NCBI GenBank assembly: GCA_021787845.1
Contig: JAJYLH010000005.1
Span: forward strand, 150,658-214,657
Reading direction: 5' to 3'
DNA length: 64,000 nt
From: Myxococcales bacterium
GTDB lineage: Bacteria > Myxococcota > Myxococcia > Myxococcales > JAJYLH01
Every line of letters begins with the position of its first letter. Position 1 is the first letter of the stretch. The translations under genes and the position numbers were made by a program. Below are positions 1 through 64,000 of this stretch, in pieces. The notes below the pieces were generated by a model. The model was not told where the DNA came from and did no database searches. It was given only the letters and a program-made list of their open reading frames with translations.

Positions 1-407
1 AGGTCGATCGGCAACCGCTCTTCGTCGCCTCGCTGCACCTGAGCTGGACGGCCGACGGCCGCTCGCAGACCGACCAACTGACCGCGTTTCTTCGCACCAT
101 CGACCCGTTCGACGCGATTCCCTTCGTCGCCGCCGGCGACCTCAACCTCGACGTCCGACGTTGGCCGGTGTGGAGCGAGGTGGCTTCGCGACGCTTCTCG
201 GCAGCGCATCCGCCTGGCGTTCCGACCTGGGCGGCGGGCGGTCGGGCCGGCCGGCTCGACGACATCCTGGTTCGCGGGGTCGAGGTCGTCGACCCGCTGC
301 CGATTCCGCCGCTCGGCCAGCGCCTCGAGCTGCCGAACGAGGTCGAGCCGAGCGACCACGTGCCGCTGTGCGCCGACCTCGCCTTTCGCGATCAGCTCTC
401 GCCTTGA
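1..407 (+). CDS. endonuclease/exonuclease/phosphatase family protein, C-terminal part
   Basis: The reading frame is open from the window edge (phase starts at base 3) to TGA at 405-407, so only the last ~134 residues are present. Three signatures of the EEP (exonuclease III / DNase I-like) fold appear in the expected order: a GDLNL block (family GDFN), RLDDILVR (family RIDYIL) and a terminal PSDHVPL (family SDHxP, catalytic Asp-His). The family cleaves phosphodiester or phosphomonoester bonds in a metal-dependent way. The substrate cannot be told because the N-terminal half is missing. It ends 6 bp before the convergent acetyltransferase gene. The family call is firm; the role is unknown. Confidence 0.75.
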   Translation, partial: VDRQPLFVASLHLSWTADGRSQTDQLTAFLRTIDPFDAIPFVAAGDLNLDVRRWPVWSEVASRRFSAAHPPGVPTWAAGGRAGRLDDILVRGVEVVDPLPIPPLGQRLELPNEVEPSDHVPLCADLAFRDQLSP

Positions 408-413
408 TGGCGC

Positions 414-905
414 TTACGGCGCCGACTTCTCGAACCAGCACGAGTCCTCGTCCGCGCTCGCGAGCGCGAATCCGAGCGATCGCAAGAGGCGGATCGATGC
501 GGCGTTGTCGGGGTGGCATTCGGCGCGAACGGTCCGGGCCTCGTGGTCGAACGACCAGCTCACGACCGCCGCGACCGCCTCGGAGGCGAAGCCACGACGG
601 CGGTGGGCTGGCCGCACGTAGTAGGAAAGCTCCACGGCACCGCTCTCGTCTGGCGGTCCCTTGAAGCCGGCGTCGCCCACGATTTCATCGCCGAGCCAGA
701 CGACCCACGGTCCCCACGGCGCCCGCGCCGGATCCTCCCGCCCGAGGCGCGCCTGCTCGGCGAAGAGCAAGACCGCTTCTGCCTCCGGCCAGTCCGAGGG
801 CAGCCGCACGAGCGGCGAACGAGTCGCCTCGCGAGGCGCCAAGGCCGCAGCCAGCAGGTCCCCGGGGCACGGCTCGAGCGAAAGCCGTCGGGTGGCTATC
901 CGCAT
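414..905 (-). CDS. GNAT-family N-acetyltransferase (RimJ/RimL-like)
   Basis: 163 residues, the normal size for a single-domain acetyl-CoA-dependent N-acetyltransferase. The acetyl-CoA loop is seen as RRRGFASEAV at about residues 102-111. The RimJ-type block HPDNAASIRLLRSLGF follows near 131-146. The N-terminus (MRIATRRLSLEP) resembles the usual first strand of RimJ-like enzymes. The acceptor could be a ribosomal protein N-terminus, an antibiotic or a small metabolite, and the sequence does not decide. It is convergent with the nuclease gene and divergent from the HIT gene across a 54-bp gap. Confidence 0.75.
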   Translation of the reverse strand: MRIATRRLSLEPCPGDLLAAALAPREATRSPLVRLPSDWPEAEAVLLFAEQARLGREDPARAPWGPWVVWLGDEIVGDAGFKGPPDESGAVELSYYVRPAHRRRGFASEAVAAVVSWSFDHEARTVRAECHPDNAASIRLLRSLGFALASADEDSCWFEKSAP

Positions 906-959
906 CCGCCAGAGGTCATATCAAGCGCGCAAACGCGCCGCTTTCGATAAGGTCGCCCG

Positions 960-1379
960 ATGCCGGACGCCTGCACGTTCTGCCGCATCGTCCGAGGCGA
1001 GGCCGAGGCCGACCGCGTCTTCGAGAACGACCACGTCGTCGCCATCCTCGACCGGCGGCCGCTCTTCCCCGGTCACGTGCTCGTCCTTCCGCGCGGTCAT
1101 CACGAGACCTTGGCCGACCTTCCGCCGCGGGAAATCGACCCGCTGTTCGGTCTGGTCCGGCGGCTCGCGATCGCCATCGAGGCGGCGCTCGGCGCCGACG
1201 GCAGCTTCGTCGCCCTCAACAACCGCGTCAGCCAGAGCGTGCCGCACCTTCACGTCCACGTCGTGCCGCGGCGAAGAGGCGATGGGCTGAAGGGCTTCTT
1301 CTGGCCGCGCCACGCCTACCCGAGCGACGAGGCACGCCGCGAGATCGCCGCACGCATCGCGCAGGCGCTCCTCGCTTGA
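960..1379 (+). CDS. HIT family hydrolase
   Basis: 139 residues, one histidine-triad domain. The triad HLHVHVV lies near residue 95, where the middle histidine forms a nucleotidyl intermediate in this family. The N-terminus has the usual CTFCRIVRGE start with two cysteines that often bind zinc. The family hydrolyses nucleoside phosphoramidates or Ap4A-type dinucleotides in the cytoplasm; which of these applies is not visible. The ATG fits the domain start. A 117-bp gap precedes transketolase on the same strand. Confidence 0.85.
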   Translation: MPDACTFCRIVRGEAEADRVFENDHVVAILDRRPLFPGHVLVLPRGHHETLADLPPREIDPLFGLVRRLAIAIEAALGADGSFVALNNRVSQSVPHLHVHVVPRRRGDGLKGFFWPRHAYPSDEARREIAARIAQALLA

Positions 1380-1496
1380 CTCGCCGCGATCGATCGTCCG
1401 CGCCACCGTCGCGCACGCGACCCGCGCCAGGGAGGCCCGCGCGCCCACTCGCTTTCCGGTAGCATCGCGGTCCCTTCGCGCCCTGGAGGCCACCTC

Positions 1497-3497
1497 ATGG
1501 ATCTCGCTCGGCTGCCGGACGATCTGCACGCGCTGTGCGTCAACACGCTCCGGTTTCTGGCCATCGACGCCGTCGAGCAGGCTAGGAGCGGTCACCCTGG
1601 GCTTCCGATGGGCGCCGCCGAAATGGCGTTCACCCTCTGGTCGCGCTTCCACGTCTTCGACCCCGCCGACCCCGCTTGGGTGAACCGCGACCGCTTCGTT
1701 CTCTCCGCCGGCCACGGCTCGATGCTGCTCTACGGCCTGCTCCACCTCTACGGCTACGACCTGAAGCTCGAGGAGCTCGGGCGCTTCCGGCAATGGGGGA
1801 GCCGCACGCCCGGGCATCCGGAAAACGTGCTGACGCCCGGGGTCGAGGTGACGACCGGCCCGCTCGGGCAGGGGTTCGCACACGGCGTCGGGCTCGCGCT
1901 TGCGGCCAAGCACCTCGCGGCGCGCTTCAACACCCCCGAACACCCGCTCATCACCTCGCGCGTGTGGGGCATCGTCTCCGACGGCGACCTGATGGAGGGC
2001 GTGAGCGCGGAAGCAGCCTCCCTCGCCGGACACCTCCAGCTCGACAACCTCGTTTACCTCTACGATTCGAACCACATCACCATCGACGGGTCGACCGAGA
2101 TCGCGTTCACCGAGAACGTCAAAGGGCGCTTTCTCGCCTACGGCTGGCACGTCGACGAGGTGGACGGGCTCGACTCGAACGAGGTCGCGGCCGCGCTCGA
2201 CACCGCGTCGAAGGCGGACCGGCCGGCGCTCGTCGTTTGCCGCACCACCATCGGCTTCGGGTCGCCGAACAAAGCAGGAACGCCGTCGGCCCACGGCTCC
2301 CCTCTCGGTCCCGACGAGGCGAAGAAGACGCGCGAGGCGCTGGGTTGGCCGGAGGAGACGTTCTTCGTGCCCGCCCCGGTCCGCTCGGTCTTCGCGCGAC
2401 GGGTGGAGGAGAACCAGCGCGCGCACGCCGAGTGGACCGCGCTCTTCCAGTCGTGGCGGGCGGCGAATCCCGACAAGGCGGCCGAATGGGACCGGCTCTT
2501 CGCGCCGCTGCCCGACGACCTCGAGACGCAGCTCATCAGCGCTGCCGGAGAGCCCGGGGCCGCGACGCGCGCCATCGGCGGCAAGGTGATCAACCGGGTG
2601 GCGGAAGTGGTGCCGGGCCTCGTCGGCGGTTCCGCTGACCTCGATGAATCCACGTACACGCACCTGAAGGCGTACGAGACGATTCAGCCGGGAAGCTACA
2701 GCGGCCGCAACGTGCACTTCGGCATCCGCGAGCACGCGATGGTCGCCTCGATGAACGGCCTGAGCCTCTTCGATGGCCTGCGCGGGTTCACGGCGACGTT
2801 CCTCGTCTTCTCCGACTACGCGCGGCCGAGCATCCGTCTCGCCGCCCTCGAGCACGCGCCGACGATTCTGGTCTTCACCCACGACTCGGTGTTCTTGGGC
2901 GAAGACGGACCGACGCATCAGCCGATCGAGCATTTCTGGGCGCTGCGGCTGATTCCGAACCTCGAGGTGTGGCGGCCGGCCGACCCGCGCGAGACGGCCC
3001 TCGCCTGGGCTGCCGCCCTGCGGCGGCGCAGCGGCCCCACGTTGCTGATTCTCACCCGGCAGAAGCTCGGCCAGCTCACCGGCACGATGCCGACCCTGCC
3101 GGCGAACGCCGACGAGGCCGCCGCGTACCTCGCGCACGAGCCGGACGGACGGCCCGACGCGGTGCTCATCGCGACCGGGAGCGAGACCGCCATCACCGTC
3201 GAGGCGGCGAAGGCGCTGGCGGACGAGGGCCGGCGGGTGCGGGTGGTGTCGATGCCCTGCGTCAGCCGCTTCCTCGCCCGGCCGGCCAGCGAGCGCGAGA
3301 AGCTCCTGCCGCGCGGGGTGCCGACCGGCGCCGTCGAGACGGGCTCGACGATGGGCTGGCGGCAGTTCACCGGTCCGGACGGGCTCGTCATCGGCATCGA
3401 CGACTTCGGGCATTCGGCGCCGGCGGGCGTCATCGCCGAGCGGCTGGGCTTCACCCCAGCGCAGATCGCCCAGCGCGTCCGGGAGTGGCTGCGGTAG
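1497..3497 (+). CDS. tkt: transketolase
   Basis: 666 residues, typical full length. It transfers two-carbon ketol units in the non-oxidative pentose phosphate pathway using thiamine diphosphate and a divalent metal. Visible landmarks are GHPGLPMG near residue 32 (N-terminal active-site His), the ThDP/metal block SDGDLMEGV near 160, and the catalytic glutamate in FGIREHAM near 411. The C-terminal domain (roughly 540-666) includes IATGSE. A GGAGG ribosome site sits just upstream of the ATG. It is convergent with tsaB. Confidence 0.95.
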
Positions 3498-3523
3498 TCG
3501 CTCGCTGCCGGCACCACGGCACC

Positions 3524-3562
3524 GGAACCGCCGACCTCGAGCGCTCGACGGTGGGTGGTTCC
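3524..3562. terminator. imperfect hairpin between tkt and tsaB
   Basis: An inverted repeat starts with GGAACC and ends with GGTTCC, with further pairing around CTCGAG. It lies in the 139-bp gap between the convergent tkt and tsaB stop codons. There is no T-run on either strand, so a classic intrinsic terminator is not shown; the position is the main argument. Confidence 0.3.
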
Positions 3563-3636
3563 GCGCGCCCGCGCCCATCCCTCGACCGCGCCTGGGCCGA
3601 GCGATGCGGCGGGGTCTCCGAACGCCGACCGATGTT

Positions 3637-4395
3637 TCACCGCTGCGTGATCGACTGAGCTCGCTTCTGGCGCGCGACCTCGGCCTCCGGCGGCCGCAGG
3701 TAGCGCGGCTCCAGGGAGAGGACCCGCGCGAGCTCGAAGACCGGCTCGCGCTCCTGGTGCAACGCGAGGAAGGCGATTTCCGCGGCGCCCGGGTAGCTGG
3801 GCTCTCGCTCCCCGAAACCGCTGCCGACGACCTTCGTGCCAGCCCCGACCGGTTGCGGGCGCGCCTCGTCGGTCGCCAGTAGGCGGAGCACCTCGCTCGG
3901 CGAAGCCGCGGTCGGCGCCACCCGCGTCTCCAGCGCGCCGGTCCGAAAGCGGTGGACCGCGAAGTAGACCTCGCCCTTGCGCGCGTCGAGGATGGGGCAG
4001 AGCCAGTCGGACTCGAGCGGCGCGTCGAAAGGCAGCTCATCGCCGGCCCGAAGCGACGCACGACGCGCGGCCGCGAGCGCCATCGCCTCCAGCGACCCGG
4101 CGCCGACGAGGGGAATCCGCCGCGCGTAGGCGACCGCCTTCATCGTCGCCAGCGCCACCCGCGCGCCGGTGAAGAGACCCGGCCCGAGACCGGCGAGCGC
4201 CACCGCCACTTCGTCCATCGACCGCTGCGCCTCGGAGAGCAGCTCGTCGAACAGGCTCGGCACGACGGTCGAGACCACTGCCGGAGGGCCGGCCGAGCGC
4301 GTCGCGAGAACGCGCATCCCGGTCGCGTCGCGCTCGACCAGCGCGCAGGACAGCACCGGTGTCGAGGTGTCCAGGGCGAGGGCGAGCGCGGTCAT
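3637..4395 (-). CDS. tsaB: tRNA threonylcarbamoyladenosine biosynthesis protein TsaB
   Basis: 252 residues. TsaB is the ASKHA-fold partner of TsaD in making the universal t6A37 modification of ANN-decoding tRNAs; TsaB itself is not the catalytic subunit. The N-terminus ALALDTSTPVLSCAL and the block GLGPGLFTGARVALATMK near residues 70-87 are characteristic. It starts 4 bp after the rseP stop, so the two are almost certainly co-transcribed. The C-terminal ~60 residues are less conserved, as is usual for TsaB. Confidence 0.88.
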   Translation of the reverse strand: MTALALALDTSTPVLSCALVERDATGMRVLATRSAGPPAVVSTVVPSLFDELLSEAQRSMDEVAVALAGLGPGLFTGARVALATMKAVAYARRIPLVGAGSLEAMALAAARRASLRAGDELPFDAPLESDWLCPILDARKGEVYFAVHRFRTGALETRVAPTAASPSEVLRLLATDEARPQPVGAGTKVVGSGFGEREPSYPGAAEIAFLALHQEREPVFELARVLSLEPRYLRPPEAEVARQKRAQSITQR

Positions 4396-4399
4396 GCGA

Positions 4400-6046
4400 T
4401 CACTGGAACCAGGTGCGGATGATGTCGTTGCGGAAGGCGAGGACCATCAGGGCGACCAGCATCACGATCCCGACGTAGCTCGCGATTTCGCGGAACCGGA
4501 GCGGTACCGCCCGGCGGCTGACCCCCTCGATGCCGCTGACCACGATGTGGAAGCCATCCAGCACCGGTACCGGTAGGAGGTTGACCAGCCCCAGGTTGAT
4601 CGAGATCAACGCGAACATCTTGAGGAATGTCGCCAGCCCCCCCTCGGCAGCGATGCTGGTGAGCTGGTAGAGCAGAATCGGCCCGCCGATGCTCCGGCTC
4701 GAGATGTGCCCGCTGGCGATGCCGATGATGCCGAGGACCATCATCCGGGTCAGGTTGACGGTCTCGTCGAAACCGCGGGCGAGCGCCGCCAGTGGCGGAT
4801 AGCTGATCCGGACCAGCTCGGCGTCCGTGTAGGGCACCGGGTGGAAGACGCGGTAGTCGAAGGCGAAGCCGTAGGCCGGCGCGGTCTGCGGCCCCTCCAG
4901 GAAATCCATGGTCTCTTTCATCGGCGCGGTGAAGGCGACCCGGACCCGCGCGCCGCCGCGGTCGACGACCAGGTCGAGCTTCTGCTGGCCGTCCACCACG
5001 TCGCTGTAGCGGATTTCGTTCTCCACCGGCTTGCCGTCGACCTCGACGACCTTGTCGTCGGGCCTGAGCCCCGCCGCCCAGGCGACGCCGCCGCGCTTCA
5101 CCTCGCGCACGTACATCTGCGGGTCGTCGAAGCCGAGCGGCCCTACCCCCGCGGGGATGCGCAGGGTGAGCGCCTTCGCGGTCGCGACCGGCGCCGTCGG
5201 CAGCTTCACCGCCGCCGTCCGCACGACGCCCAGCGTCACCGCTTCTGCTCCCAGCCCGGCCAGCGCGCGCTCGAGCTGGTAGTCGGTGGCGATCGGCTGC
5301 CCGTCGACCGACGTCACCCGGTCGAAATCCTTCAGTCCGGCTAGCGCGGCACGGCTGCCCGGACGGACCGCGATGTACGGTGGCACCTTCCCCGCGAGAA
5401 TCCCGATGAACCCCTGCTTCTCGGTCTCGACCGGATTCTTCTCGGTGGTGAAGCCAGGGGTGAGGCGCAACGTCAGCCGCCGGCCGGCGCGGTCGACGAC
5501 CAGCACGACGGGCTCCCCACCCCGCTTGACGATCTGCTCTTTCATCTCGTCGAACGAGCGGGTGCGCACCCCGTCGACGCTCAGCACCCGGTCGCCCGCC
5601 CGCACTCCGGCGGCCTGCGCGGCCTCGCCCGGCAGCACGAGCCCCACCACCGGGGGAATCTGCGGCTGCGGCGTCAGGTTGACGAGCGCGTAGACGAGCG
5701 GCGGCAGCAACAGGTTCACCGCTGGCCCGGCGAGAGCGATGATCGCCCTGCGGTAGGGCTTCTGCTCGGAGAAACCGCGTCCCTTGTCCTCGGGCGGCAG
5801 CGGCTGCGACGGGTCCTCGCCCGCCATGCGCACGAAACCGCCGAGCGGCAGCGCCGCCAGCACATACTCGGTCTCGCCGCGCTTGACGCCCCACACCTTC
5901 GGCCCGAAACCGAGGGAGAAGCGCAGCACCTTGACGCCGAAGAGCTTGGCGGCCGCGAAATGTCCGAGCTCGTGGAAGAAGATGAGGCCCCCGAGCAGGG
6001 CGATGAAGGCCGCCACTTGGACGAGGTGCGACATCCTTTGCAGCAT
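4400..6046 (-). CDS. rseP: site-2 zinc metalloprotease RseP-like, with three PDZ domains
   Basis: Inner-membrane intramembrane protease that cleaves anti-sigma factors and remnant signal peptides. The zinc motif HELGH is at residues 25-29 in the first membrane helix; the third metal ligand lies in NLLPVPVLDGFH near the C-terminus. At 548 residues it is about 100 longer than E. coli RseP (~450). The extra length fits three PDZ-like repeats rather than two: near residues 130-185 (PGEAAQAAGVRAGDRVLSVD), 225-265 (LAGLKDFDRVTSVDGQPI) and 310-365 (AAGLRPDDKVVEVDGKPV). Start could be the first ATG or the internal ATG at 6034. dxr, often found between cdsA and rseP, is absent here. Confidence 0.9.
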   Translation of the reverse strand: MLQRMSHLVQVAAFIALLGGLIFFHELGHFAAAKLFGVKVLRFSLGFGPKVWGVKRGETEYVLAALPLGGFVRMAGEDPSQPLPPEDKGRGFSEQKPYRRAIIALAGPAVNLLLPPLVYALVNLTPQPQIPPVVGLVLPGEAAQAAGVRAGDRVLSVDGVRTRSFDEMKEQIVKRGGEPVVLVVDRAGRRLTLRLTPGFTTEKNPVETEKQGFIGILAGKVPPYIAVRPGSRAALAGLKDFDRVTSVDGQPIATDYQLERALAGLGAEAVTLGVVRTAAVKLPTAPVATAKALTLRIPAGVGPLGFDDPQMYVREVKRGGVAWAAGLRPDDKVVEVDGKPVENEIRYSDVVDGQQKLDLVVDRGGARVRVAFTAPMKETMDFLEGPQTAPAYGFAFDYRVFHPVPYTDAELVRISYPPLAALARGFDETVNLTRMMVLGIIGIASGHISSRSIGGPILLYQLTSIAAEGGLATFLKMFALISINLGLVNLLPVPVLDGFHIVVSGIEGVSRRAVPLRFREIASYVGIVMLVALMVLAFRNDIIRTWFQ

Positions 6047-6162
6047 AAGCGCGGCGCTAGCCTGTGGCCAGCCTCAGCCGCGCTCGAAGGGCGTCGGCCT
6101 CGGTCGCCCCGGCCTCCGCCGCGGCGAGCCAGAGGCAGCGGCGCCATCGCTCTCCAGCAGCG

Positions 6163-7059
6163 CTAGTGGATTCGGGGGAGGACCACCAGCTTCGCGTAGA
6201 AGAAGACGAGCGGCGCGTTGACGAGGAGCGCGTCGACCCGGTCGAGCATCCCGCCGTGGCCCGGCAGGAGCCATCCCGAGTCCTTCGCGTTCCAGGCGCG
6301 CTTGAGCATCGACTCGCCGAGGTCGCCCAGCGGCCCCGCGATGCCCCCCAGGACGCCGATGGCGACGCAGTCGAGCGCCCGGAGCCCGAGCCCGGCGAAC
6401 GCCTGGACGGCGAAGGCGAAACCGACGCTCGCCGCCATCCCGCCGAAGAAGCCTTCCCAGGTCTTGGCGGGCGAGACGCGGGGCAGGAGCTTGCGGCGCC
6501 CGAAGAGCCGTCCCGCCGCGTAGGCGCCGGTGTCGCCGCCCCAGGTGATGGCGCACGCGAGCAGCACCCAGCCAGCGGCGGTCCAGGAGTGCGGCTGCCC
6601 TCCCAGGCCCCGCAGGGGCACGACGTAGCCGACGAGCGATCCGTAGATCGCCGCGAAGAGCGTCATCGCCACCTGATTCGCGGCGTTCTGCAGGGCTTGG
6701 TTCCGGAAGAGCCGCCAGGTGAGCACGGTGACCAGGACCGCTGCCCAGAGCCAGTGGAGCTGCCGCTCGGCGTGAAGCGACGGGAGGAAGAAGAACGGCA
6801 TCGACGCCGCGCCGGCGATCGCCACGACGCGCAAGCGGTCTCGCCCGAGCGCCATCGTCGACAGCTCGTACGCGTTCGCCGCCGCCGCCAGCGCCGCCAG
6901 CACGGCGAACGGGAGCCCGCCGTACCACATCAGCGCCAACACCGCCGGCAAGAGCACGAGCGCCGTCGCGACGCGGACCAGCAGGTTTCGGTTCTTCGCC
7001 GCGCGGTCGTCCGGGGAGCCGGCTCTCGTCACGTTGGCCGGAACGTCCTGGCGATCCAC
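6163..7059 (-). CDS. cdsA: phosphatidate cytidylyltransferase CdsA
   Basis: 298 residues, polytopic inner-membrane enzyme making CDP-diacylglycerol from phosphatidic acid and CTP, the branch point of phospholipid synthesis. The family region includes SPAKTWEGFFGG near residue 195 and the C-terminal signature LGDLGESMLKR..KDSG..LPGHGGMLDRVD, which carries the metal-binding acidic residues. Several hydrophobic helices precede it. It is followed by rseP after 116 bp on the same strand, a common bacterial pairing. The 5' end is divergent from the kinase gene at 7232. Confidence 0.95.
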   Translation of the reverse strand: MDRQDVPANVTRAGSPDDRAAKNRNLLVRVATALVLLPAVLALMWYGGLPFAVLAALAAAANAYELSTMALGRDRLRVVAIAGAASMPFFFLPSLHAERQLHWLWAAVLVTVLTWRLFRNQALQNAANQVAMTLFAAIYGSLVGYVVPLRGLGGQPHSWTAAGWVLLACAITWGGDTGAYAAGRLFGRRKLLPRVSPAKTWEGFFGGMAASVGFAFAVQAFAGLGLRALDCVAIGVLGGIAGPLGDLGESMLKRAWNAKDSGWLLPGHGGMLDRVDALLVNAPLVFFYAKLVVLPRIH

Positions 7060-7231
7060 GAGACGCTCCCTTCGCGTCGGGCTCTCGCCGTTCCCACCAA
7101 CTTCGGCGTCCCTCCAGCGGCGTTTCTATACCATCGTTCGTCAGCCTCTCGCTCCGATGCTGGGCGCTTCCCCTCCCGCTTCGAACCGTCGTGCTACCGT
7201 TTGGCGCTCGGCGCTCGAAGGAGGTCTTTCT

Positions 7232-8302
7232 GTGCTCCAGCGGATCGGCCCCTACCGGTTGACGCGAATCATCGGCCGGGGCGGTCTCGGCGTCGTCTAC
7301 CGCGCCCTCGACACCCGCACCCAGGCGGAGGTCGCGCTCAAGCTCTTGACCCAGCCGGCGAAGGACACCACTGCCGCGCGGCGGCTCGCCCGCGAGTTTC
7401 GCGCCCTGAGCGGCATCCAGCACCGCCACATCGTCCGGGTTCTCGACGCGGGCGCCCACGAGGAGATGCCCTACCTGGTGATGGAGCTGGTCGACGGCCT
7501 CCCCCTGCGAGCCTGGCTCGACGCGCGGTTCGACGAGCCCGGCTGGAGACCGAGAGCGCCGCTGGACGACGAAAGCGTCTCCGTGACCCGCTCGGCTTCC
7601 CCTCCGCTGGGGGACGATAGCGGTGCTGGGCTCCATCCTCCCCGCGACGAGGCGACCGCTCCCGAGTCCGCGGAGCCCGACAGCCTTCCGCCGCACCGGC
7701 GCCCCTGGACGAGCCCCCGCCCGGACGCGAGCCACCCGGAACCGGTCCCGCTATCCGTGCGGGAGGCGCTCAACCGACCGCGGCGCGTCCAGAAGCTCCG
7801 CCGTGTCGTCACCCAGCTCGCCGAAGGGCTGACCTGCATCCACGGCCACGGGCTCGTCCATCGCGACCTCAAGCCCTCGAACGTCCTGGTGGCGCCAGGC
7901 GGGTGCGCGAAGCTCGTCGATTTCGGGCTCGTCAAGGTCGCTCGCTCGGGGGGCGACACCACTGCCGCCGGGCACCTGGTCGGGACCTACCGGTACATGT
8001 CGCCCGAACAGGCCAGGAGCGGTCCCGTCGACGGCCGCAGCGACCTCTACGCGCTGGGCAGCGTCCTCTTCGAGATGCTCTGCGGGCGGCCGCCGTTCGC
8101 GCAGCGGCAGGTGACCGCGCTCCTCGAGGCGATCGTGCACGAGCCGCCCCCGGCGCCGGCGACCCTCAATCCGGAGGTCGACCCGGCGCTGGCGGACCTG
8201 GCCTGGGACCTGTTGCGGAAGAATCCGGAGGAGCGGGTCCAGACCGCCGCCGAGGTGGCGGAGCGGTTACGCCCGCCGGGAGGGCCGCAGCCTAGTTGCT
8301 GA
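7232..8302 (+). CDS. Hanks-type Ser/Thr protein kinase, soluble, with an insertion in the C-lobe
   Basis: The ORF track starts at 7034 inside cdsA, but GGAGG lies 7 nt before a GTG at 7232, and that start places MLQRIGPYRL directly before the glycine loop IGRGGLGVVY. The result is 356 residues. Catalytic elements are intact: VALKLL lysine, HRDLKPSNVL, VDFGLVKV and YMSPEQ. Between the hinge (VMELVDGLPLRAWL) and the helix before HRD sits an insert of roughly 70 residues rich in Pro, Ser, Asp and Glu. No transmembrane helix follows the kinase domain, so it is probably cytoplasmic. Substrate unknown. It is convergent with lysC (11-bp gap). Confidence 0.85.
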   Translation: MLQRIGPYRLTRIIGRGGLGVVYRALDTRTQAEVALKLLTQPAKDTTAARRLAREFRALSGIQHRHIVRVLDAGAHEEMPYLVMELVDGLPLRAWLDARFDEPGWRPRAPLDDESVSVTRSASPPLGDDSGAGLHPPRDEATAPESAEPDSLPPHRRPWTSPRPDASHPEPVPLSVREALNRPRRVQKLRRVVTQLAEGLTCIHGHGLVHRDLKPSNVLVAPGGCAKLVDFGLVKVARSGGDTTAAGHLVGTYRYMSPEQARSGPVDGRSDLYALGSVLFEMLCGRPPFAQRQVTALLEAIVHEPPPAPATLNPEVDPALADLAWDLLRKNPEERVQTAAEVAERLRPPGGPQPSC

Positions 8303-8313
8303 CCGGCGATGGC

Positions 8314-9516
8314 CTAAGAGCCCACGAGGCGCCGGTGCAGCGCCTGGACCGCGTCGGGCACCTTCTCGCGCTCGACGAAGAGACCGATGCGCTCGGGCGC
8401 CGTTTCCGCCCGGGCGACTTGAATCCTCGCCTCGCGCAGGGCCTCGAGCGCCCGGCGCAGGTTTTCGTGGCTTCCGTTGATGCCGTGGCCGACGCAGGAG
8501 ACGCAGCCGTAACCGTCCTCCAGCCGAAGCCGGTCCGCGAACGCCTTCTTCGCATCCTCGATCACGCGCGGGAGCCGGTGCGCATTCTCCAGCCCGACCA
8601 CCAGGGTCGCGCGCTGGGCGTCGAGCCGCGCCGACTCGGAGGCGAGCCCCTGCCGGTCGGCCAGCTCCGCCAGGGCCGCGAAGTCCTCGGGGGACGCGTC
8701 CCAGACGGTGAGCAGGACCACTTCCGCCTCGCTCGCGATCGCCCGCACCCGGCCCGGCCCCGCCGGCGCATCGAGCCGCCTCAACGGCTCGGCGGCAATC
8801 CGGGTGCCCGGACCGTCGACGAAGGTCGCCCGCGCGTAGAGCGCGATGCCCTTCTCCCGCGCGAACTCCACCGCCTGCGCGTTGAGGACCTTGGCACCGC
8901 TCTCGGCTAGCGTCTGCATCTCCTCGTAGGAGAGGTCCGCGAGCTTCTGCGCCGCCGGAACCACCCGCGGGTCGGCCGAGTACACGCCGTCGACGTCGGA
9001 GCAGATTTCGCAGTACTCCGCCCCGAGCGCGGCGGCGAGGGCCACGGCGGTGGTGTCGCTTCCCCCACGGCCGAGGGTCGTGACCTCCTTTTTGTAGGAC
9101 ACGCCCTGGTAGCCGGCGACGATCACCACGTTCCCGCGTTCGAGCTCGTCCTGGAGCCGGTACGGCCGCACCTCGACGATACGCGCGTTGGCGTGGGAGT
9201 CGTTGGTGATGATGCCGCTCTGGCTCCCGGTGAAGCTCAGGGCGTGGACGCCCAGGTCGTTGAGCGCGAGCGACAACAGCGCCATCGAAATCCGCTCGCC
9301 GGCGGTGAGGAGCATGTCCAGCTCGCGCCGCTCCGGGGTCCCGGTCACCTCCTTAGCGAGCGCGAGAAGCTCGTCGGTCGTGTCGCCCATCGCGCTGACG
9401 ACGACGCAGACCGCGTGCCCGCCCGCGCGCGTGCGGGCGATGCGCTGGGCGACCACCTTGATCTTCTCCGCGTTCGCCACCGACGACCCGCCGTACTTCT
9501 GCACCACGATCGACAT
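8314..9516 (-). CDS. lysC: aspartate kinase
   Basis: 400 residues, monofunctional aspartokinase, the first step from aspartate to lysine, threonine, methionine and diaminopimelate. [13 protein letters not shown] at the N-terminus and [18 protein letters not shown] near residue 150 are the catalytic and ATP sites. The last ~140 residues form a tandem ACT region, the usual allosteric site for lysine and/or threonine. It starts 27 bp after the histidine kinase stop, so it is probably the last gene of the run that begins with the penicillin-binding protein. Diaminopimelate supply to peptidoglycan gives a loose functional link. Confidence 0.95.
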
Positions 9517-9543
9517 CGGCGTTGCTCCTGATCGGCAGCGATC

Positions 9544-11262
9544 CTATGCAGCGGCTACGGTGCCGGTCTCCGCCAGCGCCGGCAGCCACAGCCGGAAGGT
9601 CGCCCCGCCCCCTGCGGTCTCCTCCACCTCGACGCGCCCCTCGTGCTCCGTCGCGATGCGCTGCACGATCGCCAGACCGAGGCCGGTGCCTTCCACCTTG
9701 GTCGTGTAGTAGGGCTCGAAGACCTTCTGCCTCGAGGCGAGCGGAAGCCCGCGGCCGTGATCGGCGACCTCGAGCGCGACCCCCTCCTGCGCCCGGCGCG
9801 CGCGCAGCTCGATGCGCCCGCCGTCCGGCATCGCCTCGATGGCGTTCTTCACCAGGTTCACCAGGGCCCGCTGAACCTGGTCGCGGTCGACCCGCACCCC
9901 CGGCAGGTCCGGTTCGATCTCTGGCTCGAGGGCGACGCCCCCCGGCGGGCTCGAATAGAGAGCCGCAGCGCTCCTGATGAGCTCAGCCGGGGTCGCCGGG
10001 CTCAACACCGGCTTCGGCCACCGCGCCAGCTCGGAAAACTCGCTCGCCAGCCGCTTGAGCCGCGCCACCTCCTCGAGCACGGTCTGGGTCCCCTCGCGAA
10101 AGAAGCGGTCGAATTCCGGATGCTGCCGGTCGTGGGTGCGCTGCAAGGTCTCGACGGCCATCGCGATCGGCGTCAGCGGGTTCTTGATCTCGTGGGCGAG
10201 CGCCCGCGCGATCTGCTCCCACGCCGCGGTCCGCTCCGCCTGCGCCAGCCGGTCCTGCGCCCGCGCGAGCTTCTCGGTCATCTCGTTGAACGCCGCCACG
10301 AGCTGCCCCAGCTCCGCCGGCGCCCGCACCTCCACCCGATGGGAGAGGTCGCCCTTCGCGAGCTCCTGTGTCGCCGCCAAGAGCGCCTCCACCGGCGACA
10401 CCGTCCGCCGCGCCAGGGTCGCCGCCAGCACCCCGCCCACCGCCAGCGCCAGCGCGAACGCGACGAGCGCCCCCCAGGCGATGTGCTTCTTCGACTCGAC
10501 CAGCGTCGAGTCCGAGAGCCGGATTTCGAAAGTCCGCTCCCCGGTCTCGGCGGGCACCTCGATGCGCCTGAGCGCCCGCACCCGGCCGAGCACCGGCGGC
10601 AACACCCGGCGCCGCCGCGTCTCGCGCGCCCCCTCGTCCGGCAAGAGCGTCACCTCGCCCCGGACGAGGCTGCTCAGGCGCTCGAGCTCCGCCGAGCCGA
10701 CGAGCATCCCGCCGAGCACGAACGCTCCCGGTCGGCGCGCCACCGGAGCCACCCGCACCAGCGCCAACGCCTGCCCGATCTCGCCGCCCCGCTCGACCTC
10801 GACGGTCTCCAGGACCGCTTTCGAGGGGTTGGAACGGGCGAGGGCCAGCGCCGCCGCGTCCTCGTCGCCCAACCGCGCCGGCACCTGCCCGGAGAAGAGG
10901 ATGGTCCCGTCCCGGTCGATCACCTCCAGCACATCGAGACCGCTGTCGGCGAGCAGGCCGCGCGACTCGGCCACGAGGGAAGCCGTGTCGCCGTCGGTGA
11001 GCGACCGGGCGACCTCATCCGCGAGCCGGCCGCCCGCTTGCGCGCGGGTCCGCGATTCGACCTCGGCCCCGAGCCGGTCGAGCTCCGCCTCGACGACCTT
11101 CGCCGCCCCGTCGAGCTCGCGGGCGTAGGCGCGGTCGAAGGAGCCGTTCACCGACCGCAGCACGAGCGGCACGGTCAGGAGCGGCACCGCCGCCACCGCC
11201 GCGAACGCGAGCGCCAGGCGCGTCTGCAGCCGCATATTCGCCCACCGGCTCCGCTCCCGCAT
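9544..11262 (-). CDS. NtrY-like membrane sensor histidine kinase
   Basis: 572 residues from the ATG that overlaps the stop of the upstream gene (TGATG); the longer start in the ORF track runs into that gene. One membrane helix lies near residues 14-34, a periplasmic sensor of about 215 residues follows, then a second helix near 250-275 and a HAMP segment (TVSPVEALLAATQELAKGDL). The H-box is ARALAHEIKNPLTPI, a form typical of NtrY-type kinases, followed by N-box VNLVKNAIEAMPDGG and GTGLGLAI. No response regulator is adjacent. Co-translation with a solute-binding-like gene suggests a shared signal, which is inference. Confidence 0.9.
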   Translation of the reverse strand: MRERSRWANMRLQTRLALAFAAVAAVPLLTVPLVLRSVNGSFDRAYARELDGAAKVVEAELDRLGAEVESRTRAQAGGRLADEVARSLTDGDTASLVAESRGLLADSGLDVLEVIDRDGTILFSGQVPARLGDEDAAALALARSNPSKAVLETVEVERGGEIGQALALVRVAPVARRPGAFVLGGMLVGSAELERLSSLVRGEVTLLPDEGARETRRRRVLPPVLGRVRALRRIEVPAETGERTFEIRLSDSTLVESKKHIAWGALVAFALALAVGGVLAATLARRTVSPVEALLAATQELAKGDLSHRVEVRAPAELGQLVAAFNEMTEKLARAQDRLAQAERTAAWEQIARALAHEIKNPLTPIAMAVETLQRTHDRQHPEFDRFFREGTQTVLEEVARLKRLASEFSELARWPKPVLSPATPAELIRSAAALYSSPPGGVALEPEIEPDLPGVRVDRDQVQRALVNLVKNAIEAMPDGGRIELRARRAQEGVALEVADHGRGLPLASRQKVFEPYYTTKVEGTGLGLAIVQRIATEHEGRVEVEETAGGGATFRLWLPALAETGTVAAA

Positions 11263-12512
11263 CACGGCGGCGCTTCCGGTGGTTTGAGCCACGCCCGGGC
11301 GAGGTCCACCCGCCACGGAACCGCCGGCGCCGGCATCATCACCCGCGAGCCGACCGACACCGCTCCTCCTTCCCGGTAGAGCAGCACCGCCCCGACCTGG
11401 CGAGCGACCTCGCGCAAGGGCGCGTCGGCCCGCGCGGGCGTCGCGCCGTTCGCGGCCATCGCCTCGGCCCAGACCCGCGCCGCGGCTGGCGCGCCCGCCG
11501 CGAGCCGGGCGAGCGTCGCCGCTTCCACCCACGGCGGCGCGGTCGGAAGCGCGACCAGGGCGAGGTCGTAGTCGCCGTGCGAGAGCCGCGAAAAGTAGGC
11601 ATCGCGCGGCTCGGCCACGATTCTCGCGCTCATCCCCCGGTCGCGCAGGAGCACCTGGAGCCGCTCGGCGACGGTCCGGAGGTCCCGTTCCGAGTCATCG
11701 GTCGCGATCACCAACGTCTGCCGCGCCGGACGCACGCGCTCAAGCTTCGGCAGGGGCCACCCCGAGGGGAGACGGCCGAAACCGCGCAGGAACAGCCGCG
11801 CCAGCGACTCGCGGTTCAAGCGCGCCAACGCGGATTCGACGGAGGCCGCCGCGTCCGAGCCCTGGTGAACGAGCGCGAAGACATAACGCCCACCCGAACC
11901 GCTCTGGGTGAGCAGGACCCCATCCGCCGGCGGGTCGAGCCGGCGGCCGGAGCGGACCTCGACCCGAAGCTGGTCCAGGTAGGGGCGGCGCGCGGGCGAT
12001 CCGGGCTGCGCCGCGAGCGTCGACGGCGCGAAGGGACCGCCGCGCGACACCCCCAGCCACGGGAGCGAGAAGAGCGGCAGCTTTGTCAGGCGCGAGGCGC
12101 CGTCGATTAGAAGGGTGCGACCGTCGGCGCGAAACGAGAGGTCGGGAAGCGACACGACCGCGTTCCGCGCCGCCTGGTCGAGCGCCTGCGTCAGGTCCTG
12201 CGCGGTCAGAGGCGTTCCATCGGGCCACGTCGCGTCTGCCGGGATCTCGACAGCGCTGCTGCCTGGCGTCCAGCCGAGGTCGGCGAGCGAGAGCGAGGTC
12301 GCGTCGGCGAGCACCAGCTCGAGCGGATTCCACGCCCGCCACGGCTCCGGCGCGACCGGCGATTCCGGCCCCTCCACCACCAACTCGCCGCCGTATTGCG
12401 GCCGCAAGCCCGCGCGGGCGATCGATGGCAGCGCTAGCAATAGAACTATCGCCAGCGCGGCCTGATGACAGCGCCAACGCGGTCGGTTCGGTGGAGCGAT
12501 AGCGAAATCCAT
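11262..12512 (-). CDS. periplasmic solute-binding-like protein (SBP family 5 type)
   Basis: 416 residues from the ATG at 12512; the 822-residue ORF extends upstream through another gene and is not the real start. A signal peptide ends near ALPSIARAG. The segment ATWPDGTPLTAQDLTQAL near residues 90-107 is the diagnostic block of oligopeptide-type binding proteins (W.DG.PLTA.D). At 416 residues it is shorter than typical family members (500 or more). No ABC permease or ATPase is in the window. The stop overlaps the start of the histidine kinase, so a role as ligand-binding partner of that kinase is plausible but unproven. Confidence 0.7.
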   Translation of the reverse strand: MDFAIAPPNRPRWRCHQAALAIVLLLALPSIARAGLRPQYGGELVVEGPESPVAPEPWRAWNPLELVLADATSLSLADLGWTPGSSAVEIPADATWPDGTPLTAQDLTQALDQAARNAVVSLPDLSFRADGRTLLIDGASRLTKLPLFSLPWLGVSRGGPFAPSTLAAQPGSPARRPYLDQLRVEVRSGRRLDPPADGVLLTQSGSGGRYVFALVHQGSDAAASVESALARLNRESLARLFLRGFGRLPSGWPLPKLERVRPARQTLVIATDDSERDLRTVAERLQVLLRDRGMSARIVAEPRDAYFSRLSHGDYDLALVALPTAPPWVEAATLARLAAGAPAAARVWAEAMAANGATPARADAPLREVARQVGAVLLYREGGAVSVGSRVMMPAPAVPWRVDLARAWLKPPEAPP

Positions 12513-12586
12513 CCCGCTCGATGTCGCCGCCGGTAGCTGACCGCCACCAGTTCCGGTCCACGAAACCGCAGTCGCTGGGCATGACC

Positions 12587-13858
12587 TCATCGCGTCTCCG
12601 GCGGCAGGCGCTGGCCGAACGCGAAGAGGCGCGACCGGACGCCGTCGAACTGCACCGCGACGACGCGCGCGAAGCCCGCCCCGGTGACCGTGCCGATGGC
12701 GCCCAGAACGCCATGAATCGGCGCGGACTCGACCTGGCCGCCGGGCGCCTTCCCCAAGGGCGACACGACCAGCCGGTCGGACCGCGCCGAGCCCGGCCAG
12801 AGCGGCAGCGTCCGCACCAGCTCGGGCACGCCGTCGCGGTTCAAGTCCACCAGCGCGACCCCGTCGCCCGCCCTCATCGGCTCTCCGGTAGCGCCGCCGC
12901 CAACCGTCGCGCCATCCTCGGTCACCGCCGCCCAGCGCGCTGGCGCGTTGGTCGCGCCCGGCACGTACGCGATCGCCGCCAGGTCGCGGTTCTCGTAGCG
13001 CAGGAGGTCGGTCCCCGCAACGCCCTGCGCGACCGGTGCCGCCCCCCGATCGGGCGGCGCGAGGGGAATGCCGTCGACGAGGTGGAAGCGCCCGACGACG
13101 CCGTTCTTGACGCTGACGACCGCGCCGCGGTTCCGATCGTGGATGCCGAAGGCGACGACGAGCGCGCCCTTCTCGGCCCGGCAGCTCGCGGTCGCGCCGG
13201 GCGTGCGCGCGCGGGCGCGCAAGGCCGCCGGCAGCGGCGCCTGCGCGAGGGGCGTCAGGCCGGAAAGCGACCAGCGCAGGACCACGAGCGTGTCGGCGGT
13301 GACGAGCGCGACCTCCGGCGCGCCGTCGCCCTTCACGTCGTCGCCGCACAAGGCCAGGACCTCGCCGTCGACCGCGCCGAGGAGCCAGGTCTCGAGCCCA
13401 CCGCCGGCGCCCGAGAGCCAGGTGGCGAGAACCTTGCCGAGCGGCGCTTCCACCGCGGTCGAGAGGAGAACGGCTGGGCTCTTGCCCGACGTCAGGGGCC
13501 CCAGCACGTCCACCGTCGCCGCGAGCACCGTCCCCGCGACCCGCAGGCGCACCCGCACCGTCCGGTCGGCCGCCGGCGAGAGCGCTTGGCTCGCGGCGCC
13601 GAGGAGGGCTGCGCACCGACCGGCGGCGGCGTCGGAAAGCTCCAGCGCCGCCCCTTCCGCCGAAAGGTCGAGCGAGACCGCTTTCGCACCGCTCAGGCTC
13701 GGGCGTGCCGCCGTGGCGACGGCCGCGCACAGCGCTTCCACGCCCTCCTTGACCGGAGCCGCCGAGCTTCTGAGCGGCAGGACGAAGAGGAGCAGCAGGG
13801 CGCCGACCGTCGACCCGCGCCGGGGCGAAGCGCTGCCGCTACGCGCGGCGGCGGTCAT
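12587..13858 (-). CDS. secreted protein with FG-GAP/VCBS-like repeats, function unknown
   Basis: 423 residues. The ATG at 13858 overlaps the TGA of the penicillin-binding protein gene (ATGA). The N-terminus has two arginines and a hydrophobic stretch GALLLLFVLPL followed by RSSAAP, a plausible signal peptide. Two calcium-loop-like blocks, DDVKGDGAPEVALV and VALVDLNRDGVPELV, match the FG-GAP/VCBS beta-propeller pattern. The middle is Ala/Val/Leu-rich and not recognisable. Its place between PBP1A and a solute-binding-like protein suggests an envelope role. No enzymatic motif was seen. Confidence 0.65.
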   Translation of the reverse strand: MTAAARSGSASPRRGSTVGALLLLFVLPLRSSAAPVKEGVEALCAAVATAARPSLSGAKAVSLDLSAEGAALELSDAAAGRCAALLGAASQALSPAADRTVRVRLRVAGTVLAATVDVLGPLTSGKSPAVLLSTAVEAPLGKVLATWLSGAGGGLETWLLGAVDGEVLALCGDDVKGDGAPEVALVTADTLVVLRWSLSGLTPLAQAPLPAALRARARTPGATASCRAEKGALVVAFGIHDRNRGAVVSVKNGVVGRFHLVDGIPLAPPDRGAAPVAQGVAGTDLLRYENRDLAAIAYVPGATNAPARWAAVTEDGATVGGGATGEPMRAGDGVALVDLNRDGVPELVRTLPLWPGSARSDRLVVSPLGKAPGGQVESAPIHGVLGAIGTVTGAGFARVVAVQFDGVRSRLFAFGQRLPPETR

Positions 13859-16662
13859 GGCGCCTGGCTCCGGAAGTAGTCCTCGGTGGTCACCTGGCTG
13901 TCGGGAGGCGAGACCTCGTTCGGCTCGGTGCCGGCGAGGTAGTACTCGGTGGCGACGAAAGGCGAGTGGGGGCCGGCGAGGAGCCCGGTGCGCGGGTCGA
14001 TCTGCGCGGTGACGACGCCGGCGGGCGCCATCCACTCGGCGGGGGGCGCTTGCGCTTCCGCCACCTTCATGAAGCCGAGCCAGATCGGCCCGGCCGTCCG
14101 GGCGCCGGTCTCGCCGTGGCCGAGCATCCCGTGGTCGTCGAAGCCGACCCAGGCGCCGGCGATCATCTCCGGGGTGAAGCCGAGGAACCAGCCGTCCCTG
14201 AGGCCGCTCGAGGTGCCGGTCTTGCCGGCGATGGGCCGCCCGAGCTGCAAGAGGAAGTGCGCGGTGCCGTCGGAGTCCTCCACCACGCCCCGCATCATCT
14301 GGCTCGTGACGAAGGCGACGTCCGGCCGCAGGCCCCGCGGCGAAGGCGGGAACGGCGTCTGTCCCGGCGGCGAAAGCGGCGGCTGCTCCTGGTATTGGGT
14401 GTTATTTTGATAGAGCACTTGGCCGGAGGCGGAGAGCACTTCCTTGATCAGCACCGGGGGAGCGTAGCGGCCCTCCATCGCGAAGGTCGCGTAGGCGTTG
14501 GTCAACTCGAGCGGGGTCACCTCGCCGGTGCCGAGGGCGGCGGTGATGCTGTCGGGGATGCGACTGTCGATGCCGGCGCGGTAGGCGGTCTGTTTGACGA
14601 GGTCGAGGCCGTGCTGCTCCATGTCGTCGAAGGACAGGGGCGTCGCCGGGAGGCAGCCGATGTCGCCGATGAGCTTGACCGCGACGGTGTTCTTCGACTC
14701 GGCGAGGGCCTGCCGCATCGACATCGGACCTTCGAAGACGCCGCGCTCGTAGTCCTGGGGCGACCAGACCTTGCCGGTGAACTTGTCGCGAATCGGCACC
14801 GGGGTGTCGTCGACCGTCGCCCGCGGCTGGAAGACGATGCAGCGTTTGCGAACGTCCTCGGGGGCGCTGGTGGGTAGAAGCGCTCTCGCTTGGCCGACCC
14901 GGAGCGCGGTCGCGTAGACGAAGGGCTTGAACGAGCTTCCCGGCTGGCGCATCGCCTGGGTCGCGCGGTTGAAGGAGGAGAGCGCCTCGTCGTAGCCGCC
15001 CACCAGCGCCACCACCCCGCGGGTGGCGGGGTCGATGGCGACGAGGGCGCCCTGCACTTTCGGAATCTGCTCCAGGGCGACCTCCACCCGGTCGCGGTGG
15101 CAGCGCTTTCGCGCGCGTGCGCGTCCCGCGCAGGGGGTGATGCGGGCGATCCGCACCCGGACGAGGTCGCCGGGCTCGACGAGGTCCCGCATCGAGCGCG
15201 GGCGCGGCGTGTAGAGCGCCGGGTCGAACTTGCGGGCCCAGCCGGAGGTCGAGAGGGGCAGCACCGCTTCCGTGGTACCGAGGTCGACGGTCGCCTGCGC
15301 CGGCGCGACCTCCTCCACCCGCGCCACCACCTCGGTGCCCGTCGCGAGCGGCGCCCACCGGACCTGCCGGGCGAGCGCGGCCAGCAGCTTCGCCGTCGCC
15401 GTGGGGTTACGCTCCTGGTGCTTGAGAGCGGTGAGGTCGAGCGACGAGAGATCCAGCACCGACCTCGGGTCGACCGGGCGCACCTTGCGCGCGATCGCCT
15501 GCTGGAACCGCTTGGCGACGAGCGGCCGGAGCGCGCTCCAGAGATCCTCGTCCAACTGCCCCGACGGCCCCCGGTAGCCCTGCCGCTTGTCGACGGCCCT
15601 CAAGCCCGCCTGCACCGCGGCCTCGGCGGCGCGCTGGAGGGTGGGGTCCATCATCGTCACCACCTGGAGGCCGTCGTCGTCCACCGCTTTCTCGCCGAAC
15701 TTCGCGACCAGCCGCCGCCGCACCTCGTCCAGGTAGTAGGCGCCCACGGGCTTCGGGGGGTCGGGAGCGGTGACGATGGGCCTCGCGATTTCCCGGTCGG
15801 CGACGGCGCGGCTCAAGTAGCCGTTCTTCACCATCTCGTCGAGGACGTAGATCTGCCGGGCCTTGGCGCGCTTCGGGTTCGACTTGGGGTTGAGCCCGTT
15901 CGGGTCCTTGGGTATCGCCGCGAGCGCCGCCGCCTCGCCCACGGTCAGGTCTTTCGCGCTCTTGCCGAAGTAGTAGCGGGAGGCCTCCTCGATCCCGTAG
16001 CGCAGGTGCCCGAAGTAGATCTGGTTCAGGTAGAGGTAGAGGATCTGCTGCTTCGAGAGCTTCTGCTCCAGCCGGTGCGCGAGGATCGCCTCCTTGATCT
16101 TGCGCGACAGGCGGCGCTTGTTGCTCAGGAGCATCGTCTTCACGATCTGCTGCGTCAGGGTGGACGCGCCGCGGATGTGGGCGCCCGGACGCAGGTCGTG
16201 GAGGAACGCCTTGAAGATGCCGAAGTAGTCGATGCCCGCGTGGCGGAAGAAGTTCTTGTCTTCGGCGCTGACGATGGCCTGAATCATCACCGGCGGAATC
16301 TGGTCGATGGGAACGACGGTCCGCCGCTCTTCGAAGAACTCGCCGACCAGGGTCTTCCCGTCGGCCGCGTAGACGTGGGTCGTCTGCAACGGCCGGTAGT
16401 CCTCCATCGTGTCGAACGACGGAAGGCTGCGGCCGTAGTACCAGAAGAGGCCGACCACCGCGCCCGCGCCGAGCACGAGCACGAGGCCGCCCGCGAGGAG
16501 CGCCTGCCAGAGCACCCGCCGCCACCGCGCCCGAGGAGGGCGCGTGCCCTCCCGCCCTGACGCAGCGCTCCAGAGCTCCTCCACGGGCGTGCCCGGGTCG
16601 GTCGTCACATCGGAAGGGTCCAACTCGTTCTCGGGCATCGGCCGCCGGATGCTAACCGTCAC
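13855..16662 (-). CDS. bifunctional penicillin-binding protein, PBP1A family
   Basis: 935 residues. Polymerises lipid II and cross-links peptides. A cytoplasmic tail of ~50 residues is followed by one helix (ALLAGGLVLVLGAGAVVGLFWYY). The GT51 glycosyltransferase region includes EDKNFFRHAG and RGASTLTQQIVK near residues 130-165 and continues to about 300. The transpeptidase has its SxxK in PGSSFKPFVY, SxN in ESKNTVAV and KTGTSSG. An insertion between the two domains is consistent with an OB-like domain. The start could be the first ATG or MPENEL at 16638. It heads a minus-strand run with the FG-GAP, solute-binding-like and histidine kinase genes. Confidence 0.93.
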   Translation of the reverse strand: MTVSIRRPMPENELDPSDVTTDPGTPVEELWSAASGREGTRPPRARWRRVLWQALLAGGLVLVLGAGAVVGLFWYYGRSLPSFDTMEDYRPLQTTHVYAADGKTLVGEFFEERRTVVPIDQIPPVMIQAIVSAEDKNFFRHAGIDYFGIFKAFLHDLRPGAHIRGASTLTQQIVKTMLLSNKRRLSRKIKEAILAHRLEQKLSKQQILYLYLNQIYFGHLRYGIEEASRYYFGKSAKDLTVGEAAALAAIPKDPNGLNPKSNPKRAKARQIYVLDEMVKNGYLSRAVADREIARPIVTAPDPPKPVGAYYLDEVRRRLVAKFGEKAVDDDGLQVVTMMDPTLQRAAEAAVQAGLRAVDKRQGYRGPSGQLDEDLWSALRPLVAKRFQQAIARKVRPVDPRSVLDLSSLDLTALKHQERNPTATAKLLAALARQVRWAPLATGTEVVARVEEVAPAQATVDLGTTEAVLPLSTSGWARKFDPALYTPRPRSMRDLVEPGDLVRVRIARITPCAGRARARKRCHRDRVEVALEQIPKVQGALVAIDPATRGVVALVGGYDEALSSFNRATQAMRQPGSSFKPFVYATALRVGQARALLPTSAPEDVRKRCIVFQPRATVDDTPVPIRDKFTGKVWSPQDYERGVFEGPMSMRQALAESKNTVAVKLIGDIGCLPATPLSFDDMEQHGLDLVKQTAYRAGIDSRIPDSITAALGTGEVTPLELTNAYATFAMEGRYAPPVLIKEVLSASGQVLYQNNTQYQEQPPLSPPGQTPFPPSPRGLRPDVAFVTSQMMRGVVEDSDGTAHFLLQLGRPIAGKTGTSSGLRDGWFLGFTPEMIAGAWVGFDDHGMLGHGETGARTAGPIWLGFMKVAEAQAPPAEWMAPAGVVTAQIDPRTGLLAGPHSPFVATEYYLAGTEPNEVSPPDSQVTTEDYFRSQAP

Positions 16663-16710
16663 CCGGGGCCGCTTGCATCCCGCGGGCCGTCCGCTTCAGC
16701 CTTCGGCGCG

Positions 16711-16739
16711 TTGAGGCAAAACGCCCGAGCTGATAACGT
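16711..16739 (+). promoter_or_regulatory. candidate sigma-70-type promoter for the pseudokinase gene
   Basis: TTGAGG (-35) and TAACGT (-10) are separated by 17 bp in the gap between the divergent penicillin-binding protein and pseudokinase genes. The matches are partial (4 of 6 or better), but this is a relatively AT-rich patch in a GC-rich gap. Confidence 0.35.
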
Positions 16740-16808
16740 CCGCCGACGGCGCCCGAAGCGGCTGTGGACGGCCTGCTCGCCGCCTCTCGAACCCCTCGCG
16801 AGAGAAAG

Positions 16809-18446
16809 ATGTCCAGCTCGCTCGCCACCCAGATCGAGAGCATCGTCGCGCCGCGCCAGGGCGTGGTCCTCGACGACCGGCGACTGCCGCTCTTCAAGCT
16901 GGACCGGCGGCTTCGCGACGGCGAGCACGTCTGCTCCTGGAAAGCGACGGTGGTGGACAACGAGCTGCTCGAGCAGGGCGCGCCGGGCGAGGTGATGCTC
17001 CAGGCGATCGCGCTGCCGCCCGGCCTGCCGCCGATGCAGGTCGCCCGCGCGCTCGAACCGACGCTCATCGACCACCCCCGCATCCAGCTCGTCCACTCGG
17101 CCGCGCTCCCGTCAGCCGTCCTCACCGCGATCCAGCCGGACGAGCCCTCCGGGCTCTTGCCGCCGCTGCACCAGCTTCCCGTCGCCGACGATGTGCCGGT
17201 GGTCTTGCTCGTCAAGGAATGGCTGGAAGCGGTGCCGCTCTTGACCTGGTGGAAGAACCAGGGGGAAGCGCTGCCGCTCAGCGGCATCCTGGACCTCTTG
17301 GACACCGCCGCCGAGGCCCTCGCGGCGCTCCACCGGCGCGGCTTCGCCCACGGCTCGGTGATGCCCGAATCGCTCGGCATGCAAGAGCTCGTCAACCCGA
17401 TCATTCCCGGCTCGGAGCCGGAGAAAGTGTGGGTCCCGAAGCTGTTCGACCTCGGCCTGACGCGGACGCTCGCGCCGCCCGGGAGCTGGCCGAGCGGGCC
17501 GGCGGCCCTCTGGTGCGCACCCGAAGCCTTCGATCCCGATGGCACCGTCGACTGGCGCCGGGTCGACCAGCTCGCGCTCGCCGCCATTCTCTACGCGCTC
17601 TGGACCGACCATCTCCCCTTCGAGAGCCTGCCGGCCGACCCGACCCCGACCGACGCGCGGCAGGCGCGGCGCCGGCAAATAGAAGCGCTCCCGCCACCCA
17701 GGGGCAACCCCCGCGCCCGCCGGCTGGGCGTGACCCCCGCGATGAGCGCGGCCTGCATGCGGGCGATGGCGGCCGACCCGGCGGAGCGGTTCCCCTCGGT
17801 CGACGCCTTCAGCCAGACCCTGCGCCGCGCGACCCGGGAGAACGCCCGGCAGGTCGCGTCGGGCGTGGACACCGGTCCGGGCACCCAGCCGGGCACCTAC
17901 GTCGGAGCCCTGTTCCGCTCTCGCAGTACGGCAGCGGAGCCGTCTAGCGCCGGCGCTGCTCCCCTTCCGGCGCTCGCGCAGCGGCCCGAGCGGCCGGCGC
18001 CCCTCGGGGCGAGGCAAGCGGAGCTGCCCGCCGTGATCGTGGAGGGGGCTGCACCCATGGCTCGGGCCGACGAGCCGGCGCCGGCTCCCCTGGCGCCCAC
18101 CCCGCCCGCGCCAGCCGCGGTCTCGCGGTCGCCCGCGTCGGTCGAGGAGCGCCGGCGCACGAAGATCCTCACCTCGCCCGGCGCCGACACCGGGGACACC
18201 CCGCTGCATCCCGACGAGGAGGAGCGCCGGCAGGCCGAACGCGTGACCTCGCTGCCGGCTCTTCCGGTCTCGCCCTGGGCGTTCAACCGGCTCGCGACCC
18301 TCCTCTTCTTCGTCTGGCTCGCGACCCTCGCCCTGCTCTTTTGGCAGAGCCTCGGCGACTCGCCCCTCCCGCCGGACCCGACCGTCGTCCAGATGCACCG
18401 AGCGAGCGAGCGGGTCCCGTCGACCCGAACCACCTCGGCGCCCTAG
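16809..18446 (+). CDS. tail-anchored Ser/Thr pseudokinase
   Basis: 545 residues from the ATG at 16809 (AGAGAAAG upstream); an in-frame ATG at 16764 is possible. The first ~300 residues have a kinase-like layout but key residues are lost: no glycine-rich loop, the VAIK lysine position reads VMLQA, HRD reads AHGSVMPES, and DFG reads FDLGL. CAPEAF keeps the APE shape. A Pro/Ala-rich linker (~370-500) leads to one C-terminal helix, FNRLATLLFFVWLATLALLFW, so the domain probably faces the cytoplasm from the inner membrane. Likely a scaffold or allosteric partner of a real kinase. The aldo/keto reductase starts 11 bp later. Confidence 0.75.
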   Translation: MSSSLATQIESIVAPRQGVVLDDRRLPLFKLDRRLRDGEHVCSWKATVVDNELLEQGAPGEVMLQAIALPPGLPPMQVARALEPTLIDHPRIQLVHSAALPSAVLTAIQPDEPSGLLPPLHQLPVADDVPVVLLVKEWLEAVPLLTWWKNQGEALPLSGILDLLDTAAEALAALHRRGFAHGSVMPESLGMQELVNPIIPGSEPEKVWVPKLFDLGLTRTLAPPGSWPSGPAALWCAPEAFDPDGTVDWRRVDQLALAAILYALWTDHLPFESLPADPTPTDARQARRRQIEALPPPRGNPRARRLGVTPAMSAACMRAMAADPAERFPSVDAFSQTLRRATRENARQVASGVDTGPGTQPGTYVGALFRSRSTAAEPSSAGAAPLPALAQRPERPAPLGARQAELPAVIVEGAAPMARADEPAPAPLAPTPPAPAAVSRSPASVEERRRTKILTSPGADTGDTPLHPDEEERRQAERVTSLPALPVSPWAFNRLATLLFFVWLATLALLFWQSLGDSPLPPDPTVVQMHRASERVPSTRTTSAP

Positions 18447-18457
18447 GTTCTCTTTCG

Positions 18458-19300
18458 ATGCGCACGCGACCGTTCGGACCCGAGGCGACGGCGGTGCCGG
18501 TCGTCGGCCAAGGCACCTGGCACCTGGAGCTCGACGACCGGTCCCAGGCGATTCGCGCCCTGCGGGAGGGGCTCGACCTCGGCTTGACGCACCTCGACAC
18601 CGCTGAGCTCTACGGCAGCGGTGAGGCAGAGCGTATCGTCGGGGAGGCGATCGCCGGGCGGCGGGACCAGGTGTTCCTGGTTTCGAAGGTGATGCCGTCG
18701 CACGCGACCGAGGCCGGCACCCGGCGCGCCTGCGAGGCGAGCCTCGAGCGCCTTCGCACCGACCGGCTCGACCTGTACCTGCTCCACTGGCCGGGCTCGC
18801 ATCCGCTCGAGGAGACGATCCGCGCGTTCGAGGACCTGGTCGCGAGCGGGAAGATCCGCGCCTGGGGCGTGTCCAACTTCGACGTCCCGCTGCTCGCGCG
18901 AGCGCGCGACCTCGCGGGCCCCGGGCGAATCGCCTGCGCCCAGGTGCTCTACCACCTGGGCGCGCGGCACCTCGAGGCGGCGGTGCTGCCCTGGTGCGCG
19001 AAAGAGAAGGTGGCGGTGGTAGGCTACAGCCCCTTCGGCTCCGGGGACTTTCCCTCGCCCTCGTCGCCGGGCGGGCGCCTGCTCGCGCGAATCGCGAAGC
19101 ACCATCGCGCGACCGCGCGCCAGGTCGCGCTCTCTTTCCTGCTCCGGCGGGAGCTGTTCCTCATTCCGAAGGCCGCCCGGCCCGCGCACGTCGCCGAGAA
19201 CGCGAAGGCCGCCGACCTCGACCTCTCCGCCGCCGAGATCGACCGGATTGCGGCAGCGTTTCCCCTGGACGAGACCGAGCCCGAGCTCGAGACGCTCTAG
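18458..19300 (+). CDS. aldo/keto reductase
   Basis: 280 residues from the ATG at 18458; the earlier in-frame start lies inside the pseudokinase gene. NADPH-dependent reduction of aldehydes or ketones in a TIM-barrel fold. The catalytic tetrad is visible: Asp and Tyr in LDTAELYGSGEAER, Lys in VFLVSKV, and His in LYLLHWPG. The NADPH-binding end includes RRELFLIPKAARPAHVAENAKA. The physiological substrate is unknown. Its stop shares the CTAG palindrome with the stop of the convergent kinase gene. Confidence 0.85.
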   Translation: MRTRPFGPEATAVPVVGQGTWHLELDDRSQAIRALREGLDLGLTHLDTAELYGSGEAERIVGEAIAGRRDQVFLVSKVMPSHATEAGTRRACEASLERLRTDRLDLYLLHWPGSHPLEETIRAFEDLVASGKIRAWGVSNFDVPLLARARDLAGPGRIACAQVLYHLGARHLEAAVLPWCAKEKVAVVGYSPFGSGDFPSPSSPGGRLLARIAKHHRATARQVALSFLLRRELFLIPKAARPAHVAENAKAADLDLSAAEIDRIAAAFPLDETEPELETL

Positions 19301-20268
19301 CCGGCCTCGGCCCGCGCGGGGACCCGCGGCGGTGCCGGCCAGAGCCGCCGCACTTCTTGAGCGAGAGCGCTTCGGTCGAGCGACAGCCCTTCCCGTTGGC
19401 AGGACCGGCGCAGCGCGTGGAGGAAGCCGCCCGCGGTCTGGAAGCGCCGGTCCCGGTCCGAGGCGAGCGCGCGCACGCACATCCGCTCGAAGACCACGGG
19501 AATCGCCCGGTCGACCGACCTCAAGGGCGGTGCCGCGCCCTCCGCGACCTGGCGCAGCGTCTCGAACTGGTTCTCCCGTTCGAACAGGGGCCGGTCGGCG
19601 AAGAGCTCCCAGAGGAGGATGCCGGCGGAGAACAGGTCGCTGCGCGGGTCGAGCGCCGGCCGGCCCCTCACCTGCTCGGGCGACATGTACGCCGGGGTTC
19701 CCCGCAGCGCTCCTGCCCGGTGGCGGGGGGTCTCGCCCTGCCGCTCGGCGACCCCGAAGTCGATGAGCTTGGCGACGCCGCCGGGGCTCGCGACCAGGTT
19801 GAGCGGGTTGACGTCGCGATGGATGATCGGCGGCTCGCCGGGGACGCCGGCGCCCGAATGCAAGAAGTCGAGCGCGTCCAACAGGTCCGCCACCGCGACG
19901 AGCCCCGCGGCGAGGTCGAGCCGGCTCCTGCGCTCGCGCGCGCGCGCCGCCAGCGCCCCCAGGGTGTCGCCGCCGACCAGCTCCTGGACGATGAAGTAGT
20001 CGCGCCCGACGCGAAGGAGGTCGTAGGTGCGCACGAGGTTCGGGTGCTGGGCGAGCGCCCCCAGCCGCGCCTCGGCGAGGAAGAGGTCGACGTACGCCGA
20101 ATGGGTCCGGTGCATCGGCAGGAGCCGCTTGAGCACCACCTCCTGCCCCGCCGCCGGACCGGACCGCGCCCGCGCCCGATAGATCTCCGCCATCCCGCCG
20201 ACCGCGAGCCGGCCCAGCACCTCGTAGTCGGTAAGCTCCGGCAGACTCGGCATCGTCTCATTCCGCAT
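19297..20268 (-). CDS. Hanks-type Ser/Thr protein kinase, soluble
   Basis: 323 residues, essentially one kinase domain. Glycine loop region LGRLAVGGMAEIYRA, lysine VVLKRLLP, catalytic loop IIHRDVNPLNLV, IDFGVAE and YMSPEQVRG are intact, so it should be active. The HRDVNPxN form is common in myxobacterial kinases. No membrane helix or extra sensor domain follows, so localisation is probably cytoplasmic. A start at the internal ATG of MPSLPEL (20253) would also retain the whole domain. The stop overlaps the aldo/keto reductase stop by 4 bp. Confidence 0.88.
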   Translation of the reverse strand: MRNETMPSLPELTDYEVLGRLAVGGMAEIYRARARSGPAAGQEVVLKRLLPMHRTHSAYVDLFLAEARLGALAQHPNLVRTYDLLRVGRDYFIVQELVGGDTLGALAARARERRSRLDLAAGLVAVADLLDALDFLHSGAGVPGEPPIIHRDVNPLNLVASPGGVAKLIDFGVAERQGETPRHRAGALRGTPAYMSPEQVRGRPALDPRSDLFSAGILLWELFADRPLFERENQFETLRQVAEGAAPPLRSVDRAIPVVFERMCVRALASDRDRRFQTAGGFLHALRRSCQREGLSLDRSALAQEVRRLWPAPPRVPARAEAG

Positions 20269-20623
20269 CGGGAGGGCGCGAGGGCCGCCGGTCCGGACGG
20301 GAAGGCTCTTTCGTACCGCGCGCCGGCCTCGGCGTAAAGCGTCTGGCGGCCCTCGATGCGCGGCGCCCGCTTTCGCAATGAGCTCTCACCCGTCGGAGCG
20401 TCTTCGTCCCGTCTGCGAACTTGGCGCGGGGGCTTGCGCCCGCAACCCGATCGATCCGGCTCGGACCAGTAGTGCCGGCCCTCTGGCCCGGCACCAGAAG
20501 ATTCTTTCGTGCCGGGCCAGCGGGACCGGGCTCGCTCGAAGACCATGCGGACACCCGCTCCCCGTGCGGCGATTCTGCCCTTCCATCATCCGGATGCTTT
20601 CGAACCTGGCCCGGCCGCCGGTC
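20269..20623. other. intergenic region, no gene supported
   Basis: 355 bp between two minus-strand genes. Short ORFs here are of low complexity and lack ribosome sites. The one clear structure is the 12-bp perfect hairpin at 20483-20520. Confidence 0.6.
20483..20520. terminator. strong 12-bp perfect hairpin downstream of the radical SAM gene
   Basis: CTGGCCCGGCAC at 20483-20494 pairs perfectly with GTGCCGGGCCAG at 20509-20520 around a 14-nt A/T-richer loop; one more mismatch-tolerant turn is possible. It sits about 100 bp past the radical SAM stop on the minus strand and before the kinase gene. No T-run follows, so it could be a terminator of the non-canonical kind, an RNA-processing structure or an operator. 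Confidence 0.45.
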
Positions 20624-21709
20624 TCACTGCGCGGCAGCGCTCCCGGGTGGCTGGGGCGACTCCGCCGGCACCGGCGCCATTTCGTCCCAACCGCGCCGCC
20701 GGACGTAGTTCGCCCACACGCCTTCGCACACCGCGTCGTAGCGACACCCCCGGCAAGCGTCCCGCTTGACCCGCCGCGCCAAATCGAGGTCCGCGCGCTC
20801 CAGGCGCACGAGCCCTTTCATCACGCCCTCGCCTTCGCGCGGACGCTGGTCGAAGCCTTCGAGCAACTCGCTGCCCGCACCGAGCTGCGCCTCGTCGAGC
20901 CCCCGCTCGTAGTGCAGGTGCTTCTCGATGTAGCCGCGGTGGAAGTCGGGGATGCTTTCGGTCGTGCACAGAGGGATGTCGACGAGAAACACGTTCGGCC
21001 GCTCGCCATCGACCCTCTCCAGGAACTCGCGGAAGGCGGCAGCGGTATCGGTGTACGTCGGGAAGATCTGGTCGAAGTAGGTGTCCGCGCGGCCGTTCAC
21101 CTGCATCACGTTGACGACGACCTGGTCGACGCCGTGCGCGACGAGGAAGCGGAACAGCTCGACGAGATGCGGCAGGTTGCGGCCGGTCAGCACCGTCGAA
21201 GAGTGCAGGTCGATCCCCAAGGGTTTGAGCCTCGCGACCGAGTCGATGCCGGCGACCGTCTGCTCGAACGAGCCGGGCGTGCGGGTGAGGCCCTCGTGGA
21301 GCTTCTTCTCGTGGCCATGAATCGACACGTAGAACCGGTTCATCCCCGCCTTCGCCAGCGCCCCCGCGTACGGCGGGTACGACAGGCGGCGGGCGTTGGT
21401 CATCACGCTGACGCGGGGGTAGCCGAGCTCACGCGCCCAACTCGCGAATCGCGGCAACTCCGGACGCAAGGTCGGCTCGCCGGAGGTGAAGCAGACCTCC
21501 TCGGCGCCCCGGTGCGCCTCGAGAATCCAGCGGACCCGCTCGGAGGTCATCCCCGAGTTGCTCTGGTAGCGCCAATCCCGGTCCTCTTCCATGCAGAAGA
21601 GGCAGTTGTTGTTGCAGGTCGGGCCGATGGAGACGTGCACGCGGGTCTCCCGCGCGCGTAGCCGCTCCACCACGGAACGCTCGGCGACCGGCGGCGATAG
21701 CGACCCCAC
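20624..21709 (-). CDS. radical SAM protein with a C-terminal cysteine cluster
   Basis: 361 residues. The radical SAM cluster motif CNNNCLFC is near residue 32-39, followed by the glycine-rich SAM contact FTSGEPTLRPEL near 95. The C-terminal part carries a separate cysteine set, CRGCRYDAVCEG near 325, which with the cysteine in IPLCTTES could bind an auxiliary iron-sulfur cluster (SPASM/twitch style). The fold is established by the motifs; the substrate is not known. No peptide precursor gene is obvious beside it. It is divergent from the aldehyde dehydrogenase gene. Confidence 0.82.
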   Translation of the reverse strand: MGSLSPPVAERSVVERLRARETRVHVSIGPTCNNNCLFCMEEDRDWRYQSNSGMTSERVRWILEAHRGAEEVCFTSGEPTLRPELPRFASWARELGYPRVSVMTNARRLSYPPYAGALAKAGMNRFYVSIHGHEKKLHEGLTRTPGSFEQTVAGIDSVARLKPLGIDLHSSTVLTGRNLPHLVELFRFLVAHGVDQVVVNVMQVNGRADTYFDQIFPTYTDTAAAFREFLERVDGERPNVFLVDIPLCTTESIPDFHRGYIEKHLHYERGLDEAQLGAGSELLEGFDQRPREGEGVMKGLVRLERADLDLARRVKRDACRGCRYDAVCEGVWANYVRRRGWDEMAPVPAESPQPPGSAAAQ

Positions 21710-21806
21710 CCCGCGGATGGTCGGCCGTTTTCGAAATCGCGGTCAAGCGGGAGCGGACCGGCCGGCCGGGCGCTCGACGGCGACCCCGGGGGTCCTCCCA
21801 AAACAG

Positions 21807-21870
21807 GGGGTCGAAGTATACTGCATATTTCGGCGCGGCATCGCCAAGACACGCAGTTTACTGCGACCCC
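21807..21870. promoter_or_regulatory. inverted/direct repeat, candidate operator
   Basis: Arms at 21807-21823 and 21854-21870 match as inverted repeats at 15 of 17 positions. The same region also reads as two direct copies of AGTWTACTGC 40 bp apart (21815-21824 and 21855-21864), and the first contains the palindrome AGTATACT. It lies in the divergent gap between the radical SAM and aldehyde dehydrogenase genes, in a clearly AT-richer patch, so it could serve a regulator of either gene. Confidence 0.4.
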
Positions 21871-21943
21871 GCTTTGGGCGCCTTGCGACCCCGCCCCGCG
21901 CTGGGCTAGGGTCCGCCGCCCCACGGTCGGAAGGAGCTCTTCG

Positions 21944-23428
21944 ATGGCCATCGAGCGGATCGGCAACTTCATCGACGGCGCCTGGGTGCCGCCGACCACC
22001 GGCGAGTACGCGCCGAACGTGAACCCGGCCGACACGAACGACGTGCTCGCCGAGGCGCCCCTCTCGGGCTCCGACGACGCGAAGGCAGCCTTCGACGCTG
22101 CCGAGCGGGCGTTCCCCTCCTGGAGGGCGACACCGCCGCCGAAGCGCGCGCGGTACATCGCCCGGGCCTTCACCATCCTCACCTCGCGCCTGGACGAGGT
22201 CGCCCGCGCGATGTGCCGCGAGGAAGGGAAAGTCCTTTCCGAGGCGAAGGGCGAGGTGCAGAAGGGCCTGAACCTGCTCGAGTTCTACGCGGGCGAGGGT
22301 TTTCGCCTACACGGGAAGACGTTGCCGTCGGAGATGGCGAGAACCTTGACCTACACCCTCCGGGAGCCGGTGGGGCCGGTGGCGCTGGTCAGCCCCTGGA
22401 ACTTCCCGTTCGCGATCCCCGTCTGGAAGTCGGCACCGGCGCTGGTCGCCGGCTGCCCTGTCGTCCTCAAGCCGGCACAGCTCACCCCGCTGTCGGCGAA
22501 GCTGATGGCCGACGCCTATCAGGAAGCGGGGCTCCCCCGGGGGGTGTTCAACCTGGTCTACGGTCGCGGCAGCACCGTCGGGCGGCTCTTGGTCGACGAC
22601 GAGCGGGCGCGGGCGGTCAGCTTCACCGGCTCGAACGAAATCGGCATCGACATCTACACCCGGGCCGCCCGGCGCGGTGCCCGGGTCACCTGCGAGATGG
22701 GCGGGAAGAACCCGGTGGTGGTCCTCGACGACGCGGACCTCGACCTGGCGGTGGAAGGCATCGTCGCCGGCGCGTTCGGGTCGACCGGCCAGCGCTGCAC
22801 CGCGACCAGCCGCCTGATCGTCACCGGCGGCATCCACGACGCGCTGGTCGAACGGCTCAAGAGCCGGGCGAGAGCGCTCAAGGTCGGCAACGGCCTGGAG
22901 CCGGGCGTCGAGATGGGCCCGGCGGTCGACCAGGTGCAGCTCGCGCAGGACCTCGCGGCGATCGAGCAAGCGCAGGGCGATGGGGCGAAGCTCGAGACCG
23001 GCGGCCGGCGCTTGACCGAGGGTGCCCTCCAGCGAGGGTTCTTCGTCGAGCCGACCGTCTTCACCCAGGTGACTCCCGGCAGCGCTCTCGCTCAGGAGGA
23101 GGTCTTCGGCCCGGTGCTGGCGGTCCTGAAGGCCGGCAGCTTCGACGAGGCGCTCGCCCTCGCCAACAACGTCCGCTACGGCCTCGCCTCCAGCATCTAC
23201 ACGCGCTCGGCCAACGCCGCGATGCGGTTCATCGAGGGCTCCGAGGTGGGGATGGTGCACGTGAACCAGGCCACCGTGGGCGGCGAGGCGCAGCTTCCGT
23301 TCGGCGGCGTCAAGAAGACCGGCGTCGGGGAGAAGGAGATGGCCGAGGAGGGCTTGAACTTCTTCACCCACCTGAAGACGGTCTTCTTCGACTACACGGG
23401 CTCACGGCGGGAGACGAACATCTACTGA
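21944..23428 (+). CDS. NAD(P)-dependent aldehyde dehydrogenase, ketoglutarate-semialdehyde type
   Basis: 494 residues, normal length for the family. The cofactor segment [13 protein letters not shown] is near residue 150. The general base glutamate lies in [12 protein letters not shown] (about residue 251) and the catalytic cysteine in [11 protein letters not shown] (about residue 285). [10 protein letters not shown] near 385 completes the set. The N-terminal segment and the [20 protein letters not shown] block resemble alpha-ketoglutarate semialdehyde dehydrogenases of sugar-acid catabolism, but no pathway partner is nearby, so the substrate assignment is tentative. A GGAG site precedes the ATG. 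Confidence 0.88.
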
Positions 23429-23500
23429 CCGCTGATGGCCTTTCCCCCTCGACGCCGCGGGCGCTTGTGCGTTCGCCCGACCGGACGCAACATCGGCTTC

Positions 23501-24088
23501 ATGACGCGCTCTGGCGCCTTCGCGCTCGCCCTCGTTGTCGTGCTCACGGGCTGTGTGACCACGACCGTGCAAGCTCCGGCCGCGCCGCCGCTGCCGAGCT
23601 ACGTCGCCATCGACGCGGGCCTGATGTCGGCGTACACGAAGAACACCCACCCTCCGAACCCGGCGCAGGACGCGGTGGAGAACCCGGCGGTCGGGCCGGG
23701 CACCAGCATCGCCATCGACTGGGGCGGCTTCCAGAGCAAGTACGTCGCGGCGGGAACCCTCATCGGCATCAGCCGCGCGGTCCCGAGCGACGGGGTGGCG
23801 CTTCTGCTCGGCGGGGGGACCCAGTTCCACATCCCCATCGGGCCGAGATTCCTGCTCATTCCGGCGATCGACCTCGGCTACCGGATCACCGGCGGCGAAA
23901 ACGGCACCCCGGGCGGCTTCGGCCTCGCGACCTACGCTTCCCTCGCCGGCGCCTTCCGGTTCGACCGGAACAAGCTCTACGCCGGGCTCGATGCGGAAAC
24001 GCCTCTGTTCGTTCAGGATCCGGTCAACCAGAAGATCAGCTTCGTGCCAGCGCTCGAGGTGAAAGCGCTGTTTGGATTCTACTACTGA
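23501..24088 (+). CDS. predicted outer-membrane lipoprotein, function unknown
   Basis: 195 residues from the ATG at 23501; this start gives a clean lipoprotein signal, MTRSGAFALALVVVLTGC, with the lipobox LTGC. The earlier in-frame ATG at 23435 would spoil it. The body is rich in alternating hydrophobic strands and Gly/Tyr and ends in ALFGFYY, the aromatic C-terminus common to outer-membrane beta-barrels. I do not recognise the family. It follows aldehyde dehydrogenase by 72 bp on the same strand and is followed by a hairpin. Confidence 0.6.
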   Translation: MTRSGAFALALVVVLTGCVTTTVQAPAAPPLPSYVAIDAGLMSAYTKNTHPPNPAQDAVENPAVGPGTSIAIDWGGFQSKYVAAGTLIGISRAVPSDGVALLLGGGTQFHIPIGPRFLLIPAIDLGYRITGGENGTPGGFGLATYASLAGAFRFDRNKLYAGLDAETPLFVQDPVNQKISFVPALEVKALFGFYY

Positions 24089-24119
24089 ACGTTCCGCGCC
24101 GGCACGGCCGTCCGGGAGG

Positions 24120-24148
24120 CGCAAGGTGCAGGCCTCCTCCACCTTGCG
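24120..24148 (+). terminator. hairpin after the lipoprotein gene
   Basis: CGCAAGGTG pairs perfectly with CACCTTGCG around an 11-nt loop, 32 bp after the lipoprotein stop codon. No T-run follows. Position and perfect pairing favour a transcript end. Confidence 0.45.
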
Positions 24149-25182
24149 GGGCCGGAGCTCGTCCCGACCGGGGCGACAGCGACGGAATTGATCGTCTCGT
24201 TCAAGCCGGATGAACGAAATCGCACGTTGAACGGCCTTCCTTCGCCTCCCCGCGCAAGACACGTCCTCATCGCGCAGGGCTTGGGCGGGCGCGCCGGAAA
24301 CAACCGCTCCGGATGTGGATTCTCTTGAACCGTCGAGCCGGGCGCCAGGCGGACCGTCACCGGTTTGACGGCCGGCGTGTCTGCCGCCTGCTCTTCCGAT
24401 GGTGAGGTGCGCGATTTCAAGTTTGAACGCGAGATGGAGCCGCCTCGTCGTAACGCTGGACGCGCTCGCGTGTCGGTCCGGCGCAGCGCATCGCGTGGAG
24501 GCGGGTGGTTTGACGGAGTTTTCAAGACGCACTGCGGCAATTTCCGGTCGTCTGCGCGCCAGAATCCGGCTGGAGGCCCGTTTGAGGCGCTACAGAGGCA
24601 CTTCCAGCGCAGACCGCGCTGGCGAGCCCAGCTCGGCACGCAACGTGCAAGCTGATCGGGCGTTCGGGAAACCCGCGGCGCGATGAAGCCGATGACGGCC
24701 TCGGGACATCTCAAGGACGCTAAGGCGAGGAGGGGTTGGAATTCCTGTCCGGCCGTCGGGTGTTGCCGGCGTGCGGGCCGAAGGCGACGGCTTTCGACCG
24801 GGACCTCGCTCGCGGAACTCTCAAGGGTGATGTTCGCCGACGCGGACGGTGGTGTCGTTCGAAGGCGTCCGGCGAACCGAAACGGAGCGCGAGAGAAGAC
24901 GAGAAGCGCTCGAAGGAGGCAGCGGCGGGTCGACCGCCGAGACTTTTTCCGGGACGGGCCCGACACCGCGGCCTTGTCCGGAGCAGCCCGGGGCTCCTGC
25001 CATTCCCCGATCGGCTGCTCGCGCGCGAGCTCTCGTGGGTGAAGCTGACCCCTGGGAGCCCCTGCCAGAACGCGCGCCCCGCCCCCCCGTGATGGTCTTT
25101 CACCGGACCTCCGGGGGTGGCGGCGTTTCTCCGGCAGAGCGCCCGAGAAGAGCCCTTCGTCGCACCGCTCTTCCCGCGGGCC

Positions 25183-25200
25183 GCCCGCCTGCGGGCTTTT
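25183..25200 (+). terminator. short GC stem followed by TTTT
   Basis: GCCCG and CGGGC pair around CCTG and are followed directly by TTTT, the form of an intrinsic terminator on the plus strand. No recognised gene precedes it, so it may end an untranslated transcript from the gene-poor region. Confidence 0.35.
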
Positions 25201-25804
25201 CCCCGCCGTCCTGGGCGAGAGGCGTGGCGAAAGCCTGAACGCCACGCGCACCCCCCGCGGATTTCGGGAAGCCGGGCGGGAGCGCTCCGGGGTCGGTCTT
25301 CGAGGGCGGACTCGTCTCGGTGGCTCCGTCACGCGAGGACGAGGGCCGGCCGCCGGTAGCGCTCCCGCCTGGCGATGCCGACTTCCGGTACCGCTTTCGT
25401 GTAGCGGCTCCGGTGCCGGTAGGCAGTGGCCTTCCGTTCCGCCTCGACGGCAATATCCCATAACAAGAATCAACGCGGGCTCGCCCGCCCTTCCGCCCGG
25501 CCCCTCCCGGAGTGGCGGAGCACACCCTGTGGGTAATCTGGGGATCGACCGGAATCGAACCATCGCCGACACGCGAATCCGGACGCCGCGTCGGGCGTGC
25601 ACCCCATCCGGGCGCGGCGGCCGCCCCTGGTTTTCGAGGGCGTCGCGGGCTCGGAGGCCTCGGTTGTCCCCAGGCGTTCACGACGTGCACACGGCCGGCG
25701 GCCGAGTTCTGCGGATTGTGGACAACTTCCGCCAGGTCTCGCGGCTCCCGGCGGGGGTCGAGCCGGTTCCGCGACCTCGGGCGAGCCGTTCCTCAAGGCG
25801 GCGC

Positions 25805-25833
25805 TTGACAAGGGCGGGCCATCTCTCTAGAAG
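25805..25833 (+). promoter_or_regulatory. sigma-70-type promoter of rpsT
   Basis: A consensus TTGACA (-35) is followed after 17 bp by TAGAAG (-10), 78 bp before the rpsT start. The same arrangement recurs in front of the tolQ-like gene (TTGACA, 18 bp, TAGAAA). Confidence 0.6.
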
Positions 25834-25911
25834 GCGCATCCCTTGCTGGCGGGGCGCCGGCCGATCGCTCATCTTCGACGTCGCGCCCTTTTTTCGAGAG
25901 GTGACGAGTCC

Positions 25912-26196
25912 GTGGCGAACATCAAGTCCGCAGCCAAGCGCGCCCGCCAATCGGTGAAGCGGCACGACCGCAACAAGTCGATCTCGTCGGGGGTCAAGGG
26001 TCAGGTCCGCAAGACCCGCGAGGCGATCGCGACCAAGGACGCTGCCGCCATCGACGCCGAGCTGAAAGCCGCGATGTCCTCGCTGGAGAAGGCTGCCTCG
26101 AAGGGCGTGCTCCACAAGCGCAACGCGGCCCGGCGCATCGGCCGGCTCGCCCGCGCCGCTCACGCCGCGAAGTCCGGCGGCCAGGCCCAAGAGTAA
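25912..26196 (+). CDS. rpsT: 30S ribosomal protein S20
   Basis: 94 residues starting at the GTG at 25912, which gives the conserved N-terminus MANIKSAAKRARQ; the longer ORF start at 25843 is not real. GAGAGGTG upstream serves as ribosome site. The protein is Lys/Arg/Ala-rich throughout, a helical bundle that binds 16S rRNA early in 30S assembly. The conserved end segment KGVLHKRNAARRIGRLA is present. A strong promoter lies upstream and the LptE-like gene follows on the same strand. Confidence 0.95.
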   Translation: MANIKSAAKRARQSVKRHDRNKSISSGVKGQVRKTREAIATKDAAAIDAELKAAMSSLEKAASKGVLHKRNAARRIGRLARAAHAAKSGGQAQE

Positions 26197-26245
26197 AACG
26201 CGCCCGCTCTTCCACCCTCGCGCGCTCGCTGGCCCCTCCCTGGCG

Positions 26246-26719
26246 TTGGTGGCAGGAGCGGTGCTGGTATCCGGTTGCGGTTACGCCTTCGTCGCGGGAC
26301 GCGGCCTCGCGTCGGTGAGCGGCGGGCGGCCGGTGAGGGTCGGCGCCTTCCAGAACGACAGCAGCGACGCGGACGCGGCGGTTTCGCTCGCGCGCGCGAC
26401 CGGGCGGGCGCTGGCGGCGCGCGGGCTCGCCGGACCGGGTGGCCTCTCGCTCTCGGGCGAGGTCGAGGCGGTCGCGAGCTTTCCGGTGGCGGTGAGCGCG
26501 CCGGTGCAGAACCAGAACGTGCAGCTCTGGCGGGCGACGGTGCGGGTGCGATTCGTGCTGAGCGACGCGGCCGGCGCCCGGGTGCTGGCGCGCGCGACGG
26601 TGGCGGAGAGCGAGGACTACCGGCCGGGCGCCGACATCGAGGCGACCGAGGCTGCGCGCAAGCTGGCTCTCGCCCGCGCTTTCGAGCGCTGCGCCGAAGA
26701 CGGCCTCGACCGGCTCTAG
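26246..26719 (+). CDS. LptE-like LPS-assembly lipoprotein
   Basis: 157 residues if TTG at 26246 is the start. The lipobox is VSGC followed by GYAF, the usual LptE N-terminus (CGY.F). The pattern of a Val/Arg-rich strand set, an Ala-rich helix and a C-terminal helix with ...A..RAFERCAEDG fits the LptE/RlpB fold, the plug of the LptD barrel. The frame is open upstream into rpsT (…PLFHPRALAGPSLAL…), so the true start may be earlier and supply the positive n-region that the TTG start lacks. lptE often neighbours rpsT in deltaproteobacterial lineages. Confidence 0.65.
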   Translation: MVAGAVLVSGCGYAFVAGRGLASVSGGRPVRVGAFQNDSSDADAAVSLARATGRALAARGLAGPGGLSLSGEVEAVASFPVAVSAPVQNQNVQLWRATVRVRFVLSDAAGARVLARATVAESEDYRPGADIEATEAARKLALARAFERCAEDGLDRL

Positions 26720-26793
26720 GCGGCCGCGCACTCGCGGCGAGGGGAAGCCCTGCCGCCCACCGAATCGGCGACCGCGCTGCTTCGCCCTCGCGT

Positions 26794-26818
26794 CGATCGG
26801 ACCGATCGGTCGAATCGA
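26794..26818. repeat. GATCSGACC-family intergenic repeat, copy A
   Basis: Contains the palindrome ACCGATCGGT (26801-26810) flanked by partial 9-bp units. It lies between the convergent lptE-like and serA genes. This is the shortest of the five copies in the window. Confidence 0.7.
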
Positions 26819-26835
26819 CCCCAGCGGGCCCAGCG

Positions 26836-28059
26836 CTAGTCGAGAATCCGGGTCCGGATGCTGGTGGGGAGCGCCGCCACCTTCTCGTGCACCTCGGCCG
26901 AGAGGTGCCGGGCGAGGTCCATCACGAGGTAGCCGACCTGGGGATCGGTCGCGAGCACCTGCGCCTCGATGTTCGCGTTGGCGTCGGAGACGATGCGGTT
27001 GATGTCCCGCAGGACGCCCGGAACGTTCTGGTGCACGTTGAGGATGCGGTGGGCGGCAGGGGTCTTGGGCAGCTCGACCTGGGGGAAGTTCACCGCGTGG
27101 GTGGTCGCGCCCGAGGCGAGGAAGCGGGCGAGGCTCGAGCCCACCTCGCGGCCGATCGCCTCCTGCGCCTCCTCGGTGGACCCGCCGACGTGCGGGGTGA
27201 GGATGACGTTCGAAAGACCCCGGAGCTCCGACTCGAACCCGTCCGAATTCCCGCCCGGCTCCTCGGGGTAGACGTCGATGGCCGCGCCGGCGAGCCGCAT
27301 CTCCGCGAGCGCCCGGGCAAGCGCCGGAATCACCACCACGTTCCCCCGGCTCGCGTTGAGTAGGCACGCTCCCGGCCGCATCGCCGCGAGCTCCCGCTCG
27401 CCAATCATCTCCTTGGTCTGCGGTGTCGCCGGCACGTGCAGGGTGACGAAATCCGACTCCCCGAACAGCTCCGGGAGCGACGCGACCGGCCGGTTGTTCC
27501 CCATCGGCAGCTTCGGCGTGATGTCGAAGAACAGAACGCGCATCCCCACCGCCTCGGCGAGCACGCCCACCTGCGAGCCGATGTGGCCGTAGCCGACGAT
27601 CCCCAGGGTCTTGCCGCGGACCTCGTGGGAGCCGGCGGCGGACTTCTTCCACCGGCCGAGGTGCACGTCCCGGGAGAAATCGCCGAGGCGGCGGGAGAGC
27701 GCGATCACCTCGGAGAGAATCAGCTCGGCCACCGACCGGGTGTTGGAGAAGGGCGCGTTGAAGACGGGGACGCCGCCGGCCTTCGCCGCCTCCAGGTCGA
27801 CCTGGTTGGTGCCGATGCAGAAGCAGCCGAGCACCACCAGGTCCGCCGCCCGGGCGAGAACCTCCCGGGTGACGTGGGTCTTCGACCGGATGCCGAGGAG
27901 GTGAACCCCTTCGAGCTTCGCGGCCAACTCGTCCCCCTGGAGCGCTTTCGGGAGCAGCTCGACTTCGAGCCCCTCGGCGGCCAACAGGTCCCGGGCGACC
28001 GGGGAGATGCCTTCCAAGAGCAGGGCGCGCAGCTTCTTCGGTTCGTCGACGGCGGTCAT
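26836..28059 (-). CDS. serA: D-3-phosphoglycerate dehydrogenase
   Basis: 407 residues, E. coli-type length. Oxidises 3-phosphoglycerate with NAD in the first step of serine synthesis. Rossmann motif [13 protein letters not shown] is near residue 158; the substrate/catalytic region includes NASRGNVV (Arg) and the His in [13 protein letters not shown] near 290. The last ~75 residues form an ACT domain, the usual serine-feedback site. Divergently placed from serC across 158 bp, giving a two-gene serine unit that could share regulation. Confidence 0.95.
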
Positions 28060-28217
28060 GCGTTCTCCGGCGCGGCGAGCGGCAGGCCCGGCGCGAGGGC
28101 CCGAGACTAGCCGATGGGGCGGGCGCCTTCGCCCCGCCGCTTTCGGCCTGTCAGATGTGCGAAGCTCCCCGGTTTGCGAACGCCCTTGGAGCGTCGCCTT
28201 CTTCGAGGAGGTTTTCG

Positions 28218-29342
28218 ATGCGTGTCCTGAATTTCAACCCCGGTCCGGCAGCGCTCCCGCTCCCCGCCTTGGAACGCGCCCGCGACGAGCTGCTCGATTT
28301 CGCCGGCACCGGCATGAGCGTGATGGAGCACAGCCACCGTGGCAAGGATTACGACGCCGTCCACACCGAGGCGATCCTGCTGATGCGCGAATTGTACGGG
28401 GTGCCCGACAGCCACGAGGTGCTGTTCATGACCGGCGGCGCCTCCCAACAGTTCGCGCAGGTGCCGCTGAGCTTCCTGAAACCCGGCGAGAGCGCCGACT
28501 ACGTCGTCACCGGCGCCTGGAGCCAGAAGGCGTTCCAGGAGGGGGAGCGGACGGCGCGGTTCGTCGGCGCGAGCGTTCGCGTGGCGGCCGACACCGGTGT
28601 CGGAGAGGGGAAGGCCCGCAGCTACACGCGCGCGGCCGGGCCGGGCGAGATCGAGGCGGACCCGAACGCCGCCTACCTCCACTTCACGACCAACGAGACG
28701 ATTCACGGCGTCCAGTTCGGCATCGACCCCCGGCGGCCCTTTCCCTCCTCGAAAGCGCCGCTGGTGGTCGACATGTCGAGCGACTTCTTGTGGCGCAAGC
28801 TCGACGTGAGCGCGTTCGACCTCGTCTACGCGGGGGCGCAGAAGAACCTGGGGCCGAGCGGGGTCACCCTGGTCATCGCGTCGAAGGCGTTCGTCGCGCG
28901 CGGGCGCGAAGACCTGCCGAAGATCCTCCAGTACCGGACCAACGCTTCCGAGCGCTCGCTCTACAACACGCCGCCGACCTTCGCCATCTACCTCGTGCGC
29001 AACGTCCTCGCCTGGGTGAAGTCCGTCGGCGGTCTCGAGGAGATAGAGCGCTTGAACCGGGAGAAAGCGGCGCTGCTCTACGACTGTTTGGACCGCTCCC
29101 CGGAGTTCTTTCGCTGCCCGGTCGCGAAGGACAGCCGCAGCGTGATGAACGTGGTCTTCCGGCTGCCGACCGAAGCGCTGGAAGCCGACCTCGTCGCGCG
29201 GGCGAAGGCGAGCGGGATGGTCGGCATCAAGGGGCACCGGTCGGTCGGCGGCCTGCGGGTCTCGCTCTACAACGCCATCCCCCTCGACGCGGTCGAGGCC
29301 CTGGTCGCGCTGCTCCAGGCGTTTGCGAAGCAGCACGGCTAG
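28218..29342 (+). CDS. serC: phosphoserine aminotransferase
   Basis: 374 residues from the ATG at 28218, which follows GGAGG and gives the conserved [14 protein letters not shown] start; the earlier ORF start is not supported. PLP-dependent conversion of 3-phosphohydroxypyruvate to phosphoserine with glutamate. The PLP lysine lies in [12 protein letters not shown] near residue 208, and the phosphate-contact region [15 protein letters not shown] is near 71-85. It pairs functionally with the divergent serA; serB is not in the window. Confidence 0.95.
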
Positions 29343-29368
29343 CCGCACTTTCGGGATCGGAGGCTCCG

Positions 29369-29569
29369 ATGCCGATGGATCGCGGCACCACGCGACAGGC
29401 ACGCCGGGTGTTCGGGTCGCGCGACGAAGCGCCCGCGCCGCCGGCCGCCAAGACCCGCGGCGGGGAGGCTCCGGCGCCGCCGCCCGGCCATCCGCGCCCG
29501 GGTCCGAGGCCCGGCGACCTCGGCGGCGAGCTGTTCCCGGAAGGCTCGGACCGTCCGCCGCACCGGTGA
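29369..29569 (+). CDS. small Pro-rich protein, function unknown
   Basis: 66 residues from an ATG preceded by GGAGG at correct spacing, 26 bp after serC. The sequence is rich in Pro, Arg and Gly (for example AKTRGGEAPAPPPGH) and looks disordered. No family is recognised. The ribosome site and position argue for translation; the composition argues for caution. Confidence 0.4.
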   Translation: MPMDRGTTRQARRVFGSRDEAPAPPAAKTRGGEAPAPPPGHPRPGPRPGDLGGELFPEGSDRPPHR

Positions 29570-29674
29570 TGGGTGAACGGCGTCGCCTCGCCCGCCGCCC
29601 TGCGCGATGGAAGGCGGCGAGGCCGGCTACGACCGTTATGTCGTAGCCTGGCGTTCCTTTTGGGGAGGCTTTCG

Positions 29675-30220
29675 ATGCCGCGCGACGACGACGGTTACGA
29701 CGACCGGCCGAAGAAGACCTGGCGGGAGATCGATCAGCTTCGGGACGGGAAGCGCTCCCGCTCGGCGACACCGCCGGCGGAGAGGGCGCGGCTCGAGCGG
29801 TCGGCGAGCTACAGCCGGTACAAGTCGGCGGCCGACAAGTTCTTCTCCGGTGAGCTGCTGCCCGAGGCGCTCGCGGAGAAGGTCGACCCGACCGGCGGGT
29901 CGCGGGCGAAGAAGGACCAGGTGGCGAAGCTGCGCCAGGTCGAGGATTTCCGGGAGTTCGCGACGCTCGCGAAGGCCTACGTCGACGAGCACGGGGTGCC
30001 CGACGACCCTTATGTCGTCGACCGGCTCCTCGGCCATCCGAACGAAGGCGTCGTGCAGAAGACCCTGGACAAGCTCAGCGAGCTGCTCCAAGCGGGCGGC
30101 TTCAAGGTGCCGAAGTCGCTGCCCGAGCGGCTGAAGTCGCTGGAGCTTTCGAGCGACGACCCGGACCTCCAGGACCGCGCCAAGGCGCTCGCGAAGGCGA
30201 TTCGCGACCGGCCGAGGTGA
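29675..30220 (+). CDS. conserved hypothetical protein, charged and helical
   Basis: 181 residues from the ATG at 29675, which follows GGGGAGG. The N-terminus MPRDDDGYDDRPKKTWREID is strongly charged; the middle (YSRYKSAADKFFSGELLPEAL) and the end (LPERLKSLELSSDDPDLQDRA) look helical. The segment HPNEGVVQKTLDKLSELL resembles a short HEAT-like helix pair. No catalytic motif or membrane segment. I recall similar proteins only from deltaproteobacterial genomes and cannot name a function. Confidence 0.65.
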   Translation: MPRDDDGYDDRPKKTWREIDQLRDGKRSRSATPPAERARLERSASYSRYKSAADKFFSGELLPEALAEKVDPTGGSRAKKDQVAKLRQVEDFREFATLAKAYVDEHGVPDDPYVVDRLLGHPNEGVVQKTLDKLSELLQAGGFKVPKSLPERLKSLELSSDDPDLQDRAKALAKAIRDRPR

Positions 30221-30264
30221 CGCCAAGCGGTAGCGCCGCCGCAAGCCGGGAGCCCTGTCGCTAT

Positions 30265-33159
30265 TCAGGTCCGGCCGAGGCCCTCCGGAAAGCTCTTGGC
30301 AAAGAGGCTGGGGAACACCGGGAACACGGGCGGACGTTCTTCGTACAGGTCGAGGAACGCCCGCACCACGTCCGGGTCGAACTGGGTGCCGGCGAAGTCG
30401 CGCAGCTCCTGGATCGCCCGGGCGTGCCCGACCCCACGGCGGTAGGGGCGGTCGCTGGTCATCGCGTCGTAGGCGTCGGCCACCGCGATGATGCGGCTCT
30501 CGAAGGGGATGTCGTAGCCGGCCCTCCGCGTCGGGTAGCCGCTGCCGTCGAAGCGCTCGTGGTGCATGAGGATGCACCGGTTGACGCCGGCGAGCTCCTC
30601 GACGCTCTCGAGGATGCGGTACCCGATTTCCGGATGCTGCCGGACGATCTCCTCTTCTTCGGGCGTCAGGCGGCCTTCCTTGCGCAGAAGCTGCTCGGGA
30701 ATCCCGAGCTTGCCGACGTCGTGGAGCACCGCCGAGATGCGGACGCGCTCGATTTCCAGCTCGGTCATCTCCAGCTTGCGGCCGAGCTCGGTCGCCAGGA
30801 GCGACACCCGGCGCGAGTGGCCGTGGGTGAAGAGGTCCTTCGCCTCGACCGCGAACGCCATCGCCTCGATGGTCTGGAGGAACACCTCCTTCTTCGCCAG
30901 CACCAGCTCGAAGTTCACCTTGGCGAGGTGCTCGTTCTTCTCGGCGAGGCTGCGCTCGAGCGCGCGCAGGTGCAACAGGTGCTTCAAGCGCGCGCGCAGC
31001 TCGAGGAAGTTGAACGGCTTGGTCAGGTAGTCGTCCGCCCCGAACTCGATGCCCTGCACCTTCTGGTGGATGTCGCCCCGGGCAGTGACCAGGATGATCG
31101 GAATCGCCTTGGTCAGCGGGTGCTTCTTCAGGTCGCTGACGAGCGAGAAGCCGCTCTTGCGAGGCATCATCACGTCCGCCACGATGATCTGCGGCAGCCG
31201 CTTCTGCGCCACCTGGAAGGCCTCCTCGCCGTCGGTGGCGGTGATGATGTGGTACTCGCGCCCGAGGATGGTCTTCAGATAGGCGAGCATGTCCCGGTTG
31301 TCGTCGGCGATGAGGACCTTCGCCCGCTCCGGATGCAGCACGAGATCGGTCTCGTCCTCCGGCGGCACTTCCGCTTGGCTCAAGTCCGCGAGGACCAGGT
31401 CGGCCGGGTTCGAGATGACCGTGGCGAGCTTCTTGAGCTCGGCGCCCTGCCGGCGGTCGATCGCCACCTTCTCGTCCACCCGCCGGCGGTCGAGCCGTTC
31501 CTGGGGGTACGCCGCGCGATCGGTGGGGAGGCGAAACTCGAAGGTGGAACCCTGGTCGAGGGTGCTCGAAACCTTCACCTCGCCCCCCTGGAACTCCACG
31601 ATTTCCTTGACGAGCGCGAGGCCGATGCCGGTGCCGCCGTACTGGCGTTGCTCCGACCCGTCGACCTGGTGGAAACGGGTGAAGAGCTGGGGCAGCTCCG
31701 ACGCCGGAATGCCGATGCCGTTGTCCTTCACCCGCACGACGAGCCGCGCCTCCTCGATGCGGGCGAAGACGTTCACCTGCGGCGGCCGCTCCCGGACCTC
31801 GGCGCTGAACTTGATGCCGTTGGAGATGAGGTTGAGCACCGCGCGCTCGAACTTGTCCAGGTCGAGCGGCACCGGGCCGAGCGATTCCGGACAGTCGAGG
31901 GAGAGCTCCACCCCGCGCCGTTGGGCGAGCCCCTTCGCCGAGTCGACGAGGTTGCCGAGGATGTTGGCCGGGTCCGCGTCGTCCAAGGTCAGCCGCATCA
32001 CGCCGGCGTCGTAGCGGGCGAGGTCCAAGAGCGAGTTGACCAGGGCGAGAAGGCGGTTGGCGTTCACCCGGGCGATGTCGAGATGCTTGCGCTGCTCGTC
32101 CGTCAGGTAGCCGTGGTGCCCCACGATCAGATTGTCAACCGGCACGGTGATCAGGTTCAAGGGCGTACGAAACTCGTGGGAGACGTTCTGGAAGAACTCG
32201 GTCTTCAGACGGTCCGCTTCCTTCGCTTTCTCCAGAGCCGTCTGAAGCGCCGCGTTCGCGATAGACAGCTCCTGGGTGCGCTGCTCGACCCGCTTCTCCA
32301 AGGTGGCGTTGAGCTCGCGGATTTCTTCGTAGCGGGACTCGAGGTCAGACATGCTGCCGACGAGTCCCTCGTTCTGAGTTCGGAGCAGCTCGCCCTGGGC
32401 GCGCGAGATCGCGCGATAGCCGAGCACTGCCGCCAGGGAGCCGCCAATCGCAAGGCCGAGGGCCGAGCCCGCCAGGTGTCCTACCGCCGGGGCGAAGAGG
32501 AACCAGGCCAAACTAGCACCGATGATCGCGCCGACCGCGGCGACCAGCAATGGTCGTTGCGCGGGGAGGTTCCATGCGATCTCGTACCGACACTTATCGG
32601 CACCCATGACTTGACAGGACGTTTCCCGCACCCGGGCCGGGGGCAACCCCCAAATGGTCGGAAAGCTCGCAAACTGGCCGATTCGGACATCGCAGATTCG
32701 CCTGTTCGGCTCATGGCGAGTCGACTGGAACGAGAGCTTGAGCCGTCTGTCGGTGAGCTCCTCGATTTCGAAACGCCCGGTACGGTTGTAGCTTGGCCCA
32801 AGCTTCACCACCTGCTGGTAAGCAAGCTTGGGCGTCCCAAGCGCTCTCAACATGTAGTACGCGAATCCCATCGCCTGTGGGGTCGCGATGAAGAGCCCCG
32901 ACTTTCTTGCGAAGTCTGGATCTCCGGAACCATCGGCCAGCAAGTCAACGAAGCGGCAGACGAAGTCAAAGGAGACGAAGTTCTTCTTGTCAAGAACGTA
33001 TTCAAGCGGTAGCGCCGAGCCCAACTGACGGTAGGTTTCCTCGAGGCGATCGCGTCCGTAGATCTTCTCGAAGTAAAGCGCGACCGTCGCGAGTGCTCGG
33101 CAGGAATGTTCCGGTGCCGTGTCCGGATTGTCAAGCGCGATCGTCGTCGGCAACGTCAT
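30265..33159 (-). CDS. V4R-like sensor / histidine kinase / receiver / HD-GYP fusion protein
   Basis: 964 residues with five parts. About 1-195: a V4R-like sensor ending in the small-molecule-domain signature SCQVMGADKCRYEI. About 200-250: two hydrophobic segments. Then a coiled coil and histidine kinase with H-box FFQNVSHEFRTPLNLI near 325, and ATPase blocks LNLISNGIKF and GGTGIGLALV. About 610-730: a receiver with phospho-acceptor in VADVMMPRKSG. About 760-950: HD-GYP with HDVGKLGIP and HHERFDGSGYP, the full motif of active c-di-GMP phosphodiesterases. Downstream of and likely co-transcribed with a PilZ protein gene. The coding DNA for roughly the first 330 residues has unusually low GC. 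Confidence 0.9.
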   Translation of the reverse strand: MTLPTTIALDNPDTAPEHSCRALATVALYFEKIYGRDRLEETYRQLGSALPLEYVLDKKNFVSFDFVCRFVDLLADGSGDPDFARKSGLFIATPQAMGFAYYMLRALGTPKLAYQQVVKLGPSYNRTGRFEIEELTDRRLKLSFQSTRHEPNRRICDVRIGQFASFPTIWGLPPARVRETSCQVMGADKCRYEIAWNLPAQRPLLVAAVGAIIGASLAWFLFAPAVGHLAGSALGLAIGGSLAAVLGYRAISRAQGELLRTQNEGLVGSMSDLESRYEEIRELNATLEKRVEQRTQELSIANAALQTALEKAKEADRLKTEFFQNVSHEFRTPLNLITVPVDNLIVGHHGYLTDEQRKHLDIARVNANRLLALVNSLLDLARYDAGVMRLTLDDADPANILGNLVDSAKGLAQRRGVELSLDCPESLGPVPLDLDKFERAVLNLISNGIKFSAEVRERPPQVNVFARIEEARLVVRVKDNGIGIPASELPQLFTRFHQVDGSEQRQYGGTGIGLALVKEIVEFQGGEVKVSSTLDQGSTFEFRLPTDRAAYPQERLDRRRVDEKVAIDRRQGAELKKLATVISNPADLVLADLSQAEVPPEDETDLVLHPERAKVLIADDNRDMLAYLKTILGREYHIITATDGEEAFQVAQKRLPQIIVADVMMPRKSGFSLVSDLKKHPLTKAIPIILVTARGDIHQKVQGIEFGADDYLTKPFNFLELRARLKHLLHLRALERSLAEKNEHLAKVNFELVLAKKEVFLQTIEAMAFAVEAKDLFTHGHSRRVSLLATELGRKLEMTELEIERVRISAVLHDVGKLGIPEQLLRKEGRLTPEEEEIVRQHPEIGYRILESVEELAGVNRCILMHHERFDGSGYPTRRAGYDIPFESRIIAVADAYDAMTSDRPYRRGVGHARAIQELRDFAGTQFDPDVVRAFLDLYEERPPVFPVFPSLFAKSFPEGLGRT

Positions 33160-33204
33160 TCGCCGTCTCCTTCCTTGCCGAAGCGCTCACGAACAGGACT
33201 CGCA

Positions 33205-35568
33205 TCACGCTTCATCGCCGCCTCTGCGGCAGAGGTCGCCATGTTGTCGGTAAAGCACCTCCCAGGCATCCATGAGGGGACGAAACAGACTTCGATGCAG
33301 CGTGCGGAAGCGAAGGTCAGCCACCCAGGAGAAGCCAGCCCGCTCGAGCGCAGGTCGCGCCGCCGGTTCCCCAAGGGCCACCGCGTGCGTCAGTCCTCTT
33401 TCGTAGGCACTGGACGCGGCATCGAGGGCCAGCGCGAACCGAACCTCGTCGGCAAGACGCCCGTCCACGAACGGATGAAAAGAGGCATGGTTGAGAAACT
33501 CGTTGATCTGAACTGCCTTGGTGCTGGTTTCGACGAGCGCCGCCCCCAAGAAGCGTCCGCCGGCGATGGCGAGCCGAACCCGCCTGCCTCGCTCGAGACC
33601 GACCGCCGCGTAATCCCGTCCAAGTCGAGTAAGGCGCAACCCCTTGGCCGTAAGGTCTTCACTGAGAATGGCCAAGATGGAGTGAGTACGCGCAAGCTGC
33701 GCAGCAACCCATGGCAGCTCGTCGTCCGCGGCCTCCCGAGTTTCGATGGCGTCGTCGCGAGGGGGCAAGGGGCCGTTGGGGCGGAGGAACAGGCCGAGCT
33801 CCCCGGCCTCGGAAAGCGGTGAACGGTCGAGCGCACGGCCAGTCCAACCAAAGAGCCGATTGACGGACTTCTGATCCTTCTTCCATATGAACTTGACGAA
33901 GTCCGCCGTAGCCTTGCCCTCGAGCAAACCAGCCAAGACTCGGCAGAGCGCACGGCTGACGAGCTCCAAATCACCTGCGTGTCGCGTCATCGCCGCCAGG
34001 TGGGTCGCCAGCCAGGCGCGGTCATACGTGCGCAATCCTTGGATGTGACCAAGAATCGCGCCGCCCTCGACGTAGACGATGCTGGTAGAGACCTCGGACC
34101 GCGGGCCGAGGAGCGCGGAGAACGATTGAGCGACCGCCGATTCACTGGCCTCTGAGCCGTCCGCATAAAGATGAAAGCGATGGCCCGCTTGCCCAAACAA
34201 GGCTCGAATTGTCCCGGCGTCTTCGGGTCCCGCGATCGCAACGTTCGCGTGGCTTGCTCCGACCAGCAACCGCTCCAAAGCGTGCCGCGCCAAGCCGTCG
34301 GCCGTAATCTCGATTCCGTAACGGCGACCGCCACGTGACATCAAGGTCGAGCTGCGGACGGTTCCGACCAGGCGGACGGGCCCCTCGGGTGTCTCGATCT
34401 CCAATTCGTCCAGCACCAGCCCGGGAGGCAGGAGCGCTCCCGCATCCCCCACGTGCACCGACAGCCCGGTGGCGTTCAGGTCGACCAGCCCGTAGCGCCC
34501 GTCGACGCCGGTCAGCTTGGAGCGCAGATGGACGAGCCCCACCCGGTCCGCAGGCGGCACCTGCCGGTACGAGCCGCGCCGGTGCTCGACCCGGAGCGAC
34601 TGCGGGAGCCGGACGACGGGCGGCGACTTCGAGACGAGCACGCACAACCCGCTGTGGCTCCGACCCGTGATGTCGAAGGTGAGCCGCAGCGCTTCCGGGG
34701 GGTCGAACGGCGCCTCGAGCGGGCCCTGGAGCACGAGCGTCCCTTCCTTCGCGTCGATGGCCGCGATGTGCAGCTTCACCGGATTCGGGTCGTCCGCCCG
34801 TTCGAGCGAGACCTTGGCCTCCGCCCGCTCGGCCTTGGTCAGGGCCGCCACGATCTGGACCGGCTCGCGCAACACGTTCAGCGTCTGCGCCGGCGACCGC
34901 GGGGGCGCCTCGAACGCCAGCCCGACCTGCAAGACCGGCTCCTCACCGACCACCCGCGTGCGCCGGATGCTCGCCGCCGCCTGCCGCAGGAGCACCCGCT
35001 CGCCGTCGACCAGCTCGATGTCGCTCACCGGGTTCGCGGCGAAGAAGCGCTCCGGCCGGTCCGCCAGCGGCACCTCGAACGACAAGCCCCGATGGGAGAG
35101 GTCGACCGCGGGATGCGAGAACCGGCTCCCCTCGACGACGCCGCGGACCTCGAGCGCGCGCCCCCGCAGGTCGAGCCGCGGCGACTGCCGGGGCAGCAGA
35201 ATCTTGCGCAGCCGCTGCGAGAGCGCCTCGCGCGACAACGACTGCCGGAGGAACTCGAACGAGTAGCCTTCCGCGAAACCGGCGAGCTCGGCGGCCGCCT
35301 CCTCCGGACCCACGATCACGAGCGGCGAGGCCGGCGCCGCCGCGCGCAAGCGGTCCAGGTCCGAGTGCCGGACCCGCTGGGCGTCGAGCACGATGGCGCG
35401 GAAGGCGCGTTCGGCGAGCAGCGCCAGCGCCTCTTCGGTCGTCTCGACTTCGACCAGCTCCGCCGGGACCTCGGCCGCGAGCAGGGTCTCGCGCGCCTGC
35501 GGTCCGAGACCGACGCCCACCAGCGCGCTCGTCGGATGACTCCGCGTTGCTTCCGGCCTGCTGCTCAT
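33205..35568 (-). CDS. PilZ-domain protein with receiver-like N-terminus and large C-terminal half
   Basis: 787 residues. About 1-125: a degenerate receiver-like fold (a conserved Asp is lacking in the usual context; EALALLAERAFRAIVLDAQ). About 130-220: a PilZ-like segment with VDLSHRGLSF. About 325-420: a full PilZ domain with RRGSYRQ (RxxxR) and DLNATGLSV (D/NxSxxG-like), expected to bind c-di-GMP. About 420-787: an uncharacterised half with acetyltransferase-like features. This last half is encoded by DNA of much lower GC than the rest. It precedes the HD-GYP hybrid kinase by 45 bp, so a c-di-GMP sensor and degrader are made together. Confidence 0.75.
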   Translation of the reverse strand: MSSRPEATRSHPTSALVGVGLGPQARETLLAAEVPAELVEVETTEEALALLAERAFRAIVLDAQRVRHSDLDRLRAAAPASPLVIVGPEEAAAELAGFAEGYSFEFLRQSLSREALSQRLRKILLPRQSPRLDLRGRALEVRGVVEGSRFSHPAVDLSHRGLSFEVPLADRPERFFAANPVSDIELVDGERVLLRQAAASIRRTRVVGEEPVLQVGLAFEAPPRSPAQTLNVLREPVQIVAALTKAERAEAKVSLERADDPNPVKLHIAAIDAKEGTLVLQGPLEAPFDPPEALRLTFDITGRSHSGLCVLVSKSPPVVRLPQSLRVEHRRGSYRQVPPADRVGLVHLRSKLTGVDGRYGLVDLNATGLSVHVGDAGALLPPGLVLDELEIETPEGPVRLVGTVRSSTLMSRGGRRYGIEITADGLARHALERLLVGASHANVAIAGPEDAGTIRALFGQAGHRFHLYADGSEASESAVAQSFSALLGPRSEVSTSIVYVEGGAILGHIQGLRTYDRAWLATHLAAMTRHAGDLELVSRALCRVLAGLLEGKATADFVKFIWKKDQKSVNRLFGWTGRALDRSPLSEAGELGLFLRPNGPLPPRDDAIETREAADDELPWVAAQLARTHSILAILSEDLTAKGLRLTRLGRDYAAVGLERGRRVRLAIAGGRFLGAALVETSTKAVQINEFLNHASFHPFVDGRLADEVRFALALDAASSAYERGLTHAVALGEPAARPALERAGFSWVADLRFRTLHRSLFRPLMDAWEVLYRQHGDLCRRGGDEA

Positions 35569-35775
35569 GGTCTCACTTCCCTCCTCCGACGTGTCCGTCG
35601 ACTTGCCGTCCCGCCGACCGCCATCCCGAGCCGCCTCACCCTCGTTCTGCCCGCGTCACCCGACCGCGCTGGACAACCGACCTTCGGGGTCTGTGCTGGA
35701 TGGTGATTCGGCACCTCGTCGCCACCTTGAAGCGGAGCCGTCCGTGTTCGCCAGTGTAGCCAATTCCGAAGCCCG

Positions 35776-35804
35776 TTGACGCCTGACGCGCAAGCGACTA
35801 TCCG
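35776..35804 (+). promoter_or_regulatory. candidate promoter of lpd
   Basis: TTGACG and TATCCG are separated by 17 bp, 41 bp before the lpd start, in the 277-bp gap between divergent genes. Apart from this the gap holds no recognisable gene. Confidence 0.45.
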
Positions 35805-35845
35805 ACCGAACCGTACATGTCGGCTCGTGAAGGGAGTGTTCGCCA

Positions 35846-37279
35846 ATGTCCGCAATCATCGGCAATTCCTGCGATCTCCTCGTCATCGGCGCCGGGCCGG
35901 GCGGGTACATCGCCGCGATCCGGGCGGCCCAGAACGGGCTGAAGACGGTGGTGGTCGACAAGGACGAGCGCCCCGGCGGCACCTGCCTCCTCCGCGGCTG
36001 CATCCCCACGAAAGCGCTCCTGGAGGCCGCCTCGCTCTTCGAGTCCGTCCAGGGCGCCGCCGAGTTCGGGGTGATGGCCGAGAGGGTCCGCTTCGACTGG
36101 GCCCAGGTCAACCGGCGCAAGGCCAAGGTGGTGGAAAAGAACTCGAACGGCGTCAGGTTCCTCTTTCGCAAGAACCACATCGAGCAGGTGGCCGGGAGCG
36201 CCCGCCTCGCCGGCGCGGGTGAGGTGGAGGTCACCGCTGCCGATGGACAGAAGCGCCGCCTCTCGGCTAGGCACGTGCTCATCGCGTCCGGCTCCGCGCC
36301 GCGCCTCTTGGGGCTGGCGCCGCCCGACGGCCGGCGGGTCTTCACCTCGGACGAGCTCCTGGAAATCGACGAGGTGCCCCGGAGCCTGGTGGTGGTCGGG
36401 GCTGGGGCGGTGGGCGTCGAGTTCGCCTCCATCTACCAGCGGTTCGGCGCGAAGGTGACCCTCGTGGAGATGCTGCCGCGGCTCGCCCCGCTGGAGGATC
36501 ACGAGGTCTCCGCCGAGCTCGAGCGCTGTTTCCGGCGACGGAAGGTCGAGATCCGCACCTCGACCTCGCTCGCCGACGTCCAGGTGGGCGCCGACGAGGT
36601 GGAGCTGACCCTTCAGGCTGAAGGGAAGCCCTCCGAGAGGGTGAGAGCGCAAGCGCTCCTCGTCGCGGTCGGCCGGCGGCCGGTGAGCGAGAACCTGGGG
36701 CTGGAGGAGATCGCCGGCGTGCAGGTCGAGAGCGGTTACGTCCAGGTGGACGGCCTCTGCCGAACGGGAGCGCCGTGGCTCTCCGCCATCGGCGACGTCG
36801 TCCGCGTCGGCGGCCGGCCGCACCCGCAGCTCGCGCACATCGCCTCGGCGGAAGGGGTGCTGGTCGCCGACCGTCTCGCGGGCAAGCCCGTCGAGCCCAT
36901 CGACTACGACCGCCAGACCATCAACGCGACCTTCTCGGACCCGGAAATCGCGAGCGTCGGCTACACCGAGGCGCGGGCGCGGGAGAGGTTCGGCGCGGTC
37001 CGGGTCGGGAAGTTCCCCTACCAGGCCATCGGCAAGGCGGCGGTGACCGGGCGCCACGAGGGCTTCATCAAGGTCGTCGCGGCCGAGGAGCACGACGAGC
37101 TGCTCGGGGTCCACATCATCGGCGAGAGGGCGACCGAGCTGATCCACGAGGCCGCCGTGGCCCTCCGGCTCGAGTCGACCAGCGAGGAGCTGTGGCGCAC
37201 CATCCATGCCCACCCGACGCTGTCGGAAGGCGTGATGGAGGCCGCGCACGCCGTCGGGGGCAAGGCGCTCGGGGCGTGA
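35846..37279 (+). CDS. lpdA: dihydrolipoyl dehydrogenase
   Basis: 477 residues. FAD-dependent E3 of 2-oxoacid dehydrogenase complexes and/or the glycine cleavage system. FAD motif GAGPGGYIAAIRAAQNG is near residue 17, the redox disulfide in GGTCLLRGCIPTKA near 49-57, the NAD Rossmann motif VVVGAGAVGVEFASIYQRFG near 180, and the C-terminal active-site His-Glu pair in HAHPTLSEGVMEA. Followed by lipA (lipoyl synthase) on the same strand, so lipoamide use and lipoate synthesis are adjacent; a repeat element lies between them. Confidence 0.95.
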   Translation: MSAIIGNSCDLLVIGAGPGGYIAAIRAAQNGLKTVVVDKDERPGGTCLLRGCIPTKALLEAASLFESVQGAAEFGVMAERVRFDWAQVNRRKAKVVEKNSNGVRFLFRKNHIEQVAGSARLAGAGEVEVTAADGQKRRLSARHVLIASGSAPRLLGLAPPDGRRVFTSDELLEIDEVPRSLVVVGAGAVGVEFASIYQRFGAKVTLVEMLPRLAPLEDHEVSAELERCFRRRKVEIRTSTSLADVQVGADEVELTLQAEGKPSERVRAQALLVAVGRRPVSENLGLEEIAGVQVESGYVQVDGLCRTGAPWLSAIGDVVRVGGRPHPQLAHIASAEGVLVADRLAGKPVEPIDYDRQTINATFSDPEIASVGYTEARARERFGAVRVGKFPYQAIGKAAVTGRHEGFIKVVAAEEHDELLGVHIIGERATELIHEAAVALRLESTSEELWRTIHAHPTLSEGVMEAAHAVGGKALGA

Positions 37280-37336
37280 GGTCTCGCTCGGACTCCGGCT
37301 CCCGAGCACCCTTCGTCAGGCACCGGGGCGCCGCGT

Positions 37337-37387
37337 CGATCCGACCGATCGGACCGATCCGACCGATCCGACCGATCGGTCTGATTC
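37337..37387. repeat. GATCSGACC-family intergenic repeat, copy B (longest)
   Basis: Five tandem 9-bp units of the form GATCSGACC run into ACCGATCGGT, between lpdA and lipA (same strand). The units can pair with one another, so the transcript would form stable stems. Confidence 0.8.
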
Positions 37388-37434
37388 TCGCGTGCTGTTT
37401 GCGCCTCGCGCGTTTCGTCTCTACAAGAAGGCGC

Positions 37435-38343
37435 ATGAGCCTCGTCCCTCTGGGCACCGTCCGCCGCGAGCCGAAGCCCGGCTGGCTCCGGGTGCGCCTT
37501 CCGGGCGGCGAGCGCTACGCCTTCGTCAAAGAGACCCTCCGGAGCCTGAAGCTCCACACCGTCTGCGCGGAGGCGCAGTGCCCGAACGTCGGCGAGTGCT
37601 GGGGGAGCGGCACCGCTACCGTCATGCTCATGGGCGACGTCTGCACCCGCGGCTGCCGGTTCTGCGACGTGCACAGCGGCCAGCCGGCGCCTCTCGACCC
37701 CGACGAGCCCCCGCACCTCGCCCAAGCCGTGCGGCAGCTCCGGCTCGACTACATCGTCGTCACCAGCGTCGACCGCGACGACCTCCCGGACGGCGGTGCC
37801 GCCCACTTCGCCGAGTCGATCCGCGCCCTGCGCCGCGAGAGCCCGAAGACCCTGGTCGAGGTGCTGATTCCCGATTTCCAGGGCCTGCGCTCGTCGCTCG
37901 AGGCCATCGTCGGCGCGGCGCCCGAGGTCATCGGCCACAACGTCGAGACCGTCCGCCGGCTGTCGCGCACGGTGCGCGACGTGCGGGCGAGCTACCCGCG
38001 GTCGCTCGAGGTGCTGGCCGAGCTCAAAGCCCTGGGCGCGCGCTTCACCAAGAGCTCGCTCCAACTCGGCCTCGGCGAAACGGACGACGAGGTCCGCGCC
38101 TGCCTCGGCGACTTGCGCGCCAGCGGCGTCGACATCGTCACCCTGGGCCAGTACCTGCGCCCCAGCCCGAAACACCTGCCGGTTCGCGCGTTCGTGCCGC
38201 CGGAAGAATTCGCTCGGTGGAAAGAAGAAGCCGAGGCGCTCGGTTTTCTCTTCGTCGCGAGCGGGCCGCTCGTGCGCTCGAGCTATCGCGCCGGCGAGCT
38301 GTTCCTGAAGGCGCGGCTGGGCCGCGGTCAGCGCGCGCCCTGA
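37435..38343 (+). CDS. lipA: lipoyl synthase
   Basis: 302 residues from the ATG at 37435; the ORF track start lies inside lpdA. Radical SAM enzyme that inserts two sulfurs into octanoyl-lipoyl-domain. Both clusters are visible: the auxiliary cluster cysteines at 44, 49 and 55 (CAEAQCPNVGEC) and the SAM cluster CTRGCRFC at 70-77. The C-terminal RSSYRAGE supplies the conserved serine ligand of the auxiliary cluster. lipB is not in the window. The small membrane protein gene starts 31 bp later. Confidence 0.95.
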   Translation: MSLVPLGTVRREPKPGWLRVRLPGGERYAFVKETLRSLKLHTVCAEAQCPNVGECWGSGTATVMLMGDVCTRGCRFCDVHSGQPAPLDPDEPPHLAQAVRQLRLDYIVVTSVDRDDLPDGGAAHFAESIRALRRESPKTLVEVLIPDFQGLRSSLEAIVGAAPEVIGHNVETVRRLSRTVRDVRASYPRSLEVLAELKALGARFTKSSLQLGLGETDDEVRACLGDLRASGVDIVTLGQYLRPSPKHLPVRAFVPPEEFARWKEEAEALGFLFVASGPLVRSSYRAGELFLKARLGRGQRAP

Positions 38344-38374
38344 GCGCCGGTATCCTCGCCGACGGAGGCGAACC

Positions 38375-38539
38375 GTGCCGAAGCTTCTCGCTCTCATCGT
38401 CGCCTCGATCGTCGCCTACATCCCCGAGATGCTCTTCAAGATGAGCCTCGCGACGGACCTCATCGTTTCGCTCATCGTCGGGTCCATCGCCTACTACGTG
38501 GCGCTCTGGTACTTCAACAAGCTGCGCGGCGGACTCTAG
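38375..38539 (+). CDS. 54-residue membrane protein, function unknown
   Basis: Missing from the ORF track because it is short and starts with GTG. GGAGG lies 6 bp before the GTG. The product starts MPKLLALIVASIVAYIP and has a second hydrophobic run, LIVSLIVGSIAYYVALWYF, before a positively charged end (NKLRGGL), so two membrane helices in a hairpin. Third-position G/C bias matches real genes. It sits between lipA and the RsmB-like gene in the same direction. The family is not recognised. Confidence 0.65.
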   Translation: MPKLLALIVASIVAYIPEMLFKMSLATDLIVSLIVGSIAYYVALWYFNKLRGGL

Positions 38540-38576
38540 GCACGTTCACGCGAGGCTCGTCGCTCCCGGCGACCCG

Positions 38577-39944
38577 ATGCGCATCCGGATGGCGGGAGCC
38601 CATCCGCTCGGCTTTGATGGCTTTCGTCCGATGCACCCCCGCGAGCGCGCCCTGGTCCTCGACGTCGTCTCCCGCGTCTTCGAGCGCGGCGAGCTGGCCG
38701 CCCGCGCCGTCGATCGCGCGGTCCGGGCCAACTCCCACCTCAACAGCCGCACGCGCCACCACCTCACCGACTCGGTCTTCGCCGTCGTCCGGCTGCGCGC
38801 CCGCCTCGACTACCTGCTCGACGCCGCGCTGAAGGACGCCGGTGACCTCCGGTTCGATTCGATCCCCACCCCGGAGCAGAACCGCTTGCGCTTCGCGCTG
38901 GCGCTGGCGACCGAGCTCGGCGTGCCCCTCGCGCAAGCGGTCCAGGACGCGGACGTCGGCCCGCCTCTCGCGCCCGCCGTCGAGCTCGCGGCGACGCGTC
39001 AGCCCGCCTGGCCGGCGGACCCGGTCGCCCGTCTCGCCGCCGAACGCTCGCTTCCCGCATGGCTCGCGCGGCGGCTTCTCGCCGAATACGGGGCGGAAGC
39101 GGACCCGCTCCTCGCGGCGCTGAACGTGCGCGGCCCGGCGTTCGTTCGCGCCAACCTCCTGAAGACCACCCGCGCGGCGCTCGCGCGGGAGCTCGCCGCG
39201 GACGGCGTTCCGGTGACGGCAGGAGCGCTCTCGCCTTGGGCGCTCGAGCTCGAGAAACGTCCGAACGCCTTCGCCCTCCCGTCGTTTCGGGCGGGCCGGT
39301 TCGAGCTGCAGGACGAAGGCTCGCAGCTCGTCGCCGCCGCGACGGGCGCCAGCCCGGGCGAGACCGTCGTCGACGCCTGCGCCGGCGCCGGCGGGAAGAC
39401 CCTCGCCCTCGCCGCGATGATGAGGAACAAGGGCCGGCTCGTCGCCTGCGACATCGCCGGGGAACGGATGAAGGACCTGGGGCCGCGCGCGTCGCGCGCC
39501 GGCGTCTTCAACGTGCAGCCGTTGGTGGTCGACCCGGGTCCGGACGGCGAGCACGTCCTGCGGAAGCACGTCGGCCGAGCGGATGCGGTGCTGGTCGACG
39601 CACCGTGCTCCGGGACCGGCGCCTGGCGGCGAAACCCCGACGCGCGCTGGCGGCTCACCGAAAGCGCTGCCGAGGAGTATCCGGCGCGCCAGCTTTCCAT
39701 CCTCGAGCGCTACGCGCGCCTCGTCGCGCCCGGCGGGCGGCTCGTCTACGCGACCTGCTCGCTCCTGCGGGCGGAGAACGAAGAGGTGGTCGGCCGTTTT
39801 CTCGCCCGCGGCGATTTCGCCCTGGAACGCGCCCCCGTGCCGGAAGCGGCGCTCGACGCGGCGGGCTGCCTGAAGCTCCTGCCGCATCGCCACCGGACCG
39901 ACGGCTTCTTCACCGCGGTGCTCCGGCGGGTCTCTCGGGAATAG
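38577..39944 (+). CDS. RsmB-like rRNA (cytosine-C5) methyltransferase
   Basis: 455 residues. N-terminal ~140 residues resemble the NusB-like RNA-binding domain of RsmB (Sun/Fmu); the rest is a SAM-dependent methyltransferase. SAM motif VVDACAGAGGKTLALA is near residue 265, the first catalytic-loop cysteine in DAPCSGTGAWRRNPD near 343, and the second in YATCSLLRAENEEVV near 393. Expected target is m5C in 16S rRNA. The start may instead be the ATG at 38631 (MHPRERALVLDVV). It ends 66 bp before a convergent gene. Confidence 0.88.
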   Translation: MRIRMAGAHPLGFDGFRPMHPRERALVLDVVSRVFERGELAARAVDRAVRANSHLNSRTRHHLTDSVFAVVRLRARLDYLLDAALKDAGDLRFDSIPTPEQNRLRFALALATELGVPLAQAVQDADVGPPLAPAVELAATRQPAWPADPVARLAAERSLPAWLARRLLAEYGAEADPLLAALNVRGPAFVRANLLKTTRAALARELAADGVPVTAGALSPWALELEKRPNAFALPSFRAGRFELQDEGSQLVAAATGASPGETVVDACAGAGGKTLALAAMMRNKGRLVACDIAGERMKDLGPRASRAGVFNVQPLVVDPGPDGEHVLRKHVGRADAVLVDAPCSGTGAWRRNPDARWRLTESAAEEYPARQLSILERYARLVAPGGRLVYATCSLLRAENEEVVGRFLARGDFALERAPVPEAALDAAGCLKLLPHRHRTDGFFTAVLRRVSRE

Positions 39945-39958
39945 GCCGGCGGGGCGGC

Positions 39959-39992
39959 GAGACCGATCCGTCGGGCCAACCGATCGGTCCGG
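39959..39992. repeat. GATCSGACC-family intergenic repeat, copy C
   Basis: GACCGATCCG and ACCGATCGGT separated by a short degenerate spacer, between the convergent RsmB-like and cobalamin adenosyltransferase genes. The most diverged of the five copies. Confidence 0.6.
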
Positions 39993-40010
39993 CTCTTCGG
40001 CCCGCGCGCC

Positions 40011-40565
40011 CTACTTCCGGTTCGGCTCCCACTTCGTCTCGGGCACCCGCGCCCGATGGTTCGCGAGGCGCGCGAGGGTGAAGAGGTGGTCGCTGAGCCG
40101 ATTCAGGTAGGCGACCGCGACCGGCGGCACCGCCTCGGTCGCCGCGAGGGTGACCAGCGCCCGTTCCGCTCGGCGGCAAACGGTCCTGGCAACGTGGAGC
40201 GCTGCCGCCAGGCGTGTGCCCGCCGGCAGGACGAACGCCCGCAAGGGCTCGAGCTCCTCCTCGGCGCGATCGATCTCCCGCTCGAGCCGCGTCACGTCCT
40301 CGTCGCAGAGCGCCGGAACGTTCTTCGGCGCGTGCTCCGGCACCGGCGTCGCGAGCATCGCGCCCAGCGTGAACAGCTCGCTCTGCAGCCGTTCGAGGAT
40401 GGCGGCGACCGGCGCGTCCGCGCATTCCGCGCGCGCCAGGCCGAGGAACGCGCTCAGCTCGTCGACGTCGCCGTACGCCGCCACCCGCGGATGGTCCTTG
40501 CGCACTCGCGGCGCGCCGAAGAGCCCGGTCGAGCCGTCGTCGCCGACCTTGGTGTAGACCTTCAT
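40011..40565 (-). CDS. PduO-type cob(I)alamin adenosyltransferase
   Basis: 184 residues from the ATG at 40565, which follows GGGAGG; the 553-residue ORF runs upstream through an unrelated gene. Transfers adenosine from ATP to reduced cobalamin to give adenosylcobalamin. The N-terminal ATP loop VYTKVGDDGSTGLFG and RVAAYGDVDELSAFLG are typical, and the C-terminal RRAERALV..YLNRLSDHLFTLAR contains the conserved Arg and Asp contacts. No B12-dependent mutase is in the window. Divergent from the BtrH-like gene. Confidence 0.92.
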   Translation of the reverse strand: MKVYTKVGDDGSTGLFGAPRVRKDHPRVAAYGDVDELSAFLGLARAECADAPVAAILERLQSELFTLGAMLATPVPEHAPKNVPALCDEDVTRLEREIDRAEEELEPLRAFVLPAGTRLAAALHVARTVCRRAERALVTLAATEAVPPVAVAYLNRLSDHLFTLARLANHRARVPETKWEPNRK

Positions 40566-40622
40566 CGCGCCTCCCTTCGGGCGCATGTTAGTCACCGGCC
40601 GAGGTCTTGAGGTTCCAAGCCC

Positions 40623-41594
40623 ATGCGCCACGTCGTCGCCGGCTTCGCCCATCGACCAGGCATGCACTGCGCCTCGACCGCGATGGCCGACGCGCTCCGG
40701 CCCGCTGGGCTCGACTTGACCGAAGAGCTCGCGCTGGGCCTGGGGGCGGGGCTTTCGTTTCACTACTTTCGATCGCCCGGCCTCTCCCCGACGCGCTTCT
40801 TCCTCGGCCGGAGCGTCTCCTTCGAGCACGACCTGTGCGCTCTGGTCGGCGTCCACTTCGACGAACGGTCGGTGAGCGGCTTCGCTGCCGCTTGGCGCCA
40901 GATCCGCGACTGGCTCGACGCCGACCGCCCGGTGCTCGCGCTGACCGACGTGCGGTGGCTGCCCCACTACGCGTCGAACACGCACTTCAACGGCCATCGC
41001 ATCGTGATCGCCGGCTACGACGGCGGCCACGCGCTCCTCGCGGACTCGCATTTCCCGGGGCTCGTCGAGGTCCCGCTCGCGGACTTGGAGCGCGCGATGA
41101 CCTCCGACGTGGCGCCGGTCATGACGAGCGACTGCATCTTCGGCGTGCTCGACCCGCTCGAACGCCCGCCGCTCGTCCCCGGGCTCGCGCGAGAGGCCAT
41201 TCGCGCGAACGCCGCCGAGATGCTGGTGACGTCCGAGACGACGGGGGTTTCCGGCATCGAGGCGCTCGGCGCGAGCCTGCCGGCCTGGGCCGAGGCGCCG
41301 GACGCGGCCTGGTGCGCGCGTTTTGCCTATCAGGTGATCGAGAAGCGCGGCTGCGGCGGCGGGCTCTTCCGCCGGATGTACGCCCGCTTCCTCGACCAGG
41401 CCGGCCTCCCCGCGCTTTCGCGCCTCGCCTCGGACGCGGCGGATTGCTGGTCGAGGCTGGCAGCGGAGCTGAAAGGCGAGAGCGAAGCCGCTCACCCGCG
41501 CTTCGAGAAGGCGTCCGCCCTCACCCGGCAGGTCGCGCTCGCCGAACGCGCGCTCTGGGAACGGGCGAGCGATACGCAGCTCACGGGAGGATGA
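40623..41594 (+). CDS. BtrH-like acyltransferase-fold protein (BtrH N-terminal plus DUF4872-type region)
   Basis: 323 residues. The N-terminal half resembles BtrH, the acyltransferase of butirosin synthesis: GMHCASTAMADAL near residue 13 gives a cysteine nucleophile, and HFNGHRIVIAGYDGGHALLADS near 122-143 supplies a histidine and an acidic residue. The C-terminal half (about 180-310) is a helical DUF4872-like region. There is no carrier protein or antibiotic gene nearby, so it may act in a different acyl or peptide transfer. It overlaps the convergent hypothetical gene by 14 bp. Confidence 0.65.
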   Translation: MRHVVAGFAHRPGMHCASTAMADALRPAGLDLTEELALGLGAGLSFHYFRSPGLSPTRFFLGRSVSFEHDLCALVGVHFDERSVSGFAAAWRQIRDWLDADRPVLALTDVRWLPHYASNTHFNGHRIVIAGYDGGHALLADSHFPGLVEVPLADLERAMTSDVAPVMTSDCIFGVLDPLERPPLVPGLAREAIRANAAEMLVTSETTGVSGIEALGASLPAWAEAPDAAWCARFAYQVIEKRGCGGGLFRRMYARFLDQAGLPALSRLASDAADCWSRLAAELKGESEAAHPRFEKASALTRQVALAERALWERASDTQLTGG

Positions 41595-42804
41595 GACCGC
41601 CCGGCGAGGTCTTCTCCACCGGTCCCGCTCCCTTCGCACCGACGGCCGACAGGATCCTCTCGAAGAGCGCATAACAGAAGGTCACGCTCTCCACCGGTCG
41701 GTCCGAATCGAGGTCCAGCGCGCAGGCGAGCGCGAGCGCCGCGTGTTCGAGCCGCTTCGCGCCGTTCAACAGGTAGCCCAGGTCGAAGAGCCGCTCGGCG
41801 GCCCGCCGGCGGCGCTCCCGGGTCCAGTAGTCCCGCACCGCGTCATCGACCGCGCTCCTGAGCCCCTTCTGGCGCTGCGCCTCGTCCAGGTAGAGCGCCG
41901 AAACCTGGATCTCCTCGATCTTCAGGGCGAGGTGCTGCAGAGGCTCCTCCTCCGGCAGCCAGGTTCGCATCTCCCGGATCGCGATCAGCTCGGCCGCACG
42001 GCGAGCGAGGGCGCTCTCGTCTTCCGGCAGCGAAAGCGTCCGGCCGGGGGAGGGCGTCGGCGGCTCGGGCGGCCCCAGGACGAACGCGACCTCCTGGTAA
42101 CCCGCCGGAACCGCGCGCCGGGCGCGGGCGTTCTGGTCGAGCGCCTGGGTGACGAGCCCGCGCGCGTACGAGCGCGGCACCGCGCCGACGAGCACCCCTT
42201 CGGCCTCCGACAGGCCCTTGAGGAATCGGCGAAACTCCCGCCGGGCGAGCGCGAGCAGCCGCGCCTGGAGGACGCCCTCGGTTTCGCTGATCGCGAGATG
42301 GGCGAGGTCGACGCCCTGCCGCGCGGGCCGGGTCAGGAGCACGATGCGCTCCCCGAAGCCGTCAACGTTGGACAGGAGCGCTCCCGGCTCCCCGGCGGAC
42401 GCGCTGGCCGGGGCGGCGGCTGGCCCTCGGGCCGGCGCCGGCGGGGGCTTGGGCGTCTCGACCGCCAGGCCCTTCGCCCGCAGCCGGTGGACGGCGCGCT
42501 TGCCCTCCTTCGCCACCGCCTTGTCGGCAGAAGCGCTCAAGGTGAGCGCCAGCGCTACCGCCTCGCGGGCGACCACCTGGTCCAGCACCAACGCCCGCAG
42601 AGGCGCCGGGAGCGCCGCCACCCGGTCGGCGTCGGCCTCGCGTAGGCCTTCGAGCGCTACCCGTGCCGCGGCGAGCTTCTCGACCGAAAAGGGCGGGGCC
42701 CCGGCGTCCTCCATCTCGGCGGCGATGGCCGTGACGGACACGCTCGCATCGCAGAGGAGCGCCAGGAGCTCGTCGTCGGGAAAGCCGGGCGGGGTCTTGG
42801 CCAT
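41581..42804 (-). CDS. conserved hypothetical protein
   Basis: 407 residues, no signal peptide or membrane segment. N-terminal ~130 residues are helical and Ala-rich and end in a Pro/Ala linker (PPPAPARGPAAAPASASAG). The C-terminal ~270 residues form a likely globular domain containing LLTRPARQGVDLAHLAISE and a helical end (LFDLGYLLNGAKRLEHAALALACALD) reminiscent of a TPR-like pair. No catalytic motif is obvious. It is divergent from mdh. Confidence 0.7.
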   Translation of the reverse strand: MAKTPPGFPDDELLALLCDASVSVTAIAAEMEDAGAPPFSVEKLAAARVALEGLREADADRVAALPAPLRALVLDQVVAREAVALALTLSASADKAVAKEGKRAVHRLRAKGLAVETPKPPPAPARGPAAAPASASAGEPGALLSNVDGFGERIVLLTRPARQGVDLAHLAISETEGVLQARLLALARREFRRFLKGLSEAEGVLVGAVPRSYARGLVTQALDQNARARRAVPAGYQEVAFVLGPPEPPTPSPGRTLSLPEDESALARRAAELIAIREMRTWLPEEEPLQHLALKIEEIQVSALYLDEAQRQKGLRSAVDDAVRDYWTRERRRRAAERLFDLGYLLNGAKRLEHAALALACALDLDSDRPVESVTFCYALFERILSAVGAKGAGPVEKTSPGGLILP

Positions 42805-42820
42805 GCGGGCCGCATACTAG

Positions 42821-43918
<1,098 letters not shown>

Positions 43919-43975
43919 CCGTAGCCGCCCGGGGCGAAAGCGTCCGTCCGGTCGATCGCCCCTGGCTTTGCAATT

Positions 43976-44020
43976 GAACGCCGCTCGCGGGTCGATGTCC
44001 CTCGGCCGCGGGCGGCGTTC
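43976..44020 (+). terminator. terminator hairpin of mdh
   Basis: A 15-bp stem (GAACGCCGCTCGCGG with CCGCGGGCGGCGTTC, one G-U pair in RNA) around a 15-nt loop, followed by TCGTTT. Position just after mdh and the partial T-run support intrinsic termination. Confidence 0.6.
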
Positions 44021-44165
44021 TCGTTTCCCTCCGGCGCCCGCAATCGGCAGGACCGGAGCTGCAAGGCGGCTGGGCTCCTGCAAAGCGAGCGGGCCGAAGG
44101 CCGGACCGGCGCGCTGGCGCTCGCCCGAAAGGCCGTGAACGAGGCGGCGTTTTCCTGCGCGCGCC

Positions 44166-44195
44166 TTGACACTGCGCGCGAGCGCGCGGTAGAAA
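44166..44195 (+). promoter_or_regulatory. sigma-70-type promoter of the tolQ/tolR-like operon
   Basis: TTGACA and TAGAAA with an 18-bp spacer rich in GCGC, about 60 bp before the GTG start. Nearly the same -35/-10 pair as at rpsT. Confidence 0.6.
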
Positions 44196-44252
44196 CCGCG
44201 AGCTTTTTTCGTCCCCGCGCGACTAAGAAGAGATAGGTCGCGCTCGACCCCA

Positions 44253-44963
44253 GTGGCGGGCCCCGAGAAGGAAGGGCCCAAGAGAAAGGTCCTGGACCCG
44301 ATGAGTGGCATCCTCGACGCGGTGAAGATTCTCCTCACCCATGGCGGGCCGTTCCCGTACATGAACATGTTCGTCCTGGCAGTCTCGCTCGCCACCATCG
44401 TCGAACGGTTCATCTCCCTGACCCGCTACAACATCAGCGGGGAACCGTTCATGAAGCAGCTCATCCGGCTGGTGCGCGAGGGGCAGATCGACCGCGCCCG
44501 CAAGCTGTGCCAGGCGGCCCCGAACTCGGTCCTCGCGAAGGTGATGAAGGCCGGCCTCGACCGCGCCAACCGGGGCGAGGCGGAAATCTCGGCCTCGATG
44601 GAAGAGGCGATGCTGGAGGTCAGCCCACAGGTCTCCCGCCGCATCCCCTGGCTCTTCCCGCTCGCGAACATCGCCACCCTCTTCGGCCTCATCGGCACCA
44701 TCTCCGGCCTCATCAAGTCCTTCGGCGCTCTCGCCCTGGCGAGCCCCGACCAGAAGGGACAGATCCTCTCCACCGGCATCGCCGAGGCCATGTACAACAC
44801 CGCCTTCGGCCTCATCATCGCGGTGCTCTGCCTGATCACCATGCTCTATCTCCAGAGCAAGGCGAAGTCGATGATCGAGGAGGTGGAGTTCAACGCGGCG
44901 CGGCTGGAGAACCTGCTCGCGCGGCGGGCGGCAGGGGAGCTGGAGGGCGACAAGGCCGCGTAG
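44253..44963 (+). CDS. TolQ/ExbB/MotA-family proton-channel protein
   Basis: 236 residues from GTG at 44253; the ATG at 44301 (MSGILDAV) is a reasonable alternative. Three membrane helices: near residues 35-50 (PYMNMFVLAVSLATIVERF), about 135-160 (PWLFPLANIATLFGLIGTISGLI) and about 185-205 (MYNTAFGLIIAVLCLITMLY). The GLIGTISGLIKSF block is the family core. With two TolR-like genes following, it forms the stator-type proton channel of an energised envelope machine. The one-Q, two-R layout matches AglR-AglQ-AglS of Myxococcus gliding motors; this parallel is inference. Confidence 0.88.
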   Translation: MAGPEKEGPKRKVLDPMSGILDAVKILLTHGGPFPYMNMFVLAVSLATIVERFISLTRYNISGEPFMKQLIRLVREGQIDRARKLCQAAPNSVLAKVMKAGLDRANRGEAEISASMEEAMLEVSPQVSRRIPWLFPLANIATLFGLIGTISGLIKSFGALALASPDQKGQILSTGIAEAMYNTAFGLIIAVLCLITMLYLQSKAKSMIEEVEFNAARLENLLARRAAGELEGDKAA

Positions 44964-45107
44964 CCTTCGCCTTCGCAAGGGCCGGGAACTTTCCTCGGCC
45001 GCGGCCGGTCCTCGACCGAGGGACGGTGGCGGGCTTTGCGGGTGAACGGGAAGCCGCGCCCTTGGGATGCGACGGGCCGACGAAGAGAGGCTCTACAAGG
45101 GAGCACC

Positions 45108-45674
45108 ATGAAGCGCAGGGCGCATCCGCACGAGCACGAGGCCGAGCTCAACATCATCCCCTACCTCGACATCATGGTGAACCTGGTGATGTTCATGCTC
45201 CTGAGCATGACGGGGTTCATCACCTTCCAGGTGATCAACGTCAACATGCCGGACCTCGCCAATGGTCCGACGGCGATCAAGAGCACCCCTCCGCCCCGGG
45301 CCGACTCGAAGCAGCTCAAGGAGCTGAACGTCTCCATCTCCGCCCGGGGCTTCTACATCGCGGCCCAGGGCGGGGTGCTGCCGGGGATCACGGCAGACCC
45401 CAACGCGCCCAAGGACCCGAAGTCCGCTCCGCCCACCATCCCGTGCAAGGACCCAGCGACGATGCAGAGCCCGTGCAAGCCCGCGCGCTACGACTACGAC
45501 GCGCTGACGATGGAGATGATGCGGATCAAGAAACAGTACCCGCAGACGACGCAGTTCTTCCTCGCGGCGGACCAGGAGGTGGCCTACGAGACCGTGGTGA
45601 AGACGATGGACGCCACCCGCGGCACCGCGAAAGAACCCCTGTTCCAGGACGTGGCCTTCGCGGCCATGCAGTAG
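45108..45674 (+). CDS. TolR/ExbD-family protein, first copy
   Basis: 188 residues from the ATG at 45108. One N-terminal membrane helix (YLDIMVNLVMFMLLSMTGFI) preceded by ELNIIPYLDIM, where the aspartate is the conserved proton-carrying residue of TolR/ExbD. The periplasmic part carries four cysteine/proline-rich positions near 110-130 (PCKDPATMQSPCKP), an unusual feature that may form a disulfide, and ends in a TolR-like fold. Second gene of the TolQ-like operon, 144 bp after the first. Confidence 0.85.
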   Translation: MKRRAHPHEHEAELNIIPYLDIMVNLVMFMLLSMTGFITFQVINVNMPDLANGPTAIKSTPPPRADSKQLKELNVSISARGFYIAAQGGVLPGITADPNAPKDPKSAPPTIPCKDPATMQSPCKPARYDYDALTMEMMRIKKQYPQTTQFFLAADQEVAYETVVKTMDATRGTAKEPLFQDVAFAAMQ

Positions 45675-45698
45675 CCCTCTCGAGGTCCAAGAGCGCCG

Positions 45699-46325
45699 AT
45701 GGCCGACACGAACCCCAACGCCCGCCCGGTCTCCTTCGCCGACGACGACGCGCGGCAGGAGTATTTCGAGCGCAAAGCCAAGCGCCGGTACCGCTCCGAC
45801 GTGCGCAAGTACCGCCGCGAGGCCGAGGCCGACCACGCCGAGCTGAACCTGACGGCGATGATGGACATGATGACCATCCTCCTCGTCTTCCTCCTGAAGA
45901 GCTACGGCGCGAGCGGCATCAACGTCTCGATGAACAACGACCTGATGCCGCCCACCTCGACCTCGACCCTGATGGCCTTGCCGGCGGTGACGGTGACCAT
46001 CACCCGCAAGGACATCGCGGTAGGCGAGAGGGGTGTCGTTCAGCTCGCCGATGACGGGCAGTCGATTCCGCCCCAGTACATGAAAGGGCTCGTCATCGCG
46101 CCGGTGAAGAGCGCGCTCGACGGGGAAGTGAAGAAGCTGAACAACATCGCCAAGTACAACCCGGCGATGCGAGCGAAAGAAGGCACCGACAAGGACCCGA
46201 CGAAGATGCTGATCATCGTCGGGGACAAGCGGATGCCCTACAAGATACTCTTCAGCGTCCTGGGAACGGCCGGGCTCTCGGGCCTCAAGTACTTCAAGTT
46301 CCTGACCCTCAGCAGCAACTCCTGA
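45699..46325 (+). CDS. TolR/ExbD-family protein, second copy
   Basis: 208 residues. A long charged cytoplasmic N-terminus (FERKAKRRYRSDVRKYRREA) precedes ELNLTAMMDMMTILLVFLLKSY, the family helix with its conserved aspartate. The periplasmic domain contains KMLIIVGDKRMPYKILFSVLGTAG, the typical TolR end. It follows the first TolR-like gene by 24 bp. Two different TolR-like subunits with one TolQ-like subunit is the composition of gliding motors and of some Tol systems. Confidence 0.85.
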   Translation: MADTNPNARPVSFADDDARQEYFERKAKRRYRSDVRKYRREAEADHAELNLTAMMDMMTILLVFLLKSYGASGINVSMNNDLMPPTSTSTLMALPAVTVTITRKDIAVGERGVVQLADDGQSIPPQYMKGLVIAPVKSALDGEVKKLNNIAKYNPAMRAKEGTDKDPTKMLIIVGDKRMPYKILFSVLGTAGLSGLKYFKFLTLSSNS

Positions 46326-46340
46326 CCTGGGTCGCCCTCG

Positions 46341-47537
46341 ATGCAGCGCCGCCTCGTGCACCTGCGCTCGGCGGAAGATTCGCGCACCCTCTCGCGTCGC
46401 CTCGCTCGTCCGGTCGAGGACGACAACTTCCGCGGTTTCGCGGCGATGGCGCCGCTGCCATCCGAGGCCACGCTGCATCTCCTGCGCTCGTCGCTCGCGC
46501 GCGCGCCGGTGCGCGTGGTCGCGGGCGCGCGGGGGGTGGCGCTCGTGGGCGACCTGTTCTCGCTCTTCGCGGCCGGACGCGAGCTGAAGGAACGCGAGGA
46601 GCGCGTCGCCGCCGAGCTGGGAGAATGGATCGAGCACGCCGCGGCCGCGATCGACGGGCCTCCGGCACCGCTCCCGCTCGGCGGACGCCGGCTCGACTGG
46701 ACGCGGCCGGTGGTGATGGGCATCGTCAACGTCACGCCGGATTCTTTCAGCGACGGCGGGCGTTTTCTCACGCCCGACGCGGCGATCGCGCACGGCCTCG
46801 AGCTCGCCGCCGAGGGCGCGGACATCCTCGACGTCGGCGGGGAGTCGACGCGGCCACGCGGCCAGACCTACGGCGCGGGCGCGAGCGAAGTGCCGGCGGA
46901 CGAGGAGATCGCCCGCGTGGTGCCGGTCCTGCGCGGCCTCGAGGCGCGAACGGACGTGCCGCTCTCCGTCGACACCCGCAAGAGCATCGTCGCCCAGGCG
47001 GCGCTCGACGCCGGCGCCACGATGGTCAACGACATCACCGGCCTCTTGCACGACCCGGCCCTGGCGCAGGTCGTCTCCACGGCAGGGGTGCCGCTCTGCT
47101 TGATGCACACGCCGGCGGACGTCGAGAGCCTCGCGCACGAGGCGCCGAGCGAGGACGTTCTGGGCGAGGTGCTGAACGGGCTCACGCGATCGATCGATGC
47201 CGCGACGGCGGCGGGCGTCGAACGCGCGCGGTTGATCGTCGATCCCGGGATTGGCTTCGGCAAGACCGTCGCGGGAAATCTGCTGCTCTTGCACCACCTC
47301 GAGGCGATCGCCGCGCTGGGCCTGCCGGTTCTGGTCGGCGCGAGCCGCAAGTCGTCGATCGCCCGCGCGGGCAGCGGGACAGGTGAAGCGCTGCCGCTTG
47401 GCGAGCGCCTCTTCGCGAGCGTCGGCGCCGCGGTGGCCGCCTACCTCGGCGGCGCGCACCTGCTGCGGGTCCACGACGTGCGCGCCACCATCGAAGCGCT
47501 GCGCGTCGCGCAGGCCATTCGCACGGCGTTGGACTAG
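46341..47537 (+). CDS. folP: dihydropteroate synthase with N-terminal extension
   Basis: 398 residues, longer than the usual ~280. The catalytic domain begins near residue 125 with VVMGIVNVTPDSFSDGG, the first family signature, and continues with GADILDVGGESTRPRG near 155; LIVDPGIGFGKT and VGASRKSSIAR follow. Condenses 6-hydroxymethyl-dihydropterin pyrophosphate with p-aminobenzoate in folate synthesis. The first ~120 residues have no known catalytic motif. It starts 15 bp after the second TolR-like gene; folC is 10 kb away. Confidence 0.9.
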   Translation: MQRRLVHLRSAEDSRTLSRRLARPVEDDNFRGFAAMAPLPSEATLHLLRSSLARAPVRVVAGARGVALVGDLFSLFAAGRELKEREERVAAELGEWIEHAAAAIDGPPAPLPLGGRRLDWTRPVVMGIVNVTPDSFSDGGRFLTPDAAIAHGLELAAEGADILDVGGESTRPRGQTYGAGASEVPADEEIARVVPVLRGLEARTDVPLSVDTRKSIVAQAALDAGATMVNDITGLLHDPALAQVVSTAGVPLCLMHTPADVESLAHEAPSEDVLGEVLNGLTRSIDAATAAGVERARLIVDPGIGFGKTVAGNLLLLHHLEAIAALGLPVLVGASRKSSIARAGSGTGEALPLGERLFASVGAAVAAYLGGAHLLRVHDVRATIEALRVAQAIRTALD

Positions 47538-47582
47538 AGCCAGGAGAAAGCTTGGAGCCGGAGGCGCGTCCAGCTTCCGGTG

Positions 47583-48362
47583 CTACCGGGTCCGCTCCGC
47601 CTCGGCGAGAGCGCCGCCGTGGAACTTCTCGAGGACGGCGTCGAGCGACCCGATGGCGAAGTCCGCTTCGATCTTCACGGGAATCCGGCGGGCGTCGTCC
47701 GAGAGCCACACGGTGATTTCCCGGTCGGACGCGAACTTGCCCTTGAAGAACGTGCGGCAGCGCAGAACCACGGTCGGGAACGAACCGGCGTCGGTCGAGA
47801 CCCGCTCGTGTCCGATGACGCGCGCGTCGAGAAACCACGACTTCGTTCCGGTGAAGATGGGGATACGGACAGCGCTCCCGCCCAGCGGCTCCGACCGCAG
47901 CCGGAAAATCGCCGCCAGCATGTCCATCGCGCCCGGAAGAATCGGCCGGATCGCGATCTTCGCGCGTCCCGCCAGCACCGTGCGCATGAACGCGGCCTGG
48001 CCGAAGTAGCGCGCGTGCTCCTCGTGCGGACGGCCGTGGACCGTGTCTTTCAAGTCGTATCCGAGCGAGTCGTTCGCCGCCGGATCGAAGTGCGACACGA
48101 ACGATTCGTCGAGGGCGTACATCCAGCCGACGAGCCCGGTGGTCTTCAGATGCATCTCGAGCGGCCAGGTCGAGACGCCGTCGAGCTGCCCCTGGCCGAC
48201 CGCGACGCGCAGGTCGCCCGCGGGCAAGCCGAGCAGATGCACCTTCATCACGAAGTCTTCGCCCGGCTCGAACGGAAGCGCCCGCGCGCGCCCCGCCATC
48301 GTCGCGACGCCGAGCAGCAGCGCCGCCATAACGCATCGTCCTGCCGCGCGTCGGGTCACCAT
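47583..48362 (-). CDS. DUF3108-like periplasmic protein
   Basis: 259 residues from the ATG at 48362, chosen because it gives a clean signal peptide (MVTRRAAGRCVMAALLLGVATMAGRARA); the ORF start lies 132 bp upstream. The body shows the DUF3108 layout: FEPGEDFVMKVHLLGLPAGDL at the start, a central RTFFKGKFASDREITVWLSDD segment, and RIPVKIEADFAIGSLDAVL at the end. Function of the family is unknown; it is predicted to be beta-rich and exported. Convergent with folP. Confidence 0.7.
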   Translation of the reverse strand: MVTRRAAGRCVMAALLLGVATMAGRARALPFEPGEDFVMKVHLLGLPAGDLRVAVGQGQLDGVSTWPLEMHLKTTGLVGWMYALDESFVSHFDPAANDSLGYDLKDTVHGRPHEEHARYFGQAAFMRTVLAGRAKIAIRPILPGAMDMLAAIFRLRSEPLGGSAVRIPIFTGTKSWFLDARVIGHERVSTDAGSFPTVVLRCRTFFKGKFASDREITVWLSDDARRIPVKIEADFAIGSLDAVLEKFHGGALAEAERTR

Positions 48363-48548
48363 CGGCGCCACCACTCTGCCTCTGACGGCGCATCGCCGTC
48401 GGACCTTCAACCGGCCTTTGCGCCAACCGTGCCAGCTTGAAAGCGACGGCCCGCACGCCCCAAATGACGTTAGCCGCGAGCTTTCGAAGTCCACGCGATC
48501 CGTATCACACCGCGGGATCGCGACAGCCAGGTCACAGGGTCGGAACGC

Positions 48549-50588
48549 TCAGGCGCGTTGCTTCGCGAGCGCCATCAGCTTCGCCTGGCTGCCGACGTCG
48601 CGGCTGGCAGCGCTCGGCTGGCGCTGAACGTACGACCCGTCCGCGCGCATGTCCCACGCCTGCCGCCGGTCGCCGAGCTGCAGCGATAGAACCTCCCACA
48701 ACCGCTCGCGCAAGGCGCGGTCGTCGACCGGCACGCACGCCTCGACGCGCGTATGCAGGTTGCGATGCATCCAGTCGGCGCTGCCGATGAAGAACTCGCC
48801 GTCGAGCGGATCCGGCGCGCCCGCGGCGAAGTGAAAAATGCGCCCGTGCTCGAGGAGGCGCCCGACGATGCTGGTGACGCGCAGGTTCTCGGTCAACCCG
48901 CCGACGCCCGGCGGGAGCGTGGCGAACCCGCGAACGATGAGGTCGATGGGGACGCCCGCCCGCGAGGCGGCGACCAGCGCCTCCTCGATCTCGCGATCCT
49001 CGAGGCTGTTCATCTTGGCGACGATCCGCGCGGGCCGTCCGGCGCGCGCGTTGTCCGCCTCGCGGGCGATGCGCTCGAGAAACGCGTCGCGCATGCGCTC
49101 GGGCGCGACGAGGAGCCGCCGGTAGTCGCGGTGCAGCGACCGGCCGGTGAGGTGGTTGAACAGATCGATGGCGTCCTGGGTGAGGTCGGAACGCGCGGTG
49201 AAGAGGCCGAAGTCGGTGTAGAGGAGCGCTGTCTTGGGGTTGTAGTTGCCGGTCCCGATGTGCGCGTAGCTCCGGATGCCCTCCGGCTCCTCGCGCACGA
49301 CGAGCACGAGCTTGCAGTGCGTCTTCAACCCGACGACGCCGTAGACGACGTGGACGCCCGCCTTCTCCAAGGTCCGCGCGACGGCGATGTTGCGCTCCTC
49401 GTCGAAGCGCGCCTTGAGCTCGACGACGCAGACCACCTGCTTGCCGCTCTCGGCCGCGCGCTGCAGATGGGTAAGGAAAGGGCTGCCGTCCCCCGTGCGG
49501 TAGAGGGTCATCTTCAGCGCGCGCACCTTCGGGTCGTCCGCCGCCGTCGCGACGAAGCGCTCGACGGTCTCGGTGAAGCTCTCGTACGGATGGTGGACGA
49601 GGACGTCGCTCGCGCGCAGGGTCGCGAAGATCGACGACTCGGGCCTCGCGAACGCCGGCGGAATCGTCGGCGTCCACGGCTCGTACTTCAGCTTCGGCCG
49701 CGCGAGCTCCACGATCGGCCGCAGCGTCGAGTAGTCGAGCTCGCCTTCCAGCTCGTAGACGTCGTCGGCGCCGAGCTCCAGCTCGGTCTGCAGAAAATCG
49801 AGAATCCGCGGAGGTGGCGCGCGCGCGTGCTCCAGCCGCACCACCGGCGCGAACCGGCGCTCGCGCAGTTCGCCCGCGACCTCTTCCAGCACGTCCGCCA
49901 CGTCGTCGGCGTCGTCGCGCTCGATGTCGGACGAACGCGTCACGCGAAACGGCATCGTCGCGACAACGCGCATCCCGGGAAAAAGGCGGTCGAGATGGCG
50001 GGCGACGAGCTCGACCAGGTTGACGAAATGGACTTCGTCGCCGCGCGATTCGACCGCCACCCAGTGCGGGAGCGAGCGCGGAACTTTCACCCGGGCGAAG
50101 AGCGGCTCGTCGGCGCGGTCGGGATGGTCGAGGAGCACGCCGAGCGAAATCGAGAGGTTCGAGACCAGCGGAAACGGGTGGCCGGGATCGACCGCGAGCG
50201 GCGTCAGCACCGGGAAGACCTGACGGGCGAAGAACGTCGCGGCGGCCTGGCGCTCGGGTTCGTCGAGCGCGTCGTAGGCGAGCAGGTGGATGCCCCTTTG
50301 CGCGAGCGCTGGCCGGATCGATCGCGCGAAGCAGCTCGCCTGGTCGAGGAGCAGCGAGAGCGTCTTCGCGCGCAGGGTCCGGCGCAGCTCGGAGTTGTCG
50401 ACGCCGGCCGCCGCCTGCCGGGCGAGGGCGCCGATGCGCTTCATGAAGAATTCGTCGAGGTTCGAGGTGAAGATGCCGAGGAAGCGCACGCGCTCGAGCA
50501 GAGGCGTGCGCTCGTCCATCGCCTCGTGCAGGACGCGGCGGTTGAACTCGAGCCACTGGACGTCGCGGTCGAGCAGCGGGAGGTCCAC
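48549..50588 (-). CDS. ppk1: polyphosphate kinase 1
   Basis: 679 residues, normal length. Polymerises the terminal phosphate of ATP into polyphosphate, reversibly. The N-terminal domain starts LDRDVQWLEFNRRVL with SNLDEFFMKRIG near residue 45. The catalytic C-terminal half has the phospho-histidine region SYAHIGTGNYNPKTALLYTD near residue 440 and ARIVAKMNSLEDREI near 525. Divergent from the FHA gene. The dense minus-strand codon bias rules out the plus-strand 615-residue shadow ORF. Confidence 0.95.
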   Translation of the reverse strand: MDLPLLDRDVQWLEFNRRVLHEAMDERTPLLERVRFLGIFTSNLDEFFMKRIGALARQAAAGVDNSELRRTLRAKTLSLLLDQASCFARSIRPALAQRGIHLLAYDALDEPERQAAATFFARQVFPVLTPLAVDPGHPFPLVSNLSISLGVLLDHPDRADEPLFARVKVPRSLPHWVAVESRGDEVHFVNLVELVARHLDRLFPGMRVVATMPFRVTRSSDIERDDADDVADVLEEVAGELRERRFAPVVRLEHARAPPPRILDFLQTELELGADDVYELEGELDYSTLRPIVELARPKLKYEPWTPTIPPAFARPESSIFATLRASDVLVHHPYESFTETVERFVATAADDPKVRALKMTLYRTGDGSPFLTHLQRAAESGKQVVCVVELKARFDEERNIAVARTLEKAGVHVVYGVVGLKTHCKLVLVVREEPEGIRSYAHIGTGNYNPKTALLYTDFGLFTARSDLTQDAIDLFNHLTGRSLHRDYRRLLVAPERMRDAFLERIAREADNARAGRPARIVAKMNSLEDREIEEALVAASRAGVPIDLIVRGFATLPPGVGGLTENLRVTSIVGRLLEHGRIFHFAAGAPDPLDGEFFIGSADWMHRNLHTRVEACVPVDDRALRERLWEVLSLQLGDRRQAWDMRADGSYVQRQPSAASRDVGSQAKLMALAKQRA

Positions 50589-50731
50589 GCGAAAACCTAG
50601 GCGCTCGGACCGGCATCGCGCGCGAAGCGCCGGCGCGGCGACGGCCCGCGCCGAGCTGGCGCTCGCGGCTTGAAATCCACTCGGTCTTCGGGTTTCCTCG
50701 CGTGTTCGTCTCTCTTCGCGCGAGGATTTCG

Positions 50732-51733
50732 ATGCCGGCGCTGCAGCTACTGACGGGTTCGCTGACGGGCCAGACGTTCGAGCTGGGCGCGGAGCCGGTC
50801 CTGATCGGGCGCGGGCCGCGCAGCAACATCGTGCTCGGCGACGCCGGCGTCTCCACCCGCCATGCGACCGTCTGGACTCAGCAGGAGCGCTGGTACGTGG
50901 CGGACCTGGGCTCGACCAACGGAACCTTCCTCAACGGGCAAGAGCTGACGGCGCAGAAGGCGTTCGCGCTCCACGACGGCGACCAACTCGCCTTCGGCAA
51001 CGTGCAGGCCGCGTTCGCGCTCGCGCTTTCGGCGCCGGGGCTGGAGGAAGCTTCCGTCGAGGTGCGCGACGACCTGTCGAGCGCGCCCGCGCTCGCGGCG
51101 GATGAGCCGGGACCTTCGCCCTCGGCGACGGCGATCCTCAGCTCGGACGTGCTCAAGCCTCGCGGGAGCGGCGCCGAAGACCCGCAGGTCGCGACGTTGA
51201 AGGCGGAAGTCGCTCGGCTCGAGCAGGCGGCGCGCGAGACCGCCGAGGAGCAAGATCGCGCGCTGTGGAGGCTGCGCGAGGAGCTGGCCGCCCAGGACGC
51301 GGAGCAGCGGGCGCAGCTCGCGGCGCGCACGCAGGCCGCCGAGGAGCGGCAGCGGTCCCTCGAGGCGGAGCTCCAGGAGCTGAAGTCGAAGCCGAGTGGC
51401 AGCGGCGCCGAGGGTTCGAGCCTGGAGCCGTTGCGTGCGTTCTTTTCCGAGGTGCTGGAAAACGTGAACGGCGACGTCAGCGTCCTGCGGCGGAACGCGG
51501 AAATCCTGAAGGGCTACATCGACGACGTGCAGAAAGTGGCGGAGCTCGTGACCGGGCTGGACACGAGCGGTCTCGACCCCGCCGCGCAGGCGCGCTACCG
51601 CGAGGCGGTCGAAGAAATCGCCCCGGACACCATCGCCCAGAACATGCAGGCCATCGGCGTCGAGAACGCAGACACCATCGCGCGCGCCAAGGCGCTCGTG
51701 CAGGAGATGAAGGAAGCGCTGGCCAAGAGCTGA
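50732..51733 (+). CDS. FHA-domain protein with coiled coil
   Basis: 333 residues from the ATG at 50732 (AGGA upstream). Residues 1-95 form an FHA phosphothreonine-binding domain: LIGRGPRSNIVLGD, STRHATV and DLGSTNGTFLNG are the canonical Gly-Arg, Ser-x-x-His and Asn-Gly positions. An acidic linker follows, then a coiled coil at about 155-235 rich in Glu, Gln and Arg, and a helical end. No membrane segment. In this kinase-rich genome it probably reads Ser/Thr kinase output. udk starts 25 bp later. Confidence 0.88.
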   Translation: MPALQLLTGSLTGQTFELGAEPVLIGRGPRSNIVLGDAGVSTRHATVWTQQERWYVADLGSTNGTFLNGQELTAQKAFALHDGDQLAFGNVQAAFALALSAPGLEEASVEVRDDLSSAPALAADEPGPSPSATAILSSDVLKPRGSGAEDPQVATLKAEVARLEQAARETAEEQDRALWRLREELAAQDAEQRAQLAARTQAAEERQRSLEAELQELKSKPSGSGAEGSSLEPLRAFFSEVLENVNGDVSVLRRNAEILKGYIDDVQKVAELVTGLDTSGLDPAAQARYREAVEEIAPDTIAQNMQAIGVENADTIARAKALVQEMKEALAKS

Positions 51734-51758
51734 TGGCTCCCGTGCTACTTTCCTGAGC

Positions 51759-52391
51759 ATGGCATGCACCGTCGTCGGCATCGCGGGAGGCACGGGCTCG
51801 GGGAAGACCACGGTCGCGCAGCGCATCGCCGCGACGCTGCCGCCGGAGAGCGTCTGCATCATCGAATACGACGCCTACTACCGTGACCGGCCGGACCTCT
51901 CGTTCGACGAGCGCGCGCAGCTCAACTTCGATCATCCGGACGCGCTGGAGACCGAGCTGCTGGTCGATCACCTGGAGAAGCTGCGCTCGGGCGTCCCGGT
52001 GGAGGTGCCCAGCTACGACTTCGTCCACCACCGCCGTCAGGCGGAGCACCGGCACCAGAAGCCGACGCCGGTGGTCATCGTCGAGGGCATCCTGGTCTTC
52101 GTCGACTCGCGGCTGCGGCGTCTCCTGGACATCCGGCTTTTCGTCGACACCGACACCGACCTGCGGGTGTTCCGTCGCATCCGCCGCGACCTGGAGCAGC
52201 GCGGCCGGACCTTCGAGTCGATTCGCGACCAGTACTACCGGACCGTCCGGCCGATGCACCAGCAGTTCGTCGAGCCGTCGAAGAAATGGGCGGACCTGAT
52301 CATCCCCGAGGGCGGAAACAACCAGATTGCGCTCGACCTCGTGTGCGCGAAGCTCCAGAGCGTCGTGCGCGAGGCGGCCGAACGCGGGTAG
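51759..52391 (+). CDS. udk: uridine kinase
   Basis: 210 residues, one P-loop domain. GIAGGTGSGKTTVAQ at the N-terminus binds ATP; EYDAYYRD near 40 and FDHPDALETELL near 55 are the nucleoside-contact segments; VIVEGILVF near 105 carries the Walker B-like acid. Phosphorylates uridine and cytidine in pyrimidine salvage. It follows the FHA gene on the same strand and faces asnS across a repeat element. Confidence 0.92.
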   Translation: MACTVVGIAGGTGSGKTTVAQRIAATLPPESVCIIEYDAYYRDRPDLSFDERAQLNFDHPDALETELLVDHLEKLRSGVPVEVPSYDFVHHRRQAEHRHQKPTPVVIVEGILVFVDSRLRRLLDIRLFVDTDTDLRVFRRIRRDLEQRGRTFESIRDQYYRTVRPMHQQFVEPSKKWADLIIPEGGNNQIALDLVCAKLQSVVREAAERG

Positions 52392-52438
52392 GCGGCATCT
52401 ATCGTCTCGCGCCCGCGCGCGATTCCCACACATCGCGT

Positions 52439-52480
52439 GATCCGACCGATCCGTCCGATCCGACCGATCGGTCCGATCGG
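52439..52480. repeat. GATCSGACC-family intergenic repeat, copy D
   Basis: Four to five degenerate 9-bp units end in ACCGATCGGTCC and a further CCGATCGG, between the convergent udk and asnS genes. The core ACCGATCGGTCC is also present in copy C. Confidence 0.75.
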
Positions 52481-52566
52481 CGCGCGGGTTCCGCGATCAC
52501 GCCGGCGCCGGTGACTCGCGGATGGCCTGAACCGGAAAGCCGGCCCGCGGCGAAGTCCTGCCCGCG

Positions 52567-53874
52567 CTACGGCTTGAGCCGCTCCATCGTCCGGGCGAAG
52601 GGAATCGTCTCCCGCACGTGATGGATGCCGCAGAGGTACGCGACGGTCCGCTCGACGCCGAGACCGAAGCCGGCGTGCGGCACGGATCCGTACCGGCGCA
52701 GGTCCAGGTACCAATCGAACGCCTCGACCGGCAGTTTCGCGTCGCGGATGCGCTGGACGAGCGTGTCGTAGTCCTCTTCGCGCTGGCCGCCGCCGATGAT
52801 TTCGCCGTAACCCTCGGGCGCGAGGACGTCGAGGCCCAGAGCGTACTTCCCGGTCGCGTCGCGCTTGAAGTAGAACGCCTTCATCTCCGCCGGGAAGTGG
52901 TGGACGATCACCGGCCGGTCGAACATGTTCGCGAGGAGCGTTTCCTCGTCGCCGCCGATGTCGTCGCCCCACTTGATGGGCGTATCCGGCCGCGCCGTCT
53001 TCAACCGGTCGATCGCCTCGTCGTAGGTGATGCGCGGGAACGGCGGGGTCGCGTTTTCCAGCTTGGTCACGTCTCGTTCGAGCACGCTCACCAGCTCCTG
53101 GCGGTGTTTCGCGAGCACCGTCCGGACGACGTGCCCGATGAGCTGCTCCGCGAGCTCCATGTCGCCCGCGAGGTCCATGAACGCGACCTCCGGCTCGACC
53201 ATCCAGAATTCGGTCAGGTGGCGGCGGGTCTTCGACTTCTCGGCGCGGAAGGTGGGCCCGAAAACGTACGCTTTTCCGACCGCCATCGCCGCGGCCTCGC
53301 CGTAGAGCTGCCCCGACTGCGTCAGGTACGCCTTGCCCAGGTCGAAATAAGGCACTTCGAAGAGCGTGCTCGTCCCCTCGCACGCGGCGGGCGTGAACAT
53401 CGGCGCGTCGACCAGGGTGAACCCGCGCTCGTCGAAGAAATCGCGGATGGCCTTGACCACCGTGTGCCGGACGCCGAGGATGACGCGCTGCCGGCTGGAG
53501 CGCAGCCACAGGTGGCGGTTGTCCATCAGGAACGCGACGCCGTGCTCCTTGTGGCCGAGCGGATAGTCGGGCGCGGCCTCGCTGACGACCTCCATCGCCT
53601 TCGCGGAAAGCTCGAAGCCGATGGGGCTGCGCGGGTCCTTCTTGACGACGCCGGTGAGGCTGAGCGCGCTCTCCTGGTTCAGATGGTCGGCGCGCTTGAA
53701 CGTCTCCTCGTCGAAATCGCCCTTGAACAGGACGCACTGGATGCTCCCGGTCCCGTCCCGGAGCTGGAGGAAGTGCAGCTTGCCGCTCGACCGGCGATTC
53801 GCGAGCCAGCCCCGGAGCGTCACCTCTTGGCCTTCGTAGTGGGCGATATCGGCGATGTAGACGTGCGCGGCCAT
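52567..53874 (-). CDS. asnS: asparaginyl-tRNA synthetase
   Basis: 435 residues, class IIb. N-terminal OB-fold anticodon domain ([27 protein letters not shown]) to about 110. Motif 2 is [21 protein letters not shown] near residue 215 and motif 3 is [13 protein letters not shown] near 410. [20 protein letters not shown]-like active-site segment is present ([18 protein letters not shown]). Charges tRNA-Asn. It is divergent from the metallo-beta-lactamase gene across the 1.1-kb repeat region. Confidence 0.95.
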
Positions 53875-54012
53875 GGCGTTCCCTCGAAAAAAAGGCGAGG
53901 GAACATAGCGGAAGCATCGCGAGCGCTCAAGCGGCCCGGGCCCGCGGCCGTCTGGCTCGCCCCGGCGTCACTGCGGGGGCTTGGCCGGCACGCGGTCCTC
54001 GAAAAGCTCGAC

Positions 54013-54021
54013 TTATCCACA
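54013..54021 (+). promoter_or_regulatory. perfect DnaA box, first copy
   Basis: TTATCCACA, identical to the strongest E. coli DnaA box, in the first A unit. The chance expectation for this 9-mer in 64 kb of such GC-rich DNA is well below one. Confidence 0.5.
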
Positions 54022-54094
54022 GGCCGCGGTACAAGGTCGTCGAAAGACGTAACTTTTACCGATTGTGCGGCGCAGGCTCCCCGAAAAGCTCGAC

Positions 54095-54103
54095 TTATCC
54101 ACA
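54095..54103 (+). promoter_or_regulatory. perfect DnaA box, second copy
   Basis: TTATCCACA in the second A unit, 82 bp from the first and in the same orientation. Whether DnaA binds is untested; the second copy arises from duplication of the dimer. Confidence 0.5.
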
Positions 54104-54381
54104 GGCTGCGCTGCAAGGACCTCGAAAGACGTAACTTTTACCGACCGTGCGCGACGGGTTCCCCGAAAACGACACTTTCCGACGACCTCGCGCCACCGGC
54201 TCCTCGAAAACGACACTTTTCGGCGACCTCGCGCCACCGGCTCCTCGAAAACGATGCTTTTCGACGACCTCGCGCGACGAGGTCCCCGAAAACGACACTT
54301 TTCGACGACCCCGCGCCACCAGCTCCCCGAAAACGACACTTTTCGACGACCCTGCGCGACGAGGTTCCCGAAAACGACACT

Positions 54382-54389
54382 TTCCGGCG
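54382..54389 (+). repeat. left 8-bp target duplication (TTCCGGCG)
   Basis: Identical to 54831-54838. The two copies flank the foldback element and correspond to one position inside the 41-bp C unit. Confidence 0.75.
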
Positions 54390-54830
54390 GCGGGCATCGC
54401 CGTCGTCGGGTGGATGAGCCGGGCGGGACGCCCCCTCCCCAACCCGTCCCCCGCAAAGTACGCGGGAGAGGGGCTAACTGTGCCTTCGCATAGGCGATCT
54501 TTTCGGCTCCGCGCTGTCCCGCGTGGGTAGTGCGCAACGAGATGGCGTTCATGATCGTGCTCCATCTCGGCCGGAATTGGAGCCGGACACGTGAGTGTCC
54601 GGGTACAGGCACCGCGCACATGCGTTGGCCAAGCCAGCGCCAGGCCGCTGCCAGCGGGCGGATGCCCAGCATGAACCCGGACACTCACGTGTCCGGCTCC
54701 CGCTCCAATTCCGATTCCCACTCGAAACAGCGCGGAGCCAGCTTTTCCTCCCTCTCCCGCGCTCTTGCGGGGAAGGGGTTGGGGAGGGGGGGCGCCGCGG
54801 GCGACAACCCGAGGCGTCTGGATGCCCCCA
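54390..54830. mobile_element. MITE-like 441-bp foldback element
   Basis: No transposase or other gene. Ends are related inverted repeats (GCGGGCATC and, reversed, TGGGGGCATC). Nested arms include 54433-54472 with 54750-54788 (CCCTCCCCAACCC type), 54504-54517 with 54727-54739 (GGCTCCGCGCTGT) and 54573-54604 with 54675-54712 (AGCCGGACACGTGAGTGTCC). It is flanked by an 8-bp direct repeat, and removal restores a perfect 41-bp unit (25 + 16 bp). Its mover must be encoded elsewhere. The CCCTCTCCCGC/GCGGGAGAGGG arms resemble widespread intergenic palindromes of Proteobacteria. Confidence 0.8.
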
Positions 54831-54854
54831 TTCCGGCGACCCCGCGCGACCGGC
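54831..54854 (+). repeat. right target duplication and remainder of the interrupted 41-bp unit
   Basis: TTCCGGCG (54831-54838) followed by a 16-bp tail at 54839-54854 that completes the unit begun at 54365. Beyond 54855 the array decays quickly. Confidence 0.75.
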
Positions 54855-54903
54855 TCTCCGGCGGCGCCGCCAGCCGATGTGATCCGCGTCGCATCTTCTT
54901 TTT

Positions 54904-54932
54904 TTGACTCCGGCGAGCGTGCGCGGTACCAA
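54904..54932 (+). promoter_or_regulatory. candidate promoter of the metallo-beta-lactamase operon
   Basis: TTGACT after a T-run, 17-bp spacer, TACCAA; 48 bp before the ATG at 54980. The -10 match is weak. Confidence 0.35.
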
Positions 54933-54979
54933 GCAAGCGTTCTACGTGCGGTTTGCGGCGGTCGAAGCGAGGCAACGGG

Positions 54980-55741
54980 ATGAAGCTGCGAGTTCTGGGC
55001 TGTCACGGCGGCGAGCTGCCGGGGTTTCGCACCACCTGCCTGCTCATCGACGAGAAGACCGCGCTCGATGCCGGCGCGCTCACGGCGACGCTCGCGCTGC
55101 CCGAGCTGGTGGAGGTCGATGACATCTTTCTCACCCACTCGCATCTCGATCACGTCAAGGACGTCGCGCTCCTCGCCGACCTGCTCATCAGCCAGCGCGA
55201 AACCCCGGTGCGCATCCGCGGCACCAAGGCCTGCCTCGACACCATCGGCGGTTCGCTCTTGAACGACCGGCTCTGGCCCGACTTCACCAAGCTGCCGAAC
55301 GCGAGCCATCCCGTCGTCGAGCTCGTGCCGCTCACGGCCGGCGAGCCGGTCCAGGTCCGCCACCTCTCTTGGACCGCGGTCCCGGTCACCCATCCGGTCG
55401 ACTCGGTCGGCTACGTCATCGCGAGCGGCGGGCGCTCGATCGTGCTCAGCGGCGACACCGGCCCGACCGAGGCGCTCTGGAAAGCGGTCAACGCGCGCAA
55501 CGACGTCGCGGCGCTCTTCGTCGAGCTGTCGTTTCCGAACGAGCTGCAGTGGCTCGCCGACATTTCCGGCCATCTGACGCCGCGGACGCTCGCCCAGGAG
55601 CTCGCCAAGGCGCGCGGCGACATGCCGGTCTTCCTCTACCACCTGAAGCCCGCCTTCCTCGACGTCCTCCGCCGCGAGGTCGAGGAACTGCACAATCCGC
55701 GGCTCGAGATTCTCGAGCTCGACGACGAGCTCGAATTCTAA
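54980..55741 (+). CDS. metallo-beta-lactamase-fold hydrolase, class II cAMP phosphodiesterase-like
   Basis: 253 residues from the ATG at 54980. Metal motif HSHLDHVKD is near residue 53; further ligands are in VPVTHPVDSVGY (His), LSGDTGPTE (Asp) and FLYHLKP (His). The end segment SGHLTPRTLAQELAKA resembles the class II cyclic-nucleotide phosphodiesterase family (PF02112 type), so a cyclic nucleotide or phosphodiester substrate is possible. Soluble, no signal peptide. accD follows 7 bp later. Confidence 0.8.
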   Translation: MKLRVLGCHGGELPGFRTTCLLIDEKTALDAGALTATLALPELVEVDDIFLTHSHLDHVKDVALLADLLISQRETPVRIRGTKACLDTIGGSLLNDRLWPDFTKLPNASHPVVELVPLTAGEPVQVRHLSWTAVPVTHPVDSVGYVIASGGRSIVLSGDTGPTEALWKAVNARNDVAALFVELSFPNELQWLADISGHLTPRTLAQELAKARGDMPVFLYHLKPAFLDVLRREVEELHNPRLEILELDDELEF

Positions 55742-55748
55742 GAACAGG

Positions 55749-56545
<797 letters not shown>

Positions 56546-56549
<4 letters not shown>

Positions 56550-56914
56550 GATGAGCGGCCGCGGCGCGCCTCTCCGGCGATGAACGGCAGCAGAGCGACG
56601 GCCGCGAGGGCGACCGCGAGCTGGATGGGGCGCGATGCTTCCTTGTAGCCTTCGACGCGGATCTTGTCCTTTTGCTTCGGAGACACGAGCGCGAGCGCCG
56701 AGTCGACTTCAGCCCGATCCGCGAAGGTCCCGATGCCCCCGATGACGAGAACGAGCGCCAGCGGCGCCAGCGCCAAGCCGAGCGTCGCGCGACGCGCGCT
56801 GATCGCGTGCACGAGGCCGCCGACCACCGCGGTGAGGCCGGCAAGCAGGACGAGATACATCCACCAGCCGCCCTCTTTGAAAAAGCGTACGAACTCCTTC
56901 AGAGCTTCAGTCAT
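56546..56914 (-). CDS. small three-helix membrane protein
   Basis: 122 residues from the ATG at 56914; the 588-residue ORF continues upstream antisense to folC and is spurious. An amphipathic start (MTEALKEFVRFFKEGGWW) leads into helix MYLVLLAGLTAVVGGLVHAI, a second ATLGLALAPLALVLVIGGIG and a third LAVALAAVALLPFIAG. The N-terminus looks like the first helix of MotA/TolQ-like proteins but the rest does not follow. Function unknown. It lies between accD and folC on the opposite strand. Confidence 0.6.
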
Positions 56915-56968
56915 GGCGGCGACTCTAACATCCTGCGTTCGCACTCTGCCGCGAGGAGCACGAAACCC

Positions 56969-58255
<1,287 letters not shown>

Positions 58256-58330
58256 ACGCCGGCGCCACCGACACATCACCGCGGCTTCCCCGACGCCCGA
58301 TCGCACGCGCATGCCCCCGTGCGGTGATCT

Positions 58331-58376
58331 GTCCGATCAGACCGATCGGTCGGATCCGACGGATCGGTCCGATCGG
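58331..58376. repeat. GATCSGACC-family intergenic repeat, copy E
   Basis: Contains two near-copies of ACCGATCGGTC arranged around a central GGATCC, making an almost perfect 30-bp palindrome. It lies between folC and the AMIN-protein gene (same strand), 75 bp after folC. Confidence 0.75.
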
Positions 58377-58474
58377 ATAGCCCTGCCGAGAAGTGCCGAG
58401 GCGATCAAACTTGCGCCTCAGTCGCCGCAAAGTTGCGCGCCAGATCGCGTGTGGTACCGTCGATCGGCGCTTTC

Positions 58475-60175
58475 ATGCGTCTTTTTGCGGGAGCGGCTCA
58501 GCGGATGGGAAGAGGGTGGCTCGCTCTGAGCGTGGCGCTTGCGCTGCCGCTCTCCGCTTCCGCCGCCAACTTGCGCCGCCTGGAAAAGGTCGAGCTGAGC
58601 GGCACCGGAATCGCCACCGCGCTCGCCATCACCACCGACGGCCCCGCGAACTGGACGAGCTTCAAGCTTTCCGAGCCGACGCGAATCGTTCTCGACTTTC
58701 CGGAGACGGTCGCCACCGCGCAGAGCTACGAAGTCGCGTCCGACGACCCCGTGACGCGCTGGAGCATCGAGGTCCTGGGCGATCCGCGCTCGCCGACGGC
58801 GCGCCTGACCGTGCAGCTCGCCCGCGACGCGGACTACCTCGTCACGTCGCACGGCTCGACCATCACGCTGAAGCTGCGACCGGCGACCGCGCGGCCACTC
58901 GTCGCGCTGGCGACCGAGAGAGCACGAGCGCAGCCGGCAAGCGCGCCAGCCCCCTCCGCCACCACCGGATGGTCGACAAAGAAGCGCGCGGCGATCGAGG
59001 CGCGGCTCGACGCCAAGGCCAAGACCGAGGCGGCGGATGTGGCCGCCGCGAAGCGCCTCGAGGCGAAACGAAAAGCGGACCAAGCTGCGCGACGCGCGGC
59101 GCAAGAGAAGGCCCGAGAGGCGGCCCAGCTCGCGGCGAAGAAAAAGGCGGAAGCGGCCGCGCATGCGGAGGCGAAACGAAGAGCGGATGAAGCCGCGAGG
59201 CGCTCGGCGCAGGAGAAGGCACGAAAGGCGGCTCAGCTCGCGGCGAAGAAAACGGCGGAAGCGGCCGCGCGCGCGGAGGCGAAGCGAAGAGCGGATGAAG
59301 CCGCGAGGCGCGCGGCGCAGGAGAAGGCTCGCCAGGAGGCGAAGCTCGCGGCGAACGAGAAAGCGGAGGCCGCGGCGCGCGCGGAGGCGAAACGAAGAGC
59401 GGACGAGGCCGCAAAGCGCGCGGCGCGTCAGAAGGCTCGTCAGGAAGCGAAGCTGGCGGCGAAGAAGAAGGCGGAAGCCGAGGCACGCGCGGAGGCGAAA
59501 CGAAGAGCGGACGAAGCCGCGAAGCGCGCGGCGCGTGAGAAAGCGCGAAAGGCGGCCCGGCTCGCGGCGAAAGAGCAAGCGGAAGCCGAGGCGCGCGCGG
59601 AGGCGAAACGAAGAGCGGACGAAGCCGCAAAGCACGCGGCGCGTGAGAAGGCACGAAAGGCGGCCCAGCTCGCGGCGAAAGAACAAGCGGAAGCCGAGGC
59701 GCGCGCGGAGGCGAAGCGAAAAGCGGACGAGGCCGCGAAGCGCCGGGCGGCACGAGCGGCGCGCAAGGCAGAAGCGGTCTCGGGGAGGCGCGCCGCCAAG
59801 CCGCGTCGCACGCTCGCGAGGTTGCGCCCGCTGGGATTCCGGCGCATGGCGACTGGCGACGCCGAGATCCTCATCCGCACGAGCGCGCCGGTGCCGTTCG
59901 CGCTCGACACCCAGGCGCGCGACCAATGCTCCGTCGAGCTGGAAGACACCGTCATCGACGTCGCGAACAATCGGCTGCCGCTCGACACGCGCTACTTCGA
60001 CACCGCGGTCGCGCGGGTGGCGCCGCACGCGAATCGCGCCCATCGGCGCGTGAGCATCGAAATCGATCTCTCCCATCCCGCCATCTGCGCCGTGCGCGCC
60101 GCGGGAAGCTCGTTGCGCGTCGAGGTCCTCGGAAGCGGTGCGGCCTTGCGAGCAGCGATTCCCGGCGGGAGATGA
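58475..60175 (+). CDS. AMIN-domain periplasmic protein with 36-residue helical repeats
   Basis: 566 residues from the ATG at 58475 (an ATG at 58505 is also possible). Signal peptide ends ALALPLSASAAN. An AMIN domain follows to about residue 140 (LSEPTRIVLDFPET). Residues ~196-411 are six 36-residue repeats (EAKRRADEAAKRAAREKARK type) plus a partial seventh, expected to form a long charged helix like TolA. A second AMIN-like domain ends the protein. AMIN domains bind peptidoglycan or envelope partners, so it may span the periplasm. lptD starts at its stop codon (ATGA). Confidence 0.8.
   Translation: MRLFAGAAQRMGRGWLALSVALALPLSASAANLRRLEKVELSGTGIATALAITTDGPANWTSFKLSEPTRIVLDFPETVATAQSYEVASDDPVTRWSIEVLGDPRSPTARLTVQLARDADYLVTSHGSTITLKLRPATARPLVALATERARAQPASAPAPSATTGWSTKKRAAIEARLDAKAKTEAADVAAAKRLEAKRKADQAARRAAQEKAREAAQLAAKKKAEAAAHAEAKRRADEAARRSAQEKARKAAQLAAKKTAEAAARAEAKRRADEAARRAAQEKARQEAKLAANEKAEAAARAEAKRRADEAAKRAARQKARQEAKLAAKKKAEAEARAEAKRRADEAAKRAAREKARKAARLAAKEQAEAEARAEAKRRADEAAKHAAREKARKAAQLAAKEQAEAEARAEAKRKADEAAKRRAARAARKAEAVSGRRAAKPRRTLARLRPLGFRRMATGDAEILIRTSAPVPFALDTQARDQCSVELEDTVIDVANNRLPLDTRYFDTAVARVAPHANRAHRRVSIEIDLSHPAICAVRAAGSSLRVEVLGSGAALRAAIPGGR
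59060..59707 (+). repeat. six tandem 108-bp coding repeats
   Basis: Each unit encodes 36 residues starting EAKR; units start at 59060, 59168, 59276, 59384, 59492 and 59600, with a partial seventh at 59708. Copies differ mainly by Arg/Lys/His and Gln/Glu changes. All lie in frame inside the AMIN-protein gene. Confidence 0.9.
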
Positions 60176-62541
60176 AGGTGCACCGAGCCCTGCCGCTCGC
60201 CGTGGTGATGGCATCGCTCGCCGCGGCTGCCGCCGAGCGGTCGCCTCCCTTGCGGATCCAGGCCGACCACGTCGAGGCGAGCGGGCTGACCGAGAAGGGC
60301 GACGTCGGGCGCGTCGTCGCCACCGGTCACGTGCGCGCGCGCTCGGGCGCGATGCTCCTGCGCGCGCCCAAGCTGGAGTTCGACCGCCACAAGCGCACCG
60401 CGCTCGTCGAAGGGGGCGTCACCGGCGTCGAGGGGCTTCTCGTCTTCGCCGCCAAGCGGCTATCGCTCGACCTCGACACCCGCACGCTTTCGCTCGACGA
60501 CGGGCGGCTGATCGTCAAGCGCCGCGTTTCTGCCCGCGAGCTGGCGATGCTCGAAAGGAGCGCGAGTCCAGAGGCGGCGCGCGCGGTCGGGCACAACGCG
60601 CTCATCGTTCGCGCGAGGAAGCTCACTCAGCGACCGGACCGCTCCTACAGCGCCGACGACGCCTGGCTCACCACCTGCGACTGCCCCGAGCGCGCGACGC
60701 CGCTGCTCGCGGTCGCCGCTGAGAAGGTCCACATCGTTCCGAACGACCGGGCGACGCTCTACGGCTGGACGTTTCTCCTCCACGGCTTCCGGCTCCCGTT
60801 CAGCCTTCCGATACCGCTGTCGTTTCCCATCGTGCCGCGCAAGAGCGGGCTGCTCTTCCCGAACCTGGTGATCAACGGGCTCGGCGGTTACGGCGTCGAG
60901 CTGCCGCTGTTCTTGACGCTCGGGCGGTCGTGGGACGTGACGCTTCGCGCCCGCTGGTTCAGCGGCAACCCCACCGCCGACTCGCGGGCCGATTCGAACA
61001 TCGGGGTGCGCGGTTTCGGCGGCGAGGCGGAGCTGCGCTGGCGCCCGGCCATCGACTCCACGGGAGCGCTCACGCTCACCGGCCTCGACGACACCTCGAT
61101 GAAGAAGGAAGGCGAGAAGGGCGCGCGCGCGGAAGTCGCTTTCGCCCACGACCAGATGCTCGGCGGCGGCCACCTCGGCCTCCACGCGGACGTCGTCACC
61201 GACAACGCGCTCCTCGTCGACACCGTGACGAACATCGATCGCGCGGCGACGCCGTACCTGCGCGACGAGGCGACCTACTCGCGGGCCTTCGGCGGCCTGA
61301 GCCTCGCCTTCGAGAGCGCGGTGATTCAGGCGCTCAGACGGTTCCCGCTACCGCGCTCGCCCACCTTGGAGCGGTTCGCGCTCGCCGACACGCCCGCGAC
61401 CGTCGCACCGGCGGCCCGGCTCGTCCTCGGCGACACGACCGCGCTGGGCCGGGCGACGCTCGACGAAGCCGCGACGATCGCCTGGGAAGCGCCCACGCCC
61501 GGGCTCGCGCTCGCGCCCGGGCGCTCGCGGCGCCTCGCGACCGATCTCTCGCTCGGACAGACGCTGCCGGTCCTCCACGGAATCGCCGGAACGATCGCCG
61601 TCGAGACCGGCGAGCGGCTGCAGGGCTTCTCCTCTCCTGGAGCGGCGCCGTACGGCCGCCTCGGCGCCTTCGCCGAGCTGAACGGCGAGAGCGTCCTCGA
61701 ACGCGCCTTCCAGAACGGCTGGCGCCACGACATCGAGCCGTCGTTTCGCATCCGCGGATTCTGGTCCGGGGGCTCCGGCGCGTTCGCCCAGAGCGCCTTC
61801 CTTCCGCGCTCGGCGGCGGTGCCGCTGACGAGCTCCTCGCGCGCGCCGCAGAGCGAGCTCGACCTCGCTTTGTTTCCGCAGCCGATGGTGCAGGCGATTG
61901 CGCGCATCGCGACCAGCCTCTCGCACCAGACCTCGACGCCGGTGAGCGTCTACCTCGAGCACCATCTCGCGCTGTGGCCGCTCGAGGCGGGCCAGCTCCA
62001 GGCCGGTTTCTCCGGAACCTTGCCGAAGCGCTTCTGGGAAGCTCACCTCGGTTTGAGCGCCGCGTGGAACGCGAGCGACCAGACCTTCGCCGGCGCCTCG
62101 TCGAGCTTGAGCGCGCACGTTCAGAGCGCGGTCCTCTCCCTCGGGGCCTCCTACGTCGCGGCGAACGGGAGCGACGAATACGACCGCCCCCTCGACCTGC
62201 TCTTCACGCCGCACTCGCTCGGCACCGTCATCCAGAGCTCGACGCCGGTGGTGAGCGGGGTGGCGGCCGCGAGCTGGCAGGCGACGGGCGCGCTCCACCT
62301 CGACGCGGGCGCGGGGCTCACGCGCACCCTGCCGGCGGGCACCACGGCGGCGACCTATTCCCAGCGCTATTCGGCGGCGGTCGCGTACGACGCGAGCGGT
62401 TGTGCTCGGCTTTCCGCGGGGCTCTTGTGGACGCTCGCGCCCGGGGAGCCGACGAGCTGGCCGTCGGCGACCTTGAGCTTCGACTTGGGCGACTTCGCGA
62501 GCGCGCTCGGGTCCGCCTCCGCGTCCACCCGCGCGCCTTGA
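60172..62541 (+). CDS. lptD: LPS-assembly protein LptD
   Basis: 789 residues, start overlapping the previous stop (ATGA). Signal peptide, then an N-terminal OstA/LptA-like jellyroll (LRIQADHVEASG to about 150) and a C-terminal beta-barrel. LTTCDCPERATPLL near 162 carries a CxC pair; YGWTFLLHGFRLPFSLPIP and PRKSGLLFPNLVINGLGGYGVELP near 200-245 are the classic LptD block. Final barrel strands end near SLSFDLGDF. Delivers LPS to the outer surface with the LptE plug; a candidate lptE is at 26.2 kb. Confidence 0.92.
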   Translation: MKVHRALPLAVVMASLAAAAAERSPPLRIQADHVEASGLTEKGDVGRVVATGHVRARSGAMLLRAPKLEFDRHKRTALVEGGVTGVEGLLVFAAKRLSLDLDTRTLSLDDGRLIVKRRVSARELAMLERSASPEAARAVGHNALIVRARKLTQRPDRSYSADDAWLTTCDCPERATPLLAVAAEKVHIVPNDRATLYGWTFLLHGFRLPFSLPIPLSFPIVPRKSGLLFPNLVINGLGGYGVELPLFLTLGRSWDVTLRARWFSGNPTADSRADSNIGVRGFGGEAELRWRPAIDSTGALTLTGLDDTSMKKEGEKGARAEVAFAHDQMLGGGHLGLHADVVTDNALLVDTVTNIDRAATPYLRDEATYSRAFGGLSLAFESAVIQALRRFPLPRSPTLERFALADTPATVAPAARLVLGDTTALGRATLDEAATIAWEAPTPGLALAPGRSRRLATDLSLGQTLPVLHGIAGTIAVETGERLQGFSSPGAAPYGRLGAFAELNGESVLERAFQNGWRHDIEPSFRIRGFWSGGSGAFAQSAFLPRSAAVPLTSSSRAPQSELDLALFPQPMVQAIARIATSLSHQTSTPVSVYLEHHLALWPLEAGQLQAGFSGTLPKRFWEAHLGLSAAWNASDQTFAGASSSLSAHVQSAVLSLGASYVAANGSDEYDRPLDLLFTPHSLGTVIQSSTPVVSGVAAASWQATGALHLDAGAGLTRTLPAGTTAATYSQRYSAAVAYDASGCARLSAGLLWTLAPGEPTSWPSATLSFDLGDFASALGSASASTRAP

Positions 62542-62574
62542 CGCGTCAGCCTCGCGCCGCGCATCCTTTTCTCG

Positions 62575-62964
62575 ATGGCCCCGCGCAAGCTCGCAGGCGA
62601 CGTGGTGAAGGACGTCGGCCGCCGAATTCGGCTGCTGCGCACCAGCCGGCCAGGACCGCCGCTGACCCAAGCCGAGCTCGCTGGCCGGGCCGAGGTCAGC
62701 GTGTCGTTCCTGTCGATGCTCGAACGGGGCGAACGCTCGCCGCAGCTTCCGACGCTCGCACGCCTGGCGGAAGCGCTGGAGGTCCCCTTGGCGGAGCTGT
62801 TCGGCTTCGACGCCGACCCGTCGCGGATCGAGAACCTTTATCGCCCGCTCGTCGACTACTGTCGACGGCGTGCCCTGACCCGGCGCGACGTCGAGCGGCT
62901 GGTGGCGCTGGCGAAGATCGTGTTTGGCGAGACACCCTCGCGACGCCTGGGCCAGAACGGCTAG
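62575..62964 (+). CDS. XRE-family helix-turn-helix regulator
   Basis: 129 residues. The HTH lies at about 15-75: IRLLRTSRPGPPLTQAELAGRAEVSVSFLSMLERGERSPQ shows the Q.ELA..AGVS..FLS.+E.G pattern, followed by LPTLARLAEALEVPLAELFG. The C-terminal ~45 residues (ENLYRPLVDYCRRRALTRRDVERLVALAKIV) may dimerise or sense. Target genes unknown; it sits between lptD and the enoyl-CoA hydratase in the same direction. Confidence 0.88.
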   Translation: MAPRKLAGDVVKDVGRRIRLLRTSRPGPPLTQAELAGRAEVSVSFLSMLERGERSPQLPTLARLAEALEVPLAELFGFDADPSRIENLYRPLVDYCRRRALTRRDVERLVALAKIVFGETPSRRLGQNG

Positions 62965-62991
62965 TCTCCCGACCGGAACCGGAGGCGAGTG

Positions 62992-63765
62992 ATGAGCGAG
63001 CTGGTCGAGACCCGTGCTGGTCCGGTGCTGACCTTGACCCTGTCGCGGGAGGCGCAGCGAAACGCCCTCTCGCCTGGGCTGGTCGAGGAGCTCCTCCAGG
63101 CGTTCGAGCGGGCGGCGGCCGACGCGGAGACGCGGGTCGTCGTCCTCACCGGCGCGGGCGAGAAAGCGTTTTGCGCCGGCGGCGATCTGGGAAGCGGAGC
63201 GGGCGACGGCTTTCTCGCCGGCCATGAGGGCCGCCGTCACTATGGAGCGCTCCTGGAGAGGATCACCGGTCTCGAGAAGCCGACCATCGCCCAGGTGAAC
63301 GGCCTCGCGCTCGCGGGCGGTCTCGGGCTCGTCTTGGCCTGCGACCTGGCCGTCGCCGCCGACCACGCCCAGTTCGGAACGCCCGAGGTCAACATCGGCC
63401 TCTTCCCCTACATGGTGACCGCGCTGTTGTTCCGCGCCATCGCCTCCAAGCACGCGATGGAGCTCTGCCTCACCGGCAAGCGACTAAGCTCCGCCGACGC
63501 CGAGCGAATCGGCCTTGTCAACCGGGTCGTGCCCCGGGCGGAGCTCGACAGCGCCGTCGCCGAGCTCGCGGCTGAGCTGGCGGGCAAGAGCCCTGCCATT
63601 CTCCGTCTGGGGAAGCGTGCCCTGCGCCAGACGCGGGACCTCGCCCTCGGACCCGCCCTCGAGCTCCTGGCGGCGCAGCTTTCGGTCAACAGCCTCGCCG
63701 AGGACGCGATGGAAGGCATCGCCGCGTTCTGGGAGAAGCGCAAGCCGGAGTGGAAGGGGCGCTGA
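62992..63765 (+). CDS. enoyl-CoA hydratase/isomerase family protein
   Basis: 257 residues from the ATG at 62992 after GGAGG (GTG at 62989 overlaps it). Crotonase fold. The oxyanion-hole segments are GEKAFCAGGDLG near 60 and NGLALAGGLGLVLACDLAVAA near 105; the usual acidic residue of hydratases appears in the FGTPEVNIGLFPY segment near 133. Substrate (beta-oxidation or other acyl-CoA) cannot be assigned. Confidence 0.85.
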   Translation: MSELVETRAGPVLTLTLSREAQRNALSPGLVEELLQAFERAAADAETRVVVLTGAGEKAFCAGGDLGSGAGDGFLAGHEGRRHYGALLERITGLEKPTIAQVNGLALAGGLGLVLACDLAVAADHAQFGTPEVNIGLFPYMVTALLFRAIASKHAMELCLTGKRLSSADAERIGLVNRVVPRAELDSAVAELAAELAGKSPAILRLGKRALRQTRDLALGPALELLAAQLSVNSLAEDAMEGIAAFWEKRKPEWKGR

Positions 63766-63790
63766 AACGGCGCCGCGTCCAGCGGCGGCG

Positions 63791-64000
63791 TCAGCGGTTA
63801 GCGGGAGCGGTCACCGTGTGCGGCGGCGGTGCTCCTCCGTCCGGGCGCTCGGGGGCTGCCGGCGCGGGAGCGGCCGCCCGGCGCGGGTTCGGCGGGGTGC
63901 CGCCGTCGGGACCGTCGGACGGCCCGGGCGCGGGAGGCAGGACCCGGGCGGCGAGCTGCGCCACCGCGCGCGCGGGAGCGGGCGTGCCGCGCGCGCCCGA
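63791..64000 (-). CDS. C-terminal end of a Pro/Ala-rich protein (partial)
   Basis: Reading the minus strand from the window edge, one frame stays open to TGA at 63793-63791: 69 residues rich in Pro, Ala, Gly and Arg, ending HTVTAPANR. The gene continues outside the window. Low-complexity composition prevents identification; the tail may be a disordered linker. Confidence 0.45.
   Translation of the reverse strand, partial: SGARGTPAPARAVAQLAARVLPPAPGPSDGPDGGTPPNPRRAAAPAPAAPERPDGGAPPPHTVTAPANR

Follow-up and report, generated by a model that had tools for sequence, protein, structure and literature searches.

A modular GATC palindrome after stop codons in a Myxococcales genome, with a probable role at transcript ends

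A short palindromic element built from 9-bp units of the form GATCNGWCN, with a modal length of 40 bp (four units), lies just past hundreds of stop codons in this Myxococcales genome and fills most of its short convergent gaps. Because of this placement we consider that the palindrome probably helps to end or protect messages from both directions. We assign a probability of roughly 0.6 to the reading that it is a modular, strand-symmetric palindrome at the 3' ends of transcription units, working from both sides; this reading is drawn from sequence and gene position. Transcript ending in GC-rich bacteria with few U-tract terminators is poorly understood, and one repeated sequence filling most short convergent gaps makes a ready-made set of some 400 near-identical test sites.

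Copies in the window and architecture of the element

The window, the 64-kb stretch of DNA that was analysed, contains ACCGATCGGT exactly five times (starts at 26801, 37371, 39979, 52463 and 58341), against a chance expectation of 0.10 (sd 0.30); none of 100 shuffles reached five. A preliminary description of the window had reported GATC-repeat copies at five sites and the shared word nowhere else, and the exact count, with the flanking units read directly, bears out both statements. Its assignment of three copies to convergent gaps and two to gaps between genes of the same direction was reproduced when window genes were called by codon usage, and several flanking genes were backed by Pfam matches. 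The convergent gap at 26720-26835 (flanks 26719 and 26836) holds a two-unit element, GATCGGACC GATCGGTCG AATC, at 26795-26816 (RNA MFE -15.4 kcal/mol, z -1.1). A degenerate element, GACCGATCCGTCGGGCCAACCGATCGGTCC, occupies 39961-39990 in the convergent gap 39945-40010 (flanks 39944 and 40011; MFE -20.0 kcal/mol, z -1.7). The canonical four-unit, 40-bp form is found at 52439-52478 in the convergent gap 52392-52566 (flanks 52391 and 52567; MFE -30.2 kcal/mol, z -2.2), where a uridine-kinase-like gene and a class II aminoacyl-tRNA synthetase gene converge. Both tandem gaps carry five-unit elements. That at 37338-37386, four forward units followed by one reverse unit, lies in the gap 37280-37434 (flanking genes at 37279 and 37435), 58 nt past the stop of a pyridine-nucleotide-disulphide oxidoreductase gene (MFE -33.3 kcal/mol, z -3.75); that at 58326-58374 lies in the gap 58256-58504 (flanks 58255 and 58505), 70 nt past the stop of a Mur-ligase-like gene (MFE -39.9 kcal/mol, z -4.9). 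As had been proposed, the units account for the IGP- and RSD-type strings in shadow ORFs, a period of 9 bp being three codons long. The window also contains two unrelated tandem repeats: a 108-bp repeat at 59060-59743 within the gene 58505-60175, encoding a long protein region rich in Lys, Ala, Glu and Arg, and a 41/82-bp array (CCCCGAAAACGACACTTTTCGA..) at 53996-54383 in a divergent gap, with a DnaA-box-like word, TTATCCACA, near its start.

The host genome comprises 6.24 Mb in 153 contigs and is 98% complete. For comparison we used genomes of the same order, class and phylum, none of them from the same family. ACCGATCGGT has 373 copies in the 6.24 Mb; the other same-order genomes searched have 0 to 12. 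The 13-mer GATCNGWCNGATC has 1251 copies here, and other genomes of the class have 0 to 14. A 22-mer spanning two tandem units is present 848 times; two further genomes of the phylum have 55 and 21 copies and the rest of the 195 have none, so that tandem copies are present in just three of 195 genomes. The nonamer has thus undergone an all-or-none expansion in this genome, far beyond chance. Element counts are minima, since a strict definition by exact match to GATCNGWCNGATC misses the degenerate window copy at 39961.

The architecture and gene context of the element were examined in 1.90 Mb of the genome, containing 122 arrays. Unit number ranges from 2 to 6, and 68 of the 122 arrays have exactly four. 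The end units face inward (forward GAC on the left, reverse GTC on the right) in 83 arrays and outward in none. A core of usually two further units lies between the 13-bp box GATCRGACCGATC and a second box that is its reverse complement. The end units read GATC[G/A]GACC; most inner units, which may have either orientation, are GATC with CGACC or GGACC. Among four-unit arrays the only common patterns are ATAT and AAAT (reverse complement ATTT); the centred AATT pattern is nearly absent (2 of 57), and ACCGATCGGT is mostly off-centre. GATC and the flanking G and C are strongly conserved. No terminal GTAG/CGTC tag was found; the flanks have no more than a weak preference for C on the left and G on the right of the element. 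Most elements of at least three units form a strong hairpin on either strand.

Placement relative to genes and a candidate transcript-end hairpin

Gap types were assigned with our own uncurated gene caller, which seems reliable (it makes 84-90% of the first contigs sampled coding). Arrays occupy 45 of 180 convergent gaps (25%), 55 of 622 tandem gaps (9%) and 10 of 222 divergent gaps (4.5%), convergent and divergent occupancy differing at p ~3e-9 (Fisher), and only 10 of the 122 arrays are genic. Copies are therefore neither random with respect to gene orientation nor abundant within genes, and a transcript-end role, one of those suggested in the preliminary description, is well supported by position; termination and 3' protection fit the sequence equally. 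The absence of copies from divergent gaps, also reported there, is true of the five window copies but does not extend to the genome, where 11 of 122 copies (~9%) are divergent, a fraction that we count against the transcript-end reading.

Within gaps the placement is tight. Convergent gaps of 100-200 nt are occupied in 28 of 46 cases (61%), by one array each and typically about 50 nt from both stops, while none of 58 divergent gaps of this size and none of 93 operon-like tandem gaps of 60-100 nt has an array. Density in tandem gaps peaks at 1.2-1.75 per kb 40-100 nt past the stop and is near zero beyond 200 nt; 49 of the 55 tandem copies lie at most 150 nt from the stop (p 5e-9), and tandem-gap space more than 150 nt from both genes yields one match in 32.8 kb. 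Convergent gaps beyond 150 nt have no copies in 9.6 kb, and far tandem space has four in 38.6 kb. Three control repeats of the same genome (a GTAG-tagged REP, a CACGTG family and a GTCAACCGGA family) are not restricted to the stop-proximal zone, and so the position of the element does not merely reflect tolerance of insertions. No element was found within 150 nt after any of 30 tRNA genes, which weighs, within so small a sample, against the transcript-end reading. One ARAGORN call of tRNA-Pyl, inside a called gene at G000:C14:8183-8276, is probably a false positive.

We infer that the element is active in its hairpin form and that this either terminates or protects. Transcription from either side would produce, roughly 50 nt past the stop codon, a hairpin of about -30 kcal/mol, and this would set the stable 3' end of the mRNA. 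The hairpin might act as a U-tract-free terminator that stalls and releases RNA polymerase, or it might block 3' exonucleases after Rho has halted transcription further on. A single copy would serve both genes of a convergent pair, and the one shared copy in each occupied convergent gap argues for such two-way use.

Gene ends that lack the element also have hairpins. Unrelated inverted repeats with an arm score of at least 9 are present at 15% of element-free 3' ends, compared with 3% of regions before starts (p 4.5e-6), and in 25% of element-free convergent gaps compared with 5% of divergent gaps; the examples listed include GTAG REPs and unique hairpins. That unrelated hairpins are commoner at these ends suggests that a gene end needs a hairpin and not the sequence of the GATC element as such.

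Other properties of the element, together with the lack of a U-tract, speak against a simple RNA reading. The earlier proposal that the 9-bp units pair in RNA stands to the extent that the element folds as a hairpin; it is accompanied neither by base-pair covariation (at the variable pairs of the 40-bp elements there is none, two pairs falling below shuffled columns) nor by strand asymmetry, there being no sense-strand preference in tandem gaps (MFE difference 0.49 +/- 0.60 kcal/mol; 18 G.U against 22 A.C). With both signs absent, selection on RNA folding can be no more than presumed. Because nearly all variants fold strongly either way, neither sign would be expected from a coarse requirement for a hairpin. 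The element sequence is, however, conserved far more than a hairpin alone would require, which counts against the transcript-end reading.

Relation to known repeats and alternative explanations

The closest functional parallel is, by analogy, taken to be a large class of mapped 3' ends in Streptomyces clavuligerus, from another GC-rich group, the HS-U-lack TEPs, which have strong hairpins without a U-tract and are read as I-shaped terminators or as protected Rho-dependent ends (PMC8269248). Bidirectional terminators have likewise been described (Ju et al. 2019, as cited in PMC8269248). The GATC element resembles these U-lacking ends in being a strong hairpin near gene ends, with no U-tract and with overlapping use of the two strands; it differs in that they are mapped RNA ends sharing no single repeated sequence, while the element is known from its position and sequence. 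We infer that it acts like a U-lacking, two-way transcript-end hairpin.

As a repeat, the element has the features of untagged REP-like palindromes (repeated, intergenic, no terminal tag), and we class it with them. Such palindromes exist in, for example, M. tuberculosis, D. radiodurans, Bordetella and Brucella (PMC3733652). Like them it is an intergenic palindrome without a terminal motif, and of its hundreds of copies most lie downstream of genes; unlike them it consists of 9-bp GATC units with inward-facing ends, and its nonamer recurs in several other phyla. With the RAYT-type GTAG/CGTC REPs (PMC3733652) it shares copy number, a palindromic structure and a preference for convergent and tandem gaps, and it is, as they are, a high-copy, mostly intergenic palindrome of 20-40 bp. 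In contrast to them it lacks the tag, is strand-symmetric and does not lie beside the Y1 transposase gene of the genome: no GATC array was found within the 3.2 kb fetched around that gene. It is also tied to stops much more tightly than the GTAG REP of its own genome.

Several further repeats and genes were noted. There is one clear Y1_Tnp (RAYT-type) gene, of ~154 aa (G000:C24:50422-50640), and one further weak match. A second repeat family of GTAG-tagged REP type, GTAGGATGGGTGGAGCGNAGCG..CCCATC, has 61 motif matches in 1.9 Mb, in convergent and tandem gaps and only twice in divergent ones; examples are at G000:C80:5542, G000:C8:35383 and G000:C128:109547. Two inverted copies of a third repeat, GCCGGACACGTGAGTGTCCGGGT, lie in the window at ~54585-54693 (G000:C128:205242-205350), and copies across the genome are mostly found where intergenic gaps are larger. 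Convergent gaps without the GATC element repeatedly hold a hairpin close to CCGCTCGCCCTTCGACTGCGCTCAGGGTGAGCGG (G000:C128:134659 and G000:C35:8767).

The element could instead be a selfish or neutral REP-like repeat that expanded in this lineage and persists after genes, where it is least harmful, any effects on transcripts being secondary. We regard this as unlikely, though it is the likeliest of the alternatives. Its all-or-none presence would be expected of such a passenger, known REPs lie mostly downstream of coding regions, between unidirectional and convergent genes (PMC3733652), the genome also has a Y1 transposase gene and a further REP family, and asymmetric variants occur in tandem gaps about equally in both orientations (AAAT 6, ATTT 7). 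A tolerated passenger would, on the other hand, hardly reach the occupancy seen in convergent gaps of 100-200 nt; far intergenic space that is open to other repeats is almost empty of the element, which moreover has no target-site duplication, tag or flanking transposase.

The missing covariation and asymmetry fit a symmetric DNA-level site too. The element might be a duplex site for a symmetric protein or enzyme, be it a nucleoid protein (also named in the preliminary description), a roadblock protein or, as at BIMEs, gyrase; once bound, this would part converging transcription and relieve supercoiling between convergent genes. Strand symmetry and the lack of sense/antisense bias agree with this idea, as do the conserved GATC with its flanking G and C, the mostly off-centre position of ACCGATCGGT and the scarcity of the AATT pattern. 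We nevertheless consider it doubtful: element-free convergent gaps hold unrelated hairpins, not degenerate copies of the unit, unit number varies, and many isolated CCGATCGG and CGATCG sites lie within genes.

A family of canonical Rho-independent terminators, to which placement after stops, the GC-rich hairpin and bidirectional use in convergent gaps might point, is very improbable and, for want of a U-tract, already largely refuted. No U-tract follows the 43 tandem copies analysed (the T fraction is 0.10-0.13, and the first 15 nt contain no TTTT), nor is one present on the other side, and a scan of 36000-42000 for terminator-like sequences gave no site at the element; the lack of sense/antisense asymmetry and of pair covariation likewise speaks against a canonical intrinsic terminator. 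Among other 3' hairpins of this genome, 11 of 82 have a T-rich tail. Tandem 9-bp units, and the arrays of up to 27 nonamers in some planctomycetes, would suit a functionless, drifting minisatellite. This is hardly credible at all, since the arrays here mostly have four units, are polarised at their ends 83 to 0 and are tightly placed after stops; a freely varying copy number (VNTR) is thereby refuted for this genome.

Other candidates were rejected. For a MITE, the 13-bp inverted boxes are present, but direct matches between the flanks equal those of shuffled flanks and there is no target-site duplication. A Dam-type methylase as the driver is contradicted by the many array-free relatives that, like this genome, have a D12 methylase gene; the gene here, a Dam-like adenine methylase (G000:C21:18977-19717), has a GATC element at its own 3' end. 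The DNA uptake sequences of Neisseria and Pasteurellaceae form hairpins at gene ends as inverted word pairs and are also abundant as single copies within genes. The GATC elements differ in being rarely genic, and CCGATCGG, with 19 occurrences in 404 kb of genes, is about as frequent as we estimate from base composition. Four 13-mers were looked for in the collection of papers searched, none of which contained any of them, and the window gave no Rfam match at the gathering threshold.

The nonamer in other phyla

An exact scan for three tandem units, in which phyla were taken from genome titles and this nonamer alone was scanned, matched genomes of Planctomycetota, Lentisphaeria, Verrucomicrobia, Hydrogenedentota and Acidobacteria, Geobacter-like and other Deltaproteobacteria, Chloroflexi, Chthonomonas, Streptomyces and another member of the Myxococcota. 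In twenty of the matching genomes the 22-mer is present in 4 to 965 copies and its reversed control, lenient because it contains the rare word CTAG, is absent. Nearly the same 40-bp elements as those described here are found in a Desulfuromonadales genome and in Pelotalea chapellei, in the latter followed by a T-run. Elsewhere the forms differ, being long one-way arrays or, in Oligosphaera, big looped hairpins. At the loci examined in other phyla, which were picked for holding arrays, density again falls from convergent through tandem to divergent gaps, less steeply than in this genome, and 28 of 110 arrays are inside called genes. In Geobacter bemidjiensis, direct repeats of 6-42 nt have been reported in many copies between genes (PMC2996986); compared by description, these are likewise short and spread intergenically, and related nonamer arrays occur in Geobacter-like genomes.

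This scattered, all-or-none presence raises the testable question of what drives the repeated multiplication of a GATC unit. A tentative answer, which we put forward as a possibility well short of an even chance, is that GATC-SGWCS is a self-complementary block that unrelated bacteria have repeatedly amplified into modular, two-way palindromes at gene ends, a common driver (an enzyme or a behaviour of polymerase) creating them independently in many phyla. On this proposal any number of units would still fold, and the nonamer would for that reason serve as a modular two-way transcript-end element.

In the first 400 kb of Oligosphaera ethanolica there are 11 elements, several of them long looped hairpins. 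Four of the 11 are in divergent gaps, and the family is thus less strictly 3' than that of our genome. Rfam matches of miRNA hairpin models to an O. ethanolica array were far below the gathering threshold and are taken as chance. At base 102776 of the same 400 kb, twelve nonamer arrays stand in a row in a convergent gap, as repeated hairpins with CGCGAAGAAGACAAAAGAC spacers.
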